From the NCBI GenBank assembly GCA_017650365.1, contig JAGCEZ010000056.1:1-58557 (forward strand): a DNA stretch of 58,557 nucleotides, given 5' to 3'. Numbering within the stretch: the first letter of the stretch is position 1; each line of letters starts with the position of its first letter. This DNA is from Fibrobacterales bacterium (GTDB taxonomy: Bacteria > Fibrobacterota > Fibrobacteria > Fibrobacterales > CADBQJ01). Both the position numbers and the translations under genes were made by a program. This document shows positions 1 through 58,557 of this stretch, piece after piece. The notes below the pieces were generated by a model, which saw nothing but the letters and a program-made list of their open reading frames with translations, did not search any database and was not told where the DNA came from.

Positions 1-3
1 GGC

Positions 4-11
4 TATCTTTG
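4..11 (+). promoter_or_regulatory. Putative -10 element of glyA
   Basis: TATCTTTG matches the TAnnTTTG element found before many genes in this window. It would start transcription near position 17-19, just before the riboswitch. Any -35 box lies outside the window. Confidence 0.5.
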
Positions 12-17
12 GGCCAT

Positions 18-104
18 CATTCACGGCGACCGGCACACCGGGGGGAGACCCCCAGAGGGAGCACCCTCCGGAAGCGACGACTCCACGACCGCGTGCCTGG
101 GCCG
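18..104 (+). ncRNA. ZTP (pfl) riboswitch controlling glyA
   Basis: The leader has the pieces of the ZTP/ZMP riboswitch in order. A GGCAC segment (32-36) follows a CGACC stretch. A G-C hairpin spans 41-53 with loop AGA. A second hairpin GAGGG-AGCA-CCCTC (55-68) is followed by CGG. After a linker comes the hallmark GCCTGGGC (95-102). GGCAC (32-36) can pair with GTGCC (93-97), as in the family's pseudoknot, with an A-U pair where the consensus usually has G-C. The class senses ZTP/ZMP, which accumulates when 10-formyl-tetrahydrofolate is short, and commonly controls glyA and other folate or purine genes. The glyA ribosome binding site (AGGAG, 111-115) follows directly, so control could act on translation or transcription. 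Recognition is by motif, not by covariance search. Confidence 0.85.
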
Positions 105-122
105 GGGAGCAGGAGCCTGAAG

Positions 123-1640
123 ATGTCCGCCCTCTCCGAATACCTCGGCAGCACCCCCGCCGACAAGATCTCCTCCGAATTCGTCTCGATGATCGCCAGC
201 CTGGAGACCGTCTCCAAGGTCAACCCCGTGGTCGCCCGCGCGATTGTGAACGAGCTCGACAACCAGCGCAGCCACCTGAAGCTGATCGCCAGCGAAAACT
301 ACTGCAGCCTGGCCACCCAGCAGGCCATGGGCAACTGGCTGACCGACAAGTACGCCGAAGGGATCTCCGGCGGCCGCTTCTACCAGGGCTGCCAGAACGT
401 GGACGCGGTCGAATCCGAAGCCGCCGCCCAGGCCTGCAAGCTCTTCGGCGCCCCCTACGCCTACGTGCAGCCCCACTCCGGCGCCGACGCCAACATGGTC
501 GCCTACTGGGCGATCCTCCAGTCCCGCGTCTGCGTGCCCTCGCTCGAGGAGCTGGGCGTGAAGGTGCCCGACGCCCTCACCGACGAACAGTGGGAGGTCG
601 TCCGCCACAAGCTCGGCGACCAGCGCCTGCTCGGCCTCTCGCTCGCCGCGGGCGGCCACCTGACCCACGGCTACCGCCAGAACGTCTCCGGCAAGATGTT
701 CCACGCCTTCAACTACGGCGTGAGCGAAAAGGACCACCGCCTCGACTACGACGCCATCGAGAAGATGGCCGAGGAGATCAAGCCCCTGGTCATCGTCGGC
801 GGCTACAGCGCCTATCCGCGCAAGGTGGACTTCAAGCGCATGCGCGCGATCGCCGACAAGGTCGGCGCCGTGCTGATGGTCGACATGTCGCACTTCGCCG
901 GCCTCGTGGCGGGCAAGGTCTTCACCGGCGACTACAGCCCGTTCCCCCACGCGCACATCGTCACCACCACCACGCACAAGACCCTCCGCGGCCCGCGCGG
1001 CGGCGTGATCTTCGCCAACGACCCCGAGCTCGCCAAGTCGATCGACAAGGGCTGCCCGCTGGTCCTCGGCGGCCCGCTGCCCCACGTGATGGCCGCCAAG
1101 GCCGTCGCCTTCACCGAAGCCAATACGCCCGCCTTCGCCGAATACGCGCGCAAGGTCGTCGAGAACTCCGCGGCGCTGGCCGAAGCCTGCGTCAAGGAAG
1201 GCATGACGCTGATCACCGGCGGCACCGACAACCACCTCTTCCTGGTGGACGTCGTCTCCTCGTTCGACCTCTCCGGCCGCCAGGCCGCCGACGCCCTCGA
1301 GGAATGCGGCATCACGCTCAACAAGAACGGCATCCCCTTCGACAAGCTCAGCCCGATGGTCACGAGCGGCCTGCGCATCGGCACGCCCGCCGTCACCTCG
1401 CTCGGCATGGGCAAGGCCGAGATGGCCGAGATCGGCTCGATCATCGCGACCGTGCTCCGCGCCACCAAGCGCGGCACGATCCCCGAAGGCAAGAAGAACG
1501 CCGGACAGCCGAGCAACGTCGAATACTCGCTCGACCCCGAAGTCCGGAAGAGCGCCTCCGCCCGCGTGAAGGCGCTGCTCGGGAAGTTCGTCCTCTACCC
1601 GCAGATGGACCTGGACTTCCTCCGCAGGCACTTCTGCTAG
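123..1640 (+). CDS. glyA: Serine hydroxymethyltransferase
   Basis: PLP enzyme that interconverts serine and glycine and supplies 5,10-methylene-tetrahydrofolate in the cytoplasm. The PLP-lysine motif TTTTHKTLRGPRGG is clear (Lys about 286), as are ELIASENY-like LKLIASENYCS, QPHSGADAN and GGTDNHLFLVD. The ATG at 123 is chosen because AGGAG sits 7 nt upstream and the riboswitch ends before it; a longer in-frame reading from position 9 would run through the riboswitch. At 505 aa it is longer than the roughly 415-aa E. coli type. The extra length is about 40 residues at the N-terminus and an insertion of about 40 residues between QPHSGADAN and AAGGHLTHG, resembling the longer forms known in chlamydiae and spirochaetes. 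Identity is very secure. Confidence 0.97.
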   Translation: MSALSEYLGSTPADKISSEFVSMIASLETVSKVNPVVARAIVNELDNQRSHLKLIASENYCSLATQQAMGNWLTDKYAEGISGGRFYQGCQNVDAVESEAAAQACKLFGAPYAYVQPHSGADANMVAYWAILQSRVCVPSLEELGVKVPDALTDEQWEVVRHKLGDQRLLGLSLAAGGHLTHGYRQNVSGKMFHAFNYGVSEKDHRLDYDAIEKMAEEIKPLVIVGGYSAYPRKVDFKRMRAIADKVGAVLMVDMSHFAGLVAGKVFTGDYSPFPHAHIVTTTTHKTLRGPRGGVIFANDPELAKSIDKGCPLVLGGPLPHVMAAKAVAFTEANTPAFAEYARKVVENSAALAEACVKEGMTLITGGTDNHLFLVDVVSSFDLSGRQAADALEECGITLNKNGIPFDKLSPMVTSGLRIGTPAVTSLGMGKAEMAEIGSIIATVLRATKRGTIPEGKKNAGQPSNVEYSLDPEVRKSASARVKALLGKFVLYPQMDLDFLRRHFC

Positions 1641-1657
1641 CGGAAGCCCAAAATCGG

Positions 1658-1694
1658 CGGAGAGGGAGCTCGTCCGGACTCCCTCTCCGTTTTC
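1658..1694 (+). terminator. Intrinsic terminator after glyA
   Basis: An 11-bp perfect stem CGGAGAGGGAG (1658-1668) / CTCCCTCTCCG (1679-1689) with a 10-nt loop is followed by TTTT. It ends the glyA transcript and separates it from the helicase gene. Confidence 0.85.
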
Positions 1695-1722
1695 CGGCGA
1701 CGCGCCTCGCCCGGAGGACGGA

Positions 1723-3411
1723 ATGAACCTGACCGCTCCCCTGATCGTCCAGAGCGACCTGGAAATCCTCGTCGAGGTGGACAACCCGAACTACGTCGAC
1801 GCGCGCGACGACATCGCGCCGTTCACCGAGCTGATCAAGAGCCCGGAGCACCTGCACACCTACCGGATCTCGCACCTCTCGCTCTGGAACGCCGCCTCCG
1901 TCGGCCTCGACTCCGACGAGGTGGTCGCCCGCCTGGAGAAGTGGTCCAAGTACCCGCTCCCCTCCGCGGTCGTGCACGAAGTGCGCACCTACATGGACCG
2001 CTACGGCGCGCTCAAGCTGGTGGCGCGCGACGGGAAGGTGTTCCTCGAGAGCGAGGACCCGCTCCTGGTGGAGCAGGCGTACCGCATCGCGAAGGCCAAG
2101 CCGCACTTCCTGGGGAAGCCCGGCGGGAACGCGCTGGAGGTGAAGCCCGAGGCGCGCGGCCTGGTGAAGATGGAGCTCGCGAAGGCCGACTACCCGGTCG
2201 AGGACCTCGTCGGCTACGTCGAGGGCGAGCCGCTCGAGATCGGGCTGCGCGGAAAGCAGCTGCTGCGCGGCGGCGACTTCTCGCTGCGCGACTACCAGCG
2301 CGAGGCGGCGGCCGTCTTCTGGGCGTCGGGCGCGGCGCGCGGCGGCTCGGGCGTGGTCGTGCTGCCCTGCGGCGCGGGCAAGACCATCGTCGGCATCGTG
2401 GCGATGAGCCTCGTGAAGAGCAAGACGCTGATCCTCGTGCCCAACGTGACGGCGGCGCGCCAGTGGATCGACGAGCTGGTGGACAAGACCACGCTGACCC
2501 GCGACGACGTCAAGGAGTACAGCGGCGAGCGCAAGGAGATCGGCCCCGTGACGGTGGCGACCTACCAGATCAACACGCGCCGCACGGGATTCGACAAGGA
2601 CGGGAACCCGCTCTACGAGCACTTCGAGATCTTCGGGAAGAACCGCTGGGGGCTGATCGTCTACGACGAAGTGCACATGCTGCCCGCGCCCGTCTTCAGC
2701 AAGAGCGCGCAGATGCAGGCCACGCGCCGCCTCGGCCTCACCGCGACCCTCGTCCGCGAGGACGGCCGCGAGACCGACGTCTTCTCCCTCATCGGCCCGA
2801 AGAAGTTCGACCTGCCGTGGAAGACGCTCGAGGCGCAGGGCTGGATCGCCTCCGCGGTCTGCCGCGAAGTGCGCGTCCCGCTCGACGAGCCGCTGAAGAT
2901 GGTCTACTCCACGGCCGAGGGCCGCGAGCAGGCCGCGATCGCCGCGACCAACCCCGCCAAGGAGGAGGTGGTCCGCGAGCTGCTCGACAAGCACTCCGCG
3001 CCCGACGACCGCGTCATCGTCATCGGGCGGCTGCTCGCGCAGCTGGAGAGGATCTCCGCGAACCTCGGCCTCCCGCTGATCACCGGCTCCACGCCCGAAG
3101 CCAAGCGCAAGGAGCTCTACGACCGCTTCCGCGACGGCGACCTGAAGCGGCTGGTCCTGAGCAACGTCGGGAACTTCGCGCTCGACCTGCCCGACGCGAA
3201 CGTGCTGATCCAGATCTCCGGGACCTTCGGCAGCCGCCAGGAGGAGGCCCAGCGCCTCGGCCGCGTGCTGCGCCCGAAGAAGGGGGGCGGGAACGCCTAT
3301 TTCTACACGCTGGTCAGCCGCGACACCTGCGAACAGAAGTTCGCGATGAACCGCCAGCGCTTCCTGGCCGAACAGGGGTACCAGTATGACGTCGTCGACA
3401 TGGACGAGTAG
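1723..3411 (+). CDS. xpb: XPB/ERCC3-type DNA repair helicase
   Basis: Superfamily 2 DNA helicase of the bacterial XPB group, probably for DNA repair or transcription-coupled unwinding. Visible motifs are Walker A PCGAGKT (about residue 216), the DEVH box in VYDEVHMLPAP (about 313), motif III GLTATLVREDG (about 340) and motif VI QEEAQRLGRVLRPK (about 505). The N-terminal 85 residues resemble the XPB N-terminal domain (HLHTYRISHLSLWNAAS). Its 562 aa fit the family. The ATG at 1723 has GGAGGA upstream (1713-1718). Its end overlaps the next gene by 26 nt, so the two are probably co-transcribed although functionally unrelated. Bacterial XPB is patchily distributed and its in vivo role is not well settled. 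Confidence 0.9.
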   Translation: MNLTAPLIVQSDLEILVEVDNPNYVDARDDIAPFTELIKSPEHLHTYRISHLSLWNAASVGLDSDEVVARLEKWSKYPLPSAVVHEVRTYMDRYGALKLVARDGKVFLESEDPLLVEQAYRIAKAKPHFLGKPGGNALEVKPEARGLVKMELAKADYPVEDLVGYVEGEPLEIGLRGKQLLRGGDFSLRDYQREAAAVFWASGAARGGSGVVVLPCGAGKTIVGIVAMSLVKSKTLILVPNVTAARQWIDELVDKTTLTRDDVKEYSGERKEIGPVTVATYQINTRRTGFDKDGNPLYEHFEIFGKNRWGLIVYDEVHMLPAPVFSKSAQMQATRRLGLTATLVREDGRETDVFSLIGPKKFDLPWKTLEAQGWIASAVCREVRVPLDEPLKMVYSTAEGREQAAIAATNPAKEEVVRELLDKHSAPDDRVIVIGRLLAQLERISANLGLPLITGSTPEAKRKELYDRFRDGDLKRLVLSNVGNFALDLPDANVLIQISGTFGSRQEEAQRLGRVLRPKKGGGNAYFYTLVSRDTCEQKFAMNRQRFLAEQGYQYDVVDMDE

Positions 3412-4849
3412 GGCCGCCGCGCTCCTGATGGTCCTCTGCGCCGCGCTCCGGGCGCAGGCGCCGGACTCGGTTTCGCATACGCAGAAGGAAGAGCCCGCGA
3501 AGAGCCTGCTCGCCGTGGAGCGCTACGAGCTGGAGAACGGCATGCGCGTCCTGCTCCTCCCGCTGAAGCGCGCGCCCATCGTCAGCTGCCGGCTCTTCTA
3601 CCAGACCGGCTCCGTGCACGAACACGCGGGCAACACCGGCATCGCGCACCTCCTCGAGCACGAGATGTTCAAGGGGACGGAGAAGATCGCCTCCAACGAA
3701 CTCTGGGAGCTGTACGAAAGCCACGGCGGCACGGGGCTCAACGCCTTCACCTCCTCGCTGATGACCGCCTACTTCGTCACGCTGCCCGCCGACAGGCTGG
3801 AGCTCTTCTTCTGGCTGGAGAGCGACCGGATGCGGAACGCCGTGCTGCGCGAATTCGACTCCGAGCTCGCCGTCGTGCGCGAGGAGCGGCGGATGCGCTA
3901 CGACGACAGCCCGACCGGGCGCTACTTCGAGACGCTGAACGCGACCTTCTGGGAGGGGCACCCCTACCGCAACCCCACGATCGGCTGGCCGAGCGACATC
4001 GCGCAGCTGAAGAAGGAACAGGCCGAGGAGCACTTCCGCCGGTTCTACAAGCCCTCGAACGCGATCCTCGTGCTCGTGGGCGACTTCGACCCCGCGCGGG
4101 CGAGGGAACTGGCCGCGCGCTACTTCGCTCCGATCCCCCCGGGCGAGAAGCTCCCGGACCTGTCGTTCCGCGAACCGGTCCAGGTCGGGCCGAAGCGCTT
4201 CGCGCAGTACAAGGACGACGCGACGCCCCGCGTCGACCTCCTCTTCCACACGCCCGGCCTCGGGCATCCCGACCTCTACGCGCTCGACGTGGCGGAGGGG
4301 GTGCTGAACGGCCGCACGGGCCGGCTCTACCGCGACCTCGTGGAGGGGAAGCGGATCGCCACCTCGGCGAGCGCCGGGAACGCCGTCCAGAAGTGGGAGA
4401 GCTCGTTCGAGCTCTCGGCCTCGATCCGCCCGGGCGCCGACGCGAAGGCGGTCGAAGAGGCGCTCTGGGACGAGATCCGCCGGCTGCAGTTCGAGGAGAT
4501 CGACCCGCGCGAGCTGGAGAAGGTGAAGACGCAGCTGATCGCGACGAACTGGCGCCGCCTGCGCGACATGGAGCACCTCGCCACGCAGCTCGCGTTCTTC
4601 GAGATGAACGGGGACTGGACGCTGGTCACGCGCTTCGCCGAAGAGGTGGCGAAGGTGACGCCCGCGGAGGTGCGCGAGGCCGCGCTCCGCTACCTGAAGG
4701 TCTCCAATTCGACCACGGGAACGATCCTCCCCGCCTCCGAGTCGCCCGACGCGGTCTGGACGGTCGCGCCCGGGGCGGAGAAGAAGGCCGGGGAGGAAGC
4801 CGCGCGCGAAACGGAGACCGCGGAAAAGAGGGAGGCCGCCCATGAATAG
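3386..4849 (+). CDS. M16 family zinc metallopeptidase, catalytic subunit
   Basis: Exported peptidase of the pitrilysin/processing-peptidase family. The inverted zinc motif HLLEHEMFKGT (HxxEH) is at about residues 88-98, and the third ligand region (LAVVREERRMRYDD) follows about 75 residues later. A Sec signal peptide is seen (TSRAAALLMVLCAALRAQA). The start at 3386 overlaps the helicase end by 26 nt; a later ATG at 3428 would leave a very short signal. At 487 aa it matches the M16B half-size subunits. The next gene encodes a second M16 protein without the zinc motif, so the pair probably forms a heterodimer, as in mitochondrial processing peptidase-like bacterial pairs. The natural substrate is unknown. 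Confidence 0.88.
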   Translation: MTSSTWTSRAAALLMVLCAALRAQAPDSVSHTQKEEPAKSLLAVERYELENGMRVLLLPLKRAPIVSCRLFYQTGSVHEHAGNTGIAHLLEHEMFKGTEKIASNELWELYESHGGTGLNAFTSSLMTAYFVTLPADRLELFFWLESDRMRNAVLREFDSELAVVREERRMRYDDSPTGRYFETLNATFWEGHPYRNPTIGWPSDIAQLKKEQAEEHFRRFYKPSNAILVLVGDFDPARARELAARYFAPIPPGEKLPDLSFREPVQVGPKRFAQYKDDATPRVDLLFHTPGLGHPDLYALDVAEGVLNGRTGRLYRDLVEGKRIATSASAGNAVQKWESSFELSASIRPGADAKAVEEALWDEIRRLQFEEIDPRELEKVKTQLIATNWRRLRDMEHLATQLAFFEMNGDWTLVTRFAEEVAKVTPAEVREAALRYLKVSNSTTGTILPASESPDAVWTVAPGAEKKAGEEAARETETAEKREAAHE

Positions 4850-6323
4850 GATTCCGACGGTTCTCGCGCGCGCCGCGCTCTGCTGCGCCTTCCTGCTGGC
4901 CGCCTCGTGCGCCCCGAAGCGGGCGGCGGCGCCGGCCGTCCCGGACCACCCCTCCAAGCTGTCGTGGCCGGCGTTCTCGTTCGAACCGCCCGCGGACGCG
5001 GAACACCGCGTGCAGCTCCCGCGCGGCGCGGTCGCCTGGTTCGTGGAATCGGACGAGCTCCCGCTGATCACGCTCAAGGCCTGGTTCCGCGAAGAGGGCC
5101 GCCCCTCCGACACGTCGGAGATCGGCGCCCACGCGCTCCTCGCCGGGCAGATGCGCCGCGGCGGCACGGCCGACCTGACCCCGGCCGCGGTGGACGACTC
5201 GCTCGAGAACAACGCGGTCTCGGCCGGCCTTTCCGTCGGCGCGAACCACGCCACGCTCTCGCTCGACGCGCTGGACTCGAAGTTCGCCGGCGCCCTCCCG
5301 CTGCTGCGCGACCTCGCCGTCTCGCCGCGCATCGACCCCGAGCGCCTGGAGCTCGCCCGCGCGAGCGCCCTGCAGGGAATCGCGCACCGCTACGACAAGC
5401 CCGCCGCGGTCTCGCGCGACCTCGCCTCCGCCGTGATGCGCGGCTTCGGGCACCCCGGGCTCTGGCGCGCCGAAAGCGCGGACGTCGCCTCCGCGACCCG
5501 CGAGGGGATCCTCGCGCTCTCCAAAAACAGGTTCTCGCCCGACGGCATGCTCCTCGCGGTCTCCGGCAGGTTCGACCGGGCCGAGATGAAGCGCCTGCTC
5601 TCCGAATGGATCGAGTCCTGGCCCGAGCCCGGCGGGCGCCGCGCCGAGCTGCCCGAGCTCCCGCTGCGCGAGAACCCCGGGATCCACCTGCTGGACTACG
5701 ATTCGGAACAGGCGCACGTCCGCATCGCGCAGCCCTTCGTCAAGCGCCCGCACCCGGACTACTACGCGACCTCGGTCGCCTCGTACATCCTGGGCGAGGG
5801 CGGGTTCACGTCGCGCCTCGTCTCCTCCGTCCGGTCGCGCGAAGGGCTGGCCTACTCGGTCTACAGCTACGCGGGCAGCAGCTACTTCGAGCGCGCGACC
5901 TCCGGCGCGGCGCTGCAGACCAAGGCGGCGAGCGCCGGCAAGGCGGTCGCCCTGGTCTTCGCCGAGATGAAGCGGCTCGCCGCCGAAGGGCCGTCCGAAG
6001 ACGAGCTCCGCCGCGCGGTCGAGGGGACGATCGCCTCGCTCCCGTCGCTCTTCGACTCGCCCGAGAACACGGCCGAGGCGCTTCTGGTCAACGAGCTCTA
6101 CGGCCGCTCGCCCGACCACTACGGGCTCTACGCGCAGGAGCTGCGCAAGGTGACCGCCGAGGACGTGAAGCGCGTCGCGGCGCTCTACTTCGCGCCCGAG
6201 AAGATGGCCGTCACGATCGTCGGGCCCGCGAAGGAGGTCCTGCCCTCCCTCCGGGCCGAGCTTCCCGGCCTCCCCGTGAAGAACTGGACGCTCGAAAACC
6301 TCCGCAGGCGGACCGAACCGTAG
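4842..6323 (+). CDS. M16 family peptidase-like lipoprotein, non-catalytic subunit
   Basis: Lipoprotein partner of the preceding peptidase. The N-terminus MNRIPTVLARAALCCAF is followed by a lipobox LAASC. The position equivalent to HxxEH reads IGAHALLAGQMRRGG, so the zinc site is absent. The C-terminal M16 domain keeps the substrate-binding type motif SREGLAYSVYSYAG (about residue 335), typical of the alpha-like subunits. It starts 8 nt inside the upstream gene, which suggests translational coupling. By family knowledge, such inactive subunits shape the chamber and bind substrate; membrane anchoring by the lipid would place the pair at the inner or outer membrane. Confidence 0.87.
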   Translation: MNRIPTVLARAALCCAFLLAASCAPKRAAAPAVPDHPSKLSWPAFSFEPPADAEHRVQLPRGAVAWFVESDELPLITLKAWFREEGRPSDTSEIGAHALLAGQMRRGGTADLTPAAVDDSLENNAVSAGLSVGANHATLSLDALDSKFAGALPLLRDLAVSPRIDPERLELARASALQGIAHRYDKPAAVSRDLASAVMRGFGHPGLWRAESADVASATREGILALSKNRFSPDGMLLAVSGRFDRAEMKRLLSEWIESWPEPGGRRAELPELPLRENPGIHLLDYDSEQAHVRIAQPFVKRPHPDYYATSVASYILGEGGFTSRLVSSVRSREGLAYSVYSYAGSSYFERATSGAALQTKAASAGKAVALVFAEMKRLAAEGPSEDELRRAVEGTIASLPSLFDSPENTAEALLVNELYGRSPDHYGLYAQELRKVTAEDVKRVAALYFAPEKMAVTIVGPAKEVLPSLRAELPGLPVKNWTLENLRRRTEP

Positions 6324-6336
6324 GGAACCCCGCGCC

Positions 6337-7398
6337 ATGGGAATCCGCTTCGCGCCTCTCCTCCTCGCCTTCGCGCTGCTCGCGGCCGCGCAGCCGGCGC
6401 GCGCGGCGATCGACACGAGCGCCTACTGCTCGGCGATCCGGATCTGCCTGAAGGCGACGGACCGGTTCTGCACGGAGGAGAACTCGAAGCCGAACCCCGA
6501 CATCCGGTACGACGAGGAGTTCTGCGCGCCGATGCGCGGCTTCGTCGGGCGCGGCGTGCGCCCGGGCACGACCGACGGGCGCGCGGTCTTCTCGCAGATG
6601 GGCAAGCGCTTCCGCTCGGTCTACGAGATCGAGGGCGAGCTCCCCGTCAACATGGAGATCCTCAACTACGTCCTCGACAACCTCCCGTTCGTCGCGATGC
6701 TGATCAACGCCTACCGCGGCGAGGAGTACGAGGCCGCCTACCTCCGCTCCGACAAGAAGATCTTCACGGGGACGAACGGCCGCAGCCTGAGCGGGACCTT
6801 CGTCCAGCCCTATCACCAGGTGACGCGCGACAGCGTGCGCAACTTCTACTGGGGCTACGGGCGGGCCAAGGTGCTGGCCTGGAGGCTGAAGGGCGACGGG
6901 CTGATGGAGATGGACTTCAGGAACCTCGGGCCGCGCCGCGTGGGCTACCGCGTGAAGGCCTACGCGTTCCCGGGCAACTCCTTCCTCAACGGCGTGATGA
7001 AGATGGGCGTCTTCCGGAGCATGGTGCTGAAGAAGATCCGCGCCGTGATCGAGGACGTGGAGAAGGCGGCCGGGCGCTTCGCCTCGGGCGACCTGGAGCC
7101 CCTGAAGAGATACGCCCCGCTGCAGACGCCGCGCGGGCGCGCCTACATGGCCGAGTTCCAGGACCTCGTCCACGCGTCGGGCTACCTCGACCCGCTGACC
7201 GCGCTCATCGAAAGCCACGCCGACTCCGTCGCGACCGACGAGGCGAAGCTCGAGGGCCGGACGCTTTCCCCCGCGGCTCCGACCGAAGACTATCCCGAGG
7301 CCGGCCCCGTGCCGCTGTCCGAGGCGGCCTCCTCCGCGGACGTTTCCTCTTCGAGCCCGTTCGCCGTTCCCGCGTTCGGGCTCCAACCCGCGCCCTAG
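6337..7398 (+). CDS. Exported protein of unknown function
   Basis: A 353-aa protein with a clear signal peptide (LLAFALLAAAQPARA, cut before AIDTSAYC). The mature N-terminus has a cluster of cysteines (YCSAIRIC, RFCTEEN, EFCAP) that could form disulphides in the periplasm. The middle, about residues 90-240, is rich in aromatic and basic residues (NFYWGYGRAKVLAWRL), and the C-terminal 60 residues are Pro/Ala/Ser-rich and probably disordered. I recognise no family. It lies 13 nt after the M16 lipoprotein gene and 16 nt before trmH on the same strand, so it may be a partner or substrate of the peptidase pair, but nothing in the sequence proves this. Confidence 0.75.
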   Translation: MGIRFAPLLLAFALLAAAQPARAAIDTSAYCSAIRICLKATDRFCTEENSKPNPDIRYDEEFCAPMRGFVGRGVRPGTTDGRAVFSQMGKRFRSVYEIEGELPVNMEILNYVLDNLPFVAMLINAYRGEEYEAAYLRSDKKIFTGTNGRSLSGTFVQPYHQVTRDSVRNFYWGYGRAKVLAWRLKGDGLMEMDFRNLGPRRVGYRVKAYAFPGNSFLNGVMKMGVFRSMVLKKIRAVIEDVEKAAGRFASGDLEPLKRYAPLQTPRGRAYMAEFQDLVHASGYLDPLTALIESHADSVATDEAKLEGRTLSPAAPTEDYPEAGPVPLSEAASSADVSSSSPFAVPAFGLQPAP

Positions 7399-7414
7399 GC
7401 GCGAAGGCGGGACG

Positions 7415-8071
7415 ATGCAGAACCTCTCCGTCGAAGAACTCTCGAAGCGCATGACCCCCGAACGGCTGGAGAAGCTGGAGCGCGCCCTCTCCCTGCGCAC
7501 GCGCCACTTCACGATGGTGCTCGAGGACCTCTACGACCCGCACAACATCAGCGCGGTCGTCCGCACCTGCGAGGTCTTCGGCGTGCAGGACGTGCACGTC
7601 ATCGAGGAGATCAACTCCTACCGCATCAACAAGTCGATCCTCAAGGGCTCGTTCAAGTGGCTCGACATCTTCCGGTACCGCAGCCGCGCGCTCTGCATGG
7701 AGAGGCTCCGCGCGAAGGGCTACCGCATCGCCGTCGCCTCGACCAACACGACGCGCTCGTTCCACGACCTCGACCTCTCCGTCCCGACCGCCTTCTACCT
7801 CGGCGCCGAGCTGGCGGGCAACAACCCCGAGACGCTCGCGAAGGCCGACGTGGAGTTCATCCTGCCGCAGTACGGGCTGACCGAGTCGATGAACGTCAGC
7901 GTGGCGGGCGGCGTGCTCCTGGCGCGGATCGACGAGTGGATGCGCGCCAACGGCGGGCGGGAGAAGTGGGCGCTCTCCGGAGAGGACCGCGAACGGGTCC
8001 GCCGCGACTGGTTCGAGCGCCAGGTCTTCGGGACGGAGGAAAACTCGCCCGTGAAGATCGTCACGGCGTAG
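7415..8071 (+). CDS. trmH: tRNA (guanosine-2'-O-)-methyltransferase, TrmH type
   Basis: SpoU/TrmH (SPOUT) methyltransferase, probably making Gm18 in the D-loop of tRNA with S-adenosylmethionine. Motif 1 is seen in LEDLYDPHNISAVVRTC (about residues 30-46, with the catalytic-type N and R), and the knotted SAM-binding end in LPQYGLTESMNVSVAGG (about 149-165). The 218 aa include a C-terminal extension with basic and aromatic residues like that of E. coli TrmH. It is the last gene of the plus-strand run; coaX converges from the other side with only 34 nt between and no clear terminator. Confidence 0.88.
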   Translation: MQNLSVEELSKRMTPERLEKLERALSLRTRHFTMVLEDLYDPHNISAVVRTCEVFGVQDVHVIEEINSYRINKSILKGSFKWLDIFRYRSRALCMERLRAKGYRIAVASTNTTRSFHDLDLSVPTAFYLGAELAGNNPETLAKADVEFILPQYGLTESMNVSVAGGVLLARIDEWMRANGGREKWALSGEDRERVRRDWFERQVFGTEENSPVKIVTA

Positions 8072-8105
8072 GGCGGCGGATTTTTTCGCAGCTATGTAAA
8101 AGCGC

Positions 8106-8912
8106 CTAGTCCTTCGCGGCGAGCGCGACCAGCCGGATCCCCTTGACGGTGAGGTGCGGCTCGTAGAGGTCGAACCAGTGGCTCTTTCCGCCCAGCGATT
8201 CCGACCAGCCGCCCGTCGCCACGACGGGGATTTCGCCGACGCCCAGCTCCTCGCGGATGGAGTTCATCAGCCAGTCGAGCTGCCCGAGGAACCCGTGGAG
8301 GATGCCCGCGCGCATGGCGTCGGCGGTGTTGGTGGAGACGACCTTCTCGGTCCAGGTGAGCGTGACGGGGGAGAGCATCGCGGCCGAGGTCGTGAGCGCG
8401 TGGAGGCTCGCCGTCATGCCGGGGAGGATGACGCCGCCGTGGAAGCCGCCGTCCTTGAGGATGTCGATGGTGGTGGCGGTGCCCAGGTCGAGCGCCGCCG
8501 CGCATTCGTAGCCCATGTCCAGGAGCGCCAGCACGTTGCAGATGCGGTCCGCGCCGAGCGTCTTCGCGGAGTCGTAGCGCAGGGGGATCCCCAGGCAGTT
8601 CTCGGAGGAGACGATCTGGGGCGCGAAGCCCAGGAGCTTGGAGAGGGCCTTGGCCCACACGCGGTCGAGCCCGGGGACCACGGAGCTGAGCGCGGCGTGG
8701 GTGATGGAGCGCGCGGGGATCTCGGAGCGCGAGAGGAGCTCGCCGATGCGCATCAGCGCCTCGTCGGAGGTCGCCTCGGCGTGGGTGGTCACGCGCCACG
8801 ACTCCGCCACCTCCTCGCCGCGGAAGACGCCGATGACGGTGTGGGTGTTGCCGACGTCCACGGCCAGGACGACGCTGTTTTTCCGGAGCTCCGCGGGGAT
8901 CGACTCGATCAT
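8106..8912 (-). CDS. coaX: Type III pantothenate kinase
   Basis: First step of coenzyme A synthesis: phosphorylates pantothenate. The ASKHA-fold phosphate loops are clear: LAVDVGNTHTVIGVF near the N-terminus, LGADRICNVLAL and ALDLGTATTIDIL in the middle. At 268 aa it is normal for CoaX, which unlike CoaA is not feedback-inhibited by CoA. The start at 8912 makes a 4-nt ATGA overlap with the end of nadC, so the two are one operon and are translationally coupled. Both serve cofactor synthesis. Stop codon TAG. Confidence 0.94.
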   Translation of the reverse strand: MIESIPAELRKNSVVLAVDVGNTHTVIGVFRGEEVAESWRVTTHAEATSDEALMRIGELLSRSEIPARSITHAALSSVVPGLDRVWAKALSKLLGFAPQIVSSENCLGIPLRYDSAKTLGADRICNVLALLDMGYECAAALDLGTATTIDILKDGGFHGGVILPGMTASLHALTTSAAMLSPVTLTWTEKVVSTNTADAMRAGILHGFLGQLDWLMNSIREELGVGEIPVVATGGWSESLGGKSHWFDLYEPHLTVKGIRLVALAAKD

Positions 8913-9766
8913 TCGAACCTCATCGAGATGTCGAGCGCCTTCACGCTGTGGGTGAGCGCGCCGATGCTGATCAGGTCCACGCCGGTGGCGGCCACGGGGG
9001 CGATGCGCTCCAGGGTCATGTTGCCCGAGGCCTCCAGCTCCGCCTTGTGGCCGGCGGCGCGGACGATCTTCACGGCCTCGGCCATCGTCTCGAGCGGCAT
9101 GTTGTCGAGCATGATGCGCTCCACGGGGTAGCGCATCGCCTCGCGGAGCTGGTCGAGCGTCTCCACCTCCACCTCGACCGGAATCCCCTCGGGGCGGGTG
9201 GCGAGCACGCGCTCGATCGCCTTCGCGACCCCGCCGCAGGCGGCGACGTGGTTGTCCTTCAGCATGATCATGTCGAAGAGGCCCATGCGGTGGTTGGAGC
9301 CGCCGCCGCAGCGCACGGCGTACTTCTGCAGCTCGCGCCAGCCGGGGACGGTCTTGCGGGTGTCGAGGATTTTGCAGCGGGTGCCGGCGGTCTCGGCCAC
9401 GTAGCGCGCGGTGGCGGTCGCCGTGCCCGAAAGCTGCTGGACGAAGTTGAGCATCGTCCGCTCGGCCCCCAGCAGGGCGATGGTCGGCCCCTCGAAGGTC
9501 GCGATCAGGTCGCCCCTGGCCACCTTGTCGCCGTCGTGTTTGAGAAATTCGACCTTCACGACGGGCATGTGGAGCGCCTCGAAGACGAGGGGGACGACGG
9601 GGAGTCCGGCGAGGACCCCCTCCGCCTTGGCGATCCACCGGGCCTTCGACCGGGCGGAACCCTCGAAAACGAGCGTGGAGGAGAGGTCGCCCTTGTCCCC
9701 GAAGTCCTCGAGGATGGCGAGTTCGATCAGCGGCCGGGCCGCGTTCGCGGGAAATGCATGGTCCAT
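8909..9766 (-). CDS. nadC: Nicotinate-nucleotide pyrophosphorylase (carboxylating)
   Basis: Quinolinate phosphoribosyltransferase of de novo NAD synthesis. Typical segments are LAILEDFGDKGDLSS, FVQQLSGTATATA, ILDTRKTVPGWRELQ, YAVRCGGGSNHRMGL and IMLKDNHV; the basic residues of these motifs bind quinolinate and PRPP. At 285 aa it is family-typical. The ATG at 9766 lies only 5 nt after a TACTTTTA -10-like element and has no good Shine-Dalgarno sequence, so the message may be leaderless. nadA and nadB are not in the window. Confidence 0.95.
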   Translation of the reverse strand: MDHAFPANAARPLIELAILEDFGDKGDLSSTLVFEGSARSKARWIAKAEGVLAGLPVVPLVFEALHMPVVKVEFLKHDGDKVARGDLIATFEGPTIALLGAERTMLNFVQQLSGTATATARYVAETAGTRCKILDTRKTVPGWRELQKYAVRCGGGSNHRMGLFDMIMLKDNHVAACGGVAKAIERVLATRPEGIPVEVEVETLDQLREAMRYPVERIMLDNMPLETMAEAVKIVRAAGHKAELEASGNMTLERIAPVAATGVDLISIGALTHSVKALDISMRFE

Positions 9767-9771
9767 CGCCT

Positions 9772-9779
9772 TAAAAGTA
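9772..9779 (-). promoter_or_regulatory. Putative -10 element of nadC-coaX
   Basis: On the minus strand TACTTTTA lies 5 nt before the nadC ATG. A start site 5-7 nt beyond the element would fall at the start codon. It overlaps the divergent -10 element of the next gene, so the two promoters probably compete. Confidence 0.45.
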
Positions 9780-9785
9780 GATTTG
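9778..9785 (+). promoter_or_regulatory. Putative -10 element of the TRIC/UPF0126 gene
   Basis: TAGATTTG, the exact octamer also found before argC and rpmB, lies 7 nt before the ATG at 9793. Predicted transcript is leaderless or nearly so. Confidence 0.5.
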
Positions 9786-9792
9786 TGCGCGG

Positions 9793-10416
9793 ATGTATTG
9801 GCTCGACCTCTTCGGAACTTTCGCCTTCGCCGTCTCGGGCGCCATGCTCGGGGTGCGCCGCCACCTGGACCTTCTGGGGGCGCTCGTCCTGGCCGTGGTC
9901 ACGGGCGTCGGGGGCGGGATCCTGCGCGACGTGATGCTCGGGGTGATGCCCCCGGGGGCGATGCGCGACGAGACCTACCTGCTGGTCTGCCTGCTCGGCG
10001 GGGGCCTCTCGGTCGGCTATTCCCGCGCGGTCAAGCGCTACTGGAACCACGTGATGGTCGCCGACGCCGTCGGGCTGGCGGTCTTCACGGTCATCGGCGC
10101 CTCGCAGGCGCACGTCCACGGCCTGGGCCCCATCGGCGTCATGATGATGGCCGCCCTCACCGCCACCGGCGGCGGCGCCATCCGCGACCTGCTGGCCATG
10201 CGGATCCCCATCATCGTCCGCAAGGACTTCTACGCCTCCGCCGCCATCCTGGGCGGCCTCCTCTGGTGGGCGCTCTGCGAGTTCTCCTGCCCCGAGCTCC
10301 CCAAGATCGCCCTCACGCTCGCGGTCACGCTGGGGCTCCGGCTCTGGGCCATGGCCCACAAGGTCCGCCTGCCCCGCCTCGGCTTCCGCGCCCCGGACGA
10401 CAAGCCGCGCGGCTAG
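9793..10416 (+). CDS. TRIC/UPF0126 family membrane channel (YadS/YicG-like)
   Basis: Inner-membrane protein of the bacterial TRIC (trimeric intracellular cation channel) family, formerly UPF0126. It is 207 aa with about seven hydrophobic segments. It shows the internal duplication typical of the family: two glycine-rich helix breaks, VTGVGGGILRDVMLG (about residues 35-49) and TATGGGAIRDLLAMR (about 120-134). Prokaryotic homologues conduct K+/Na+ in vitro, but their physiological role is not settled. It is a single gene, divergent from nadC with only 26 nt between the starts and convergent with the GNAT gene downstream. Confidence 0.88.
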   Translation: MYWLDLFGTFAFAVSGAMLGVRRHLDLLGALVLAVVTGVGGGILRDVMLGVMPPGAMRDETYLLVCLLGGGLSVGYSRAVKRYWNHVMVADAVGLAVFTVIGASQAHVHGLGPIGVMMMAALTATGGGAIRDLLAMRIPIIVRKDFYASAAILGGLLWWALCEFSCPELPKIALTLAVTLGLRLWAMAHKVRLPRLGFRAPDDKPRG

Positions 10417-10420
10417 CGCG

Positions 10421-10969
10421 TCACCGCGGTTCGGCGCCCGGCATGGCGTCCCAGACGGCGCGCAGTTCGGCGATGATTTCGTCGTAGTCGCGCATGGAGA
10501 ACGTTCCCGGGCCGTGGATCAGAATCGTGTAGTCGATCCCCCGGAAGGACTTCCCGACGCCGGTGTCGCGGAACCCGTTGCGCAGGTAGAATCCGTGCCG
10601 GCGCCGGCGCTGTTCCGCGTTCTCGCACTCCTGTTCCGGCGACTCCATGTCGAGGATCAGCGTCCGGCCGGCGCGCTTTCCGAGCAGACGGGAGAGGATC
10701 TCCTGCCCGAGGCCGCGCCCGCGCAGCTCCTCCTCCACGGCGAAGTACCAGAACCAGTCGAACTCGCTCCTCGGCCAGACGATCGTCAGCCCGACGAAAT
10801 CGGCGCCGTCGAACCAGACCGCGAAGTCGAGCGGCATCTCGTCCGCCAGCCGCAGCAGCTCCTTCCAGGGAATCCGCTCCTCGACGGGAAACGCCGACTC
10901 GTACAGGCGCTTCGTCCGCGCCAGCTCCTCGGGCGCCAGCGCCCGGACCGGTTTCTCGAACAGCGTCAA
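10421..10969 (-). CDS. GNAT family N-acetyltransferase
   Basis: A 182-aa acetyltransferase of unknown substrate. The acetyl-CoA loop is RGRGLGQEILSRLLG (about residues 88-102), and the preceding strand WFWYFAVEEEL is typical of GNAT motif A. The start is a TTG at 10969 supported by GGAGG 6 nt upstream; it overlaps the stop of the DUF4405 gene in a TTGA junction. This makes it the last gene of the long operon that starts at 16110. Being cytoplasmic, it differs from the other, exported products; it could act on the same class of compounds, but this is a guess. Confidence 0.82.
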   Translation of the reverse strand: MTLFEKPVRALAPEELARTKRLYESAFPVEERIPWKELLRLADEMPLDFAVWFDGADFVGLTIVWPRSEFDWFWYFAVEEELRGRGLGQEILSRLLGKRAGRTLILDMESPEQECENAEQRRRRHGFYLRNGFRDTGVGKSFRGIDYTILIHGPGTFSMRDYDEIIAELRAVWDAMPGAEPR

Positions 10970-11655
10970 GGCGTTCCTCCTTCGTCATGCTTCTTCGCGC
11001 AGAGCTTCGCGGCGAACCGCGCTGCCGCCGCGAACAGGACGAGCATCGCGATGTAGTCCGCGAAAAAGAGGGCGCGGCCGCGCTCCAGGTCCAGGAAGAA
11101 GAACTCCTGCTGCAGGAACATGTACTTCCAGAGACCGCGGACGGCGAAGGCGTGGATTCCGTAGCCCGCCGCAAGCAGGGCGACGGCGCGGGCCGCGACC
11201 AGGGCCGCCTTTGACTTGAATGCGCCGGCAAGCCCCAGGCGGTTGGCGATAAGGCCGGCGTGCAGCCCGACGTGGAGCGACATGAACGCGAAGTACCAGT
11301 GGCTGGCGAGCAGGTGCGCCGTGCGGGCGAAGCTCGCGCCCGATTCGATCCCGAGCCAGGCGAACGCGTGGTTCGAAAGCATGACTCCGCTGACCGCCAG
11401 GAAAACCGCGCAGAGGAGAATCCCGCAGTTCGCGACGGCCTGCAGGACGCGGAACGCGTTCCAGCGGCCCCTGAACAGCGACGGGAAGAAGCGCCGGTTC
11501 AGCGCGACGTGCGCGGCCCACAGGGCGAGCAGGACCGCGCCCAGGATCTCGTGGACGGCGGTCGATTCGAAGAAACGGTTCCCGCCCATCAGCGCGAGCG
11601 TCGCGACCGTCATCGCGGCGTCCAGGACCATGCGGAATTTCGCGCCGGCGGGCAT
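10966..11655 (-). CDS. DUF4405 membrane protein, cytochrome b-like
   Basis: A 229-aa integral membrane protein with four to six helices and histidines placed like haem-b ligands: H in VHEILGAVLLALWAAH (two His 14 apart) and again in HLLASHWYFAFMSLH. This matches the DUF4405 family, which I recall being described as a flavinylation-associated cytochrome found with extracytoplasmic flavin electron-transfer systems. It probably passes electrons between the membrane quinone pool and periplasmic partners. It lies between an exported ABM-like protein (6 nt upstream) and the GNAT gene (4-nt overlap). No flavinyltransferase (ApbE) or FMN-bind domain gene is visible in the operon, so the flavin partner may be the exported flavodoxin encoded two genes upstream. 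Confidence 0.75.
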   Translation of the reverse strand: MPAGAKFRMVLDAAMTVATLALMGGNRFFESTAVHEILGAVLLALWAAHVALNRRFFPSLFRGRWNAFRVLQAVANCGILLCAVFLAVSGVMLSNHAFAWLGIESGASFARTAHLLASHWYFAFMSLHVGLHAGLIANRLGLAGAFKSKAALVAARAVALLAAGYGIHAFAVRGLWKYMFLQQEFFFLDLERGRALFFADYIAMLVLFAAAARFAAKLCAKKHDEGGTP

Positions 11656-11661
11656 CTTCGC

Positions 11662-12054
11662 CTACTTCCGGATGAACTTTTCGTCCGACGCCGGCGGCGG
11701 CCCGGCGGGCGCGTAGCGTTCGACGGTCATCTTCAGGTCGTACTTGTCGCGCAGCTCGGCGATCGTCTTCATCATGGGGGAGGCGTGGTGCGCGTCGATG
11801 GCGGCCTGGTTCTTCCAGGCGTCGATCAGCAGCACCGTTTCCGGATCGTCCATGGAGAAGTAGTACTCGTAGCGGACGTTGCCCTTTTCGGCGCGGATCT
11901 TCGCCACCGTCCCGCTGGAGACCATCTCTTCGGCGAACTTTCTCGCCGCTCCGTTTTCGCCTTTGTAGCGCAGGTTCACCGTGATGTCGCCGGCGCCCTC
12001 GGCGAACGCGCACGCGGCCAGCGCCGCGATGGGGAAAAACGCGGAGAATCTCAT
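11662..12054 (-). CDS. Exported antibiotic biosynthesis monooxygenase (ABM)-like protein
   Basis: A 130-aa protein with a signal peptide (SAFFPIAALAACAFAEG) followed by a single ABM-type ferredoxin-like fold. Family features are VNLRYKGENG near the start, RYEYYFSMDDPETVLLIDAWKN, and HHASPMMKTIAEL toward the end. Cytoplasmic relatives (YgiN type) oxidise quinols or protect against them without added cofactor. Export of this fold is unusual and fits a periplasmic redox role with its neighbours. The start at 12054 overlaps the upstream CMD-cupin gene by 4 nt. Function as a quinol monooxygenase is inferred from family only. Confidence 0.82.
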   Translation of the reverse strand: MRFSAFFPIAALAACAFAEGAGDITVNLRYKGENGAARKFAEEMVSSGTVAKIRAEKGNVRYEYYFSMDDPETVLLIDAWKNQAAIDAHHASPMMKTIAELRDKYDLKMTVERYAPAGPPPASDEKFIRK

Positions 12055-13265
12055 TTCAGCCTCCCGTATTCTTCGTCGCCCACGGGTTCGAGCCATTCGT
12101 TGCTTGCGCCTTCGCCGGGGACCTCGATCGCCAGATGCTGGAACCAGGAATCCGGAGCCGCGCCGTGCCAGTGCTTGACGCCGGCCGGGATGTTCACCAC
12201 GTCGCCGGGCTTCAGTTCGCGCGCGGGCCTGCCCCATTCCTGGTAGTAGCCTCGCCCGGCCGTCGCGACGAGGATCTGGCCGCCGCCCTTCTTCGCATGG
12301 TGGACGTGCCAGTTGTTGCGGCACCCCGGTTCGAACGTCACGTTCCCGATTCCGACCTGTTCCCGGCTGATCATGTCGAGATAGCTCCTGCCCGTGAAAT
12401 ACCTGGCGTAGGCGTCGTTCGGCCTGCCCACCGGGAACGCGCTCCAGTCCTTGCCCGGCATGGTTTTCGCGGCCGGAGAGCCCTTCGCGTCCGCCTTCGT
12501 TTCCGCCGCCGCTTCCTCGAGCAGCCGCAGCGCGTTCAGCGTGCGCGGGTAACCGCAATACGGCAAGCAGTTGTAAATCGCCTGCTCCACGTATTCGGCC
12601 GTGCGAATCTTCAAGTTCGCGCCGATATGCGCCTTGAGCTGCGGCTCCGTTCCCAGGTTCACGAGAATCGCCATCGTCAGGAGTTCGCGGGTGTTCAGGT
12701 CGAGCCCCTTGCGGGTGTAGTAATCGCCAAAGCAGTTGCTCGCAAGGAAGTAATTGACGGTCGGCATCCCTTCCTTGCCGTTTTTCGCCATGTCGCGGAA
12801 GGTCTGGCCGAACAGCGTTCCCTGCGCGTCGGCGCCCGCCTCCAGGCGGGACTGCGCCGTCACCGTCCCGCGGTTTTCGTCCACCTTCGCGTTCTTCGCC
12901 TTGAACACGCCGCGGGCGATTTCCACCGCGTCCGCCGTCCGCGGGAACCCGGCGTAGGGGGCGCACTGGTAGATGGCCTCGAGGATCGCCTCGGGCTCGA
13001 GTCCCTGCGCGAGCGCCGTCGCCACCTCTTCCCGCAGGAGCGCGCCCGACTGCTGCGTCGTAAGCGACACCAGGCGAATCAGCTCCACCTCGCGTTTTTC
13101 CACAAGCGGAGTCGCCGCCGGAACCTCGTTCCGCGTGAAGTTGTCCATCACGGCGCGCAGTTCCTTGTCCTGCGAAAGCGCCCTGGCGTCGTCCTGCGGG
13201 CGGCAGTCGCACGCGGCCAGCGCCGCGCCTATTCCGAGCATCGTCATCATCGTTCCCGGTTTCAT
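12051..13265 (-). CDS. Exported carboxymuconolactone decarboxylase (AhpD-like)-cupin fusion
   Basis: A 404-aa fusion. The N-terminus carries a lipoprotein-type signal with lipobox-like ALAAC. Two CMD domains follow (about residues 55-120 and 170-245), each ending in the paired signature IYQCAPYAGFPRTADAV / IYNCLPYCGYPRTLNAL. The C-terminal cupin (about 300-385) has metal-type ligands in NNWHVHHAKKGGG, AGRGYYQEWG and IPAGVKHWHG. The first CMD repeat has one Cys and the second has two separated by three residues (CLPYC). CMD-cupin proteins occur in LysR-flavodoxin clusters of gut bacteria and are often annotated as gamma-carboxymuconolactone decarboxylases, but a thiol-based peroxidase/reductase role is as likely. 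Its 3' end overlaps the ABM gene by 4 nt. Confidence 0.85.
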   Translation of the reverse strand: MKPGTMMTMLGIGAALAACDCRPQDDARALSQDKELRAVMDNFTRNEVPAATPLVEKREVELIRLVSLTTQQSGALLREEVATALAQGLEPEAILEAIYQCAPYAGFPRTADAVEIARGVFKAKNAKVDENRGTVTAQSRLEAGADAQGTLFGQTFRDMAKNGKEGMPTVNYFLASNCFGDYYTRKGLDLNTRELLTMAILVNLGTEPQLKAHIGANLKIRTAEYVEQAIYNCLPYCGYPRTLNALRLLEEAAAETKADAKGSPAAKTMPGKDWSAFPVGRPNDAYARYFTGRSYLDMISREQVGIGNVTFEPGCRNNWHVHHAKKGGGQILVATAGRGYYQEWGRPARELKPGDVVNIPAGVKHWHGAAPDSWFQHLAIEVPGEGASNEWLEPVGDEEYGRLK

Positions 13266-13299
13266 GCGTCGTTCCTCGCCAAGCGTCGGGCCGGCGGCC

Positions 13300-13860
13300 C
13301 TATTTCAGCCACTTCTCCACTTCCTTCCTGGCCTTGTCGCGCTCGTTCTGCGCCACGTGCCCGTAGATCGCGAGCCCGGCGGTCACGTTCGCGCCGGTCG
13401 CCTTCTTGAGCCGGGCGACGCCCGAGAGGCCGCTGCCCTCGTGCGTCACGAACGGATGTATCGTCTTGCCCTTCAGATTATACTTCTCGAAGAAGGTGAA
13501 CATGGGCATGGGCATTTCGCCCCACCAGACCGGGTAGCCGACGTAGATCTCGTCGAACTCCTCGGGGTTCTGCGCCACGGGCTTGATCTCGGGCCGCGCG
13601 TCGGCCGCCAGCTCCTTCTTCGCGACGGCGATGCAGTCGTCGTACTTCGCCGGATACTCCTTCGCGGGCTCCACGCGCAGGAGCGTTCCGCCGGTCTTCT
13701 CCGCGATCATCTCGGCGACGATCTCGGTGTTGCCTTTTTCGATCGTCCCCACGCCGTAGTTTTCGCCGGCGCGCGAGTAGTAGACGACCAGGATTTTCTT
13801 GTCCGCTGCCATGGTGACTCCCAGGAAGAGGGTGAAAAGCAAAAACGCGATTTTCTTCAT
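13300..13860 (-). CDS. Exported flavodoxin (Flavodoxin_4-like)
   Basis: A 186-aa flavodoxin with an N-terminal Sec-type signal (KKIAFLLFTLFLGVTMAA) before the first strand KKILVVYYSRAGEN. The phosphate loop region is followed by GNTEIVAEMIAEKTGG. The tyrosine/tryptophan-containing FMN loop GYPVWWGEMPMPMFTFF (about residues 105-121) is intact, and HPFVTHEGSGL is the typical third loop. YPAKYDDCIAVAKKEL is characteristic of the Flavodoxin_4 group. Flavodoxins normally work in the cytoplasm, so the signal peptide is the striking point. Start at 13860 overlaps the upstream gene by 4 nt. Likely an FMN electron carrier for the redox proteins of this operon. Confidence 0.87.
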   Translation of the reverse strand: MKKIAFLLFTLFLGVTMAADKKILVVYYSRAGENYGVGTIEKGNTEIVAEMIAEKTGGTLLRVEPAKEYPAKYDDCIAVAKKELAADARPEIKPVAQNPEEFDEIYVGYPVWWGEMPMPMFTFFEKYNLKGKTIHPFVTHEGSGLSGVARLKKATGANVTAGLAIYGHVAQNERDKARKEVEKWLK

Positions 13861-14936
13861 TGCGGTTCTCCGGGTTCGGGATCCAGATAGACGACTTCGC
13901 CCATTTGCGGCATGAGCACGGGCCTGCCGGATTCCTCCGCGGCGCGACGTGCGTTTTCGAGAGGTTCCGCGTACGAATGCCTGCTCAGGCAGAACCTGGA
14001 ATGGTGGACCGTCATGTAGCGCGCCGCGCCGAGGTCCGCCATCTCCTTGGCCAGCTCGTCCGGCATCGTGTGGATCTGCGCCCAGTCCTCGTCGTACTGG
14101 CCGTTCTCGAGAATCGCGAGGTCGACGCCGGGGAACTTTTTCCCGATTTCCGCGAAGTGCGGCCCGTAGCCGGAGTCGCCGCCGATCCAGACGGCGCGCC
14201 CGGGCGCCCGGAGGACGAACGAGGCCCACAGCGTCCTGTTCCGCCGCAGGCCGCGCCCCGAGAAGTGCCGGGCCGGGGTCGCCGTCGCGTTGAAGCCTTC
14301 GCCCAGGTCGGCGGATTCCCACCAGTCGAGCTCCACGAGCGCCTCGGGCGCGTAGCCCCAGCGCTCCAGGTGCTCGCCCGTGCCGAGCCCCGTCACCACG
14401 CGCTTCACGCGGGGGAGGAGCTCCTTCGCCGCCCGGTAGTCCAGGTGGTCCCAGTGGTCGTGCGTGATCACCAGGTAGTCGACGTCGGGCATGTCCGCTG
14501 GCTTGTAAACGTCCGTTCCCTTGAACATCCTGTTCACGAAGCTCACCGGCGAACCCTGGTAGAAAACCGGGTCCACGAGCACCTTCCTTCCGGACAAGTT
14601 GAGCAGGTAGGAGGAATGGCCGAACCAGACGATCCAGTCGCGGTCCTGCGGCAGCGCCTTCAGGTCCGTCCTGACCACGGGCAGGGCCGTGTCGGGGACG
14701 GTTCCGCTCCTGTCGCCGAACAGGAACTCCTTCCAGACGGCCGCCGCGCTCCGCTTCCCCGTCATGACGACGGTCTCCGTCTCGTTCGCGAACTGCCCGT
14801 CCACGTAGTGCGGCGACCGCTGGATCCGCTCCAGGCGCTTTCCCTGCGGAAGGCGCCCGAAGCTCGGCTGGTTGAGGAATGCCGCTCCCGCGCCGCCGAG
14901 GGCGAGAAGGACGGAAAGGACGATCGCGGTGGTCAT
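13857..14936 (-). CDS. Metallo-beta-lactamase-fold hydrolase, NAPE-PLD/RomA-like
   Basis: A 359-aa protein with an N-terminal membrane segment or uncleaved signal (TAIVLSVLLALGGAGAAF). The MBL core follows: WFGHSSYLLNLSGRKVLVDP, the zinc motif HDHWDHLDY (about residues 178-186), TPARHFSGRGL, the metal-bridging Asp in IGGDSGYGPHF, and the last His in YMTVHHSRFCL. This arrangement is that of the NAPE-phospholipase D-like/RomA-OutA branch rather than true beta-lactamases. Substrate unknown; a phosphodiester or lactone is possible. The first 20 residues suggest it acts facing the periplasm, like its operon neighbours. It lies 16 nt after the alpha/beta hydrolase gene. Confidence 0.82.
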   Translation of the reverse strand: MTTAIVLSVLLALGGAGAAFLNQPSFGRLPQGKRLERIQRSPHYVDGQFANETETVVMTGKRSAAAVWKEFLFGDRSGTVPDTALPVVRTDLKALPQDRDWIVWFGHSSYLLNLSGRKVLVDPVFYQGSPVSFVNRMFKGTDVYKPADMPDVDYLVITHDHWDHLDYRAAKELLPRVKRVVTGLGTGEHLERWGYAPEALVELDWWESADLGEGFNATATPARHFSGRGLRRNRTLWASFVLRAPGRAVWIGGDSGYGPHFAEIGKKFPGVDLAILENGQYDEDWAQIHTMPDELAKEMADLGAARYMTVHHSRFCLSRHSYAEPLENARRAAEESGRPVLMPQMGEVVYLDPEPGEPQ

Positions 14937-14952
14937 GGGACGTCTCTCGCGG

Positions 14953-16110
14953 CTACTTCAGGTTGGCCTTGAAGAACTCTTCCATCCTGTCGTAGGGGAT
15001 CCTGCCGTTTACGTCGTCGTAGAGGTCGGTGTGGACGGCGCCCGGGAGGATCAGGAGTTCCTTGTTGCCGACGGTCATGCTCCAGTTCTTCGCGGGATCG
15101 AGCTTCGCGGGAATCGCGGGCTTCTTCCCGGTCATCTTTTCGAACGCGCCTTCGCCGAAGTAGCGGCTGTGGGCCTTTTCGCCGTGGATCACGAGGACGG
15201 CGCCTTCGATTTCGTCGGCGTAGGCGAGCAGCTTCGCGTTCAACAGGGATGTCGCCGCGGAGCTCGCCCAGCCGCCGTTGCTGTTGAGCGAGCGCTTGTG
15301 GTAGCCGCGCGGGGTCTTGTAGTAGTCGTAGTAGTCCTTCACGAAGAAGGGCGCGTCGGCCGGAAGCGGATCCACGACGCCGCCGCCGAGTTCGTACGTC
15401 CCCGCCTTGAAGTCCTTCGTGCGCTGCGCCATCAGGGCCTTGCGCGCTTCGTTGCGGGCCTTGGCGCCGTTCGCCTGGTCGAAGTAGCCGTTGGCGGTCA
15501 CGCGGCTCATGTCGTACATGGTCGAGGCGACGGTCGCCTTGACGCGCGTGTCGACGCCGGCGGCGTTGATCGCCATGCCGCCCCAGCCGCAGATGCCGAT
15601 GATGCCGACGCGTTCCGGATCGACGTCGTCGCGGGTCGAGAGGAAGTCCACGGCGGCCATGAAGTCCTCGGTGTTGACGTCGGGGCTGTTCATGTAGCGC
15701 GGTTCGCCGCCCGATTCGCCCGTGAACGACGGGTCGAAGGCGACGGTCAGGAACCCGCGTTCGGCCATGTGCTGCGCGTAAAGGCCGGAGGACTGTTCCT
15801 TGACGGCGCCGAACGGGCCCGAGACGGCGATGGCGGGGAACTTGCCGTTCGCCTTGAGGCTCGTGTCCTTCGGCACGTACATGTCGGCGGCGAGCTCGAT
15901 GCCGAAGTGGTTCCTGAACGTGACCTTGGAATGGACGACCTTGTCGCTCTGCGGGAAGACCTTGTCCCATTCGGTCGTCAGCGTCGGCTTGTCCATGTTC
16001 TTCTCCGGCGCGGCGGCGCCCTTTGCGGTTTCGTCCTTGCCGGGGCAGCAGGCGGCCAGCGCTCCGGCGGTCAGTGCGGCGATCGCCGCGGTCGAGAGTC
16101 TGCTTTTCAT
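14953..16110 (-). CDS. Lipoprotein alpha/beta hydrolase, dienelactone hydrolase-like
   Basis: First gene of the seven-gene operon. The ATG at 16110 is preferred over one 36 nt upstream because GGAG lies just before it and the protein then begins with a lipoprotein signal (TAAIAALTAGALAAC). The alpha/beta hydrolase fold is shown by FPAIAVSGPFG, the nucleophile elbow IIGICGWGG (about residue 185) with Cys in place of Ser, as in dienelactone hydrolases, and a C-terminal LPGAVHTDLYDDV with the catalytic His. The 385 aa include an inserted lid region (about 215-300). Natural substrate unknown. Its promoter and the LysR operator lie in the 120-nt gap upstream. Confidence 0.85.
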   Translation of the reverse strand: MKSRLSTAAIAALTAGALAACCPGKDETAKGAAAPEKNMDKPTLTTEWDKVFPQSDKVVHSKVTFRNHFGIELAADMYVPKDTSLKANGKFPAIAVSGPFGAVKEQSSGLYAQHMAERGFLTVAFDPSFTGESGGEPRYMNSPDVNTEDFMAAVDFLSTRDDVDPERVGIIGICGWGGMAINAAGVDTRVKATVASTMYDMSRVTANGYFDQANGAKARNEARKALMAQRTKDFKAGTYELGGGVVDPLPADAPFFVKDYYDYYKTPRGYHKRSLNSNGGWASSAATSLLNAKLLAYADEIEGAVLVIHGEKAHSRYFGEGAFEKMTGKKPAIPAKLDPAKNWSMTVGNKELLILPGAVHTDLYDDVNGRIPYDRMEEFFKANLK

Positions 16111-16144
16111 CGGTTTCTCCGGGTTCGGTTTTTCCTTCCTCCAC

Positions 16145-16173
16145 AAAGTAGCACTGCGGCGCAGCTATATCAA
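16145..16173 (-). promoter_or_regulatory. Promoter of the exported redox operon
   Basis: On the minus strand a -35 box TTGATA (16173-16168) and a -10 box TACTTT (16150-16145) are separated by exactly 17 bp. Transcription would start near 16138. The spacer contains a GC-rich near-palindrome around CTGCGCCGCAG. The LysR-type box lies about 66 bp upstream of this start, the usual distance for the regulator's recognition site. Confidence 0.7.
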
Positions 16174-16195
16174 ATACTTATTTTTCATGGATTTC

Positions 16196-16222
16196 TATGC
16201 TTTGAAGGCATAATAAGGCATA
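16196..16222. promoter_or_regulatory. LysR-type operator
   Basis: TATGC-TTTGAAG-GCATA (16196-16212) is a perfect 5-bp inverted repeat with T-N11-A spacing inside, the form of LysR recognition sites. A second GCATA half site follows 10 bp on (16218-16222), one helical turn away, and runs into the lysR promoter. The gap is also AT-rich compared with the rest of the window. The position suggests activation of the divergent operon and repression of lysR itself. Confidence 0.7.
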
Positions 16223-16230
16223 TTTAGGGC

Positions 16231-17151
16231 ATGGAACTCCGAACGTTGACCTATTTCCTGGCCGTGGCCGAGCGGGAGAGCTTTTCCGCGGCCGCGAACG
16301 AAGTCCTTTTCGTGACCCAGCCGACGCTTTCGCGGCAGATGAAGGAGCTCGAGGAGGAGCTCGGGGCGAAGCTGTTCGAACGCGGCAGCCGGAAGACGAC
16401 GCTGACCGAGGCGGGGATGCGGTTCCGGGAGCGCGCGCGGGAAATCGTGGAGCTGGCGCGGCAGACCGAGAAGGAGTTCGCCGAACAGGGCGGGGACGAG
16501 GTCGTCGGCGACGTCTACGTCGGAGGCGGCGAGACGAAGGCGTTCGCCATCGTCGCGGCGGCGTGCCGGCGTCTGCGGGAGAAGCACCCGAGGATCCGCC
16601 TGCACCTCACGAGCGGCAACGCCCAGGACGTGACCGAGAAGCTCGACCGCGGGCTCCTCGACTTCGCGCTCCTGGTGGAGCCCGCCGACAAGTCGAAATA
16701 CGAATACGTGGAGCTCCCCGCGCGGGACACGTGGGGGCTGCTCGTCCGCAAGGACCATCCGCTGGCGAAGAAGGGGTTCGTCACCGTCGGCGACCTGGAA
16801 AAGACCCCGCTGCTGGTCTCGCGGCAGACCATGATGATGCGGGAATTCTCGGGGTCGCTCGGCCGCGACCTGGCCTCGCTGAACGTCGTCGCGACCTACA
16901 ACCTGATCTACAACGCCGCCGTCTTCGTGGAGCAGGGGCTCGGCGCGGCCTTCTCGCTGGAAGGGCTGGTGAACACGAGCGGGCGGAGCAGGCTCGCCTT
17001 CGTGCCGTTCACGCCCATCCGCACCAGCGGCCTCGTGGTCGTCTGGAAAAGGAATCCCGTCTTCAGCAGGCCCGCCGCGCGGTTCCTCGAATGCCTGAGG
17101 TCGGAGATCGGGAAGCGGCAGGCGCCGCCCGCCCGGCGCCGCGCGACCTGA
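16231..17151 (+). CDS. LysR family transcriptional regulator
   Basis: A 306-aa regulator. The N-terminal winged helix (residues 1-65) has the classic pattern LRTLTYFLAVAERESFS, VTQPTLSRQMKELEEEL and LFERGSRKTTLTEAG. The effector domain follows; LIYNAAVFVEQGLGAAF is the typical region near the ligand pocket. The start codon is only 4 nt downstream of a TATTTA -10-like sequence and lacks a Shine-Dalgarno, so the message may be leaderless. It is divergent from the exported redox operon, with the operator between, and probably controls it. The inducer is not known; a quinone or aromatic compound is a guess from the enzymes. Confidence 0.93.
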   Translation: MELRTLTYFLAVAERESFSAAANEVLFVTQPTLSRQMKELEEELGAKLFERGSRKTTLTEAGMRFRERAREIVELARQTEKEFAEQGGDEVVGDVYVGGGETKAFAIVAAACRRLREKHPRIRLHLTSGNAQDVTEKLDRGLLDFALLVEPADKSKYEYVELPARDTWGLLVRKDHPLAKKGFVTVGDLEKTPLLVSRQTMMMREFSGSLGRDLASLNVVATYNLIYNAAVFVEQGLGAAFSLEGLVNTSGRSRLAFVPFTPIRTSGLVVVWKRNPVFSRPAARFLECLRSEIGKRQAPPARRRAT

Positions 17152-17166
17152 AACGCGCCGCGGGCG

Positions 17167-17793
17167 TCAGCCGCGGACGAAGTTCGTGAATACGCGCGGC
17201 TCGCGCTTCGGCTTCGGGACGCCGTTCGCCTCGGCCGCCTCCAGCGCCTTCAGCAGGTAGGCCATGTTCCCGGCCAGGACGCGCATGGTCTGCAGCCCCT
17301 CCGCGTCCCGCCGGACCTCTTCGGGGGAGTTGCCGTGGACCTGGTTCCAGTATTGCGACCCGACGACGTGCATGTTCGACATGAGGAAGTACTGGTTCAG
17401 CCGTTCGAACGCCGCCGTGGCGCCTCCGCGGCGGCACGAGACGACCGAGGCGCCCAGCTTGTCCGCGAGCCTGCCGCCCGCGCTGTAGAAGAGCCGGTCG
17501 AGGAACGACGTGAGCCGCCCGTCGGGGCCGCCGTAGTAGACGGGGGAGCCGACGACGATTCCGCCGAATTCGTCCAGCCGCGCGGCGACTTCGTTCACCA
17601 GGTCGTCGAAGGCGCATTTCCCGGTTTTCGAGCAGGCGCCGCAGGCGACGCAGTCGGCCAGGGGCCGCTTCCCGAGCCAGAGAATCTCGCCTTCCACGCC
17701 GTTCTTCGCGAGCTCTCGCGCCACTTCGTCCAGCGCGGCGAAGGTGCAGCCCCGTTCGTTCGGGCTTCCGTTGACGAGCAGGATCTTCTTCAT
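17167..17793 (-). CDS. NAD(P)H-dependent FMN reductase / iron-sulfur flavoprotein-like
   Basis: A 208-aa flavodoxin-fold oxidoreductase without a signal peptide. KKILLVNGSPNERGCTF gives the FMN phosphate loop, and IVVGSPVYYGGPDGRL the isoalloxazine loop. Between them lies CVACGACSKTGKC (about residues 47-59), a compact cysteine motif like that of iron-sulfur flavoproteins that bind a [4Fe-4S] cluster. It overlaps the esterase gene upstream by 4 nt (ATGA), so it is transcribed from the esterase side and converges on lysR. It may supply reduced flavin in the cytoplasm; a link to the neighbouring exported redox operon is plausible but not shown. Confidence 0.85.
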   Translation of the reverse strand: MKKILLVNGSPNERGCTFAALDEVARELAKNGVEGEILWLGKRPLADCVACGACSKTGKCAFDDLVNEVAARLDEFGGIVVGSPVYYGGPDGRLTSFLDRLFYSAGGRLADKLGASVVSCRRGGATAAFERLNQYFLMSNMHVVGSQYWNQVHGNSPEEVRRDAEGLQTMRVLAGNMAYLLKALEAAEANGVPKPKREPRVFTNFVRG

Positions 17794-19043
17794 GGCAGCG
17801 TGAACTGCTTCAGGAACGGCCACCCGACGTTGCCGTTGGGCTGTTCGTGCCCGCCGCTCTGCTTGGTGCAGAGGACCACTTTCACGCCGTCCCTGCAGTT
17901 GGAGTACTCCTGGCATCCGTCGGCGTTGGTCGTCGCGACGCCTTCGCAGCCGTTCCTTTCCGCCCAGAACTGGAAGTTGCTTTGCGCGCCCAGGAAATTC
18001 AATCCGTCGTTGAAGCCGCTGTCGCCGCCCTCGTAGCGGCAGACGTTGTCGGCCGTGCCGCGGAACGCGATGACGGAGATGGGACGCACGGGATTGCACT
18101 GCGCCGAGTTCGTCCTGTTCAGGTCCATCCCCCCGGCGGAGACCGCCGCGAAGAGATCCGACATGAAGCAGGCCGCATGGAGCGCCATGCCGCTGCCCAT
18201 GGAGAATCCGGTCGCGTAGATGCGCTTCGGGTCGATGCAGACCTTCTCCTTGACGAAGTCGACCATCGTGCGGGTGAACTTGACGTCGTCGTCGTTGGAG
18301 CAGCAGGGGCCCACGTTCCAACCGGGCATGCTGCCCATCGCTCCGCCGCCGCTGCCCTTGGCGGTGCCGTCCGGGTAGAGCGAGATGACGCCTTCGGGGT
18401 CGGTCAGGGCCTTGTAGGTCGTGCCGTTCATCTGCTGTTGCCCGGAACCGCCGATCGGGTGGTAGTCGACGACCAGAGGCACGGGCGCGTCGCCCTTGTA
18501 GGCGCTGGGCACGTGCATGATGAATGTGCGCTTCTTGCCGTCCACGGTCACGCTCATGTTGTGGTCGCCGGAAGCGTAGGTCTTGCCGGAGCAGTCGATG
18601 ATTCCATTGTAGCTGGAGCTGGACGAGCTGCTGCTGGAGCTGGAGCTCGACGAACTGCTGCTGGAGCTGGAACTCGACGAGGAGGACGAACTGGAGGAAC
18701 TGGATTTCTTCTTCGAGGAGCTGGAGCTCTTATTGACCGAGGAACCCTTCCCGGAGGAAGCGCCTTCCGAGGAGAGCTCTTCGGAGGAGTCGCCTTCGTC
18801 GCCGCCGAGCCTGGTCCAGGTTCCGGTCGAGGCGTCGCACCACCAGGGTTCCTTCTCCTCGCCCACGAAGATCGTCTCCTCGTCGTTTTTCGCGTTGCAG
18901 GGTCCGGCGTCGTCCACGGTCGCCACGCGGCGCGCCCCCACGGGGCCGGAGGAGGAACCGCCGTCGTCGCCGCAGGAGACGAGAAGGGCGGAGAGGGCGA
19001 GGAAAAGGGAAGAGGAAAGAACGATCGGCTTGACGTGCTTCAT
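17790..19043 (-). CDS. Lipoprotein CE1-family esterase with polyserine linker
   Basis: A 417-aa extracellular esterase. The start at 19043 gives a lipoprotein signal (SSSLFLALSALLVSC) and GGAGG upstream. The N-terminal module of about 100 residues (NDEETIFVGEEKEPWWCD) resembles the small cysteine-bearing lipoprotein modules of Fibrobacter. Next comes a serine-rich linker with 31 Ser in a row, then a PHB-depolymerase/feruloyl-esterase-like alpha/beta hydrolase: VVDYHPIGGSGQQQM (oxyanion), ATGFSMGSGMALH (nucleophile Ser), and the catalytic His in KQSGGHEQPNG near the end. CE1 members release acetyl or feruloyl groups from xylan, which would fit a fibre-degrading lifestyle. No carbohydrate-binding module is present. 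Confidence 0.88.
   Translation of the reverse strand: MKHVKPIVLSSSLFLALSALLVSCGDDGGSSSGPVGARRVATVDDAGPCNAKNDEETIFVGEEKEPWWCDASTGTWTRLGGDEGDSSEELSSEGASSGKGSSVNKSSSSSKKKSSSSSSSSSSSSSSSSSSSSSSSSSSSSSSSYNGIIDCSGKTYASGDHNMSVTVDGKKRTFIMHVPSAYKGDAPVPLVVDYHPIGGSGQQQMNGTTYKALTDPEGVISLYPDGTAKGSGGGAMGSMPGWNVGPCCSNDDDVKFTRTMVDFVKEKVCIDPKRIYATGFSMGSGMALHAACFMSDLFAAVSAGGMDLNRTNSAQCNPVRPISVIAFRGTADNVCRYEGGDSGFNDGLNFLGAQSNFQFWAERNGCEGVATTNADGCQEYSNCRDGVKVVLCTKQSGGHEQPNGNVGWPFLKQFTLP
18612..18704 (-). repeat. Serine-codon microsatellite (31 Ser)
   Basis: Ninety-three bases encode 31 consecutive serines using mixed AGC, TCC, TCG and AGT codons, so the tract is kept at protein level and is not a simple triplet expansion. 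It continues past a KKK interruption with more serines up to about 18755. Long serine linkers join domains of secreted enzymes in Fibrobacter. Confidence 0.9.
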
Positions 19044-19160
19044 TGCGCTGCCTCCGGGGCGGAGAACAAGACTATCTATCAAGATAAGCCAAAAGTCCGC
19101 GAATGGCGGGAAAAACGTCCGAATCCGGCGAAAATCGCACGGGAAGTGTCTGTCTCCGGC

Positions 19161-19391
19161 TCAGAACTGCTCCAGGAAGGCGTGGACTTCGGCAGGGACC
19201 CAGGTGTCCTCCCAGCCCCATCCGACGTCCATGTTGCCCGTGTCGTGGGCGGTCCACTGGTGGCCGCCGGGCCAACTGCACCACTTGATCGGGAAGCGCG
19301 GGTCGACCGACTCGAAGTCGTGGCAGACGTGGCCGGTGTTGCCGGAGATTTCCCGGGGCTGTTCGAGATGGGCGGTGTTCGCGTCCCGCAC
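19161..19391 (-). pseudogene. C-terminal remnant of a second CE1-type esterase
   Basis: The frame encodes about 76 residues that look like the last part of a CE1/PHB-depolymerase-like esterase. It has FESVDPRFPIKWCSW, the catalytic-His motif PGGHQWTAHDTG, and the family ending WVPAEVHAFLEQF. No nucleophile or signal region is present upstream, and the only possible start is a GTG without a ribosome binding site. It directly abuts a short repeat at 19391-19422. It is not a copy of the intact neighbour's end (GGHEQPNGNVGW), so it derives from a different paralogue. The gap 19044-19423 holds nothing else that I can recognise. Confidence 0.62.
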
Positions 19392-19422
19392 TAATCCCTG
19401 ATCCCTAAGACCTAATCCCTAA
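19391..19422. repeat. Short CTAATCCCT direct repeat
   Basis: CTAATCCCT occurs at 19391-19399 and 19412-19420, with a related GATCCCTAAGA between. The AT-rich tract stands out from the GC-rich surroundings and lies exactly between the esterase remnant and the receptor gene. Confidence 0.6.
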
Positions 19423-19423
19423 T

Positions 19424-21865
19424 TCAGAAGTTCCCTTCGAAGCCGAACTGGACGAAGAGGCCCATTCCCTTGCCCACGTAGGGCTCGAGGTCGAACTTCT
19501 GGTCGGCGTAGGTCCCGCGGCGCTTCACCTGCCAGCCGCGCTGGCGCTCGTTGTCGCCGCCGAGCCAGCGGAAGGCCTCGGCGTCCACGCCCGCGAAGAG
19601 GTTGTCGAGCTCCAGGTAGAAGCGGATGCTCTTGAGCGGGCGGATCCGGCTCGTGATGTCGAGGTGCAGGCGCAGGTCGGTGCGGAAGGTGCTGATTTCG
19701 CCCTCGTGGCGGATGGTCCGCTCGCCGCCGCCCGATCCGGCGTTGCCCCAGCGGTACTGGTCGACCGCGTAGGCGTAGGTCGGCTGGCCCCACGAGGCGC
19801 GGTGCCTGAGGATGACGGAGAGCAGCGTGTCGGAGCGCGGGTAGAAGCGCAGGGCGCTGTTGACGTCGAGGTCGCGCTGCGCCTCCCAGGGGATCGCGCC
19901 GCCGTCGGCGAGGTAGTAGTCGCCGCGGACCGTGCTGGCGTTGACGGAGAGCAGGAAGCGGTGCGCGGTCCGCCAGTCGACGCCGACGTTCGCGCCGAAG
20001 ACGAAGGCCCGGTCGGCGCTGCGCGTCTCGTCGAAGAACCAGAGCACTTCGGGCGTCGGCAGCTCGGGTTCGAGGTACCAGCGCCCGAACCCGAAGCCGC
20101 GGGCGCGCAGCCGGCCCTTCTCCAGCTCGAGGCCCGAGCGCATCTCGCCGGAGCCGAAGAGCTCGCCTTCGAGCGAGGGCTCGTTCGCCTTCGCGTCGAA
20201 CTTCCCGGGGACGATTCGCGGCTGAGCCTTCCAGCCGGCGTCCGTCTTCCAGTCGAGCCCCTCCGTCAGCGTCCGGGCGACCGAGACCGACAGCTCGGGC
20301 ATCGCCTGGACGTCGGTCGTGGCGACGGCGCCCGCGGAGAGCGCGTTCTTCCAGGCGCCGCCCTTCCAGAGCAGCGTCCCCTGCAGCCGCAGCGAGCCGA
20401 CGCCGGCCTCGGCCTCCTTCAGGAGCGGGGAGTAGTTCTCGTCGCGGGTCTCCGACGTCCACTGCGCGTCTGCGCCGACCGTCGTCGCGGCGCCCAGGAA
20501 CTTCGCCTTGAGCGGGACCTCCGCGCCGCCCTGCAGGGTCCAGGCCGTCCGGTCGAGGTCGCCCAGCAGGTTGGCCTCCTCGCCGTAGATGTTGTCCGAG
20601 CCGTCCTTGCGCGGGGAGCCCGCCGTGCGCGGGATGTAGACCACGGTCGTGTCGTCGCGCCACTTCTCCCTCGAGGTCTCGAAGAAGGCGCCGAAGTGGA
20701 CCCCGAAGCCCTCCGCGTCGGTCCGCTCCCACGAGAGCACGCCCGCGTCGCGGTTCCCCTCGAAGATGCCGAGCCGGGGCCCGTTGTCCGCCGCCGAGAA
20801 GGTGCGCGAGGTGTCCTGCATCACGTCCCAGTCGTCGTGGACCCAGAGGAGCGTGGTCCGCGTGGCCACGCCGTCGGTGTCGAGCGAGTGGAAGTTCAGG
20901 TAGAGGTCGAAGGCGACCAGGTCGAAGTCGGACCCCGTGGAGGTGAGGTCGTCGTCCGCCTTCGCCTCGGCGCCGCGCTTGCGGTATTCGGTGAAGAACC
21001 GGCTGCCGAGGTTGGTCAGGAAGCTGGAGTTGAGCCAGCGGAAGCTCGCCTCGAACCCGTCGCCCCAGAGCCACGGCCCGGAGACGACCGCTTCGGAGAC
21101 GGCGGTCCCCACTCCGACGACGGCGGCGTAACGCTCGGGGTCGGCCTTCGCGGGCCGGAACTGGATCGCCGCCGCGCGCCCGCGGTCCAGGGGGCCGGAG
21201 CCGGGCTCGTCCACGAGCGAGATCCCCTCGAGCACGCGCGGGTTGATGGCGGAGAGGTTGCCCGGGAAGCCGATGTCGATGTGGCGCAGCATCGGGATGC
21301 GCTGCGAGCCGAGGTAGCCGGCGACGTCCTGCGAGCGCGACCCGTAGTGGCTGAGGTTCGAGCTGAACTCCTGCAGGCCCGAGATCCCCGGGAGGAAGGC
21401 GAGGTGCTCCTGGAGGTCGAACTGCATCCCCTGCGTCCGCTCCAGCTCGCGGATGGCCGCCACTTCTACGGTCCGCGGGGCCTCCTCGGCCTCGGCCGTC
21501 ACCTTCTCGCTTTTGAGCTTTTTCGCGCTGCGCTTGAGGAAGACCTGCAGGTCGAGCGGGTCGGGGTAGTCGTCGAGGGAGAAGGAGAGGGTTTCGTAGC
21601 CCGGCTTCTCCGCGCGGAGCTTCGCCCCCTTGGCGGGGACTTCGGCCTCGAACCGGCCCTGGCGGTCGGCGGTCGCCAGCTCCTTGCCCGATTCGAAGAG
21701 GATTTTGGCGTAGGAGACGGGGGAGTCGTCGCTCCGGTCGAGGACCACGCCGCGCACGTCCACGGCCTGGGCCAGGACCGGCGCGCAGAGCGCCAGGGCG
21801 CAGAGCGCGGCCAGGCGGAGGGGGCGGGGGGCCGGGCGGCCCTTTTCCCGGGGGCGGAAAAACAT
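19424..21865 (-). CDS. TonB-dependent receptor-like outer-membrane protein
   Basis: An 813-aa outer-membrane protein. It begins with a signal peptide (LAALCALALCAPVLAQA). A carboxypeptidase-regulatory-like beta-sandwich follows (about residues 35-115; VRGVVLDRSDDSPVSYA), and then a plug-like domain (about 140-260; LQEHLAFLPGISG, GSGPLDRGRAAAIQF). The rest is a long beta-barrel of alternating polar and aromatic residues ending in the outer-membrane signature F (FVQFGFEGNF). The substrate is unknown; no transporter or sensor gene is adjacent. A TonB gene lies at 27441-28265. The ATG at 21865 is 5 nt after TATCTTTG, so the message may be leaderless; GAAGG in that gap could be a residual ribosome binding site. 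Confidence 0.85.
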   Translation of the reverse strand: MFFRPREKGRPAPRPLRLAALCALALCAPVLAQAVDVRGVVLDRSDDSPVSYAKILFESGKELATADRQGRFEAEVPAKGAKLRAEKPGYETLSFSLDDYPDPLDLQVFLKRSAKKLKSEKVTAEAEEAPRTVEVAAIRELERTQGMQFDLQEHLAFLPGISGLQEFSSNLSHYGSRSQDVAGYLGSQRIPMLRHIDIGFPGNLSAINPRVLEGISLVDEPGSGPLDRGRAAAIQFRPAKADPERYAAVVGVGTAVSEAVVSGPWLWGDGFEASFRWLNSSFLTNLGSRFFTEYRKRGAEAKADDDLTSTGSDFDLVAFDLYLNFHSLDTDGVATRTTLLWVHDDWDVMQDTSRTFSAADNGPRLGIFEGNRDAGVLSWERTDAEGFGVHFGAFFETSREKWRDDTTVVYIPRTAGSPRKDGSDNIYGEEANLLGDLDRTAWTLQGGAEVPLKAKFLGAATTVGADAQWTSETRDENYSPLLKEAEAGVGSLRLQGTLLWKGGAWKNALSAGAVATTDVQAMPELSVSVARTLTEGLDWKTDAGWKAQPRIVPGKFDAKANEPSLEGELFGSGEMRSGLELEKGRLRARGFGFGRWYLEPELPTPEVLWFFDETRSADRAFVFGANVGVDWRTAHRFLLSVNASTVRGDYYLADGGAIPWEAQRDLDVNSALRFYPRSDTLLSVILRHRASWGQPTYAYAVDQYRWGNAGSGGGERTIRHEGEISTFRTDLRLHLDITSRIRPLKSIRFYLELDNLFAGVDAEAFRWLGGDNERQRGWQVKRRGTYADQKFDLEPYVGKGMGLFVQFGFEGNF

Positions 21866-21870
21866 CCTTC

Positions 21871-21878
21871 CAAAGATA
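21871..21878 (-). promoter_or_regulatory. Putative -10 element of the TonB-dependent receptor gene
   Basis: TATCTTTG on the minus strand, 5 nt before the ATG, identical to the elements before glyA and the DnaQ-like gene. It is back to back with the serS element. Confidence 0.5.
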
Positions 21879-21885
21879 CCTTTTG

Positions 21886-21893
21886 TAAATTTG
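21886..21893 (+). promoter_or_regulatory. Putative -10 element of serS
   Basis: TAAATTTG lies 8 nt before the serS ATG with no Shine-Dalgarno between. The predicted leader is three nucleotides or fewer. Confidence 0.5.
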
Positions 21894-21901
21894 AAGGCAC
21901 T

Positions 21902-23179
21902 ATGCTAGACATCAAACGCCTTCGCGAAAATCCCGACGAAATCCAGGCCCAGGCCAAAGCCAAGGGCGTGGACACCGACATCCGCGCCATCCTGGCCCTC
22001 GACGACCGCCGCAAGGGGATCCTGGCCGAGGTGGAGGAGCTCAAGGCCCGCCGCAATTCCGCCTCCAAGAAGATCGGCGAACTGAAGCGCACGGGCGGCG
22101 ACGCCCAGGCCGCCATGGACGAAGTGGCCTCCATCAAGGGCCGCATCGACGAGCTCGACGGCCAGCAGACCGAGGTCGAGGCGAAGATCCGCGAGGCGAT
22201 GAGCTACATCCCCAACATCCCGCAGCCGGGCGTGCCCGAGGGGAAGAGCTCCGAGGACAACGTCGAGGTCCGCGTCTGGGGCGAAGAGCCCGCCGATTCC
22301 TTCGAACGGATCGACCACAAGACCTTCGGCGAAAAGCTCGGCCTCTTCGACTTCGAGCGCGGCGCCAAGATCTCCGGCTCCGGCTTCCCGGTCTACACCG
22401 GCATGGGCGCCCGCCTGGAACGCGCGCTCATCTCCTACTTCATCGACACGCTGACCTCCGAGTTCGGCTACGTCGAGGTGCTCCCCCCGCACATGGTCAA
22501 CGAGATCACGCTCTTCGGCACCAGCCAGCTGCCGAAGTTCCGCGACCAGCTCTACACCATCCCCGAGGACGGGCTCTTCATGATCCCCACGGCCGAAGTG
22601 CCCGTGACCAACCTGCACGCCCGCGAAGTGATGCGCGAGGAGCAGCTGCCGACCCGCTACTGCGCCTACACCCCCTGCTTCCGCCGCGAAGCCGGCTCCT
22701 GGGGCCGCGAGGTGCGCGGGTTCCTCCGCCTGCACCAGTTCGACAAGGTGGAGATGGTGCAGTTCGCACGCCCCGAGGACTCGAACCGGATCCACCAGGA
22801 GATGGTCGAGCACGCCCAGCGCCTGCTGAAGGGGCTCGGCCTGCGCCACCGCGTGATCGAGCTCTGCAAGGGCGACCTCGGGTTCGGCGCCGCGCGCTGC
22901 TACGACGTCGAGGTCTGGAGCCCGGTCGAGAAGAAGTGGCTCGAAAGCTCCTCGGTCTCGAACTTCGAGGACTTCCAGGCCCGCCGCGCCGAGATCCGCT
23001 ACAAGTCGAAGGCCGACGGCAAGGTCCGCTTCGTCCACACGCTCAACGGCTCCGGCCTGGCCACGCCGCGCGTGATCGTGGCGCTGCTCGACACCTACCA
23101 GCAGCCCGACGGCTCGCTCGTGATTCCCGAGGTCCTGCGCCCCGCCATGGGGACGGACCGCATCGAACCCAAGGCCTAG
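21902..23179 (+). CDS. serS: Seryl-tRNA synthetase
   Basis: Class II aminoacyl-tRNA synthetase that charges tRNA-Ser. The N-terminal coiled-coil arm (about residues 30-100; EVEELKARRNSASKK) binds the long variable arm of the tRNA. Motif 2 is CFRREAGSWGREVRGF (about 259), with HQFDKVEM following, and motif 3 is LNGSGLATPRVIVALL (about 380). MIPTAEVPVTNLH forms part of the active site. At 425 aa it is normal. The ATG at 21902 matches family N-termini (MLDIKRLRENPDEI). It opens a plus-strand run with mlaE and murJ, 13 nt before the next gene. Confidence 0.97.
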   Translation: MLDIKRLRENPDEIQAQAKAKGVDTDIRAILALDDRRKGILAEVEELKARRNSASKKIGELKRTGGDAQAAMDEVASIKGRIDELDGQQTEVEAKIREAMSYIPNIPQPGVPEGKSSEDNVEVRVWGEEPADSFERIDHKTFGEKLGLFDFERGAKISGSGFPVYTGMGARLERALISYFIDTLTSEFGYVEVLPPHMVNEITLFGTSQLPKFRDQLYTIPEDGLFMIPTAEVPVTNLHAREVMREEQLPTRYCAYTPCFRREAGSWGREVRGFLRLHQFDKVEMVQFARPEDSNRIHQEMVEHAQRLLKGLGLRHRVIELCKGDLGFGAARCYDVEVWSPVEKKWLESSSVSNFEDFQARRAEIRYKSKADGKVRFVHTLNGSGLATPRVIVALLDTYQQPDGSLVIPEVLRPAMGTDRIEPKA

Positions 23180-23192
23180 GGGCTCCCCCGGG

Positions 23193-23981
23193 ATGTCGGC
23201 TCTCGCGCTTCCGGACGTCTTCGCCGCGATGGTCGGCCGGGAGATCCGCAAGCTCTTCGGCCAGCTCCGGCGGTTCCTGCGCTTCCAGCGCGAGGTGCTG
23301 AAGACGGCGCCCTACGTGCCGCTCCACCCGTCGTTCCTGGTCGAGCAGCTCTACATCATCGGCATCACCTCGATCCCGCTGATCTGCATCACCTCCACGT
23401 TCACGGGGATGGTCTTCTCGTGGCAGATGGCCTACCAGCTCGCCGGGCTCGCGCCCGACATCTACATCGGCGTGGCCGTGGGCAAGTCGGTGATGGTGGA
23501 GCTGGGGCCGGTGCTGGTCTCGATGGTGATGTGCGGGCGAATCGGCGCGGCGATGTGCGCCGAGCTGGGCACGATGGCGGTGACCGAGCAGCTGGACGCG
23601 ATGAAGTGCCTCAACCTCAGCCCCTACCGCTACCTTCTCGCGCCGCGCGTGGTCGCCGCGATGATCATGCTCCCGGTGCTGACGATCGTCGCCTCGCTCA
23701 TCTCGATCCTCAGCGGCTGGGCCGTGGCCTGGCTCGGGCGCGACGTCCCCTTCGACATCTTCATGAAGGGCGTGCGGATGTTCTACGACGACTGGGACAT
23801 GACCGTCGGCCTGATCAAGAGCCTGGCGAGCGGCTACATCATCGCGATCTACGCCTGCTACTTCGGCTACACCACGACCAACGGCGCCGAGGGCGTGGGC
23901 CGCTCCACGAAGGCCGCCGTGGTCGCCTCGATGACCTCGGTGCTGATCGCGGCGTTCGTCCTTTCGGAGATCCTGCTCTGA
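23193..23981 (+). CDS. MlaE-type ABC transporter permease
   Basis: A 262-aa permease of the MlaE/YrbE family, which moves phospholipids between the inner and outer membranes. The family core is clear: ITSTFTGMVFSWQ, the conserved ELGPVLVSMVMCGRIGAAMCAELGTM with MAVTEQLDAM (about residues 105-140), and LAPRVVAAMIMLPVLT. Five or so membrane helices are seen. The usual partners MlaF (ATPase) and MlaD (substrate-binding) are not adjacent, so it is an orphan permease that must pair with proteins encoded elsewhere. It sits between serS and murJ, with 12 nt before the latter. Confidence 0.9.
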   Translation: MSALALPDVFAAMVGREIRKLFGQLRRFLRFQREVLKTAPYVPLHPSFLVEQLYIIGITSIPLICITSTFTGMVFSWQMAYQLAGLAPDIYIGVAVGKSVMVELGPVLVSMVMCGRIGAAMCAELGTMAVTEQLDAMKCLNLSPYRYLLAPRVVAAMIMLPVLTIVASLISILSGWAVAWLGRDVPFDIFMKGVRMFYDDWDMTVGLIKSLASGYIIAIYACYFGYTTTNGAEGVGRSTKAAVVASMTSVLIAAFVLSEILL

Positions 23982-23993
23982 CGGGGCGGCGCC

Positions 23994-25568
23994 ATGGCTG
24001 AAGGGAAGCTGCCCAGTTCGAGGAGCCTGACCGTCGGGACGCTGCTGATCGCCGGGTCGAACGTCCTGAGCCGCCTGCTCGGCCTCGCCCGCGACGCGCT
24101 GCTGGCCCGCGCCGGCGGGACCTCGTTCCAGACCGACGCCTACAACATCGCCTTCCTGCTGCCCGACCTCCTGAACCACTTCCTCGGCGCGGGGCTCCTC
24201 TCCATCACGCTGATCCCGCTGCTCACGCCCGCGTTCAAGCGCGACGACCTCGACGGCGTCTCGCGCACGGTCTCCGAGATCTTCGGCGTGGTCTTCGGAG
24301 CCGTGACGCTCCTCGCGCTCCTCTGCTTCCTCTTCGCCGGAGAGATCGTGCCGCACCTGACCGAGCAGGCGCTCCCGCCCGAGACGCTCGCGCTCACGAT
24401 CCGCTACACGCGCATCCTCGTCTTCGCGCAGATCTTCTTCGTCGCGGGCGGGTTCCTGATGGCGGTGCAGTACGGGCGTTACAGGTACGCGATCCCCGCG
24501 CTCGCGCCGCTGGTCTACAACGCCTCGATCATCGCGGGCGGCGCGGTCGCCCTGGCCACGGGCGACGTCGCGTGCTTCTGCTGGGGCGTGCTCTTCGGCG
24601 CCTTCGCGGGGAACTTCGGGATCCAGTGGTTCGGCGCGCGGCGCGCGGGCCTGAGGCTCCGCCCCGTGGTCGACTTCCGGAGCCCGGCCCTGCGCCGCTA
24701 CCTCTGGCTGACGCTCCCGTTCGTCTTCGGCGCTGGCGCGACCTTCTCGAACGAGCTGGCCTACCGCTACTTCGGCGGCGCGGGCGAGGGGAACGTGGCC
24801 GGGCTGGGGTTCGGGCTGCGCATCATGATGTCGCTCGTCGGCGTCTTCGGCGGCGCCGCGGGCGTCGCCTCGTATCCGGTCCTGGCGCGCCACTGCGACG
24901 ACGGGGACTGGGAGGGGCTGGCGAAGCGCGTGGCGACCACGCTCGAGCGGATCTTCTGCCTGCTCGTGCCGGCGACGCTCGCGATCGGACTGCTGGCGCC
25001 CGAGGCGGTCTCGCTCTACCTGGGCGGCGGGAAGTTCGGCGACGAGTCGGTGCGGAGCGTGGTGCGCGCGCTGCGGTTCTACCTCCCGGTCGCGGTCCCG
25101 ATGAGCGCGACGCTGATCGTCGCGCGCTCCTTCTACGCCTCGAAGGACACCTGGACGCCCTCGCTCCTGACGCTGGGCGCCTTCCTCGCCACGCTTCCCT
25201 TCTACGCCCTCTTCGGGGAGGAACTCGGCGACGTCCGCGTCCCGGTCCTCTCCTTCGCGACGGCGCTCCTCCAGATCTCCCTCCTCGGAATCTTCTGGGC
25301 GCGCCGCCATCCCTCCCGGGAGCATCTGCGCCCGATCTTCGCGCTGCTGAAGATGGCCCTCCCCATGGCGCTGCTCGCCTGGGGCGCGTCGCGCGGGCTG
25401 GAGCTCTGGAACCGGCCGGAGAACGGCCTGCTCTTCTTCCTGGAACTCGCGCTCCTGGGGTGCGGGCTCTACCTCCTCTCCCTGCTGCTGCTCTGGCCGC
25501 TGCGCATTCCCGGATTCCAGGAGTGGACGGCGGCCCTGAAGCGGAAGGCGCTGCGGAGGCGTTGCTAA
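23994..25568 (+). CDS. murJ: Lipid II flippase MurJ
   Basis: A 524-aa multidrug/oligosaccharide-lipid/polysaccharide (MOP) family flippase with about 14 membrane helices that moves lipid II across the inner membrane for peptidoglycan synthesis. Typical parts are the N-terminal SNVLSRLLGLARDALLARAGG with TDAYNIAFLLPDLLNHFLGAG (about residues 20-65), the helix-break arginines, and APEAVSLYLGGGKF in the second half. The start ATG at 23994 lies 12 nt after mlaE. Stop is TAA. The following gene encodes an LpoA-like protein, so this part of the run serves cell-wall growth. Confidence 0.94.
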   Translation: MAEGKLPSSRSLTVGTLLIAGSNVLSRLLGLARDALLARAGGTSFQTDAYNIAFLLPDLLNHFLGAGLLSITLIPLLTPAFKRDDLDGVSRTVSEIFGVVFGAVTLLALLCFLFAGEIVPHLTEQALPPETLALTIRYTRILVFAQIFFVAGGFLMAVQYGRYRYAIPALAPLVYNASIIAGGAVALATGDVACFCWGVLFGAFAGNFGIQWFGARRAGLRLRPVVDFRSPALRRYLWLTLPFVFGAGATFSNELAYRYFGGAGEGNVAGLGFGLRIMMSLVGVFGGAAGVASYPVLARHCDDGDWEGLAKRVATTLERIFCLLVPATLAIGLLAPEAVSLYLGGGKFGDESVRSVVRALRFYLPVAVPMSATLIVARSFYASKDTWTPSLLTLGAFLATLPFYALFGEELGDVRVPVLSFATALLQISLLGIFWARRHPSREHLRPIFALLKMALPMALLAWGASRGLELWNRPENGLLFFLELALLGCGLYLLSLLLLWPLRIPGFQEWTAALKRKALRRRC

Positions 25569-25590
25569 ATTGTCCGGAGAACCTCCGGAG
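25566..25590 (+). promoter_or_regulatory. Putative -10 element and hairpin before the LpoA-like gene
   Basis: TAAATTG (25566-25572), preceded by TGC as in extended -10 promoters, overlaps the murJ stop codon. A small hairpin CCGGAG-AAC-CTCCGG (25574-25588) follows and can hide one of two GGAG ribosome binding sites. Confidence 0.4.
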
Positions 25591-25601
25591 ATGGAGTCGA
25601 A

Positions 25602-27437
25602 ATGCGCGCTCTGAACATCCTTCTGGTCCTCTGCCTGGCGTTCCCGCTCTTCGCGGGCGAACCCGAAACGCGTCTCGCCAAGGCGGCGCAGCTCGTCGCG
25701 CAGGGGAGGGACGCCGAGGCGATCCCCGACCTGCAGTGGGTTTCCGCGAAGTCCTGGCGCAACGGGACGGGCGAACGCGCCACGGTCCTGCTGATCGAGG
25801 CCTCGCTGCGCGCCGGGAAGTTCGACGAGGCCTCGCAGCTCGCCGACCGCTTCCTGAACTACCGCTCCAACAGCGCCTACGGTCCCCGCGTGGAGTGGGC
25901 GAAGGCCCGCCTCCTGCTCCGCGGCGGCGAATTCTTCGCCTCCGCGCGGAGCATGGCCGCGCTGCTGGCCCGTCCGCTCTCCGCCACGCTGCGCGGCGAG
26001 GTCACGGACCAGTTCCGCCGCCTCTTCGCCTCGGACGTCCTCTCCCCGCTTGAACTCGAGGCGCTCCTGCGCCGCGGGATCCCGGACGCCACGCTGACCG
26101 GCGACCTGCTCTGGAACCTCGGGTCCGCGCTGGAGCGCCAGGAAAGATGGCGCGGCGCCGTCTGGCACTACGGCTGGCTCGCGTCCGAGTTCCCGGACCA
26201 CCCCAGGGCCGCGGACGCGCGCACGCACGCCGCCGCGCTCGAGGGCAAGGGCCTCGGCCGCCCCGTGGTCCTCGTCGTCGCGCCGCTCACGGGCGATCTC
26301 GCGCCCTACGGCAACGACCTCCTGCAGGGCGCGGTGCTCGCGCTTGAGCAGAGCGGCCGGGGAGACGCGATCTCCTGGCGCGCGGTCGACGGCAAGGGGC
26401 AGCCCTCCGAGACCATCCGCGCGGTGAAGGAGGCGATGTCGCAGGAGAACGTCGTCGCGGTGGTCGGGCCGATCCTCAGCCCGGTCTCCTCCGCGCTCGC
26501 CGGCTGGATGTCGGGCGCGGCGCCCGGCGTTCCGCTCGTCGTCCCCTCCGCCAACGGCGAGAACGTCGCCGCGCTCGGCGCCAACGTCTTCCAGCTCTCC
26601 GTCCCGCTCTCCGACCTCGCGCGCGGCGTCGCCCGCCACGCGATGGAGTGCCGCAACCTCCGCGAGTTCGCCGTGCTCGCCCCCCGGACCTCCTACGGCA
26701 ACGCCATGGCCGAGGCCTTCGTGGACGAAGTGGAGAACGCGGGCGGCCTGGTCGTCGGCGCGGAACGGTACCAGGAGGGGCTTCCGGACTACAAGGCCCA
26801 GTTCGACGCGCTGCGCCTCAAGGGCTACAAGCTGCTGACCGACCGCCGCGCCATCGCCGCGGGCAAGACCGCGGCGGCCAAGGAGAAGAGCCCCAAGGCG
26901 CGCCACGCGTTCCTCGCCGACTCCGCGATCGTCGTGGACGGCGTCTTCATCGCGGCCAGCGACCCGGCCGACGCGCTCCAGCTGGCGCAGATGACGCGCC
27001 ACTACATGATCAAGGGCGAGCTCTTCGGCTCCTCGGGCTGGTACGGGTCGTCGCTCCTCCGCGGCGACGGGCGCAAGCTGGTGGAGTCGGCGGTCTTCTC
27101 GTCCGACTTCCTCGAACGCTCCGACGATTCCACGTGGACGAAGTTCGACGAGGCCTACCGCAAGCGCTGGGGCTCGGCCCCGGGCCAGGACCGCGTCGCG
27201 GGCCTCGGCTACGACGCGATGCGCCTCGTGCTGCGCGGCGAGAAGCTGGCCGCGGGCGGCGACCTCGTGGCGGCCATGCGGACCGTCCGCCGGATCCCCG
27301 GCGTCTACGGCGGCATCGAGCTCGACCCCGCCACGGGCGGCAACTCCAAGGTGCACCTCGTGCGCGTCGAGGAGGGCCGCTTCAAGGTGCTCGAAGGCTG
27401 CGGCGAACCTCCCGCCGCCGCCCCCGCCGCGAAGTAG
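25602..27437 (+). CDS. LpoA-like protein: TPR region plus type I periplasmic-binding fold
   Basis: A 611-aa exported protein with signal LNILLVLCLAFPLFAG. The first 210 residues are helical, with TPR-like repeats (AKAAQLVAQGRDAEAIPDLQ). From about 225 on it has a Leu/Ile/Val-binding-protein-like fold: VVAPLTGDLAPYGNDLLQGA, VVAVVGPILSPVSSA, PSANGENVAALGANVFQL, and APRTSYGNAMAEAFVDE. This two-part layout is that of LpoA, the outer-membrane activator of penicillin-binding protein PBP1A, and of Fibrobacter ABC-type substrate-binding proteins. No transporter genes are adjacent, while murJ is immediately upstream, so a cell-wall role is favoured. No lipobox cysteine is seen, unlike E. coli LpoA. 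Confidence 0.8.
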   Translation: MRALNILLVLCLAFPLFAGEPETRLAKAAQLVAQGRDAEAIPDLQWVSAKSWRNGTGERATVLLIEASLRAGKFDEASQLADRFLNYRSNSAYGPRVEWAKARLLLRGGEFFASARSMAALLARPLSATLRGEVTDQFRRLFASDVLSPLELEALLRRGIPDATLTGDLLWNLGSALERQERWRGAVWHYGWLASEFPDHPRAADARTHAAALEGKGLGRPVVLVVAPLTGDLAPYGNDLLQGAVLALEQSGRGDAISWRAVDGKGQPSETIRAVKEAMSQENVVAVVGPILSPVSSALAGWMSGAAPGVPLVVPSANGENVAALGANVFQLSVPLSDLARGVARHAMECRNLREFAVLAPRTSYGNAMAEAFVDEVENAGGLVVGAERYQEGLPDYKAQFDALRLKGYKLLTDRRAIAAGKTAAAKEKSPKARHAFLADSAIVVDGVFIAASDPADALQLAQMTRHYMIKGELFGSSGWYGSSLLRGDGRKLVESAVFSSDFLERSDDSTWTKFDEAYRKRWGSAPGQDRVAGLGYDAMRLVLRGEKLAAGGDLVAAMRTVRRIPGVYGGIELDPATGGNSKVHLVRVEEGRFKVLEGCGEPPAAAPAAK

Positions 27438-27440
27438 CGG

Positions 27441-28265
27441 TCACTTGAAATTGTACGTGTGCTCGTAGAGCATCTTCCCGTAGTTCTTCTCTTCGGGGAC
27501 GTTGTCGTAGATGTTGCGGCGCTGGCCCTTGGGGTCGTGGACCGGGTCGATGGGGTCGACGTCGAAGAAGAACTTCTTGCGGACCCAGTACCAGACCTTC
27601 GTCCCGGCGCTGTCGGTCTTGACGGGGAACCCGCTCCACCCCTTGACCGCGCGGATGGTGTGGTAGGCGAACTTGAGGTCGCCGCGGATCTGCAGCGGCA
27701 CGGCGTTCTCGACGTTCCCGAGCGTGTCGACCAGGATGCCGATCTCGACCATGCCGGGGCGCCCGGCGTGGCGCATTTCGAGCGGATAGTCGGGGAGCTT
27801 GTTCCCGAGCGAGTCCACCGTGTTCGCCTGCTCGATCCCGACGCCCGCGGGCTCGACCGATTCGGACTTCCAGAGCGGCGGGATCGTGTCGGGCTTGCGC
27901 GGGTCGGCGGGCAGCGCGAGGTCGCGCTCGGAGGGCCTGAGCACGCGGTCGGGCGCCTTCCTCGCCACGCGCCGCTTGACCGGAATGCTCCAGTGCTTCG
28001 GCGCCTCGGGCGCGGGCGGTTCCTCCTCGGCGACCTCTTCGGGGACGGGCGCCGGCGCGGGACGCTCCCTCCTCGGCTTCGGCGGCGGGGGAGGCGGCGG
28101 TTCGGGCGTCTCGACGGAGAACTCGACGTGGATCTCGGCCTTCGGTTCCTTCCGCTCCCCGGTCTCGAGCGAGGAGAACTGCAGGAAGAGCAGCAGGAAA
28201 AGATGCGCGGCCGCCGAGAAGGCGAGGATGGCCCGGTGCGTCTTTTTGCCGTAGATCCGGATCAT
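27441..28265 (-). CDS. tonB: TonB family energy transducer
   Basis: A 274-aa TonB-like protein that transmits proton-motive force from the inner membrane to outer-membrane receptors. It has one N-terminal membrane helix (AILAFSAAAHLFLLLFLQF), a Pro-rich spacer (ETPEPPPPPPPKPRRERP, then PAPVPEEVAEEEPPAPEAP) and a C-terminal TonB domain. That domain contains YPLEMRHAGRPGMVEIGILVD and a YxxxRAVKGWSGFP-type segment, followed by an unusual basic, tyrosine-rich tail of about 50 residues. The start at 28265 overlaps the upstream gene by 4 nt. It may energise the receptor encoded at 19424-21865. It converges on the LpoA-like gene with 3 nt between. Confidence 0.83.
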   Translation of the reverse strand: MIRIYGKKTHRAILAFSAAAHLFLLLFLQFSSLETGERKEPKAEIHVEFSVETPEPPPPPPPKPRRERPAPAPVPEEVAEEEPPAPEAPKHWSIPVKRRVARKAPDRVLRPSERDLALPADPRKPDTIPPLWKSESVEPAGVGIEQANTVDSLGNKLPDYPLEMRHAGRPGMVEIGILVDTLGNVENAVPLQIRGDLKFAYHTIRAVKGWSGFPVKTDSAGTKVWYWVRKKFFFDVDPIDPVHDPKGQRRNIYDNVPEEKNYGKMLYEHTYNFK

Positions 28266-29986
28266 GGAGTGTGGGGACGGAGAGCTCCGCGCGCGACCCA
28301 GGCGGCGTCGTGCTTCAGCCAGGCTTCGTTGGCGGTGAAGAGGAGAAGCCCGCGCGTCTTCCGGAGGTCCGAACGCGCCGCTCCGATCTGCTCCAGCTGC
28401 AGCGCGAGGTCCTGGCGCCCGCTCCAGCCCGCGGTCTCCCAGGTGGAGAGCGAGGGGAGGACGCCGAGCGCGGGGAGCCCCGCCGCCTTCCGCGCCGCGC
28501 CGACCTTCTCCGCGACCGCGTTCCAGCGGTCGAGCCGGGCGCGGAAGCGCCCGAGGTCGTCGTCGTGGAGGCGCGGCGCGACGCCCGAGATCCAGCCCTT
28601 CTCCGCCCAGAGGACCCAGTCCTGGCCCTTCTCCTCGAGCGCGCGGACGGGGTCGTCGTCCACGACCGCGGTCACCCGGACGCCCGCGTCCGCGGCGGCG
28701 CGCGCGATTTCGGCGACGAACGAGTCGAGCGCCGCCCGCCGGAACCCGGCGAACGCCGCGTGGAGGGCGGAGTCGGGGAAGACGCTTCCGGGCCACCCGG
28801 CGACCTTGCGTTCGCCGAGCCGCTTCGCGAACTCCGTTTCGCACGTCTTCCCGTAGTCGGTCTCGTCCCCGAACGGGAGCTCGAAGTCGTCCACGAGGAT
28901 CTCCCGGACGCCGAGCCCGGCGAGCTGCCCGGCGAGCGCCGTCGCGGCGAGCGCGCGGACCTCGTCCGAGCAGAGCGTGAGCGCGGGGCGCGGTTCGCCG
29001 TTCGGGTCCTGCTGCAGCCAGCCCCGCGCGTGCCATTCGGCGAGCTCCGCGTCGGTCGCCCCGGCCGGAACCCGGACGAGCGAGAGCGCGGGGATCCAGT
29101 CCAGGGAGAGCGCGGCCGCGCGGTCGCGGAGCGGGCTTGCCTTCCCCTCGCCGTAGAGCCCGAAGCGGATCTCCTCCACGAGCCCCGTCGCGCCGGCGCG
29201 CGCAAGCGAATCGGCCCACTCCGCGCGCGGTTCCTGCGTCCAGAAGAGCCGTTCCTCGCCCGGGGCGGGCTTGCTCGTCGGCCCGAGGAGAATCCAGGCC
29301 TGCGCCATCCAGCGCCGCCCCTCCTTCCAGAGCTCCAGGTCCTCTTCGGGCTTCGACCTGCGGTCGGCGTTCCAGAGCTTCGCGTGGATGCGCCGCGCGT
29401 TCTCCACCCGTTCGCCGCGCGGGCCCGAATAGGGCGGCTTCGCCCCCTCCTTCAGCGCCTCCACGGCGGCGAGCATCTCGGCGTAGGGCCCGAACTTCCC
29501 GATCTCGTCGGGGTTCGGGCGGAGGGGCAGCCAGCGCCAGCCCGAAAGCCGGACCTCGGCGCCGTTCGCGGAATTTCCCAGCCAGCGGAGCTCGAACCCG
29601 ACGGGCGGTTTCGAGAGGTCGGGCTCCTCGCCCTCGACCCAGACGGGGCGGAGGGGGACCCGCTCGGCGGTCTTTCTTCCGGAGGGGACCAGCGGCTCGA
29701 AGCCCGCGGCGGCGTCGGGCCAGAGGGCGACCAGCTCCAGCCCCGGGACCTCCAGGGGGCGCGACGCGGAGACCGAGACCTCCAGCGCGCCCGTCGTGTC
29801 GAGCGCGAAGGGCTTCCGCGGGACGAAAGACCAGACGCACCCGCCTTCGGGGCAGGAGAAGAGCGTTTCGCCTCCGGCGGAACGCGGGGCCGGATCCCCC
29901 CAGCGGAGGGCGGCGGCGGGCGCGGCCAGGGCCTGGACCGCGGCGAGGGCCCCGAGAAGGAGCGGGATCCGGGAAATCGTCGGCAT
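28262..29986 (-). CDS. Secreted TIM-barrel protein resembling GHL10-type hydrolases
   Basis: A 574-aa exported protein (signal LLLGALAAVQALAAPAAA). The first 160 residues look like a beta-sandwich (ALEVSVSASRPLEVPGLELVA). The C-terminal 350 residues look like a TIM barrel: LVEEIRFGLYGEGKAS, WIPALSLVRVPAG, GWLQQDPNGEPRPALTLCSDEVRAL, then VREILVDDFELPF with acidic residues where family members have the catalytic DD. This order matches GHL10/FenI-like glycosidases, some of which act on peptidoglycan or other polysaccharides. I cannot name the substrate, and identity is tentative. It shares a 4-nt overlap with tonB. The ATG is 4 nt after a TAAATTTG element. Confidence 0.6.
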   Translation of the reverse strand: MPTISRIPLLLGALAAVQALAAPAAALRWGDPAPRSAGGETLFSCPEGGCVWSFVPRKPFALDTTGALEVSVSASRPLEVPGLELVALWPDAAAGFEPLVPSGRKTAERVPLRPVWVEGEEPDLSKPPVGFELRWLGNSANGAEVRLSGWRWLPLRPNPDEIGKFGPYAEMLAAVEALKEGAKPPYSGPRGERVENARRIHAKLWNADRRSKPEEDLELWKEGRRWMAQAWILLGPTSKPAPGEERLFWTQEPRAEWADSLARAGATGLVEEIRFGLYGEGKASPLRDRAAALSLDWIPALSLVRVPAGATDAELAEWHARGWLQQDPNGEPRPALTLCSDEVRALAATALAGQLAGLGVREILVDDFELPFGDETDYGKTCETEFAKRLGERKVAGWPGSVFPDSALHAAFAGFRRAALDSFVAEIARAAADAGVRVTAVVDDDPVRALEEKGQDWVLWAEKGWISGVAPRLHDDDLGRFRARLDRWNAVAEKVGAARKAAGLPALGVLPSLSTWETAGWSGRQDLALQLEQIGAARSDLRKTRGLLLFTANEAWLKHDAAWVARGALRPHTP

Positions 29987-29990
29987 GACG

Positions 29991-29998
29991 CAAATTTA
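29991..29998 (-). promoter_or_regulatory. Putative -10 element of the GHL10-like gene
   Basis: TAAATTTG on the minus strand, 4 nt (CGTC) before the ATG at 29986; no room for a ribosome binding site. Confidence 0.5.
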
Positions 29999-30025
29999 GA
30001 AGTCCGCCCGAATTTGCTACATTCG
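29995..30025 (+). promoter_or_regulatory. Promoter of the TPR-uvrB operon
   Basis: TTTAGA (29995-30000), 17 bp, TACATTCG (30018-30025) with TGC before it as in extended -10 promoters. It is interleaved with the divergent promoter. The leader of about 38 nt has GAGG (30060-30063) before the ATG at 30069. Confidence 0.5.
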
Positions 30026-30068
30026 CCTCCCGTGCAAATCCCCCTTTTGGGCTAACTCGAGGCAAGTC

Positions 30069-30809
30069 ATGGCTTCCGAAAAGAATCCGCAGGTCGAAGT
30101 CGGCGAATACCAGCGCAAGGACCGTTTCCAGCAGAAGGTCGGCGACGCCGTCGACCGTCTCCAGAACGAGCTGCCCCACCGCACCAACCAGCTGATTGCC
30201 GCGGTCGCCGTCGTCGTCCTCGTCGCCCTCGGGATCTTCTGGCAGGTGAACAACGTCCGCGAACGCGACAAGGCCGAGGCGGGCCGTCTCGGCGCCGCCC
30301 TCGCCGCCCACGAATCGGGCGACTTCCTCTCCGAAAAGGCCGAGCTCGAGAAGTTCCTCGCCTCCAACCCCTCCTCCGCGCTGGTCCGCGCCAAGGCCGC
30401 GCTCCTGCTCGGCAACCTGAACTACCTCGAACGCGACTTCGACGCGGCCGAGAAGAACTTCCGCGCCAGCGTCTCCGACGCCGGGAGCGTCGCGCTGATC
30501 GCCTCCGCCGCCCGCCACGGCCACGCCTCCACGCTGATGCAGAAGGGCGACTACGCGGCCGCCGCGTCCGAATGGGAATCCTTCGTCTCCTCCTACGGCA
30601 AGCGCCGCGGCACCGCGCGCGAACAGGCCGCGGGCAGGGACTCGTTCGACGAAGTGGCCCTCGTGGCCGACGCCCTCTACAAGCTCGCCATCTGCCGCGT
30701 CGAGCTCGGGCAGAACGACAAGGCGCGCGAAGCCTGCGAACGCATCCTCGCGAGCTACGGCGACAGCCGCGTCGCGAACCAGGCCCGCCTGGTCCTCGCC
30801 GCCCTCTAG
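30069..30809 (+). CDS. Membrane-anchored TPR protein
   Basis: A 246-aa protein with a basic, coiled N-terminus ([18 protein letters not shown]), one membrane helix ([17 protein letters not shown], about residues 42-58) and a C-terminal tetratricopeptide region ([49 protein letters not shown]). This topology resembles YfgM/TPR_21-type proteins, which act as periplasmic chaperone adaptors at the Sec translocon, but the match is by layout only. It lies 24 nt before uvrB and is probably co-transcribed with it. Confidence 0.78.
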
Positions 30810-30833
30810 CGCCCAGGGCCCGGAGAAGGCGCG

Positions 30834-32930
<2,097 letters not shown>

Positions 32931-33314
32931 GCCGCTGGCGAATTTCATGCCTAAATATCCATTCGAAACGGACTTTAATCGATTCTTGAACGGCTGTTCG
33001 CGGGCGAAGGCCGGGTTTGCATTTCCGGAATTCCCGGAACGGATTTGTCAAGAGGAAAATGACGAATTTTTTTTGTGGCCAGAATGTGGATAGATTGTCG
33101 GACTTCGCGTGACGAAAATGTGGATAAATGTGAACAAAACGATGCGCTCAAAAACCTCGATCGAAACCGGCCTTGTCCAAAGCGGAAAAATGTGGCGTTT
33201 TTGCGCTGAAAAACGTGTTTCCCGATGAAAAGGCAAAAAGGCCGTCCGCTCTCCGATTTCCTTTACTAGATTTCAAAAAAGCCGGAGACAAGCCATTCAG
33301 GCCCGGCGTGAGGA
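32931..33314. other. Intergenic DnaA-box region upstream of dnaA (candidate oriC or dnaA control region)
   Basis: A 384-nt gap with no gene, clearly more AT-rich than its surroundings. It holds a perfect DnaA box TGTGGATAA (33119-33127), a one-mismatch box TGTGGATAG (33085-33093), a weaker TGTGAACAA (33129-33137), and a T8 run (33067-33074). A further TGTTGATAA lies inside the start of dnaA (33323-33331). A small inverted repeat TTCCGG-AATTC-CCGGAA (33023-33039) precedes them. The boxes are in one orientation and closely spaced, as in an origin or an autoregulated dnaA promoter. Strand skew, which would decide between these, cannot be judged by eye. Confidence 0.6.
33267..33274 (+). promoter_or_regulatory. 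Putative -10 element of dnaA
   Basis: TAGATTTC, 40 nt before the ATG at 33315 and about 130 nt downstream of the DnaA boxes. The leader would be about 35 nt. Confidence 0.45.
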
Positions 33315-34742
33315 ATGGGGATTGTTGATAAGATGTCGATAGAAGCCAAAGCGCTGGAACCGCTCGAATCCGCTTGGGGACGGATTCTGGACTCCTGGAA
33401 GGAGTCGCTGGGCGCTTTCGCCTACGGCACCTGGATCGCGGGCTGCAGCCTCCTCCGCGAAACGCCGGACGGGACGCTGGTCGTCGGCCTGGCCTCCCAG
33501 TTCCACTGCGACTACTGCCGCCGGATGCGCGAACGCCTCCTCCTGGCCGCCGGCGAAGTCCGTCCCGGGCTCGCCTCGATCGAGTTCGAGGTCGATTCCT
33601 CGCTGGTCCCGCCGCAGCCCCGGCCGGAGTGCCCCGAAATCCCGTCCGTGCGGATCGAGCCCGTCGTCCCCGACCAGCGCGCCCCGCGCGGCGAGCGTCC
33701 TCCCTTCCGCGACGGCTTCACGTTCGCCGAGTTCGTCGAGGGCGAAGCCAACGAAATGGCGCTGAACGCCTGCCGGCAGGTGGCCGAGAACCCGGGCGCC
33801 GAGGGCCTCAACCCCCTGATCGTCTACGGCGGCTCCGGCCTCGGCAAGACCCATCTGCTCCACGCCCTGGGCCGCCAGGCCTGGGAGACCCGCGCCGTCG
33901 AGCGCGTGGCGATCCGCACGGTCGACCAGCTCGTCGCCGGCCTGGCCGAGACGGCGCGCCGCGGGCTCTCCGTCGGACAGCGCTTCGCCGACTACCTCCG
34001 CGCCGGGCTGGTCCTCGTGGACGACGTCCAGCTCCTGCCGAAGAGCGGCTGGGTGCACGACCAGTTCGCCGAGCTCTCCCGGCTCCTGATCTCCCGCGGC
34101 GTCCAGCTGGTCGTCACGAGCGACAAGCCCCTCTCCGAGCTCCAGTGGGCCGACCCGCAGCGCTTCCGCCACATGAAGGAGGGGATGGCGCTGGAGATCG
34201 GCAACCCCGACAGCCGGCTGCGCCTGGAGATCCTCCGCCAGAAGCTGAAGACGACGTGCCCGGACGCGGGGCTCTCCGACGAGGTGCTGGAGTTCGTCTC
34301 CGAAAACGACTTCGGCAACGTCCGCGAGCTGGAGGGGGCGCTCCTCAAGCTCGCGTTCCACGGCCGGATGCTGGGCTCGGAATGCACGATCGACATCGCG
34401 CAGAGCATCCTCGCCGACAGCGTCCGCGACAGCCGCCAGACCCTGACGCTGGAGATGATCGCCGCGGAGACCGCCCGCTGCTTCGGCCTGACGGTCGAGC
34501 ACCTCAAGAGCAAGAGCCGCCGCAAGGAGTACGTCACGGCGCGCAAGGTCGCGATGCACCTGGCGCGCACGCTCCTCGACCAGACGCTCCACTCGATCGG
34601 GTTCTACTTCAACCGCGACTACTCCACGGTCTCCAGCTCCATCGACACCGTCGAGGCCGCGATGGCGCTCGACCCCGACTTCGCGAACCGCGTCGAACGC
34701 CTCCGCGACCGCCTGGTCGCCCTCCGCAGCCTGGGCGAATAG
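33315..34742 (+). CDS. dnaA: Chromosomal replication initiator DnaA (divergent)
   Basis: A 475-aa AAA+ initiator that binds DnaA boxes and opens the origin. Domain I is seen in WGRILDSWKESLGAFAYGTWI. Walker A GGSGLGKTHLLHALG is at about residues 172-186, Walker B LVLVDDVQLL at about 233-242, and domain IV includes ARKVAMHLARTLLDQTL and RDYSTVSSSI (about 434-443). Two features differ from the norm. The DNA-contact signature RDHTTV reads RDYSTV. The box VII arginine-finger segment, usually RLxSRFxxGL, reads QRFRHMKEGM (about 282-291). The ATG at 33315 is used, but MSIEAKALE at 33333 is a possible alternative. dnaN does not follow; the tol-pal operon does. Confidence 0.92.
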   Translation: MGIVDKMSIEAKALEPLESAWGRILDSWKESLGAFAYGTWIAGCSLLRETPDGTLVVGLASQFHCDYCRRMRERLLLAAGEVRPGLASIEFEVDSSLVPPQPRPECPEIPSVRIEPVVPDQRAPRGERPPFRDGFTFAEFVEGEANEMALNACRQVAENPGAEGLNPLIVYGGSGLGKTHLLHALGRQAWETRAVERVAIRTVDQLVAGLAETARRGLSVGQRFADYLRAGLVLVDDVQLLPKSGWVHDQFAELSRLLISRGVQLVVTSDKPLSELQWADPQRFRHMKEGMALEIGNPDSRLRLEILRQKLKTTCPDAGLSDEVLEFVSENDFGNVRELEGALLKLAFHGRMLGSECTIDIAQSILADSVRDSRQTLTLEMIAAETARCFGLTVEHLKSKSRRKEYVTARKVAMHLARTLLDQTLHSIGFYFNRDYSTVSSSIDTVEAAMALDPDFANRVERLRDRLVALRSLGE

Positions 34743-34799
34743 CCCGTCCGCGCCCGCCGCCGCGCGCCCCGCGCCCGGACGCCGCGTCCGCCGAATTGG

Positions 34800-34807
34800 T
34801 ATATTCG
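34800..34807 (+). promoter_or_regulatory. Putative -10 element of the tol-pal operon
   Basis: TATATTCG, preceded by TGG (extended -10 form), lies 4 nt before the tolQ ATG. The predicted transcript begins at or next to the start codon. Confidence 0.55.
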
Positions 34808-34811
34808 CCCC

Positions 34812-35519
34812 ATGCAGGAATTCTCCGTCTCCCATCTCGTCTTCGGCTCGGGCGCCTTCTCGATCGTCATCGTCGGGCTGCTCGCGGCGACCTCCTTCGT
34901 CAGCTGGGGGGTGATCCTCCGCAAGATCCTCCTCCAGAGGAAGACCGCCCGCGCCAACGCCCGCTTCCTCGCCCAGTTCCGGAAGATCTCGCACTTCGCC
35001 GAGCTGCAGAACCTCTGCAAGGACGAGAAGGAGCCCTGCCCCCTGCGCGCCATCTCCAAGGGGATGCTCGTCGAGGCGAGCAAGCTCTCCGGGCGCGTGA
35101 GCTACGACAACATCCACCACCGCGCCGAGCTGATCGAGGAGAGCGCGCAGCGCTGCGTCGAGACCCAGCGCGTCGTGGACGCGAAGTACAACGGCTTCCT
35201 CTCCGTCGCCGCCAACCTCTCGCCCTTCCTCGGGCTGCTCGGCACCGTCTGGGGCATCATGGACAGCCTCTGGTCCATCGGGAAGCACGGCTCCGCCGAG
35301 CTCGTCGTGGTGGCCCCCGGCATCGGCGCCGCGCTGGTGACGACGATCGCGGGCCTGCTGGTCGCCATCCCCGCCTCCGGCGCCTTCAACCTCTTCTCCA
35401 TGCGGACGAACCGCAACGAGGTCTTCTACACCAACTTCGGCTCGCACGCGCTGGCGATGTTCAAGCGCGACGAGCTCGCCGCGGTGGAATCGGCCCAGGC
35501 GAAGGGAACCGCCGAATGA
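34812..35519 (+). CDS. tolQ: Tol-Pal proton channel subunit TolQ
   Basis: A 235-aa MotA/TolQ/ExbB-family protein forming the proton channel with TolR. Three membrane helices are seen: AFSIVIVGLLAATSFVSWGV at the N-terminus, then FLSVAANLSPFLGLLGTVWGIM (about residues 133-154) and APGIGAALVTTIAGLLVAIPA (about 172-192), the last with the conserved TT. First gene of a complete tolQRAB-pal-cpoB operon. It uses proton-motive force to pull the outer membrane inward during division. It overlaps tolR by ATGA. No Shine-Dalgarno precedes the start, in line with a leaderless message. ExbB is the alternative name, but the downstream genes settle it. Confidence 0.93.
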   Translation: MQEFSVSHLVFGSGAFSIVIVGLLAATSFVSWGVILRKILLQRKTARANARFLAQFRKISHFAELQNLCKDEKEPCPLRAISKGMLVEASKLSGRVSYDNIHHRAELIEESAQRCVETQRVVDAKYNGFLSVAANLSPFLGLLGTVWGIMDSLWSIGKHGSAELVVVAPGIGAALVTTIAGLLVAIPASGAFNLFSMRTNRNEVFYTNFGSHALAMFKRDELAAVESAQAKGTAE

Positions 35520-35941
35520 AGAGACGTCCCCGCCGCGAGGATCCGCACGCGGAGCTCAACCTCACCAACCTGATCGACGTCGTCTTCGCGATCCTCGTCG
35601 TCTTCATGATCACCGCGCCGATGATGACGCGCGGCGTGAAGGTGGACCTGCCGAAGACCGAGGCGCCGAGCCTGGAGGAGAAGGAGCTGCTGCGCGTGAC
35701 GGTGGACCGGAACGGCTCGATTTTCGTGGGGCAGAGCCAGGTGGACCTCGAGGGGTTCGGCGACGAGCTGCTCCGCCAGTGGGACGGCGAGTCCCCGGTG
35801 GCGATCAACTCCGACGAGAACGTCCCCTACGGCCGCGTGATGAAGGTCGTCTCCCGCGCGCAGGCGCTCGGGGTGACGAAGGTCGGATTCCTGACCGCCG
35901 AGGACCTCGAGCGCGAGAAGGGGCGCGGAGGGCGGCGGTGA
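35516..35941 (+). CDS. tolR: Tol-Pal proton channel subunit TolR
   Basis: A 141-aa ExbD/TolR protein. It has one membrane helix with the proton-carrying aspartate (NLIDVVFAILVVFMITAP, Asp about residue 21) and a periplasmic domain ending VTKVGFLTAEDLE. MTRGVKVDLPKTEAPSLEEK is the typical linker. It starts 4 nt inside tolQ and ends 4 nt inside tolA (GTGA), so the three genes are translationally coupled. Confidence 0.93.
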   Translation: MKRRPRREDPHAELNLTNLIDVVFAILVVFMITAPMMTRGVKVDLPKTEAPSLEEKELLRVTVDRNGSIFVGQSQVDLEGFGDELLRQWDGESPVAINSDENVPYGRVMKVVSRAQALGVTKVGFLTAEDLEREKGRGGRR

Positions 35942-36801
35942 TCCGCGCCGAGGCGAGCGAGGACTTCGGCTTCGGAAACGGGGACGACGCGGCGTTCCGC
36001 GGAATCGTCCTCTCCTCCCTGGCCTTCCACGCCGCCCTGGCCGCGCTGATCGCGCTGGGGTTCCTGCTGGCCGGCGGAAAGAAGCAGAAGGAGTCGATGG
36101 CGCTGGTCGAGCTGGTGCAGGTCGCGCAGCCGGCGCCGCCCGCCCCGGAGGTCGCGCCCGAACCGCCCGGGAGCCCGGAGCCGAAGCCCGCGAAGGCGGA
36201 GCCGGCGCCGGCGGAACCCGCGCCCGCGCCGAAGCCCGAGGCCAGGCCCAAACCCAAGCCGCAGCCGAAGCCGGAAGTCAAGCCCGAACCGAAGCCGGAG
36301 GTCAAGCCGGAAGTCAAGCCCGAGCCGAAGCCGGAACCCAGGCCCGAGCCGAGGCCCGAGGCCGCGCCCGCCGTCGCGAAGACGGACGACGCGGCGCCCC
36401 GCGAAAAACCCGACTCGCTGAAGACCGCGTCGGGCATGGACCTCCCGACGTTCGCGCCCAGGCGGTCGAACAGCTCGCCCTCCGCGGCGGGCGTCGTCGG
36501 CGGGCGCGCGACCGACGGCCGCGTCAACGCCTACAACGCGCAGATCAAGGCGGCCGTCGAACCCCGCTGGACCCCGCCCGTGGTCGAGGGCGTCGCGCCG
36601 GGCACGCGCGCCGTGGTCTCGTTCGTCATCGGGCGCTCCGGCGCGCAGGGCGCGGTGTCGCTCGCGAAGAGCTCCGGAAGCCCCGTCCTCGACCAGCTCG
36701 CGCTGCGCGCGGTGAACCTCGCCAAGTTCCCGCCGCTCCCGCCCGCGATCGAGGAGGATCCCTATCCCGTCAGCTACGGCTTCGTCTACGAGGGACAATA
36801 G
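35938..36801 (+). CDS. tolA: TolA/TonB-like periplasm-spanning protein
   Basis: A 287-aa protein in the tolA position. The start is a GTG at 35938 that overlaps the tolR stop; no ATG gives a sensible N-terminus. It has one membrane helix (IVLSSLAFHAALAALIALGFLLAGG), a long Pro/Lys/Glu-rich spacer (about residues 65-150), and a C-terminal TonB-type domain (YNAQIKAAVEPRWTPP, VVSFVIGRSGAQGAVSLAKSSG, LALRAVNLAKFPPLP). In E. coli TolA the spacer is an alanine-rich helix; here it is an extended KPEx repeat as in TonB. Location in the operon supports a Tol function. Confidence 0.87.
   Translation: MIRAEASEDFGFGNGDDAAFRGIVLSSLAFHAALAALIALGFLLAGGKKQKESMALVELVQVAQPAPPAPEVAPEPPGSPEPKPAKAEPAPAEPAPAPKPEARPKPKPQPKPEVKPEPKPEVKPEVKPEPKPEPRPEPRPEAAPAVAKTDDAAPREKPDSLKTASGMDLPTFAPRRSNSSPSAAGVVGGRATDGRVNAYNAQIKAAVEPRWTPPVVEGVAPGTRAVVSFVIGRSGAQGAVSLAKSSGSPVLDQLALRAVNLAKFPPLPPAIEEDPYPVSYGFVYEGQ
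36241..36360 (+). repeat. Tandem Pro-Lys-Pro-Glu codon repeats in tolA
   Basis: About ten degenerate 12-nt units encode PKPE/VKPE/PRPE motifs in a row, making a stiff extended rod across the periplasm. The unit changes from lysine to arginine toward the 3' end. Confidence 0.85.
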
Positions 36802-36805
36802 AATC

Positions 36806-38089
36806 ATGGCAAAAAGAACAACCGTCCCGCCGCTCCGGACCGCCTTCGCGCTCCTCCTCTGCGCCGCGATCGCCTCTCCCGCCTCCGCCGAGGAGAACTA
36901 CATCGAGTCCTCCGCCGGCGCCGGCGCCATCGCGCTCGGCATGCTCGACATCTCGCAGGAGGGGAGGGGGACGCTCTCCGAGGACCTGAACTCCGTCCTC
37001 GTCCACGACCTCGAATGGCCCGGGCGGTTCCGCGTGCTGCGCTCCGCGCGCGTGGAGAAGTCGCGCTGGACCGCGGAGAACGTCTTCAGCTTCGTCCACG
37101 GCAGCTATTCGGTCTCGGGCGACTCGCTCCTGCTGGAGCTCGAGCTCTCCGACCTCGTCTCCATGCGCACGGTCCCGGGCATGAAGCGCGTCTGGAAGAT
37201 CCACAGGAAGCAGGCGAGACGCGCCGTGCACGAGTTCGCCGACATGCTGGCGAAGCAGTTCTACGGCGAGGAGGGCGCCGCGACCACCAAGGTCCTCTTC
37301 GTCCGCCGCGGCGGCGGGAAGCGCGAGATCTGGATGATGGACTACGACGGCGCGAACGCCCGCCAGATCACGAAGGACGGAAACGTCGCGATGCTCCCGG
37401 CCTGGTCCGCGGACGGGAAGACCGTCCACTACAGCAGCTTCCTCGACGGCCACGCCGCGCTCCGCACGATCGGCCAGGGACGGTCCGCCTCCGCGCCGCT
37501 CACCCCGAAGGGGGTCCACGCCTACGGCGGCCGCGAAAGCCCCGACGGGACGAAGACGGTCTACGTGCGCGAGACGGGCTCCTCCACCGACCTGTGGCTG
37601 ATGGACATGAAGACGGGGAAGAGCGAGAGGCTCACCTTCCACTCCGCCACCGAGACCTCGCCGGACTGGTCCCCGAACGGCGAGAGCGTCGTCTTCACCT
37701 CCGACCGGGGCGGGCGCCCGCAGCTCTACACGATCGGCGCGGACGGCTCCGGCGAGGAGCGCCTCACCTTCACCGGGACCTACGTGGAGAGCGGGGTCTG
37801 GTCCCCCGCGGGCGACAAGGTGGCCTACTGCGCGATGACGGAGGGGCAGTTCAGCCTCTTCGTCCTCGACCTGGCCACGGGCGAGACCGCGCAGATCACC
37901 TCCGGGCGCGGGAACGACGAGTCCCCGAGTTGGTCTCCGGACGGCAGAATGATTATTTTCGCTTCTGACCGCACGGGCGTTTCGCAGCTCTACCTGATCC
38001 GCCCGGACGGAACCGGACTCGTCCAGCTGACGCGCGAAGGGAACAACGCGGCGCCCCGCTGGTCCCCCGGAACGCAGAAAAAGGAGTAA
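36806..38089 (+). CDS. tolB: Tol-Pal beta-propeller protein TolB
   Basis: A 427-aa periplasmic protein that links Pal and the inner-membrane Tol complex. Signal AFALLLCAAIASPASA. The N-terminal TolB domain (about 25-150) has SEDLNSVLVHDLEWPGRF, and a six-bladed propeller follows with repeating WSPDG-type blades: LPAWSADGKTVHYSS, SPDWSPNGESVVFTSDRGG, SPSWSPDGRMIIFASDRTG and APRWSPG. Stop is TAA. It starts 4 nt after tolA, and pal begins 3 nt after its end. Confidence 0.95.
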   Translation: MAKRTTVPPLRTAFALLLCAAIASPASAEENYIESSAGAGAIALGMLDISQEGRGTLSEDLNSVLVHDLEWPGRFRVLRSARVEKSRWTAENVFSFVHGSYSVSGDSLLLELELSDLVSMRTVPGMKRVWKIHRKQARRAVHEFADMLAKQFYGEEGAATTKVLFVRRGGGKREIWMMDYDGANARQITKDGNVAMLPAWSADGKTVHYSSFLDGHAALRTIGQGRSASAPLTPKGVHAYGGRESPDGTKTVYVRETGSSTDLWLMDMKTGKSERLTFHSATETSPDWSPNGESVVFTSDRGGRPQLYTIGADGSGEERLTFTGTYVESGVWSPAGDKVAYCAMTEGQFSLFVLDLATGETAQITSGRGNDESPSWSPDGRMIIFASDRTGVSQLYLIRPDGTGLVQLTREGNNAAPRWSPGTQKKE

Positions 38090-38092
38090 GCC

Positions 38093-38638
38093 TTGAAGAC
38101 GCTGAAAACCCTCTCCATCCTCTGCCTGTCGCTCCTCGTGATGGCGGGCTGCGCGAAGAAGCCCAACGCCGTCGACGCCGAACAGAGCGCCGACGCGGCC
38201 GCGGGCGGGAACCAGGCCGCCCTCTCCGCCGAGGAGCAGGCCGCCGCCGACGCCGCCGAGCTCGAGAAGAAGAAGGCCCGGCTGCAGGAGCTGCTCGACC
38301 GCATCATGGCCGAGGACATCTACTTCGACTTCGACCGCTCCGCCATCACCGAACAGGCGAAGTCGCTGCTGAGCGAAGTCGCCGAGATCATGGTCTCGGA
38401 AAAGCGCTTCGAGCTGGTCATCGAAGGCCACACCGACGAACGCGGCACCGAGAGCTACAACATGAGCCTCGGCTCCAAGCGCGCCAAGGCCGTCCAGCAG
38501 TTCCTCGCCGACCTCGGCGTGGGGACGGAGCGGCTGACCACGATCTCCTACGGCGAAGAGGCCCCCAAGGTCGAGGGCTCCGGCGAAGAGGCCTGGTCCA
38601 AGAACCGCCGCGCCCACTTCAAGGTCAACGTCCGCTAG
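38093..38638 (+). CDS. pal: Peptidoglycan-associated lipoprotein Pal
   Basis: A 181-aa outer-membrane lipoprotein. The start is a TTG at 38093, supported by AAGGAG 6 nt upstream and by the lipoprotein signal that follows (TLSILCLSLLVMAGC). The C-terminal OmpA domain that binds peptidoglycan diaminopimelate is clear: IYFDFDRSAITEQAKSLL, IEGHTDERGTESYNMSLGSKRA (split here by family motifs TDERG and LGSKRA), ISYGEEAPKVEGSGEEAWSKN with NRRAHFKV at the end. It works with TolB in outer-membrane constriction. Confidence 0.95.
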   Translation: MKTLKTLSILCLSLLVMAGCAKKPNAVDAEQSADAAAGGNQAALSAEEQAAADAAELEKKKARLQELLDRIMAEDIYFDFDRSAITEQAKSLLSEVAEIMVSEKRFELVIEGHTDERGTESYNMSLGSKRAKAVQQFLADLGVGTERLTTISYGEEAPKVEGSGEEAWSKNRRAHFKVNVR

Positions 38639-38656
38639 CCCGCGGAGACCGAAGAG

Positions 38657-39424
38657 ATGGCGTTCTCCGCGAAATCCGCCCTCCGCGCGGCCTGCCTGGC
38701 CGCCCTGGCGCTCTCCCTCTCCGGGTGCGCCGAGATGCTGGGCATGGAGTCCAAGCAGCTCACGCGCGCCGAGGCCGCCCTCGCGGCCCGCATCGACACG
38801 CTCCAGGCCCGGGTCGACTCCCTCCAGAACGAGCTGGCCAAGGCCGCGCGCCGCAACCAGGCCGACCTGGCCGCGCTGCAGCGCGCCGTCCAGGAGGGGA
38901 ACGACGCGATCGCGGCGCGGATCGAGGAGAACACATACGCCATCTCCCGGAGCGCCGCGAAGCCCGCGCCCGCCGCGCAGCCCGAAGGGAAGAAGAAGGC
39001 CCAGACGCCCGCGCAGGCCGCCGCACCCGCCGCCTCCCCGGCGCCCGCCGGCGAGGAGCTGGAGAAGCTCTACAACATGGCCCGCGCCGACTTCAACGCG
39101 CAGCGCTTCCAGGAGGCCTACCAGGGGTTCAAGTCGGTCTACGAACAGGCCCCCGAAGGCCGCCGCGCCGAGGACGCGCTCTACTGGATGGGTCTCTGCT
39201 TCGAGAAGACCTCCCAGCCCGACGCCGCGCTGGTCGTCTACCGCCAGGTGCTCGACGCCTTCCCGCAGGGGAAGAAGTCCTGCGCGGCGCGGTTCCAGAT
39301 GGCGCGGATCGCCGAGGCGCAGGGCAGGGCCGACGAGCGCCTGGAGCTGTTGCGGCAGCTGGCCGGAGAACCGGTCTGCGCCAACTCCAACGAAGGGCGC
39401 CGCGCGGCCGAAATGCTCAAGTAG
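38657..39424 (+). CDS. cpoB: Tol-Pal system lipoprotein CpoB (YbgF)
   Basis: A 255-aa protein, last of the tol-pal operon. The N-terminus has a lipobox (LAALALSLSGC), unlike E. coli CpoB, which is soluble. A coiled-coil trimerisation region follows (about 30-100; AARIDTLQARVDSLQNEL), then a Pro/Ala-rich linker, then three TPR repeats in the typical YbgF end (KLYNMARADFNAQRFQEA, AEDALYWMGLCFEK, RFQMARIAEAQGR). CpoB coordinates PBP1B with Tol during division. GGAGA precedes the ATG. Confidence 0.92.
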   Translation: MAFSAKSALRAACLAALALSLSGCAEMLGMESKQLTRAEAALAARIDTLQARVDSLQNELAKAARRNQADLAALQRAVQEGNDAIAARIEENTYAISRSAAKPAPAAQPEGKKKAQTPAQAAAPAASPAPAGEELEKLYNMARADFNAQRFQEAYQGFKSVYEQAPEGRRAEDALYWMGLCFEKTSQPDAALVVYRQVLDAFPQGKKSCAARFQMARIAEAQGRADERLELLRQLAGEPVCANSNEGRRAAEMLK

Positions 39425-39445
39425 CGCCCGCCCCCCCGCGCTTGC

Positions 39446-39453
39446 TAGATTTG
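39446..39453 (+). promoter_or_regulatory. Putative -10 element of argC-argB
   Basis: TAGATTTG, preceded by TGC (extended -10 form), lies 5 nt (GGCGC) before the argC ATG. No ribosome binding site fits between. Confidence 0.55.
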
Positions 39454-39458
39454 GGCGC

Positions 39459-40493
39459 ATGGAACAGAAGAAATACCGCATCGGCATCCTCGGCGCCACC
39501 GGCTACACCGGCGCCGAGATCCTGCGCCTGATGGCGCGCCATCCGCTTTTCGAACTGGCCTTCGCCTCCTCCGAGCGCCTGGCCGGCCAGCCCCTGACCG
39601 CCGAGTTCCCCAAGCTGACGGGCCTCCCCGTCGGCGAGACGCGCTTCATCGGCCTCCAGGACGCCCTGTCGGTTCCGGTGGACGGCATCTTCTCGTGCCT
39701 TCCCCACGCCACCGCCGCGGAACAGCTCCTCCCCTTCGTCGACAAGGGCGAAGCGGTCATCGTCGACCTGAGCGCCGACTTCCGCCTCGACAGCGCCGAG
39801 CTCTACGAGAAGTGGTACTGCAAGCACCCGCGCCCCGAACTGCTCGCCAAGAGCGTCTACGGACTCTGCGAACTCTACCGCGACCAGGTGAAGGGCTGCC
39901 GCCTGATCGGCAACCCCGGCTGCTATCCCACCTCGATCCTGCTCCCGCTGCTCCCGCTGCTGCGCGCCGGGCGGCTGGTCGAGCCCCGCGGCATCATCGC
40001 CGACAGCAAGTCGGGCACCTCCGGCGCCGGCAAGAAGGCGACCGAGACCACGCACTTCATCAACGTCCACGACGACTTCTCGGCCTACAAGGTCGCCGAC
40101 TGCCACCGCCACCTTTCCGAAATCGGCGAGCAGCTCTCCAAGGCGGCCGGGACCGAGGCCTCGATCCTCTTCACGCCGCACCTGCTCCCCGTGGCGCGCG
40201 GCATCCTCTCCACGATCTACGCCGACCTGAAGCCCGGCGCCGGCGAAGCGGAGATCCGCACCTGCCTGAAGGCGCAGTACGACGGGGAACCCTTCGTCAC
40301 GCTGCTCGACGAGGGATTCCCGAAGCTGGGCTGGGTCCGCATGACCAACCGCTGCGTCTTCGGCCTGAAGGTCGCGGCGGGCAAGCTGGTCGTCGTTTCC
40401 GTCATCGACAACCTGACCAAGGGCGCTTCCGGCCAGGCGATGCAGAACATGAACATCGCGCTCGGCGTCGAAGAGACGCTCGGGCTCCTGTAG
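39459..40493 (+). CDS. argC: N-acetyl-gamma-glutamyl-phosphate reductase
   Basis: Third step of arginine synthesis, NADPH-dependent. It is 344 aa. The N-terminal Rossmann motif is IGILGATGYTGAEILRL (about residues 8-24). The catalytic Cys lies in IGNPGCYPTSILLPLLP (about 155), and the conserved HLLPVARGILSTIY is present. It is followed 7 nt later by argB. No argJ or argA is in the window. Start is assigned to the ATG just after the -10 element; upstream in-frame sequence belongs to the promoter. Confidence 0.96.
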   Translation: MEQKKYRIGILGATGYTGAEILRLMARHPLFELAFASSERLAGQPLTAEFPKLTGLPVGETRFIGLQDALSVPVDGIFSCLPHATAAEQLLPFVDKGEAVIVDLSADFRLDSAELYEKWYCKHPRPELLAKSVYGLCELYRDQVKGCRLIGNPGCYPTSILLPLLPLLRAGRLVEPRGIIADSKSGTSGAGKKATETTHFINVHDDFSAYKVADCHRHLSEIGEQLSKAAGTEASILFTPHLLPVARGILSTIYADLKPGAGEAEIRTCLKAQYDGEPFVTLLDEGFPKLGWVRMTNRCVFGLKVAAGKLVVVSVIDNLTKGASGQAMQNMNIALGVEETLGLL

Positions 40494-40500
40494 GCGCGGA

Positions 40501-41283
40501 ATGGCACGGCAACGCGTTCTCGTGAAGATCGGCGGCTCGCTGGCCGAAGACCGGCGCGCCCTCTCGGAACTCTGCTCCGCGCTCGCGGAGTTCTCCCGCT
40601 CCGGCGCGGACCTCGCGCTCGTCCACGGCGGGGGCAAGGAGATCAACCGCAGCCTGGAGCTCCTCGCGGAGAAGCCGCGCTTCGAGGGCGGCCTGCGCGT
40701 GACCGACGAGCCGGCGATGAAGATGGTCGAGATGGCGCTCAGCGGCTGGGTGAACAAGGAGCTCGTGCGCCTGCTGCTCGGCGAAGGGTGCAGGGCCGTG
40801 GGCGTTTCGGGCGTGGACGCGGGGCAGCTCCTCGCGGACCGTCGCGGCGGCGTCCCGGACCTCGGTCGCGTGGGGAAGATCCGCGAGGCGGACGGCTCGT
40901 TCGTGGAATACCTCTGGGCGGGCGGCTACCTGCCCGTGGTCTCCCCGGTCTCGAACGACGCGGAATGGCGCCCGCTCAACATCAACGCCGACGAGGCGGC
41001 CTCCGCGCTCGCCGTCGCGCTGAAGGCGGACAAGCTCCTCTTCGTCAGCGACGTGCCCGGCGTGATGCGCGACGGCGCGGTGATCCCCGAGCTCGACGAG
41101 GCGCGGATCGCGAAGTTCGTCGAAGAGGGCGTGATCTCCGGCGGGATGATCCCCAAGACGCGCAGCTGCCTCGAGGGAATCGCGGCCGGCATCGGCGAAG
41201 TGCACATCTGCGGCTGGAACGGCCGCGACGGCTTCCTCGGCCAGATCTCCGGCGCGAAGAACGGCGGGACGATCATCCGGTAG
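40501..41283 (+). CDS. argB: Acetylglutamate kinase
   Basis: Second step of arginine synthesis: phosphorylates N-acetylglutamate. It is 260 aa. The nucleotide-binding glycine loop VLVKIGGSLAED is at residues 6-17, the substrate loop LVHGGGKEINRSLE at about 40-53, and the C-terminal amino acid kinase part has LLFVSDVPGVMRDG and SGGMIPKTRSCLEGI. The N-terminal arginine-sensing helix known in arginine-inhibited enzymes is not visible, so feedback inhibition by arginine is uncertain. A strong terminator follows. Confidence 0.95.
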   Translation: MARQRVLVKIGGSLAEDRRALSELCSALAEFSRSGADLALVHGGGKEINRSLELLAEKPRFEGGLRVTDEPAMKMVEMALSGWVNKELVRLLLGEGCRAVGVSGVDAGQLLADRRGGVPDLGRVGKIREADGSFVEYLWAGGYLPVVSPVSNDAEWRPLNINADEAASALAVALKADKLLFVSDVPGVMRDGAVIPELDEARIAKFVEEGVISGGMIPKTRSCLEGIAAGIGEVHICGWNGRDGFLGQISGAKNGGTIIR

Positions 41284-41302
41284 AATCAAGGACCGGCTAC
41301 TG

Positions 41303-41332
41303 AAGAGGGCGCCGATCGGCGCCCTTCTTTTT
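41303..41332 (+). terminator. Intrinsic terminator after argB
   Basis: A perfect stem GGGCGCC/GGCGCCC (41307-41313 / 41318-41324) with GATC loop is extended by one A-T pair and followed by TTCTTTTT. Confidence 0.92.
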
Positions 41333-41364
41333 CCGCGCCGGCGACCGGCGCCTGGTCCCTGGCG

Positions 41365-42606
41365 TCAGACCGTCTGGAAATCCCCGTTCAGCGTCTTCCG
41401 GATCCAGGCGACGGCGGCGCGGACGCCGGCGCGCGAGGCGGTCTCCTCGATGGGGCAGTTGAGCAGGCGCGCGATCTCCTCCTCGTGCCCGTAGTAGCGG
41501 ACGGGGAGTTCGACCAGGCGCTGGATCTTCGACGGGTCCGCGGGGTCGGTGAACTTGGCCAGCCAGAGGCGCGTGACGCTCTTCACCAGCACGAAGTTGG
41601 CCGTGGTGGGCTCCTTCCGCCGCACTTTGCCGTGCTTGAGGAAGTAGGTGCCGTCGGGCTTGACGACGACCTTGACCTTCGCGAAGCGCGCGTGGCGGCC
41701 CAGCCCGCGGCAGCCGAAGCCGACCAGCGGGAGCTCGATCAGCTTCATCCGCGAGGAGCGCCGGAAGAGAACGTCGGCGACGGCGGTCAGCCCGTATTCC
41801 GCGATGCGCGCGGTCCAGCGGAGCACGACCAGCGAGACGGCCAGGCAGAGCCCGGAGAGCAGGGCGCCGAGCGCGGGGTGGAGCAGCGACGCGCCCACGA
41901 GCGCGAGCAGGAAGAGCGCGCGGACGTTGCGCACCAGCGTGTCCACGAACGCGAAGGGCGAGATGAAGATCACGACGTTGGTGGCCAGCGTCATCAGCAG
42001 CACCGAGAAGAAGGCGAAGACCAGGAAGAGCCCGACGAGCAGGATTCCGATCCCGCTCTCCGGAAGCGCGAAACCCGCGGTCGCCAGTTCGCGCGAGACC
42101 GCCGCGGCCGCGCCGCCCTCCTCGAAGAGCCCCTGCAGGATGTCCACGACGAAGGGGAGCGCGAGCAGCGCCATGACGCGCGTCTCGACCTGCTCCACCA
42201 TCTGCATCGGCTTCTCCAGCAGCGGGAAGACGGAGCCGAGCCAGCCGTTGAGCAGGAAGAGCAGCGAAACCGAAAGCAGGACGACGAAGAACCAGGGCCG
42301 CAGGTGGAAGGGGAGCGACGCGCGCTCCTCCTTCGGCGTCTTCCACCAGCGCCACGCGGACATCGCGCCGGCCGCGAGCGCGGGGGAGATGGCGAGCCCG
42401 GTCACCATGTTGAAGGCCTGCATCGCCTTCTCGGCGCGCGAGTAGTCCTGCCGGAAGTCGAGCCGGCCGAAGGGCTTGGAGAGGTGCTCCTCGATGGCCT
42501 CTTCGTCGAGCGAAAGGAGGGATTCCCCTTCCGGCGCCTCCTGCGCGGAGGCGAGGGAGAAGAGGGCCGAGAGGAGGACGAAGAGGAAGATTGCCCGTTT
42601 CTTCAT
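41365..42606 (-). CDS. Polytopic membrane protein of unknown function
   Basis: A 413-aa protein with a signal-like N-terminus (AIFLFVLLSALFSLASAQ), then about six membrane helices (about residues 65-285; WFFVVLLSVSLLFLLNGW, IGILLVGLFLVFAFFSVLL, ALFLLALVGASLLHPALG). A basic soluble C-terminal domain follows (about 290-413; FAKVKVVVKPDGTYFLKHG, FVLVKSVTRLWLAKF). I recognise no family. AAGGAG precedes the ATG. It lies 19 nt downstream of the CBM9-like gene on the same strand, so it ends a phosphohexomutase-CBM9-membrane protein run. Confidence 0.7.
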   Translation of the reverse strand: MKKRAIFLFVLLSALFSLASAQEAPEGESLLSLDEEAIEEHLSKPFGRLDFRQDYSRAEKAMQAFNMVTGLAISPALAAGAMSAWRWWKTPKEERASLPFHLRPWFFVVLLSVSLLFLLNGWLGSVFPLLEKPMQMVEQVETRVMALLALPFVVDILQGLFEEGGAAAAVSRELATAGFALPESGIGILLVGLFLVFAFFSVLLMTLATNVVIFISPFAFVDTLVRNVRALFLLALVGASLLHPALGALLSGLCLAVSLVVLRWTARIAEYGLTAVADVLFRRSSRMKLIELPLVGFGCRGLGRHARFAKVKVVVKPDGTYFLKHGKVRRKEPTTANFVLVKSVTRLWLAKFTDPADPSKIQRLVELPVRYYGHEEEIARLLNCPIEETASRAGVRAAVAWIRKTLNGDFQTV

Positions 42607-42625
42607 GGGCGCGCTCCTTGTTTCC

Positions 42626-43261
42626 TTATTCGACGGGGACGATCCGGAGCTGTCCGAACTGCTCGGGCCGGTGGAACGCCGGGCGTTCCCATTCGACCGG
42701 GGACCAGCAGGCGTACTGGGGCTCCACGGGGCCGCCGCAGCGGTAGAAGTTGGCGTGCCAGACCTCGGGGTCGGCCGGCTTTCCGGTCATCTCCTCCAGG
42801 AGGGAGACCGGGAAGGAGAGCTCCACGCTCCACTCCCTGTCTTCGGGCGTCGGAACCTTGGCGGCGGCGCGAATCGAGGTCCTGATCTCCACCTGCGCGG
42901 CCTGCGCCGGCGTGGAGAGCGTCCGGTGGTCGATGTCCGGGCCGCAGGCCAGGTGCAGCGAGCCGACGCAGTTGACCTCGAAGTTCACGTAGGCGCCGCC
43001 CCGCTCGCGCGAGGGGGTGACGAAGAACTCGAAGCAGGAGTCGTTGTAGACCGCGCCGTTGAGGGCGCGCGCCTCGGCCCCGCTCCAGCGGTCCTGCGCC
43101 GTCGCGCGGACGTGGACGCGCCCGGGGGTCAGGGCGATCCGGACCAGGGTCGTCTGCTTCAGGCCCGATTCATGCCACGGGAAGGAGTCCACGCGCGCCT
43201 CCGCGGCCCGCGCCCAGTCCACGGTCCCGTTTCCGAAGAGGGGAACGTCGAGCGTCCGCAT
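42626..43261 (-). CDS. CBM9-like carbohydrate-binding family protein
   Basis: A 211-aa protein of the CBM9-like fold often found in FCB bacteria. Core features are TTLVRIALTPGRVHVRATAQD, VYNDSCFEFFVTPS (about residues 73-86), YVNFEVNCVGSLHL and HANFYRCGGPVEPQYACWSP near the end. It has no signal peptide, so it is probably cytoplasmic, unlike the CBM9 modules of xylanases. The stop is TAA. Its ATG overlaps the stop of the phosphohexomutase gene by one base (TGATG), so the two are translationally coupled; this hints at a sugar-related role. Confidence 0.8.
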   Translation of the reverse strand: MRTLDVPLFGNGTVDWARAAEARVDSFPWHESGLKQTTLVRIALTPGRVHVRATAQDRWSGAEARALNGAVYNDSCFEFFVTPSRERGGAYVNFEVNCVGSLHLACGPDIDHRTLSTPAQAAQVEIRTSIRAAAKVPTPEDREWSVELSFPVSLLEEMTGKPADPEVWHANFYRCGGPVEPQYACWSPVEWERPAFHRPEQFGQLRIVPVE

Positions 43262-44610
43262 CAGGCGAGCGAGGAGATGATGTCCCCGGCCCGCTTGGCC
43301 AGCTCGTCCGCCTTGCCGGGAATCGCCGATTCGGTCATCACGCGGACAATCGGCTCGGTGTTCGACTTGCGGACGTGGACCCAGCCTTCGGGCATGTCGA
43401 GCTTCAGGCCGTCGAGCTCCGACATCTGGGCGTCGGGCCAGGCCTTCTTCAGCGCCGCGAAGACGGCGTCGACGTCCAGCCCTTCCACGCTCACCTTGGC
43501 CTTGGCCATCACGTAGGGCGGGAGCGAGGCGACGAAGTCCTCGATGCCGCGCTTGTCGTGTTCGGCCATCCATTCCAGCACGAGCGCCGCGGCCAGGATG
43601 CCGTCGCGTCCGCAGTGGAGGGCGGGGAGGATGACGCCTCCGTTGCCTTCGCCGCCGATCACGCAGTTGTTGGCGCGGATCACCTCGGTCACGTTGATTT
43701 CGCCCACCTTGGAGCGCAGGGCCTTGCGGCCGTACTTCTTCGCGATGTCGTCGGAGAGGCGGCTGGTGGAGAGGTTGACCGCCAGGTCGCCTTCGCTGTG
43801 GGCCAGCACGAGGTCTTCGGCGATGGCCAGCGTGTACTCTTCGCCGACGGGGCGGCCCTTTTCGCTCACGAGCGCGCAGCGGTCGGAGTCGGGGTCGGAG
43901 GCGAAGCCGACGCAGCAGCCTTCCTTGCGGACGGTCTCGCCCAGGCCGACGAGGCTTTCGGGGATCGGTTCGGCGCCGCGGGGGAAGACGCCGTCGGGGA
44001 CGACGTTGAGCTCGACCACGTCGCAGCCGAGCTTCTTGAGGAGCTTGGTGAAGATGAAGCAGCCGGCGCCGTTGACGGCGTCGATCGCCACCTTGAACTT
44101 CTTGGAGCGGATGAGGTCCACGTTCACGTAGGGGAGGGCCAGCACGGCGTCCACGTGGTCGTCGTCGCCGCCGTTGTGGACGGTCACCTTGCCGATCTTG
44201 TCCCAGGGCTGCCAGGAGAAGGAGTCGTTGTCGGCGATCTTCTTCAGCTCCTCGACCTGCGACTGCACGAGGAAGGTGCCGTCGGAGTTGAGGAACTTGA
44301 GGGCGTTCCACTGGGCGGGGTTGTGGCTGGCGGTGATGATGATGCCGCCGTCGCAGTCGGTCTGCTGGACCACCATTTCGACCGTGGGGGTCGTGGCGAG
44401 GCCGAGCTCCATCACGTCCACGCCGGAGAGTTCGCAGAGGGCGCTCACCATGCGGTCGATGGCGGGGCCGGTGACGCGGGAGTCGCGGCCGATGGCCACC
44501 TTCCTGGCGCCGATCACCTTGAGGAAGGCGCGGGTGTGGCGCAGGAGGACGTCGGGGGTCAGATCTTCGCCGACCACGCCACGGAGGCCGGAAACGGTAC
44601 GCATCAGCAT
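43261..44610 (-). CDS. Phosphohexomutase (GlmM/phosphomannomutase-like)
   Basis: A 449-aa alpha-D-phosphohexomutase. The phosphoserine loop TASHNPAQWNALKF has Ser about 95. The metal loop is ASDPDSDRCALVSE (about 244), the sugar-specificity loop VIGGEGNGGVILPA, and the phosphate-binding loop VHVRKSNTEPIVRV (about 417). GEGNGG in place of GEQSG resembles GlmM/PMM forms of the FCB group and archaea. The most likely reaction is glucosamine-6-P to glucosamine-1-P for cell-wall precursors; mannose or glucose phosphates are alternatives. The ATG at 44610 is supported by AGGAG 7 nt upstream; the second ATG at 44604 has worse spacing. Confidence 0.87.
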   Translation of the reverse strand: MLMRTVSGLRGVVGEDLTPDVLLRHTRAFLKVIGARKVAIGRDSRVTGPAIDRMVSALCELSGVDVMELGLATTPTVEMVVQQTDCDGGIIITASHNPAQWNALKFLNSDGTFLVQSQVEELKKIADNDSFSWQPWDKIGKVTVHNGGDDDHVDAVLALPYVNVDLIRSKKFKVAIDAVNGAGCFIFTKLLKKLGCDVVELNVVPDGVFPRGAEPIPESLVGLGETVRKEGCCVGFASDPDSDRCALVSEKGRPVGEEYTLAIAEDLVLAHSEGDLAVNLSTSRLSDDIAKKYGRKALRSKVGEINVTEVIRANNCVIGGEGNGGVILPALHCGRDGILAAALVLEWMAEHDKRGIEDFVASLPPYVMAKAKVSVEGLDVDAVFAALKKAWPDAQMSELDGLKLDMPEGWVHVRKSNTEPIVRVMTESAIPGKADELAKRAGDIISSLA

Positions 44611-44642
44611 GGGATTTCTCCTTGTGGAGCGGAAAACCGCCC

Positions 44643-44650
44643 TAAATTTA
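44643..44650 (-). promoter_or_regulatory. Putative -10 element of the phosphohexomutase gene
   Basis: TAAATTTA, preceded by TGC on the minus strand, 32 nt before the ATG. This transcript would carry a leader with AGGAG, unlike the leaderless group. Confidence 0.45.
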
Positions 44651-44659
44651 GCATTGTGG

Positions 44660-44690
44660 TTGACCGATTCGCCCGTTCTGTCTAGATTTG
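44660..44690 (+). promoter_or_regulatory. rpmB promoter
   Basis: TTGACC (44660-44665), exactly 17 bp, then TAGATTTG (44683-44690). This is the clearest two-part promoter in the window and anchors the reading of TAGATTTG as a -10 element. Confidence 0.75.
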
Positions 44691-44716
44691 GGCGCACAAG
44701 TTTTCGGAGGCCTAAA

Positions 44717-44938
44717 ATGAGCCGCACATGCGATGTCACTGGTAAGAAAGGTCTGGTCGGTTGCCTGGTTTCCCACTCGCGCCGCCACGTCAAGCACAAG
44801 CAGCTGCCCAATCTGCAGACGAAGCGCTTCTTCGTCCCCGAGGAAGACCGCTGGGTCACCCTCAAGGTGAGCGCCGCCGCCCTGCGCACCATCGACAAGA
44901 AGGGCATCTCCGCCGTTCTGAAGGAAATGGGCGCCTAG
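44717..44938 (+). CDS. rpmB: 50S ribosomal protein L28
   Basis: A 73-aa ribosomal protein, starting SRTCDVTGKKGLVG, with the conserved SHSRRHVKHKQLPNLQTKRF and a C-terminal LRTIDKKGISAVL. GGAGG (44706-44710) gives a strong ribosome binding site. It is transcribed alone, between its own promoter and terminator. L28 stabilises the large subunit near the 23S rRNA peptidyl site. No rpmG follows, although the two genes are often paired. Confidence 0.96.
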   Translation: MSRTCDVTGKKGLVGCLVSHSRRHVKHKQLPNLQTKRFFVPEEDRWVTLKVSAAALRTIDKKGISAVLKEMGA

Positions 44939-44961
44939 TCCCGTTCCGGAACGGAGTTCCC

Positions 44962-44999
44962 CGGACGCGCCGCGCATCGGTCGCGTCCGTTCTTTTTTT
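44962..44999 (+). terminator. Intrinsic terminator after rpmB
   Basis: CGGACGCG (44962-44969) pairs with CGCGTCCG (44982-44989) across a 12-nt loop and is followed by TTCTTTTTTT. Confidence 0.9.
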
Positions 45000-45027
45000 C
45001 CGTTCCCTTTCCCGGAGGAGCCGGAGC

Positions 45028-45996
45028 TTGGACGAAAAGCGGGGAGTCCGGACGATCCGACGCGCGGCCGCGCTCGCGCTCGCCGCGGCCTCCGCGCTCC
45101 ACGCGCTCTCCTGGGTCCGTCCGCTCGACGCGCGGAACCTGTTCCAGCTGGAGTTCGCGCTCCATCCCTACGAGGCCTCGGCGACCCTGGTCGCCCCGCT
45201 GGGCGAGGAGGGGATCCCCTCGCTGGACGCCAACGCGGAGGAGGGGCTCTTCTACAGCGAGACGTTCCGGCAGCTCGCGCTCCCGAACTTCTGGTCGATC
45301 GGCGTGGACGTCAAGCCCGTCGCGGTCGCGGGCGTGGTCGTGCGCGAGAACTTCCCGGAGGCCTTCGACGCCGCCGAGATCCGCCCGGGCGTCAACGCGA
45401 TCCGCATCGTCACCGACGGCTTCCCGGACCCCGGCGCGCTCGTGCTGGGCGCGGGGAGCGAGATCAACGTCGTGGACGCGGACGGGCGCATCGTCGGGCG
45501 CTGCCACGGCGGCTTCGCGCTGGCCTCGGGCTTCGGGCACATCGTCAGCAACTCCATCTTCGCGGACCTCTGGACCGAGCCGTCGTTCCGCATCAAGGGC
45601 GAGATCGTCGGCGAGGACCGCGAGCTCGGCTGGACGTTCGCCCTCGGCGCGCGCTTCCACTCCGACCGCGAGATCCGCAACACGATGTTCCTGAACCTCG
45701 TCCGCGACCGCGTGGACCGCTGGTACTCCGGCTGGCATCCGCTGCGCAACACCACGCTCGAATACCGCGTGGACTTCTCGATCTCCCGGCTGGCCCGCAC
45801 CGGCGAGCCCTTCGGCGACGGCGCGGTCTACAACGCGATGCTCGTGGGCAAGCGGTGGTCGGTCCGCAAGGGGCGCAACACGCTGGGCGTGAAGATCGGC
45901 GCGAGCTACCTGTGGAAGAACGGCTACACGGGCCGCGTGCTCGAGGCCGCCCACCTGGGCTGGGACATCCTCCTGCGGCCGTCCCTCACGTTCTAG
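45028..45996 (+). CDS. Exported protein of unknown function, possibly outer-membrane
   Basis: A 322-aa protein. The best start is a TTG at 45028, 7 nt after CGGAGGAG, giving a basic N-terminus and signal peptide (AAALALAAASALHALSW). The rest is rich in alternating polar and aromatic strands (NLFQLEFALHPYEASATL, LEYRVDFSISRLAR, LGVKIGASYLWKNGY) and ends in aromatic F (LLRPSLTF), as expected for a small outer-membrane beta-barrel. I recognise no named family. It stands alone between rpmB and the convergent exonuclease gene. Confidence 0.72.
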   Translation: MDEKRGVRTIRRAAALALAAASALHALSWVRPLDARNLFQLEFALHPYEASATLVAPLGEEGIPSLDANAEEGLFYSETFRQLALPNFWSIGVDVKPVAVAGVVVRENFPEAFDAAEIRPGVNAIRIVTDGFPDPGALVLGAGSEINVVDADGRIVGRCHGGFALASGFGHIVSNSIFADLWTEPSFRIKGEIVGEDRELGWTFALGARFHSDREIRNTMFLNLVRDRVDRWYSGWHPLRNTTLEYRVDFSISRLARTGEPFGDGAVYNAMLVGKRWSVRKGRNTLGVKIGASYLWKNGYTGRVLEAAHLGWDILLRPSLTF

Positions 45997-46009
45997 AAGG
46001 CGCGGAAAA

Positions 46010-46648
46010 TCAGAAGGAGAGCGGTTCGCCGCCGTGGATCCTGTCGATCGACGGCTTGGCGGCGCTGATCTGGAGGTCGGCCGGCCTGGCCATGCCGTCG
46101 TGCAGCAGCCCGGCGAAGACGTAGGCGAGCACTTCGCAGTCGTAGCAGGCGCGGTGGAGCCTCGAGGCGTCCACCGGGGGCATCTCGATCTTGTGCTCGC
46201 GCGTCAGCATCTTGGCGATAAACGAGAGTTTGTGGTTCGCGTATTCCGGGTGGACGGCGCGCGCGATGCGCAGGCTGTCGTAGACCTTCTGCGTGAACCT
46301 GGGGAGCGGCTTGGCCGCGGCCACGAAGGCGCAGTCGAAGGGGGCGTTGTGGGCCACGAGGAGCGAAGACTGGCCGCAGAAGGCGCGGAACTTCTCCAGC
46401 ACGTCGGCGATCGGGGGCTCGTTCTCCACCATCTCGTTGGTGATGTGGTTGACGTCGGTGGCGTCCTTGGGGATGAGCATGGTCGGCTTCGCCAGCGATT
46501 CCCACTCGTCCACGATCTCCGCGGCGAAGCGTCCGTCGGGACGGACGTCCACGGTGAACTTCACCCCGGCGATTTCGATGATCTGGTCGTGGTCCTTGTC
46601 GAGGCCCGTGGTTTCGGTGTCGAAGGCGACGAAAATCTGCTTGCTCAT
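46010..46648 (-). CDS. DnaQ-like DEDDh 3'-5' exonuclease
   Basis: A 212-aa exonuclease related to the DNA polymerase III epsilon subunit. Exo I is VAFDTETTGL (about residues 8-17), Exo II LVAHNAPFDCAFV (about 96-108), and Exo III HRACYDCEVLAYV with the His and Asp of the DEDDh class (about 164-176). It may act in proofreading or in repair; no polymerase-binding tail is evident. The -10 element of this gene lies inside the 3' end of the upstream acyltransferase gene, and the ATG is 5 nt beyond it. Confidence 0.88.
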   Translation of the reverse strand: MSKQIFVAFDTETTGLDKDHDQIIEIAGVKFTVDVRPDGRFAAEIVDEWESLAKPTMLIPKDATDVNHITNEMVENEPPIADVLEKFRAFCGQSSLLVAHNAPFDCAFVAAAKPLPRFTQKVYDSLRIARAVHPEYANHKLSFIAKMLTREHKIEMPPVDASRLHRACYDCEVLAYVFAGLLHDGMARPADLQISAAKPSIDRIHGGEPLSF

Positions 46649-46652
46649 GGAG

Positions 46653-47138
46653 TCAAAGATAGCTCCACGAGCATTCGATCTCCGACAGGGGAAGCGGGAT
46701 CCGCATGGAGTCCCACGTGCGCAGCGTCAGCGCGCGCGAGTACTTGAATTCCAGAAGCACGGCGGGCCGGCCGCTCTTCTCCGCGAGCCACCGCGTCCCC
46801 GGGCGTTCGACGCGCGCCGGCCCGCGGGGGCCGTCCAGCGCCATGCCCGCGGAACCGCCCGCGCGCAGGTGCCGGAGCAGGTGACGCGCCGCCGCGGCCC
46901 GGCCGCCGCAGGACCCGTTCGCCACCTTCCATCCCGCGCGTTCGAAGAGCGGGCTCCAGCGCATCCCGTCGCGGGAGGCGCTGACGAGCGCCATCGGGCG
47001 CACGTCGCGCAGCAGCCGGAAGGCCGCGGGCAGGTCGCCGTGCCAGCAGCACCAGACGACGGGCCCGGCGGGAAGCTCCGGCGCGCGGAGCCGCCAGGTG
47101 CGGACCAGAAGTTCGACGAGCGGGATTTCGAAGCGCAT
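46653..47138 (-). CDS. DUF374 / lysophospholipid acyltransferase-like protein
   Basis: A 161-aa protein of the DUF374 group, related to acyltransferases that modify lipid A or phospholipids. Family parts are PVVWCCWHGDLPAAFRL (His of the HX4D-type site), LVSASRDGMRW, RAAAARHLLRHLRAGGS, ALDGPRGPARVERPG and WLAEKSGRPAVLLEF. It is shorter than the usual 200 or so residues, mainly at the C-terminus. The ATG at 47138 is chosen; extending upstream adds 40 residues with no similarity and would enter the tRNA promoter. Confidence 0.75.
   Translation of the reverse strand: MRFEIPLVELLVRTWRLRAPELPAGPVVWCCWHGDLPAAFRLLRDVRPMALVSASRDGMRWSPLFERAGWKVANGSCGGRAAAARHLLRHLRAGGSAGMALDGPRGPARVERPGTRWLAEKSGRPAVLLEFKYSRALTLRTWDSMRIPLPLSEIECSWSYL
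46654..46661 (-). promoter_or_regulatory. Putative -10 element of the DnaQ-like gene
   Basis: TATCTTTG on the minus strand, 5 nt (ACTCC) before the ATG at 46648; it overlaps the last codons of the acyltransferase gene. Confidence 0.5.
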
Positions 47139-47145
47139 CGTGCGG

Positions 47146-47153
47146 AAAAAATA
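47146..47153 (-). promoter_or_regulatory. Putative -10 element of the DUF374 gene
   Basis: TATTTTTT on the minus strand, 7 nt before the ATG at 47138. Confidence 0.35.
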
Positions 47154-47215
47154 GACTGGGGCGGGCTTTTTCGCGCGCCCCGGAGCCGCGGAGCCCGGAA
47201 CGCCGGAATTTTTTC

Positions 47216-47221
47216 TACAAT
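47216..47221 (+). promoter_or_regulatory. -10 element of tRNA-Cys
   Basis: TACAAT, 10 nt before the mature tRNA 5' end. No good -35 box is seen 17 bp upstream. Confidence 0.45.
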
Positions 47222-47231
47222 TGTCGGCGTC

Positions 47232-47304
47232 GGTGACATAGCCAAGTTGGTAAGGCAAAGCTCTGCAAAAGCTTCATTCCCCGGTTCGAATCCGGGTGTC
47301 ACCT
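47232..47304 (+). tRNA. tRNA-Cys (anticodon GCA)
   Basis: A full cloverleaf: acceptor GGTGACA/TGTCACC, D-stem GCC/GGC, anticodon stem AAGCT/AGCTT with loop CTGCAAA (anticodon GCA at 47265-47267), T-stem CCCGG/CCGGG with loop TTCGAAT, and discriminator U, as expected for tRNA-Cys. The CCA end is not encoded. Confidence 0.96.
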
Positions 47305-47314
47305 CTAAAAGAAG

Positions 47315-47346
47315 AAGGCTCCGGGTTCCCGGAGCCTTTTCCTTTT
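47315..47346 (+). terminator. Intrinsic terminator after tRNA-Cys
   Basis: AAGGCTCCGGG (47315-47325) pairs with CCCGGAGCCTT (47328-47338) across a TT loop and is followed by TTCCTTTT. It may also help end the convergent PEGA gene. Confidence 0.92.
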
Positions 47347-47361
47347 CGGCGTTTTCCGCCT

Positions 47362-47931
47362 CTAGTGCTTCTTGCCGCGCTTGGCGTTCAGGTGCACCTT
47401 GATCGTCTCCTCGCCGACGATGCGGACCAGGGAGTCCTTCACCGCGCCGCCGCCGCAGTTGATCTCGATCAGGTGGTCCCCTTCGCGGATGTTGTGCAGC
47501 GTGAGCGTGCCGCCGTCGGTGCGGTCGGCCAGGTCGCCGTCGATCATCACCTGGCACTTGCCGGGGGTGGTGGTCAGCTCCAGGTTGCCCCAGGGCATGC
47601 GGGTCTTGGTCTCGTAGACGTTGCGCGGGTCCTGCTTGCCGTTCTTGTCGGGCCACACGTTGAAGCGCATGTTCACCAGCTGCTGCGCCTGCTTGGCGTT
47701 TTCGTCGTCGATGATGACGAGGTCGAAGCGGCCGGTGGGGAACTCGCGGTTGACGATCGGGGTCTTGCCCAGCTCTTCGCCGTCGAGGTAGACCTTGGAA
47801 CCCTGGGGGTCGGTCTTGATGGTGACGTGGCCGGTTTCGCCGCGTTCGGGAACTTCGAAGTCGTCGTCGCCGGCGAAGGCGGCGAAGGCCGCGCAGGCCA
47901 GGAGTGCAGTCAGGATCTTGAGGCTTTTCAT
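47362..47931 (-). CDS. Exported PEGA-domain protein
   Basis: A 189-aa exported protein (signal LKILTALLACAAFAAFA). A PEGA domain, a small surface-layer-like beta fold, is seen at about residues 33-95 (GHVTIKTDPQGSKVYLDG, LGKTPIVNREFPTGRFDLVI). A second, weaker copy lies at about 115-185 (LELTTTPGKCQVMIDG, HNIREGDHLIEI). The function is unknown; the fold is often linked to cell-surface or glycan contact. Stop is TAG. A TATATTGT element lies 33 nt before the ATG. Confidence 0.85.
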   Translation of the reverse strand: MKSLKILTALLACAAFAAFAGDDDFEVPERGETGHVTIKTDPQGSKVYLDGEELGKTPIVNREFPTGRFDLVIIDDENAKQAQQLVNMRFNVWPDKNGKQDPRNVYETKTRMPWGNLELTTTPGKCQVMIDGDLADRTDGGTLTLHNIREGDHLIEINCGGGAVKDSLVRIVGEETIKVHLNAKRGKKH

Positions 47932-47964
47932 CGCAAAAAGGCTCCGGTCGGAGGTTGAACGCAC

Positions 47965-47972
47965 ACAATATA
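47965..47972 (-). promoter_or_regulatory. Putative -10 element of the PEGA gene
   Basis: TATATTGT on the minus strand, 33 nt before the ATG at 47931, in an AT-rich gap between the PEGA and TamA genes. Confidence 0.4.
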
Positions 47973-48005
47973 ACAAGTGGCGCGGGAAAACGGCCCGGCC
48001 GGGCG

Positions 48006-49838
48006 TCAGATCGCCTGCGAGAGGTCGAAGCTGAAGCGGTTCCAGGCGAACGATTCGACGGCCGTCAGGTCCTTGAAGGTGCGCTTGAACGTGTAGTCGA
48101 GCCGGAGCGTGAGGAAGGGGAGCCGGTAGTGGATCCCGGCGCCCACCGCCATCTGCTCGTCGGCCTCGTAGACGTCGTTCTGGCGGTCCTGGACGCGCGC
48201 CCAGTCCACGAACTGCACCAGCTGGAAGTTGTGCAGGACGGGGATCTTGGGCAGATTGAGGCGGAATTCGTTCGAGACCCGCAGGTAGCGCGGCGCCAGC
48301 CCGGGCTTCACCACGTCCCCGCCGTCCTCGGCCGCGCCCTCGAGCGTCTGCCGCGGGTAGACGGAGCGCTCCGCGTAGCCGCGCACCGAGCGGAAGCCGC
48401 CCTGGTAGAAGACCTTGGCGTCGTCGCGGTCGCCCTCGTCGAAGAAGAGGCCGCCGTCGATGGCGAAGGCCCAGAAGATGCCGCGGCTCAGCGGCACGTA
48501 GCTGCGCGTCTCCAGCCCGAGCGAGGTGAAGCGGTTGTCCACGCGGCCGCCGTTGGTGAGCGTGAGGCGCGCGCGGAAGCCGCTCGTGGGGTCGAAGGCG
48601 TCGTTGACGACCGCGAGGTCGAGGATCGGCTGGACGGCGAGCTTGGTGTAGGCGGTCCGCTCGAGCGAGTCGCGCTCGTCGTCGTGGCCCGCGTAGAGGA
48701 TGGTGTGCCGCACGTCGCCGGCGAGGATCCCCTTGAGGTGCGAGGTCAGCTGCTTGGTCAGCCAGCTCCGGTTGCGCACTTCGTAGCGCACTTCCAGCGA
48801 GTCGTCGAATCCGGGGATCGGGAGGCCGTCTTCCTGGTTGTAGTAGATCTTGTCGTCGAACCGCAGGTCGGTGCCGAGGAAGAGCGGGTGCCCGTAGCCG
48901 AGCGCGAAGCGCTGGCGGTGCTGGGAGACGAGGGCGCCCATGCTCCCTTCGTGGAACCGCCCGAAGAAGTTCCGGTACTTCAGCCCCGTCTCGACGCCGG
49001 CGCCCAGGTACCAGGGGTCGAGGAAGACGCGGTTCGTCCAGACGCCCGGCTGCTTCTCCACGACGGCCATCTTCAGGTCGCTGTTCCCGTCGGCGCGCAG
49101 CGAGTCCCGGATCTGGACCGAGCGGAAGAGCCCGGTGCCGAGCAGCCTCCTGCGGTACGACGTCAGCCTCTTCCCGGAGACCGGCTCGCCCTCGGTCGTC
49201 TTCCAGAGGGAGCGCAGGTATTCCGGGTCGCTCAGCCCCTTCCTCCCGGCGTCGCCGACGCGCTTCGCCTCCGCGGAGAGCGTCCCCATGCGCACGCGCG
49301 CGCCCGCCTCGAACCGGAAGACGATGTCCACGCGGCGCTCCAGCGTGTCGGGGACGGGGGTCGTCGAGCCGCGGACGTGGAGGAAGCCCTTGTCGCGGTA
49401 GAACGCGGCGAAGTTCTCGAGCTCCTCGTCCAGGAGGTCCTCCTCGGCCGGGTCGCCGGGGCGGATGGTCCGGCGGGGGAGCTCCTCGAGGATCTCCGGG
49501 TCGTCGGACTCGAACCGGAAGTCGCCGTAGGACCAGAGCGGGCCTTCGTCGATCCGGCAGATCCAGCGCGCGGCCTGCGCGGTGTCGGGCCGGCATCCGA
49601 CCGTCGCGCCGAAGTAGCCCTCAGAGCGGTAGAGGAGCAGGACGTTGTCGCTCCCGCTTTCGACGAAGTAGCTCTGGCGCTGGGGCGGCAGCTCGGCGAA
49701 GCCGTCGGGGAGCGCCATCTGCGCGGCGAGCTCGCTGCGCGAGAAGACCTCGTTCCCCTCGAACTTCACCGCGGCGGCGGAGAGCTGCGCGGCGAGCAGG
49801 AGAAGCGCCGGAAGCGCGCGGAGGAGGCGTCCCGTCAT
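48006..49838 (-). CDS. tamA: Omp85-family outer-membrane assembly protein TamA
   Basis: A 610-aa Omp85 protein. After a signal (LLRALPALLLLAAQLSAAA) come POTRA domains (about residues 22-255; VKFEGNEVFSRSELAAQM, YFGATVGCRPDTAQAAR, YRRRLLGTGLFRSVQIRDS) and then a C-terminal 16-strand type beta-barrel. The barrel has the Omp85 lid motif GGFRSVRGYAERSVYP (about 470-485) and the end RFSFDLSQAI. It lies directly after tamB with a 4-nt overlap; TamA and TamB together insert certain outer-membrane proteins and move lipids. BamA is the alternative, but pairing with tamB favours TamA. Confidence 0.9.
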   Translation of the reverse strand: MTGRLLRALPALLLLAAQLSAAAVKFEGNEVFSRSELAAQMALPDGFAELPPQRQSYFVESGSDNVLLLYRSEGYFGATVGCRPDTAQAARWICRIDEGPLWSYGDFRFESDDPEILEELPRRTIRPGDPAEEDLLDEELENFAAFYRDKGFLHVRGSTTPVPDTLERRVDIVFRFEAGARVRMGTLSAEAKRVGDAGRKGLSDPEYLRSLWKTTEGEPVSGKRLTSYRRRLLGTGLFRSVQIRDSLRADGNSDLKMAVVEKQPGVWTNRVFLDPWYLGAGVETGLKYRNFFGRFHEGSMGALVSQHRQRFALGYGHPLFLGTDLRFDDKIYYNQEDGLPIPGFDDSLEVRYEVRNRSWLTKQLTSHLKGILAGDVRHTILYAGHDDERDSLERTAYTKLAVQPILDLAVVNDAFDPTSGFRARLTLTNGGRVDNRFTSLGLETRSYVPLSRGIFWAFAIDGGLFFDEGDRDDAKVFYQGGFRSVRGYAERSVYPRQTLEGAAEDGGDVVKPGLAPRYLRVSNEFRLNLPKIPVLHNFQLVQFVDWARVQDRQNDVYEADEQMAVGAGIHYRLPFLTLRLDYTFKRTFKDLTAVESFAWNRFSFDLSQAI

Positions 49839-52800
49839 TCGGCGGCCCCTCCCTCTTCCGTCTCCGCGCGGCGGCTCCAGCCGCGCGACCTGTCGCGGCA
49901 CCGCCCGAAGAGGCAGTCGCCCCAGAACCCGACCGAGTGCGAGACGCCCGTGCTGAACTCCAGCTGGTTGTCCGAGCCGTTCTCCGCCTCGGAGAGGAAG
50001 GTGCGGATCTGCGCGCCCATGTCGAACGACCAGCGGCCCTGCCAGTAGTCGGTCGTGTCGGTCCCGTTGTGGAAGAACCACTGGATCGCGGCCCGCGTGA
50101 TGTCGTTGTAGGTCGCCTCGCTCCCGGTGGCCTTGGTGTAGCTGATGCTGAGGATGAGCGTGGAGTCGACGATGTTGAAGGGGAGCTCGCCCGAGAACGA
50201 GGCGCTGTCGGCGTCGCCGAAGGAGGAGCTCTCGCCGTGCGCGAGCGCGTTCTGCGCCCCCTTGGCCAGCGAGATCTTCGGGCTCCCGAGGAGGTTCGCG
50301 CCGATGGCCTTGTTCAGCGAGCGCGTGGCGTCGCGCCCCGCGGACTCGATCGCGCTCTCCGCGAGCTGCAGGCCGCTGGCCGTCAGGTTGTTCTGGTCGC
50401 CGTCGTCCATCACGCATCCGAACTGCAGGCTCTGCACCGCGTTGCGCGAGGGCAGCTGGCGCGAGCACCCCTCCGCCTCGGCGGTCAGGCCCAGCTTCTC
50501 GATCGTCCCGCCGACGCGCAGCGCGACGTCGCACCGCTCGTCCTCCTCCTCGCGGGTGGCGTTGCAGATCGGGAGCTCGCGCGAGGCGCGGATCTCGATC
50601 GAGCCCTTGGAGAGCGGCTGCGAGAACCACTCCACCTGCGCCGAGGGGATCTCGTAGCGGTCGCTCTGCAGCTCCAGCCAGCCGTTGTCCGCCGCGCGGA
50701 CGTCGCCCTCGAGCAGCGGGTTCTGCGTGGTCCCGTGCACCTGGAGCGAGACGGACAGCGGCAGGAGGAAGACGTTGGTCTTCGCCCAGAGCGCGTCCTT
50801 CCCCGAGTCGTTCAGCCGGAAGTCCAGGTCGATCGCCTCGGACCGCGTCGGCCGGCGGGCCGCGACGGCGCCGGAGGCGTCCCCGCCGCCGCGCTTCCGG
50901 TGCTGGAAGAGCTTCGGGATCATCTGCATCAGCGACCAGATGGAGAGCTCGGGCACGTCCATCTTCTCGAAGAGCAGCGAGTCGAGCGTCGCCGAGCCCT
51001 CGAGGCGCGCGCGCCGCCCCCCTTCGGCGAACGAGTAGCGCAGGTCCGCCCCGGCCACGGCCGCGGAGAGCCGTCCGTACTTCCCGAGCCTCCGCTCGTA
51101 GCGCACGCCGGGGGCGCGCACGGCCGCGCGCCTTCCCTCGAGCGTCCCGCGCGCCCCGAGGAGCGTGACGGTCTCGTCCTCCGAGAGCGCCGCGGAGAAG
51201 CGCTCGGTCCCGAACTCGAACCGGCGCAGCGCGTTCTCCGCGAGGTCCGCCTCCGCGTCGAGCTCGACGCGCTCCCCGAGGTCGTTGCGGAGCTCCGCGT
51301 GCGCGGCGGCGACGCCGTCCGCCACCTGGAGCTCGGTTCGCAGCGGGAGCCGGATGCCCGCGAACGCGAGGTCGCCGCCGCTCTGGCTGGCGTTCGCGCG
51401 GAGCGACGCGAAGCCCCCCCGGAAGCTGTAGGAGAGCGAGCCGTTCAGCTCGCTTCCGGCGAGGGAGACCGAGCCGTCGGGCAGGCTCCAGTCGCCGTCC
51501 GCGCGGAAGTCCCCGGCGAGGTCCAGCGTCGGGCCGAGCGAGGCCGTCGCCCGGACGCGGCCCTGCGACGAGGCGCGGTAGTCGAGCGAGAAGAGGCGCG
51601 TCTCCCCGAAGAGGCTCTCCGCGGAGAAGAGGAGCTCGCCCTCGATCTCCTCGTTCGCGACCGGGCGCACGAGCCCGGAGATCCGGACCGCCTCGCCCTT
51701 CGCGTCCATCGCCAGGCGCGGCGACGAGACCAGCTCCCGCCCGCCGCTCCGCAGGCGGAGCGAGTCGGCGCGGATCCCGCCGTCGATCTCGAGCTTCGCG
51801 TTGAAGTGCAGCGACCCGGAGAGCTCGCCCGAGAGGTCGATCCCCTTCAGCCAGGGGAGGCTGACCTGGCTCAGCTGCAGCCCGTCGGTCCGGACCGAGG
51901 CCTCCTGCAGCCCGCCGAGCGCCCGCTCCTCCTCGTCGAAGACGAAGAGCGCCTGCCCGTGGACCGTGTTCACCCCCTGGCGCACCGAGACGGAGTCGAG
52001 CCAGATCGAGTCCCTGCTGTTGACGAACCGGAGCCGTCCCGCGTAGACGTCGGAGGAGGCGCCCAGCGTCGCCGCCACCTGGACGACGCCGTCGCTGATC
52101 CCGCTCCGCATGTCGCGCTCCACCTTGCCGTTCACCGTGCCGGGCAGCGAGTGGATCGTCTCCTCCTTCACGCCCAGCGGCAGTTCGCGGATCGGGATCT
52201 CCTTCAGCGAGAGCGTCAGCTTCTCGAAGATCGGCCCCTCCACGCGCGCCACGCCGCCCGAGGGAAGGTCGACGCGGAACATCAGCGTCTCCTCGTCGCC
52301 GAACGGGACCACCTCGCCGCGGATCGGGTAGTCGAGCCCGTCGTGCACCAGCTTCGCGTCCCAGAAGACCAGCCCCTTTTTGTCGATCTTCAGGCGCGTC
52401 AGCAGCGACTCCGCCGCGAACCCGTAGGCGGTCACGCCGGCCAGCCGGACGTCCATGTCCACCATGCCGGCGCCGAACTCCCCGTAGGTGATCCCCCGCT
52501 CGTAGTGGGTGTTCCTGTTCGTCCAGGTGTCGGCCCAGGGCTCGTCGGGCGACATGTGCATCGTGAAGGTCCCGCGCATCGGCCTCGCGGAGTCGGCGAG
52601 ATGGTCGATCTTCGCCTCCACGCGCGTCCCCTCCTTCGTCACGACGGTCGCGGCGAGCCTTTTCCCGTCCCATTCCGCGGACGGCACCGTGAAGTCGATC
52701 GGGAGCTTGAACATGTGGACGATGTCGATGTCCATCCCGTGGACGCCGCCCTGCGCGGAGATTTCGCCCGAGGCGGTCCGCCTCCCCTTGAACGAGACGC

Positions 52801-53782
52801 GCTCCGCGCGCGGCCCCTTCGCCTCGATCTGCGCGTCGACCGACTTCCCGAGCCCCGCGGCCTTCAGGCGCCAGAGCAGGGGCGGCAGCGGATAGAGCGT
52901 GTCGGTCCGGAAGACGACGTCGGTTTCGTAGCGGGGGAGGGGGGAGCCGACGAGCGCGGTCGCCTTCGCCTTCACGCGGATGTCGCGGGGCACGATCGGC
53001 GCGTCCTTCAGCGCCTCGGAGATCTTCTTCGGGTCGGCGATCGCCACGTCGGCCTCCGCGTCGTAGAGCCGGAGGTCCTCCACGGGCGCCCGGGCGTCCA
53101 GGCGGATCGTGTCGTTCGGGAGCGCGAGCGCGACGTGCGCGTCGAGCGAGTCCCCGGACCAGTCGGCCCGGAGGTCGACCGAGGCCGGGGCGTCGAGCCG
53201 CGGCGAGCGGAGTTCCGCGACCTTGAGCTCCGCGCTTTTCCCGGAGGGGTTGGAGAGGGAGATTCCCGCGGCCGAGATCTTCTCGCCGCCGAGGTCGGCT
53301 TCCAGAGAGTCGATTCCGACCGAGGCGGCGAGCGGCAGGGCCAGGTGCGCGGGCAGCGCGGGCACGCCGGGTTCCTTCTCCCCGCCGGCCGCGGGGGATC
53401 CGCCGTCCGGGGAGTCCCCGCCCGCGTCCGCTCCGTCCTCCGGCGGGGTTCCGGGGACCCGGACGACCTCGACCTTGCGGGCCTTGGCCTCCAGCGGGTG
53501 GTCGCCGAAGATCCCGTCCTCGAATCCGAGCAGGACCGCGGGCGAGACCATGGAGACGCGCACGCCGTCCTTCTCCACGACGAGGGTGTCGGCCTTGAAG
53601 TCCAGGGGCCAGGAGAAGCTCGCGCCCGAGGCGCTCCAGCGCACGCCCCCGACCTCGCCCCCGCGGTCGAGGAGGCGTTCGATGGCGTAGGGGACTGTCG
53701 CGAGCGCCGCGACGACCAGGACCAGCGCCCCTCCGAGGACGCAAGCCGCCAATCCCGCGGGCCCGATTCGCCTTGTGGGCAT
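49835..53782 (-). CDS. tamB: Translocation and assembly module protein TamB
   Basis: A 1315-aa AsmA/TamB-like protein, an inner-membrane-anchored beta-taco that spans the periplasm. The N-terminal membrane helix is LAACVLGGALVLVVAALAT. The long middle consists of alternating beta repeats, and the C-terminal DUF490 domain (from about 990) includes LLEGDVRAADNGWLEL and PFNIVDSTLILSISY. The tail after about 1240 is Arg/Glu-rich. The ATG at 53782 is preferred to a TTG 12 nt upstream. It has four cysteines in a CNAT/CDVA/CSRQ/CVMD pattern near 1125-1170, possibly disulphide-bonded. It is first in the operon with tamA. Confidence 0.9.
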   Translation of the reverse strand: MPTRRIGPAGLAACVLGGALVLVVAALATVPYAIERLLDRGGEVGGVRWSASGASFSWPLDFKADTLVVEKDGVRVSMVSPAVLLGFEDGIFGDHPLEAKARKVEVVRVPGTPPEDGADAGGDSPDGGSPAAGGEKEPGVPALPAHLALPLAASVGIDSLEADLGGEKISAAGISLSNPSGKSAELKVAELRSPRLDAPASVDLRADWSGDSLDAHVALALPNDTIRLDARAPVEDLRLYDAEADVAIADPKKISEALKDAPIVPRDIRVKAKATALVGSPLPRYETDVVFRTDTLYPLPPLLWRLKAAGLGKSVDAQIEAKGPRAERVSFKGRRTASGEISAQGGVHGMDIDIVHMFKLPIDFTVPSAEWDGKRLAATVVTKEGTRVEAKIDHLADSARPMRGTFTMHMSPDEPWADTWTNRNTHYERGITYGEFGAGMVDMDVRLAGVTAYGFAAESLLTRLKIDKKGLVFWDAKLVHDGLDYPIRGEVVPFGDEETLMFRVDLPSGGVARVEGPIFEKLTLSLKEIPIRELPLGVKEETIHSLPGTVNGKVERDMRSGISDGVVQVAATLGASSDVYAGRLRFVNSRDSIWLDSVSVRQGVNTVHGQALFVFDEEERALGGLQEASVRTDGLQLSQVSLPWLKGIDLSGELSGSLHFNAKLEIDGGIRADSLRLRSGGRELVSSPRLAMDAKGEAVRISGLVRPVANEEIEGELLFSAESLFGETRLFSLDYRASSQGRVRATASLGPTLDLAGDFRADGDWSLPDGSVSLAGSELNGSLSYSFRGGFASLRANASQSGGDLAFAGIRLPLRTELQVADGVAAAHAELRNDLGERVELDAEADLAENALRRFEFGTERFSAALSEDETVTLLGARGTLEGRRAAVRAPGVRYERRLGKYGRLSAAVAGADLRYSFAEGGRRARLEGSATLDSLLFEKMDVPELSIWSLMQMIPKLFQHRKRGGGDASGAVAARRPTRSEAIDLDFRLNDSGKDALWAKTNVFLLPLSVSLQVHGTTQNPLLEGDVRAADNGWLELQSDRYEIPSAQVEWFSQPLSKGSIEIRASRELPICNATREEEDERCDVALRVGGTIEKLGLTAEAEGCSRQLPSRNAVQSLQFGCVMDDGDQNNLTASGLQLAESAIESAGRDATRSLNKAIGANLLGSPKISLAKGAQNALAHGESSSFGDADSASFSGELPFNIVDSTLILSISYTKATGSEATYNDITRAAIQWFFHNGTDTTDYWQGRWSFDMGAQIRTFLSEAENGSDNQLEFSTGVSHSVGFWGDCLFGRCRDRSRGWSRRAETEEGGAAE

Positions 53783-53810
53783 CTTCTGGTTCAACCACTA
53801 TAAATATAGG

Positions 53811-53818
53811 TGGCGGAA
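53811..53818 (-). promoter_or_regulatory. Putative -10 element of tamB-tamA
   Basis: TATATTTA on the minus strand, 28 nt before the ATG at 53782. Confidence 0.45.
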
Positions 53819-53842
53819 TCGGGGGGACGGACGGCGCTTTTG

Positions 53843-53850
53843 TATTTTTC
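53843..53850 (+). promoter_or_regulatory. Putative -10 element of the PpiC-type lipoprotein gene
   Basis: TATTTTTC, 29 nt before the ATG at 53880. It is divergent from the tamB element with only about 24 bp between. Confidence 0.4.
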
Positions 53851-53879
53851 CGTCCGTTTCCAACGTTTCCGGGAATCCC

Positions 53880-55865
53880 ATGAAGAAGCCCCTTCTCCTC
53901 GTCTCCCTCGCGCTTTCCGCCGCGCTCCTCCTCTCCTCCTGCGGCGACTCCTCCGACCCCGTCGTCGCCCGGATCGGCTCGCAGAACTTCCGCCTGAGCC
54001 AGGCGGAGAGCCGGATCGCCAAGCTCGCCGAAGCCCGCCGGACCGCGCTCGAGGACACCGTCGCCCGCCGCGCGTTCATCCGCGAGATGGTGGAGACGCG
54101 CGCGCTCGCCATGGCCGCCAAGCGCCATTTCGCCGAAGACCGCAAGGCCGGCGCCGAACGCGAGGCGGCGCTCGCCTCGCGCGAACTCTGCCGCTACGCC
54201 CAGCAGGTCAACGTCTACCGCCGCATCGGCCACACCCCGCGCGAGCTGGCGCAGTGGTTCGCGGCCAACCGCGCCAAGCTCGGCGCCGACGCCGAAAAGC
54301 CGTTCGAGGAGATCGAACAGAAGGTCGCCGAGGCGATGGAGCTCGACACCGTCGATCTCGCGGCCTGGTACGCCGCCAACGGCGGGCGCTGGCACCGCCC
54401 CGGCCGCCGCGAAGTGAGCGCGATCGAGTGCTCGAAGGAGCGGATGGAGAAGGTCCTGGCGGCGCTCAAGCGCGGCGAATCCTTCGAATCGGCCGCGAAG
54501 AAGTTCTCCGAGCACTCCACCGCCGCGCAGGGCGGCTACTGGGGCTGGATCGGCGACGACGAGCGCCACCCCGTCCTGGCGGAGTACCCGGGAATCGCCG
54601 AGTTCCTGCGCAAGTCCGGCGCCTCCGCCGGCGACGTCAGCGAAGTGTTCGAAGGCAGCCCCGAAATCGCCCCGGGCAAGTTCCTCGTGATGAAGTTCAA
54701 TTCGATCGAGCGCGGCCACCGCCCCGCGCTGGACGAGGTCCGCGGCGAGGTGGAGAAGCAGTTCCTCCTCGGGAGACGCCACGACGCGTTCGTCCGCATG
54801 ACCGAAGAGCTCCGCAAGGCCGCGAAGGTCGAGGTCGCCGAGCGCGACCCCTCCGCCGCCGTGGGGCCGGACGAGGTCCTCGCGACCAGGGCCGGACGCC
54901 CCTACGTCAAGGGCGCCGAGCTCCTCGAGAAGTTCCCGAAGGCGAACCCGAAGGAGGGGCTCGAGATCCTCCTCCAGTGGAAGCTCTGGGAGAAGCTGGG
55001 CCTCGACCAGGGGCTCGACTCCGACCCCGAGTACCTCGAGACCGTCGCCGTCCGCCGCGACAACCTCTGGGTGGCGCGCTACGTCCGCGAGGTGATGGAG
55101 AAGGGCTTCGGGCTGACCGAGGCGCAGATCGACTCCGTCGCCGCGTCGAACCCGGTCGCCTTCGCCGGCTTCCCCGAAGCCGCCCGGCCCTCCGTCGCCG
55201 CGATCCTCGTCTTCGGCAACCCCGAGGAGCTGGAGTTCCAGCGCCTCTCGCATCCCGAGGTCTTCGGAACCGACAGCGCGAAGACCTACGCGGAGCAGCT
55301 GAACATGCTCGTGGCCGCCGCCGAGCCCGCGTCGGTCGAAGCCATCCGGATCCGCCACGTGGACTCCCTGGCGCGCGAGGTCGGCGTGGTCTGGATCGAC
55401 TCCCTCTGGAGCTCGCCCTCGCCCCGCAGCGAACGGGCCGCCGTGGACCGCGCCGTCGAGCTGATCGCGTCGCACCGCCCGGCCGAGGCCGTGGAGTGGA
55501 CCGCCCGCGCTCTCCGGCTGAAGCTGGTCGCCGCGAACCCCTCCCTCCGCGACAGCCTGACCTACCTCGCCGGCCGCGCCCTGATGGACGCCGCCCGCCC
55601 GCAGGAGGCCGTCGGGGCCTTCACCCGCTACCTCCTCCTCTACCCCAAGGCCGCCGAGCGCTGCAAGGCCCTCTTCATGCGGGGCTTCCTGCAGGACAAC
55701 AACCTCCACGAAGAGCAGGCCGCGCTCTCCTCCTTCGAGACCCTGGCCGCCGACTGCCCCGATTCCGAGCTCCTGGACGACGCGAAGTTCATGATCGAGG
55801 ACATCAAGTGCGGGCGCTGCAAAACGGCCGCTTTGGCCCAAAACGCGGAAAAAACGGCGGAGTAG
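53880..55865 (+). CDS. PpiC-type peptidylprolyl isomerase lipoprotein (PrsA/SurA-like)
   Basis: A 661-aa lipoprotein with lipobox LSSC (LSLALSAALLLSSC-type signal at residues 6-20). A SurA-like N-terminal helical domain (about 20-170) leads to a parvulin domain (about 175-285; RREVSAIECSKERMEKVL, ESFESAAKKFSEHSTAAQGGYWG, APGKFLVMKFNSIERG). The second half has a further helical region and TPR-like repeats (YLAGRALMDAARPQEAVGAF, CKALFMRGFLQDNN). It is probably a periplasmic folding helper for outer-membrane proteins, which suits its divergent arrangement with tamB-tamA. Confidence 0.87.
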   Translation: MKKPLLLVSLALSAALLLSSCGDSSDPVVARIGSQNFRLSQAESRIAKLAEARRTALEDTVARRAFIREMVETRALAMAAKRHFAEDRKAGAEREAALASRELCRYAQQVNVYRRIGHTPRELAQWFAANRAKLGADAEKPFEEIEQKVAEAMELDTVDLAAWYAANGGRWHRPGRREVSAIECSKERMEKVLAALKRGESFESAAKKFSEHSTAAQGGYWGWIGDDERHPVLAEYPGIAEFLRKSGASAGDVSEVFEGSPEIAPGKFLVMKFNSIERGHRPALDEVRGEVEKQFLLGRRHDAFVRMTEELRKAAKVEVAERDPSAAVGPDEVLATRAGRPYVKGAELLEKFPKANPKEGLEILLQWKLWEKLGLDQGLDSDPEYLETVAVRRDNLWVARYVREVMEKGFGLTEAQIDSVAASNPVAFAGFPEAARPSVAAILVFGNPEELEFQRLSHPEVFGTDSAKTYAEQLNMLVAAAEPASVEAIRIRHVDSLAREVGVVWIDSLWSSPSPRSERAAVDRAVELIASHRPAEAVEWTARALRLKLVAANPSLRDSLTYLAGRALMDAARPQEAVGAFTRYLLLYPKAAERCKALFMRGFLQDNNLHEEQAALSSFETLAADCPDSELLDDAKFMIEDIKCGRCKTAALAQNAEKTAE

Positions 55866-55900
55866 CCCCTCCGGAGGGCGGAGGGAAAGCCATTTTTTCC

Positions 55901-55908
55901 TAAATTGA
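55901..55908 (+). promoter_or_regulatory. Putative -10 element of ndk
   Basis: TAAATTGA, 26 nt before the ndk ATG. The leader contains AAGAGGA as a ribosome binding site. Confidence 0.4.
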
Positions 55909-55934
55909 AGCCACTTCCCCAAGAGGAAAACGAG

Positions 55935-56381
<447 letters not shown>

Positions 56382-56414
56382 AAGAGTTCCAGTCAACAAC
56401 ACAGAGGATCGCAC

Positions 56415-57121
56415 ATGTCCTGGATCTGCAAATACGTCAACTCCTCCATCGGCAAGAAGCAGCTGATGGCGGTCTCCGGCGGGTGCCTGCTGGGCTTCCT
56501 GCTCGTGCACACCGTCGGCAACGCCTCCCTGCTGATTCCCGACGAAGCCGCCCGCCACGAAGCGTTCATGACGGTCGCGAACACCTACGCCAGCATGAAG
56601 TTCCTGCTCTACATCGCGGAAGCCGGGCTGGTCGTCCTGTTCGCGACGCACATCTTCAACGCGATCCGCACCAAGCTCGAGAACGTGAAGGCCCGCGGGA
56701 ACGTCGCCTACGACGTGAAGGTCAAGGTCGGCGACCGCAGCCTCCCCTCGTTCACGATGGTGATCTCCGGCGTCTACCTGCTCGTCTGGCTGATTTCGCA
56801 CATCTGCACGATCAAGCTCGGCCTGAAGCTCTTCCCCGAGGTGATCAGCGAGGGGGTCGGCCGCTCCGTCGAGAACATCGACCTCTACGACGTCTACGTC
56901 TACTGGATGTCGCAGTGGTGGTACGCGCTCACCATGATCGTCGCCATGGTCCTGGTCGGGTTCCACCTCTGGCACGGCGCCGGCAGCCTCTTCCAGACGC
57001 TCGGCATCCGCCATCCCAAGTACACTCCGATCCTCGAAGTGTGCGCCAAGGCCTACGCCCTCTTCGTCAGCGTCGCCACCACGGCGATCTGCGTCACCGT
57101 CTTCATCCGCGGGGTCATCCG

Positions 57122-57125
<4 letters not shown>
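56415..57125 (+). CDS. sdhC: Succinate dehydrogenase/fumarate reductase cytochrome b subunit
   Basis: A 236-aa membrane anchor of complex II, type B (five helices, one polypeptide, usually two haems b), typical of Bacteroidota and Fibrobacterota. Helices with haem-ligand histidines include [50 protein letters not shown] and [17 protein letters not shown]. It binds menaquinone and links the flavoprotein to the membrane. AGAGGA precedes the ATG, and the end overlaps sdhA by ATGA. In Fibrobacter relatives this complex works as a fumarate reductase in making succinate. Confidence 0.92.

Positions 57126-58557
<1,432 letters not shown>

Follow-up and report, generated by a model that had tools for sequence, protein, structure and literature searches.

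A divergent second DnaA of Fibrobacterota in which the arginine finger has repeatedly been lost

Nearly the whole phylum Fibrobacterota, including the fibre-degrading Fibrobacter of the rumen, keeps two DnaA proteins, and according to sequence alignments one of them has repeatedly shed the arginine finger, a residue held to be essential for assembly. A gene of this second type was found in the window analysed here, a stretch of 58,557 nucleotides from a Fibrobacterales bacterium. The canonical DnaA is called copy A (DnaA-A), and the window-type DnaA is called copy B (DnaA-B). DnaA-B is a natural test of the purpose of the arginine finger and of whether an initiator with unlike subunits can work in bacteria.

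Results and discussion

Identity and motifs of the window protein

The open reading frame of dnaA-B is intact and encodes a complete DnaA-family protein (Table 1). The Pfam domains Bac_DnaA (100 bits) and Bac_DnaA_C (68 bits) are both detected above their cut-offs, whereas the score for the DnaA equivalog TIGR00362 is 287.1 bits, which is below the cut-off of 343.9. Domain I is kept in copy B of the window type, besides the DnaA-type DNA-binding domain. In the AlphaFold2 model (mean pLDDT 85), the protein shows the DnaA fold, and a short helix (residues 285-289) runs across the box VII stretch. The best structural matches of the model are the DnaA entries 8btg, 1l8q, 2hcb, 8bv3 and 2z4r. Two other identities were considered and rejected. 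The protein is not Hda, because it scores only 49.5 bits against the Hda profile TIGR03420 (cut-off 194.8) and has Bac_DnaA_C, domain IV being present. The gene is not a pseudogene, because the reading frame is intact and copy B is under purifying selection.

Residues were mapped with an alignment of 84 sequences including E. coli DnaA. In this alignment, Arg281, Ser284 and the finger Arg285 of E. coli DnaA correspond to Gln282, Arg285 and His286 of the window protein, respectively. Box VII also aligns to B. subtilis DnaA without a gap. The gap-free alignments to both model proteins confirm the proposal of the earlier note that the finger position is occupied by His. With Walker A, Walker B and the sensor 2 Arg all present, the window protein has the residues of a DnaA ATP site. 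At the finger position of box VII, His is found instead of Arg, and an adjacent Arg remains.

Table 1. Features of the dnaA-B locus, in coordinates of the window
Feature	Position	Strand	Remarks
uvrB	30834..32930	+	Upstream neighbour of dnaA-B
TTGTCAAG, recurrent -35-like element	33045..33052	+	Precedes the box array in the window's order
Degenerate DnaA-box-like unit TGTGGCCAG (+ strand)	33074..33082	-	
DnaA box CTATCCACA	33085..33093	-	One mismatch; TGTGGATAG on the + strand
Perfect DnaA box TTATCCACA	33119..33127	-	The 2.08 Mb assembly has only three exact copies, including this one
DnaA-box-like unit TGTGAACAA (+ strand)	33129..33137	-	
DnaA box TTATCAACA	33323..33331	-	TGTTGATAA on the + strand; one nt before ATG 33333
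dnaA-B, divergent second DnaA	33315..34742	+	First reported as 475 aa; 469 aa from the likely start, ATG 33333
Walker A GGSGLGKTH	33828..33854	+	Intact; alignment
Walker B Asp-Asp (D236-D237), within VDDV	34020..34025	+	Intact; alignment
Box VII QRFRHMKEGM	34158..34187	+	H286 (34170-34172) in place of the arginine finger; R285 directly precedes H286
Sensor 2 Arg R337 (E. coli R334), within NVRELEG	34323..34325	+	Intact; alignment
Helix-turn-helix signature RDYSTV (E. coli RDHTTV)	34614..34631	+	Copy-B clade signature; alignment
tolQ-tolR-tolA/tonB-tolB-pal and TPR protein	34812..39424	+	Downstream neighbours of dnaA-B

Two DnaA copies in the phylum

The genome of the window also carries a full-length dnaA on another contig, C118. 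Its product has the box VII sequence RLVTRFQGGL and the signature RDHSTV, and it scores above the DnaA equivalog cut-off. The earlier note had treated the window gene as the cell's own DnaA and had proposed a search for a second one. Since this search found a canonical dnaA, the result named there as speaking against it, that reading has to be dropped.

Two full-length DnaA proteins, A and B, are present in nearly all of the 58 Fibrobacterota genomes sampled. In a wider sample, DnaA was detected in 149 of 151 genomes of the phylum, mostly with two or more matches, and each of 25 genomes from other phyla has a single full-length DnaA. In the tree of both copies, A separates from B, and the host classes recur within each part. 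With outgroups from other phyla, copy B forms one clade (support 96/89; 98% of bootstrap trees), and the placement of copy A among other DnaA proteins is not resolved in this tree. These results indicate that the pair is probably older than the last common ancestor of Fibrobacterota. Judging from the trees, copy B is inherited vertically, and either a duplication or an early acquisition is allowed as its origin. The window protein groups with copy B, has Tyr at the position of E. coli His434, and its gene is preceded by DnaA boxes on one strand, as is typical of this clade.

A WOR-3 outgroup sequence (L188) falls weakly next to copy B, and its genome (G158) encodes a second DnaA-like AAA+ protein at C3:176879-177586, which matches in the AAA+ part only (179 bits). 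In genome G135, the copy A match on contig C21:45039-46329 is in two pieces, owing to a frameshift or an assembly error.

Selective loss of interface residues in copy B

The ATP site of copy B is almost invariant. In E. coli numbering, K178, T179 and D235 are each kept in 94/94 sequences, and D236 and the sensor 2 residue R334 are each kept in 87/94. The interface residues are kept far less often, namely the finger R285 in 39/94, R281 of box VII in 14/94 and R227 of AID-1 in 7/94; many of the 94 sequences belong to one genus, and these counts are thus not independent. In copy A, R285 and L290 are found in 39/39 sequences, R281 in 37/39 and R227 in 30/39. The domain I residue W6 is kept in 92/94 copy-B proteins. 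On the copy-B tree, the state of the finger changed at least six times, versus one change for R334. The finger is intact in copy B of the deep classes and of several Fibrobacterales genera. According to these alignments, copy B in the window's class has repeatedly lost the arginine finger together with other residues that lock protomers to each other. Copy A, in which every motif is kept in most genomes, is by the same comparison the orthodox initiator.

The earlier note had left room for a shift by one residue that would rescue the finger. Such a shift is possible in the window protein, in which Arg285 directly precedes His286 and might substitute for the finger. Among the 55 finger-less copy-B proteins, however, 50 have no Arg at all at E. 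coli positions 280-288, which excludes a rescue by a register shift; the five exceptions include the window protein. A basic residue at position 284 is found in the window protein, its sister and f4. Seven sequences had suggested that such a residue stands in for the lost finger in general, but this rule failed on 94 sequences and was rejected.

The signature RDYSTV had been read correctly in the earlier note as differing from RDHTTV. It is not a local alteration, because most copy-B orthologues have it. Tyr at E. coli position 434 occurs in 79/94 copy-B proteins and in no copy A, and in a named multi-phylum sample of 78 proteins it is limited to members of Fibrobacterota. At another contact residue, E. 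coli R399 (minor groove), Gln is found in 44/94 copy-B proteins, including those of many Fibrobacter genomes (e.g. the copy-B genes L037 and L039).

Several lineages depart from the general pattern. In the seven copy-B sequences of g8/g12, which are extremely divergent, sensor 2 and Walker B D236 are lost too. Copy A of these genera (L054 and L056, and loci in G075, G095 and G107) is also strongly changed. Its match spans only the AAA+ domain onward, and stops often lie directly ahead of this part. In the two sequences read, neither the sensor 1 Asp nor the sensor 2 Arg is kept. Both DnaA proteins are unusual in these genera. In family f7, Walker B D236 and the sensor 2 Arg are missing from copy A (L080 and L082; genomes G003 and G044), but the finger is kept. 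Copy B of the same two genomes (L081 and L083) keeps the ATP-site residues and is thus complementary to copy A, which would fit mixed filaments. Copy B of G001 and G015 has an insertion directly before box VII.

Selection on copy B

The dN/dS ratio of copy B is 0.06-0.21 where dS is unsaturated, which indicates purifying selection; dS is close to saturation in several pairs, and the values are therefore rough. The pair of the window and G089 is unusable for dN/dS owing to high GC. In the window's order, copy B evolves faster than copy A (identity between G001 and G015 of 48.7% for B versus 87.1% for A). In two deep-class pairs, copy B is more conserved than copy A (80.5 versus 76.1% and 80.7 versus 73.6%). 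The faster evolution in Fibrobacterales could partly reflect relaxed constraint.

If this relaxation were the whole explanation, DnaA-B would be a paralogue heading for loss in Fibrobacterales, and the finger losses would be drift. The rate difference in this order and the g8/g12 sequences, with further changes in Walker B and sensor 2, are what such a process would produce. The dN/dS values and the intact frames of the copies read argue against it, and so does the pattern of change: Walker A (94/94) and the sensor 2 Arg (87/94) are kept despite the loss of the finger, which is selective rather than even decay. In addition, the box array described below is kept in the same lineages, and copy B is found in nearly all sampled genomes. 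We consider drift towards loss very improbable.

DnaA boxes at the promoter of dnaA-B

The earlier note had pointed to near-perfect DnaA boxes upstream of the gene. They are indeed present: TGTGGATAA at 33119-33127 is an exact box, and the boxes at 33085-33093, 33129-33137 and 33323-33331 have the same orientation. The last of these is followed by one nucleotide and an in-frame start codon, and this arrangement of box, 1 nt and ATG recurs in 14 copy-B genes including that of the window. From this recurrence, 33333 is more likely to be the start codon than 33315.

Boxes were counted with at most one mismatch and compared with the expectation from base composition. Upstream of 43 copy-B genes, 70 boxes were found versus 4.3 expected, and 67 of them lie on one strand. 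At 50 further copy-B loci, which were outside the set used for pattern discovery, 43 boxes were found versus 5.4 expected, 42 of them on one strand. Upstream of copy A, no comparable array was found (7 versus 3.2 expected). Just downstream of copy A, 31 boxes were found versus 2.5 expected, mainly in the deep classes, where this region is the gap between dnaA and dnaN. DnaA is known as a transcription factor and autoregulator (PMC8203912). The promoter boxes of dnaA-B, with their common orientation, are typical marks of DnaA-controlled expression and suggest autoregulation.

These boxes also bear on a reading of DnaA-B as a DnaA-derived transcription factor, which would act outside replication, regulating genes through DnaA boxes with an ATP switch and having no need for filaments. 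An array at the promoter of dnaA-B itself is expected from such a factor, as is the loss of interface residues with the ATP site and the helix-turn-helix kept. The altered DNA contacts (H434Y, plus R399Q in many Fibrobacter copies) and the known regulatory activity of DnaA (PMC8203912) point in the same direction. However, in sequence these boxes (TTATCCACA and TTATCAACA) resemble ordinary DnaA boxes, and such boxes also occur at the origin gap of copy A, so that A and B probably share sites. Domain I, which is used in helicase loading, is also kept (W6 in 92/94). A role purely in transcription is therefore regarded as possible, though somewhat unlikely.

Genomic setting and the position of the origin

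The tol-pal side next to copy B is common to 7-8 genomes of the window's class. Copy A of the deep classes is flanked by a divergent rnpA-yidD-yidC block on one side and by dnaN on the other, these neighbours being named from sequence without a profile search. In the window's genome, which consists of 126 contigs, the genes dnaN, rnpA, dnaA-A and dnaA-B are spread over four contigs, and the GC skew across the window has no clear switch at dnaA-B. In G033, a single-contig Fibrobacterales genome, the GC-skew switch is at about 1.42 Mb, copy B at 2.39 Mb and copy A at 0.79 Mb. In G020, a weak switch is located at copy A and not at copy B. The idea that copy B marks a relocated origin is thus unsupported by the GC skew of G033 and G020. 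The region of G033 contig 1 around 1.41-1.43 Mb (L124 and L135) contains the skew switch, DnaA-box-like sites at 1,415-1,423 kb and neither dnaA gene, and is a candidate oriC. The 136 kb that follow the switch showed no cluster of boxes.

The skew data weigh on the possibility that DnaA-B is a second initiator, acting at another origin or conditionally at oriC, with another contact such as R285 replacing the finger in the window's order. The protein is full-length with all four domains and the DnaA fold in the model, the deep classes and several genera of Fibrobacterales keep the finger, and the DNA upstream is AT-rich with an origin-like box density. The basic residue at position 284 of the window protein, its sister and f4 would suit a substitute contact. 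On the other hand, copy B lies away from the skew switch in both G033 and G020, 50 of the 55 finger-less proteins have no Arg at 280-288, and finger mutants of three other DnaA proteins are unable to separate strands (PMC8287927). A second initiator is thus quite improbable.

Proposed role of DnaA-B

In E. coli DnaA, ATP-dependent head-to-tail assembly requires the finger R285, while stable complexes and helicase loading require R281 (PMC5742627). The finger mutants of three DnaA proteins still bind a nucleotide analogue, without strand separation (PMC8287927). On this basis, a natural DnaA with an ATP site and without a finger should be poor at self-assembly and able to accept the finger of copy A. 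We therefore favour, at about even confidence, a role of DnaA-B as an autoregulated, ATP-binding paralogue with a modulating effect on DnaA-A, such as the capping of its filaments.

In the proposed mechanism, DnaA-B would bind ATP and DnaA boxes, but would by itself build a DNA-opening filament only poorly. It would share boxes with DnaA-A. At its own ATP site it would take the finger of A and offer none onward, and would thus end or weaken the A filament. The DnaA protein level or ATP state would set the level of DnaA-B via the promoter boxes, in some genomes including the box at the start codon. Because copy B of the deep classes keeps the finger, capping cannot be the ancestral role, and the role may differ between lineages. 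The earlier note had suggested modified oligomerisation or DNA opening. Oligomerisation is the property most likely to be changed, and nothing supports origin opening by the window protein alone.

A bolder proposal is that Fibrobacterota initiate replication with a mixed filament, in which A contributes the finger and B contributes an ATP site, often without a finger in Fibrobacterales, so that B marks the end of the filament and sets the time of origin opening. We regard this as unlikely. If true, multi-subunit initiators and clamp loaders would have a bacterial counterpart in the mixed DnaA filament.

Comparison with known systems

The window protein resembles the canonical DnaA of E. coli, B. 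subtilis and T. maritima in domain order, AAA+ fold, Walker A and B, sensor 2 and helix-turn-helix. Unlike these proteins, it has neither the arginine finger nor an equivalent of Arg281, has Tyr for His434, scores below the equivalog cut-off and is not the sole DnaA of its genome. Hda is likewise a DnaA-related AAA+ protein and is thought to act on DnaA. It has no DNA-binding domain, whereas the window protein has Bac_DnaA_C.

Several DnaA paralogues within a phylum are already known from Chlamydiae (DnaA1 and DnaA3; PMC4989314). There too, more than one DnaA is kept across a phylum, but the phylum is a separate one, and the likeness noted here is in copy number. Our literature search for Fibrobacter DnaA and for DnaA copies, with most subscription journals outside its coverage, returned no description of the A/B pair or of a recurrently finger-less DnaA. 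Within the literature searched, a pair member that recurrently lacks the finger appears to be new.

A further parallel is offered by the engineered finger mutants S. elongatus R261A, H. pylori R298A and D. radiodurans R264A (PMC8287927). These are also DnaA proteins without a finger, and nucleotide binding is kept in the mutants tested. In DnaA-B, by contrast, the loss of the finger is natural, arose several times and stands beside an intact copy.
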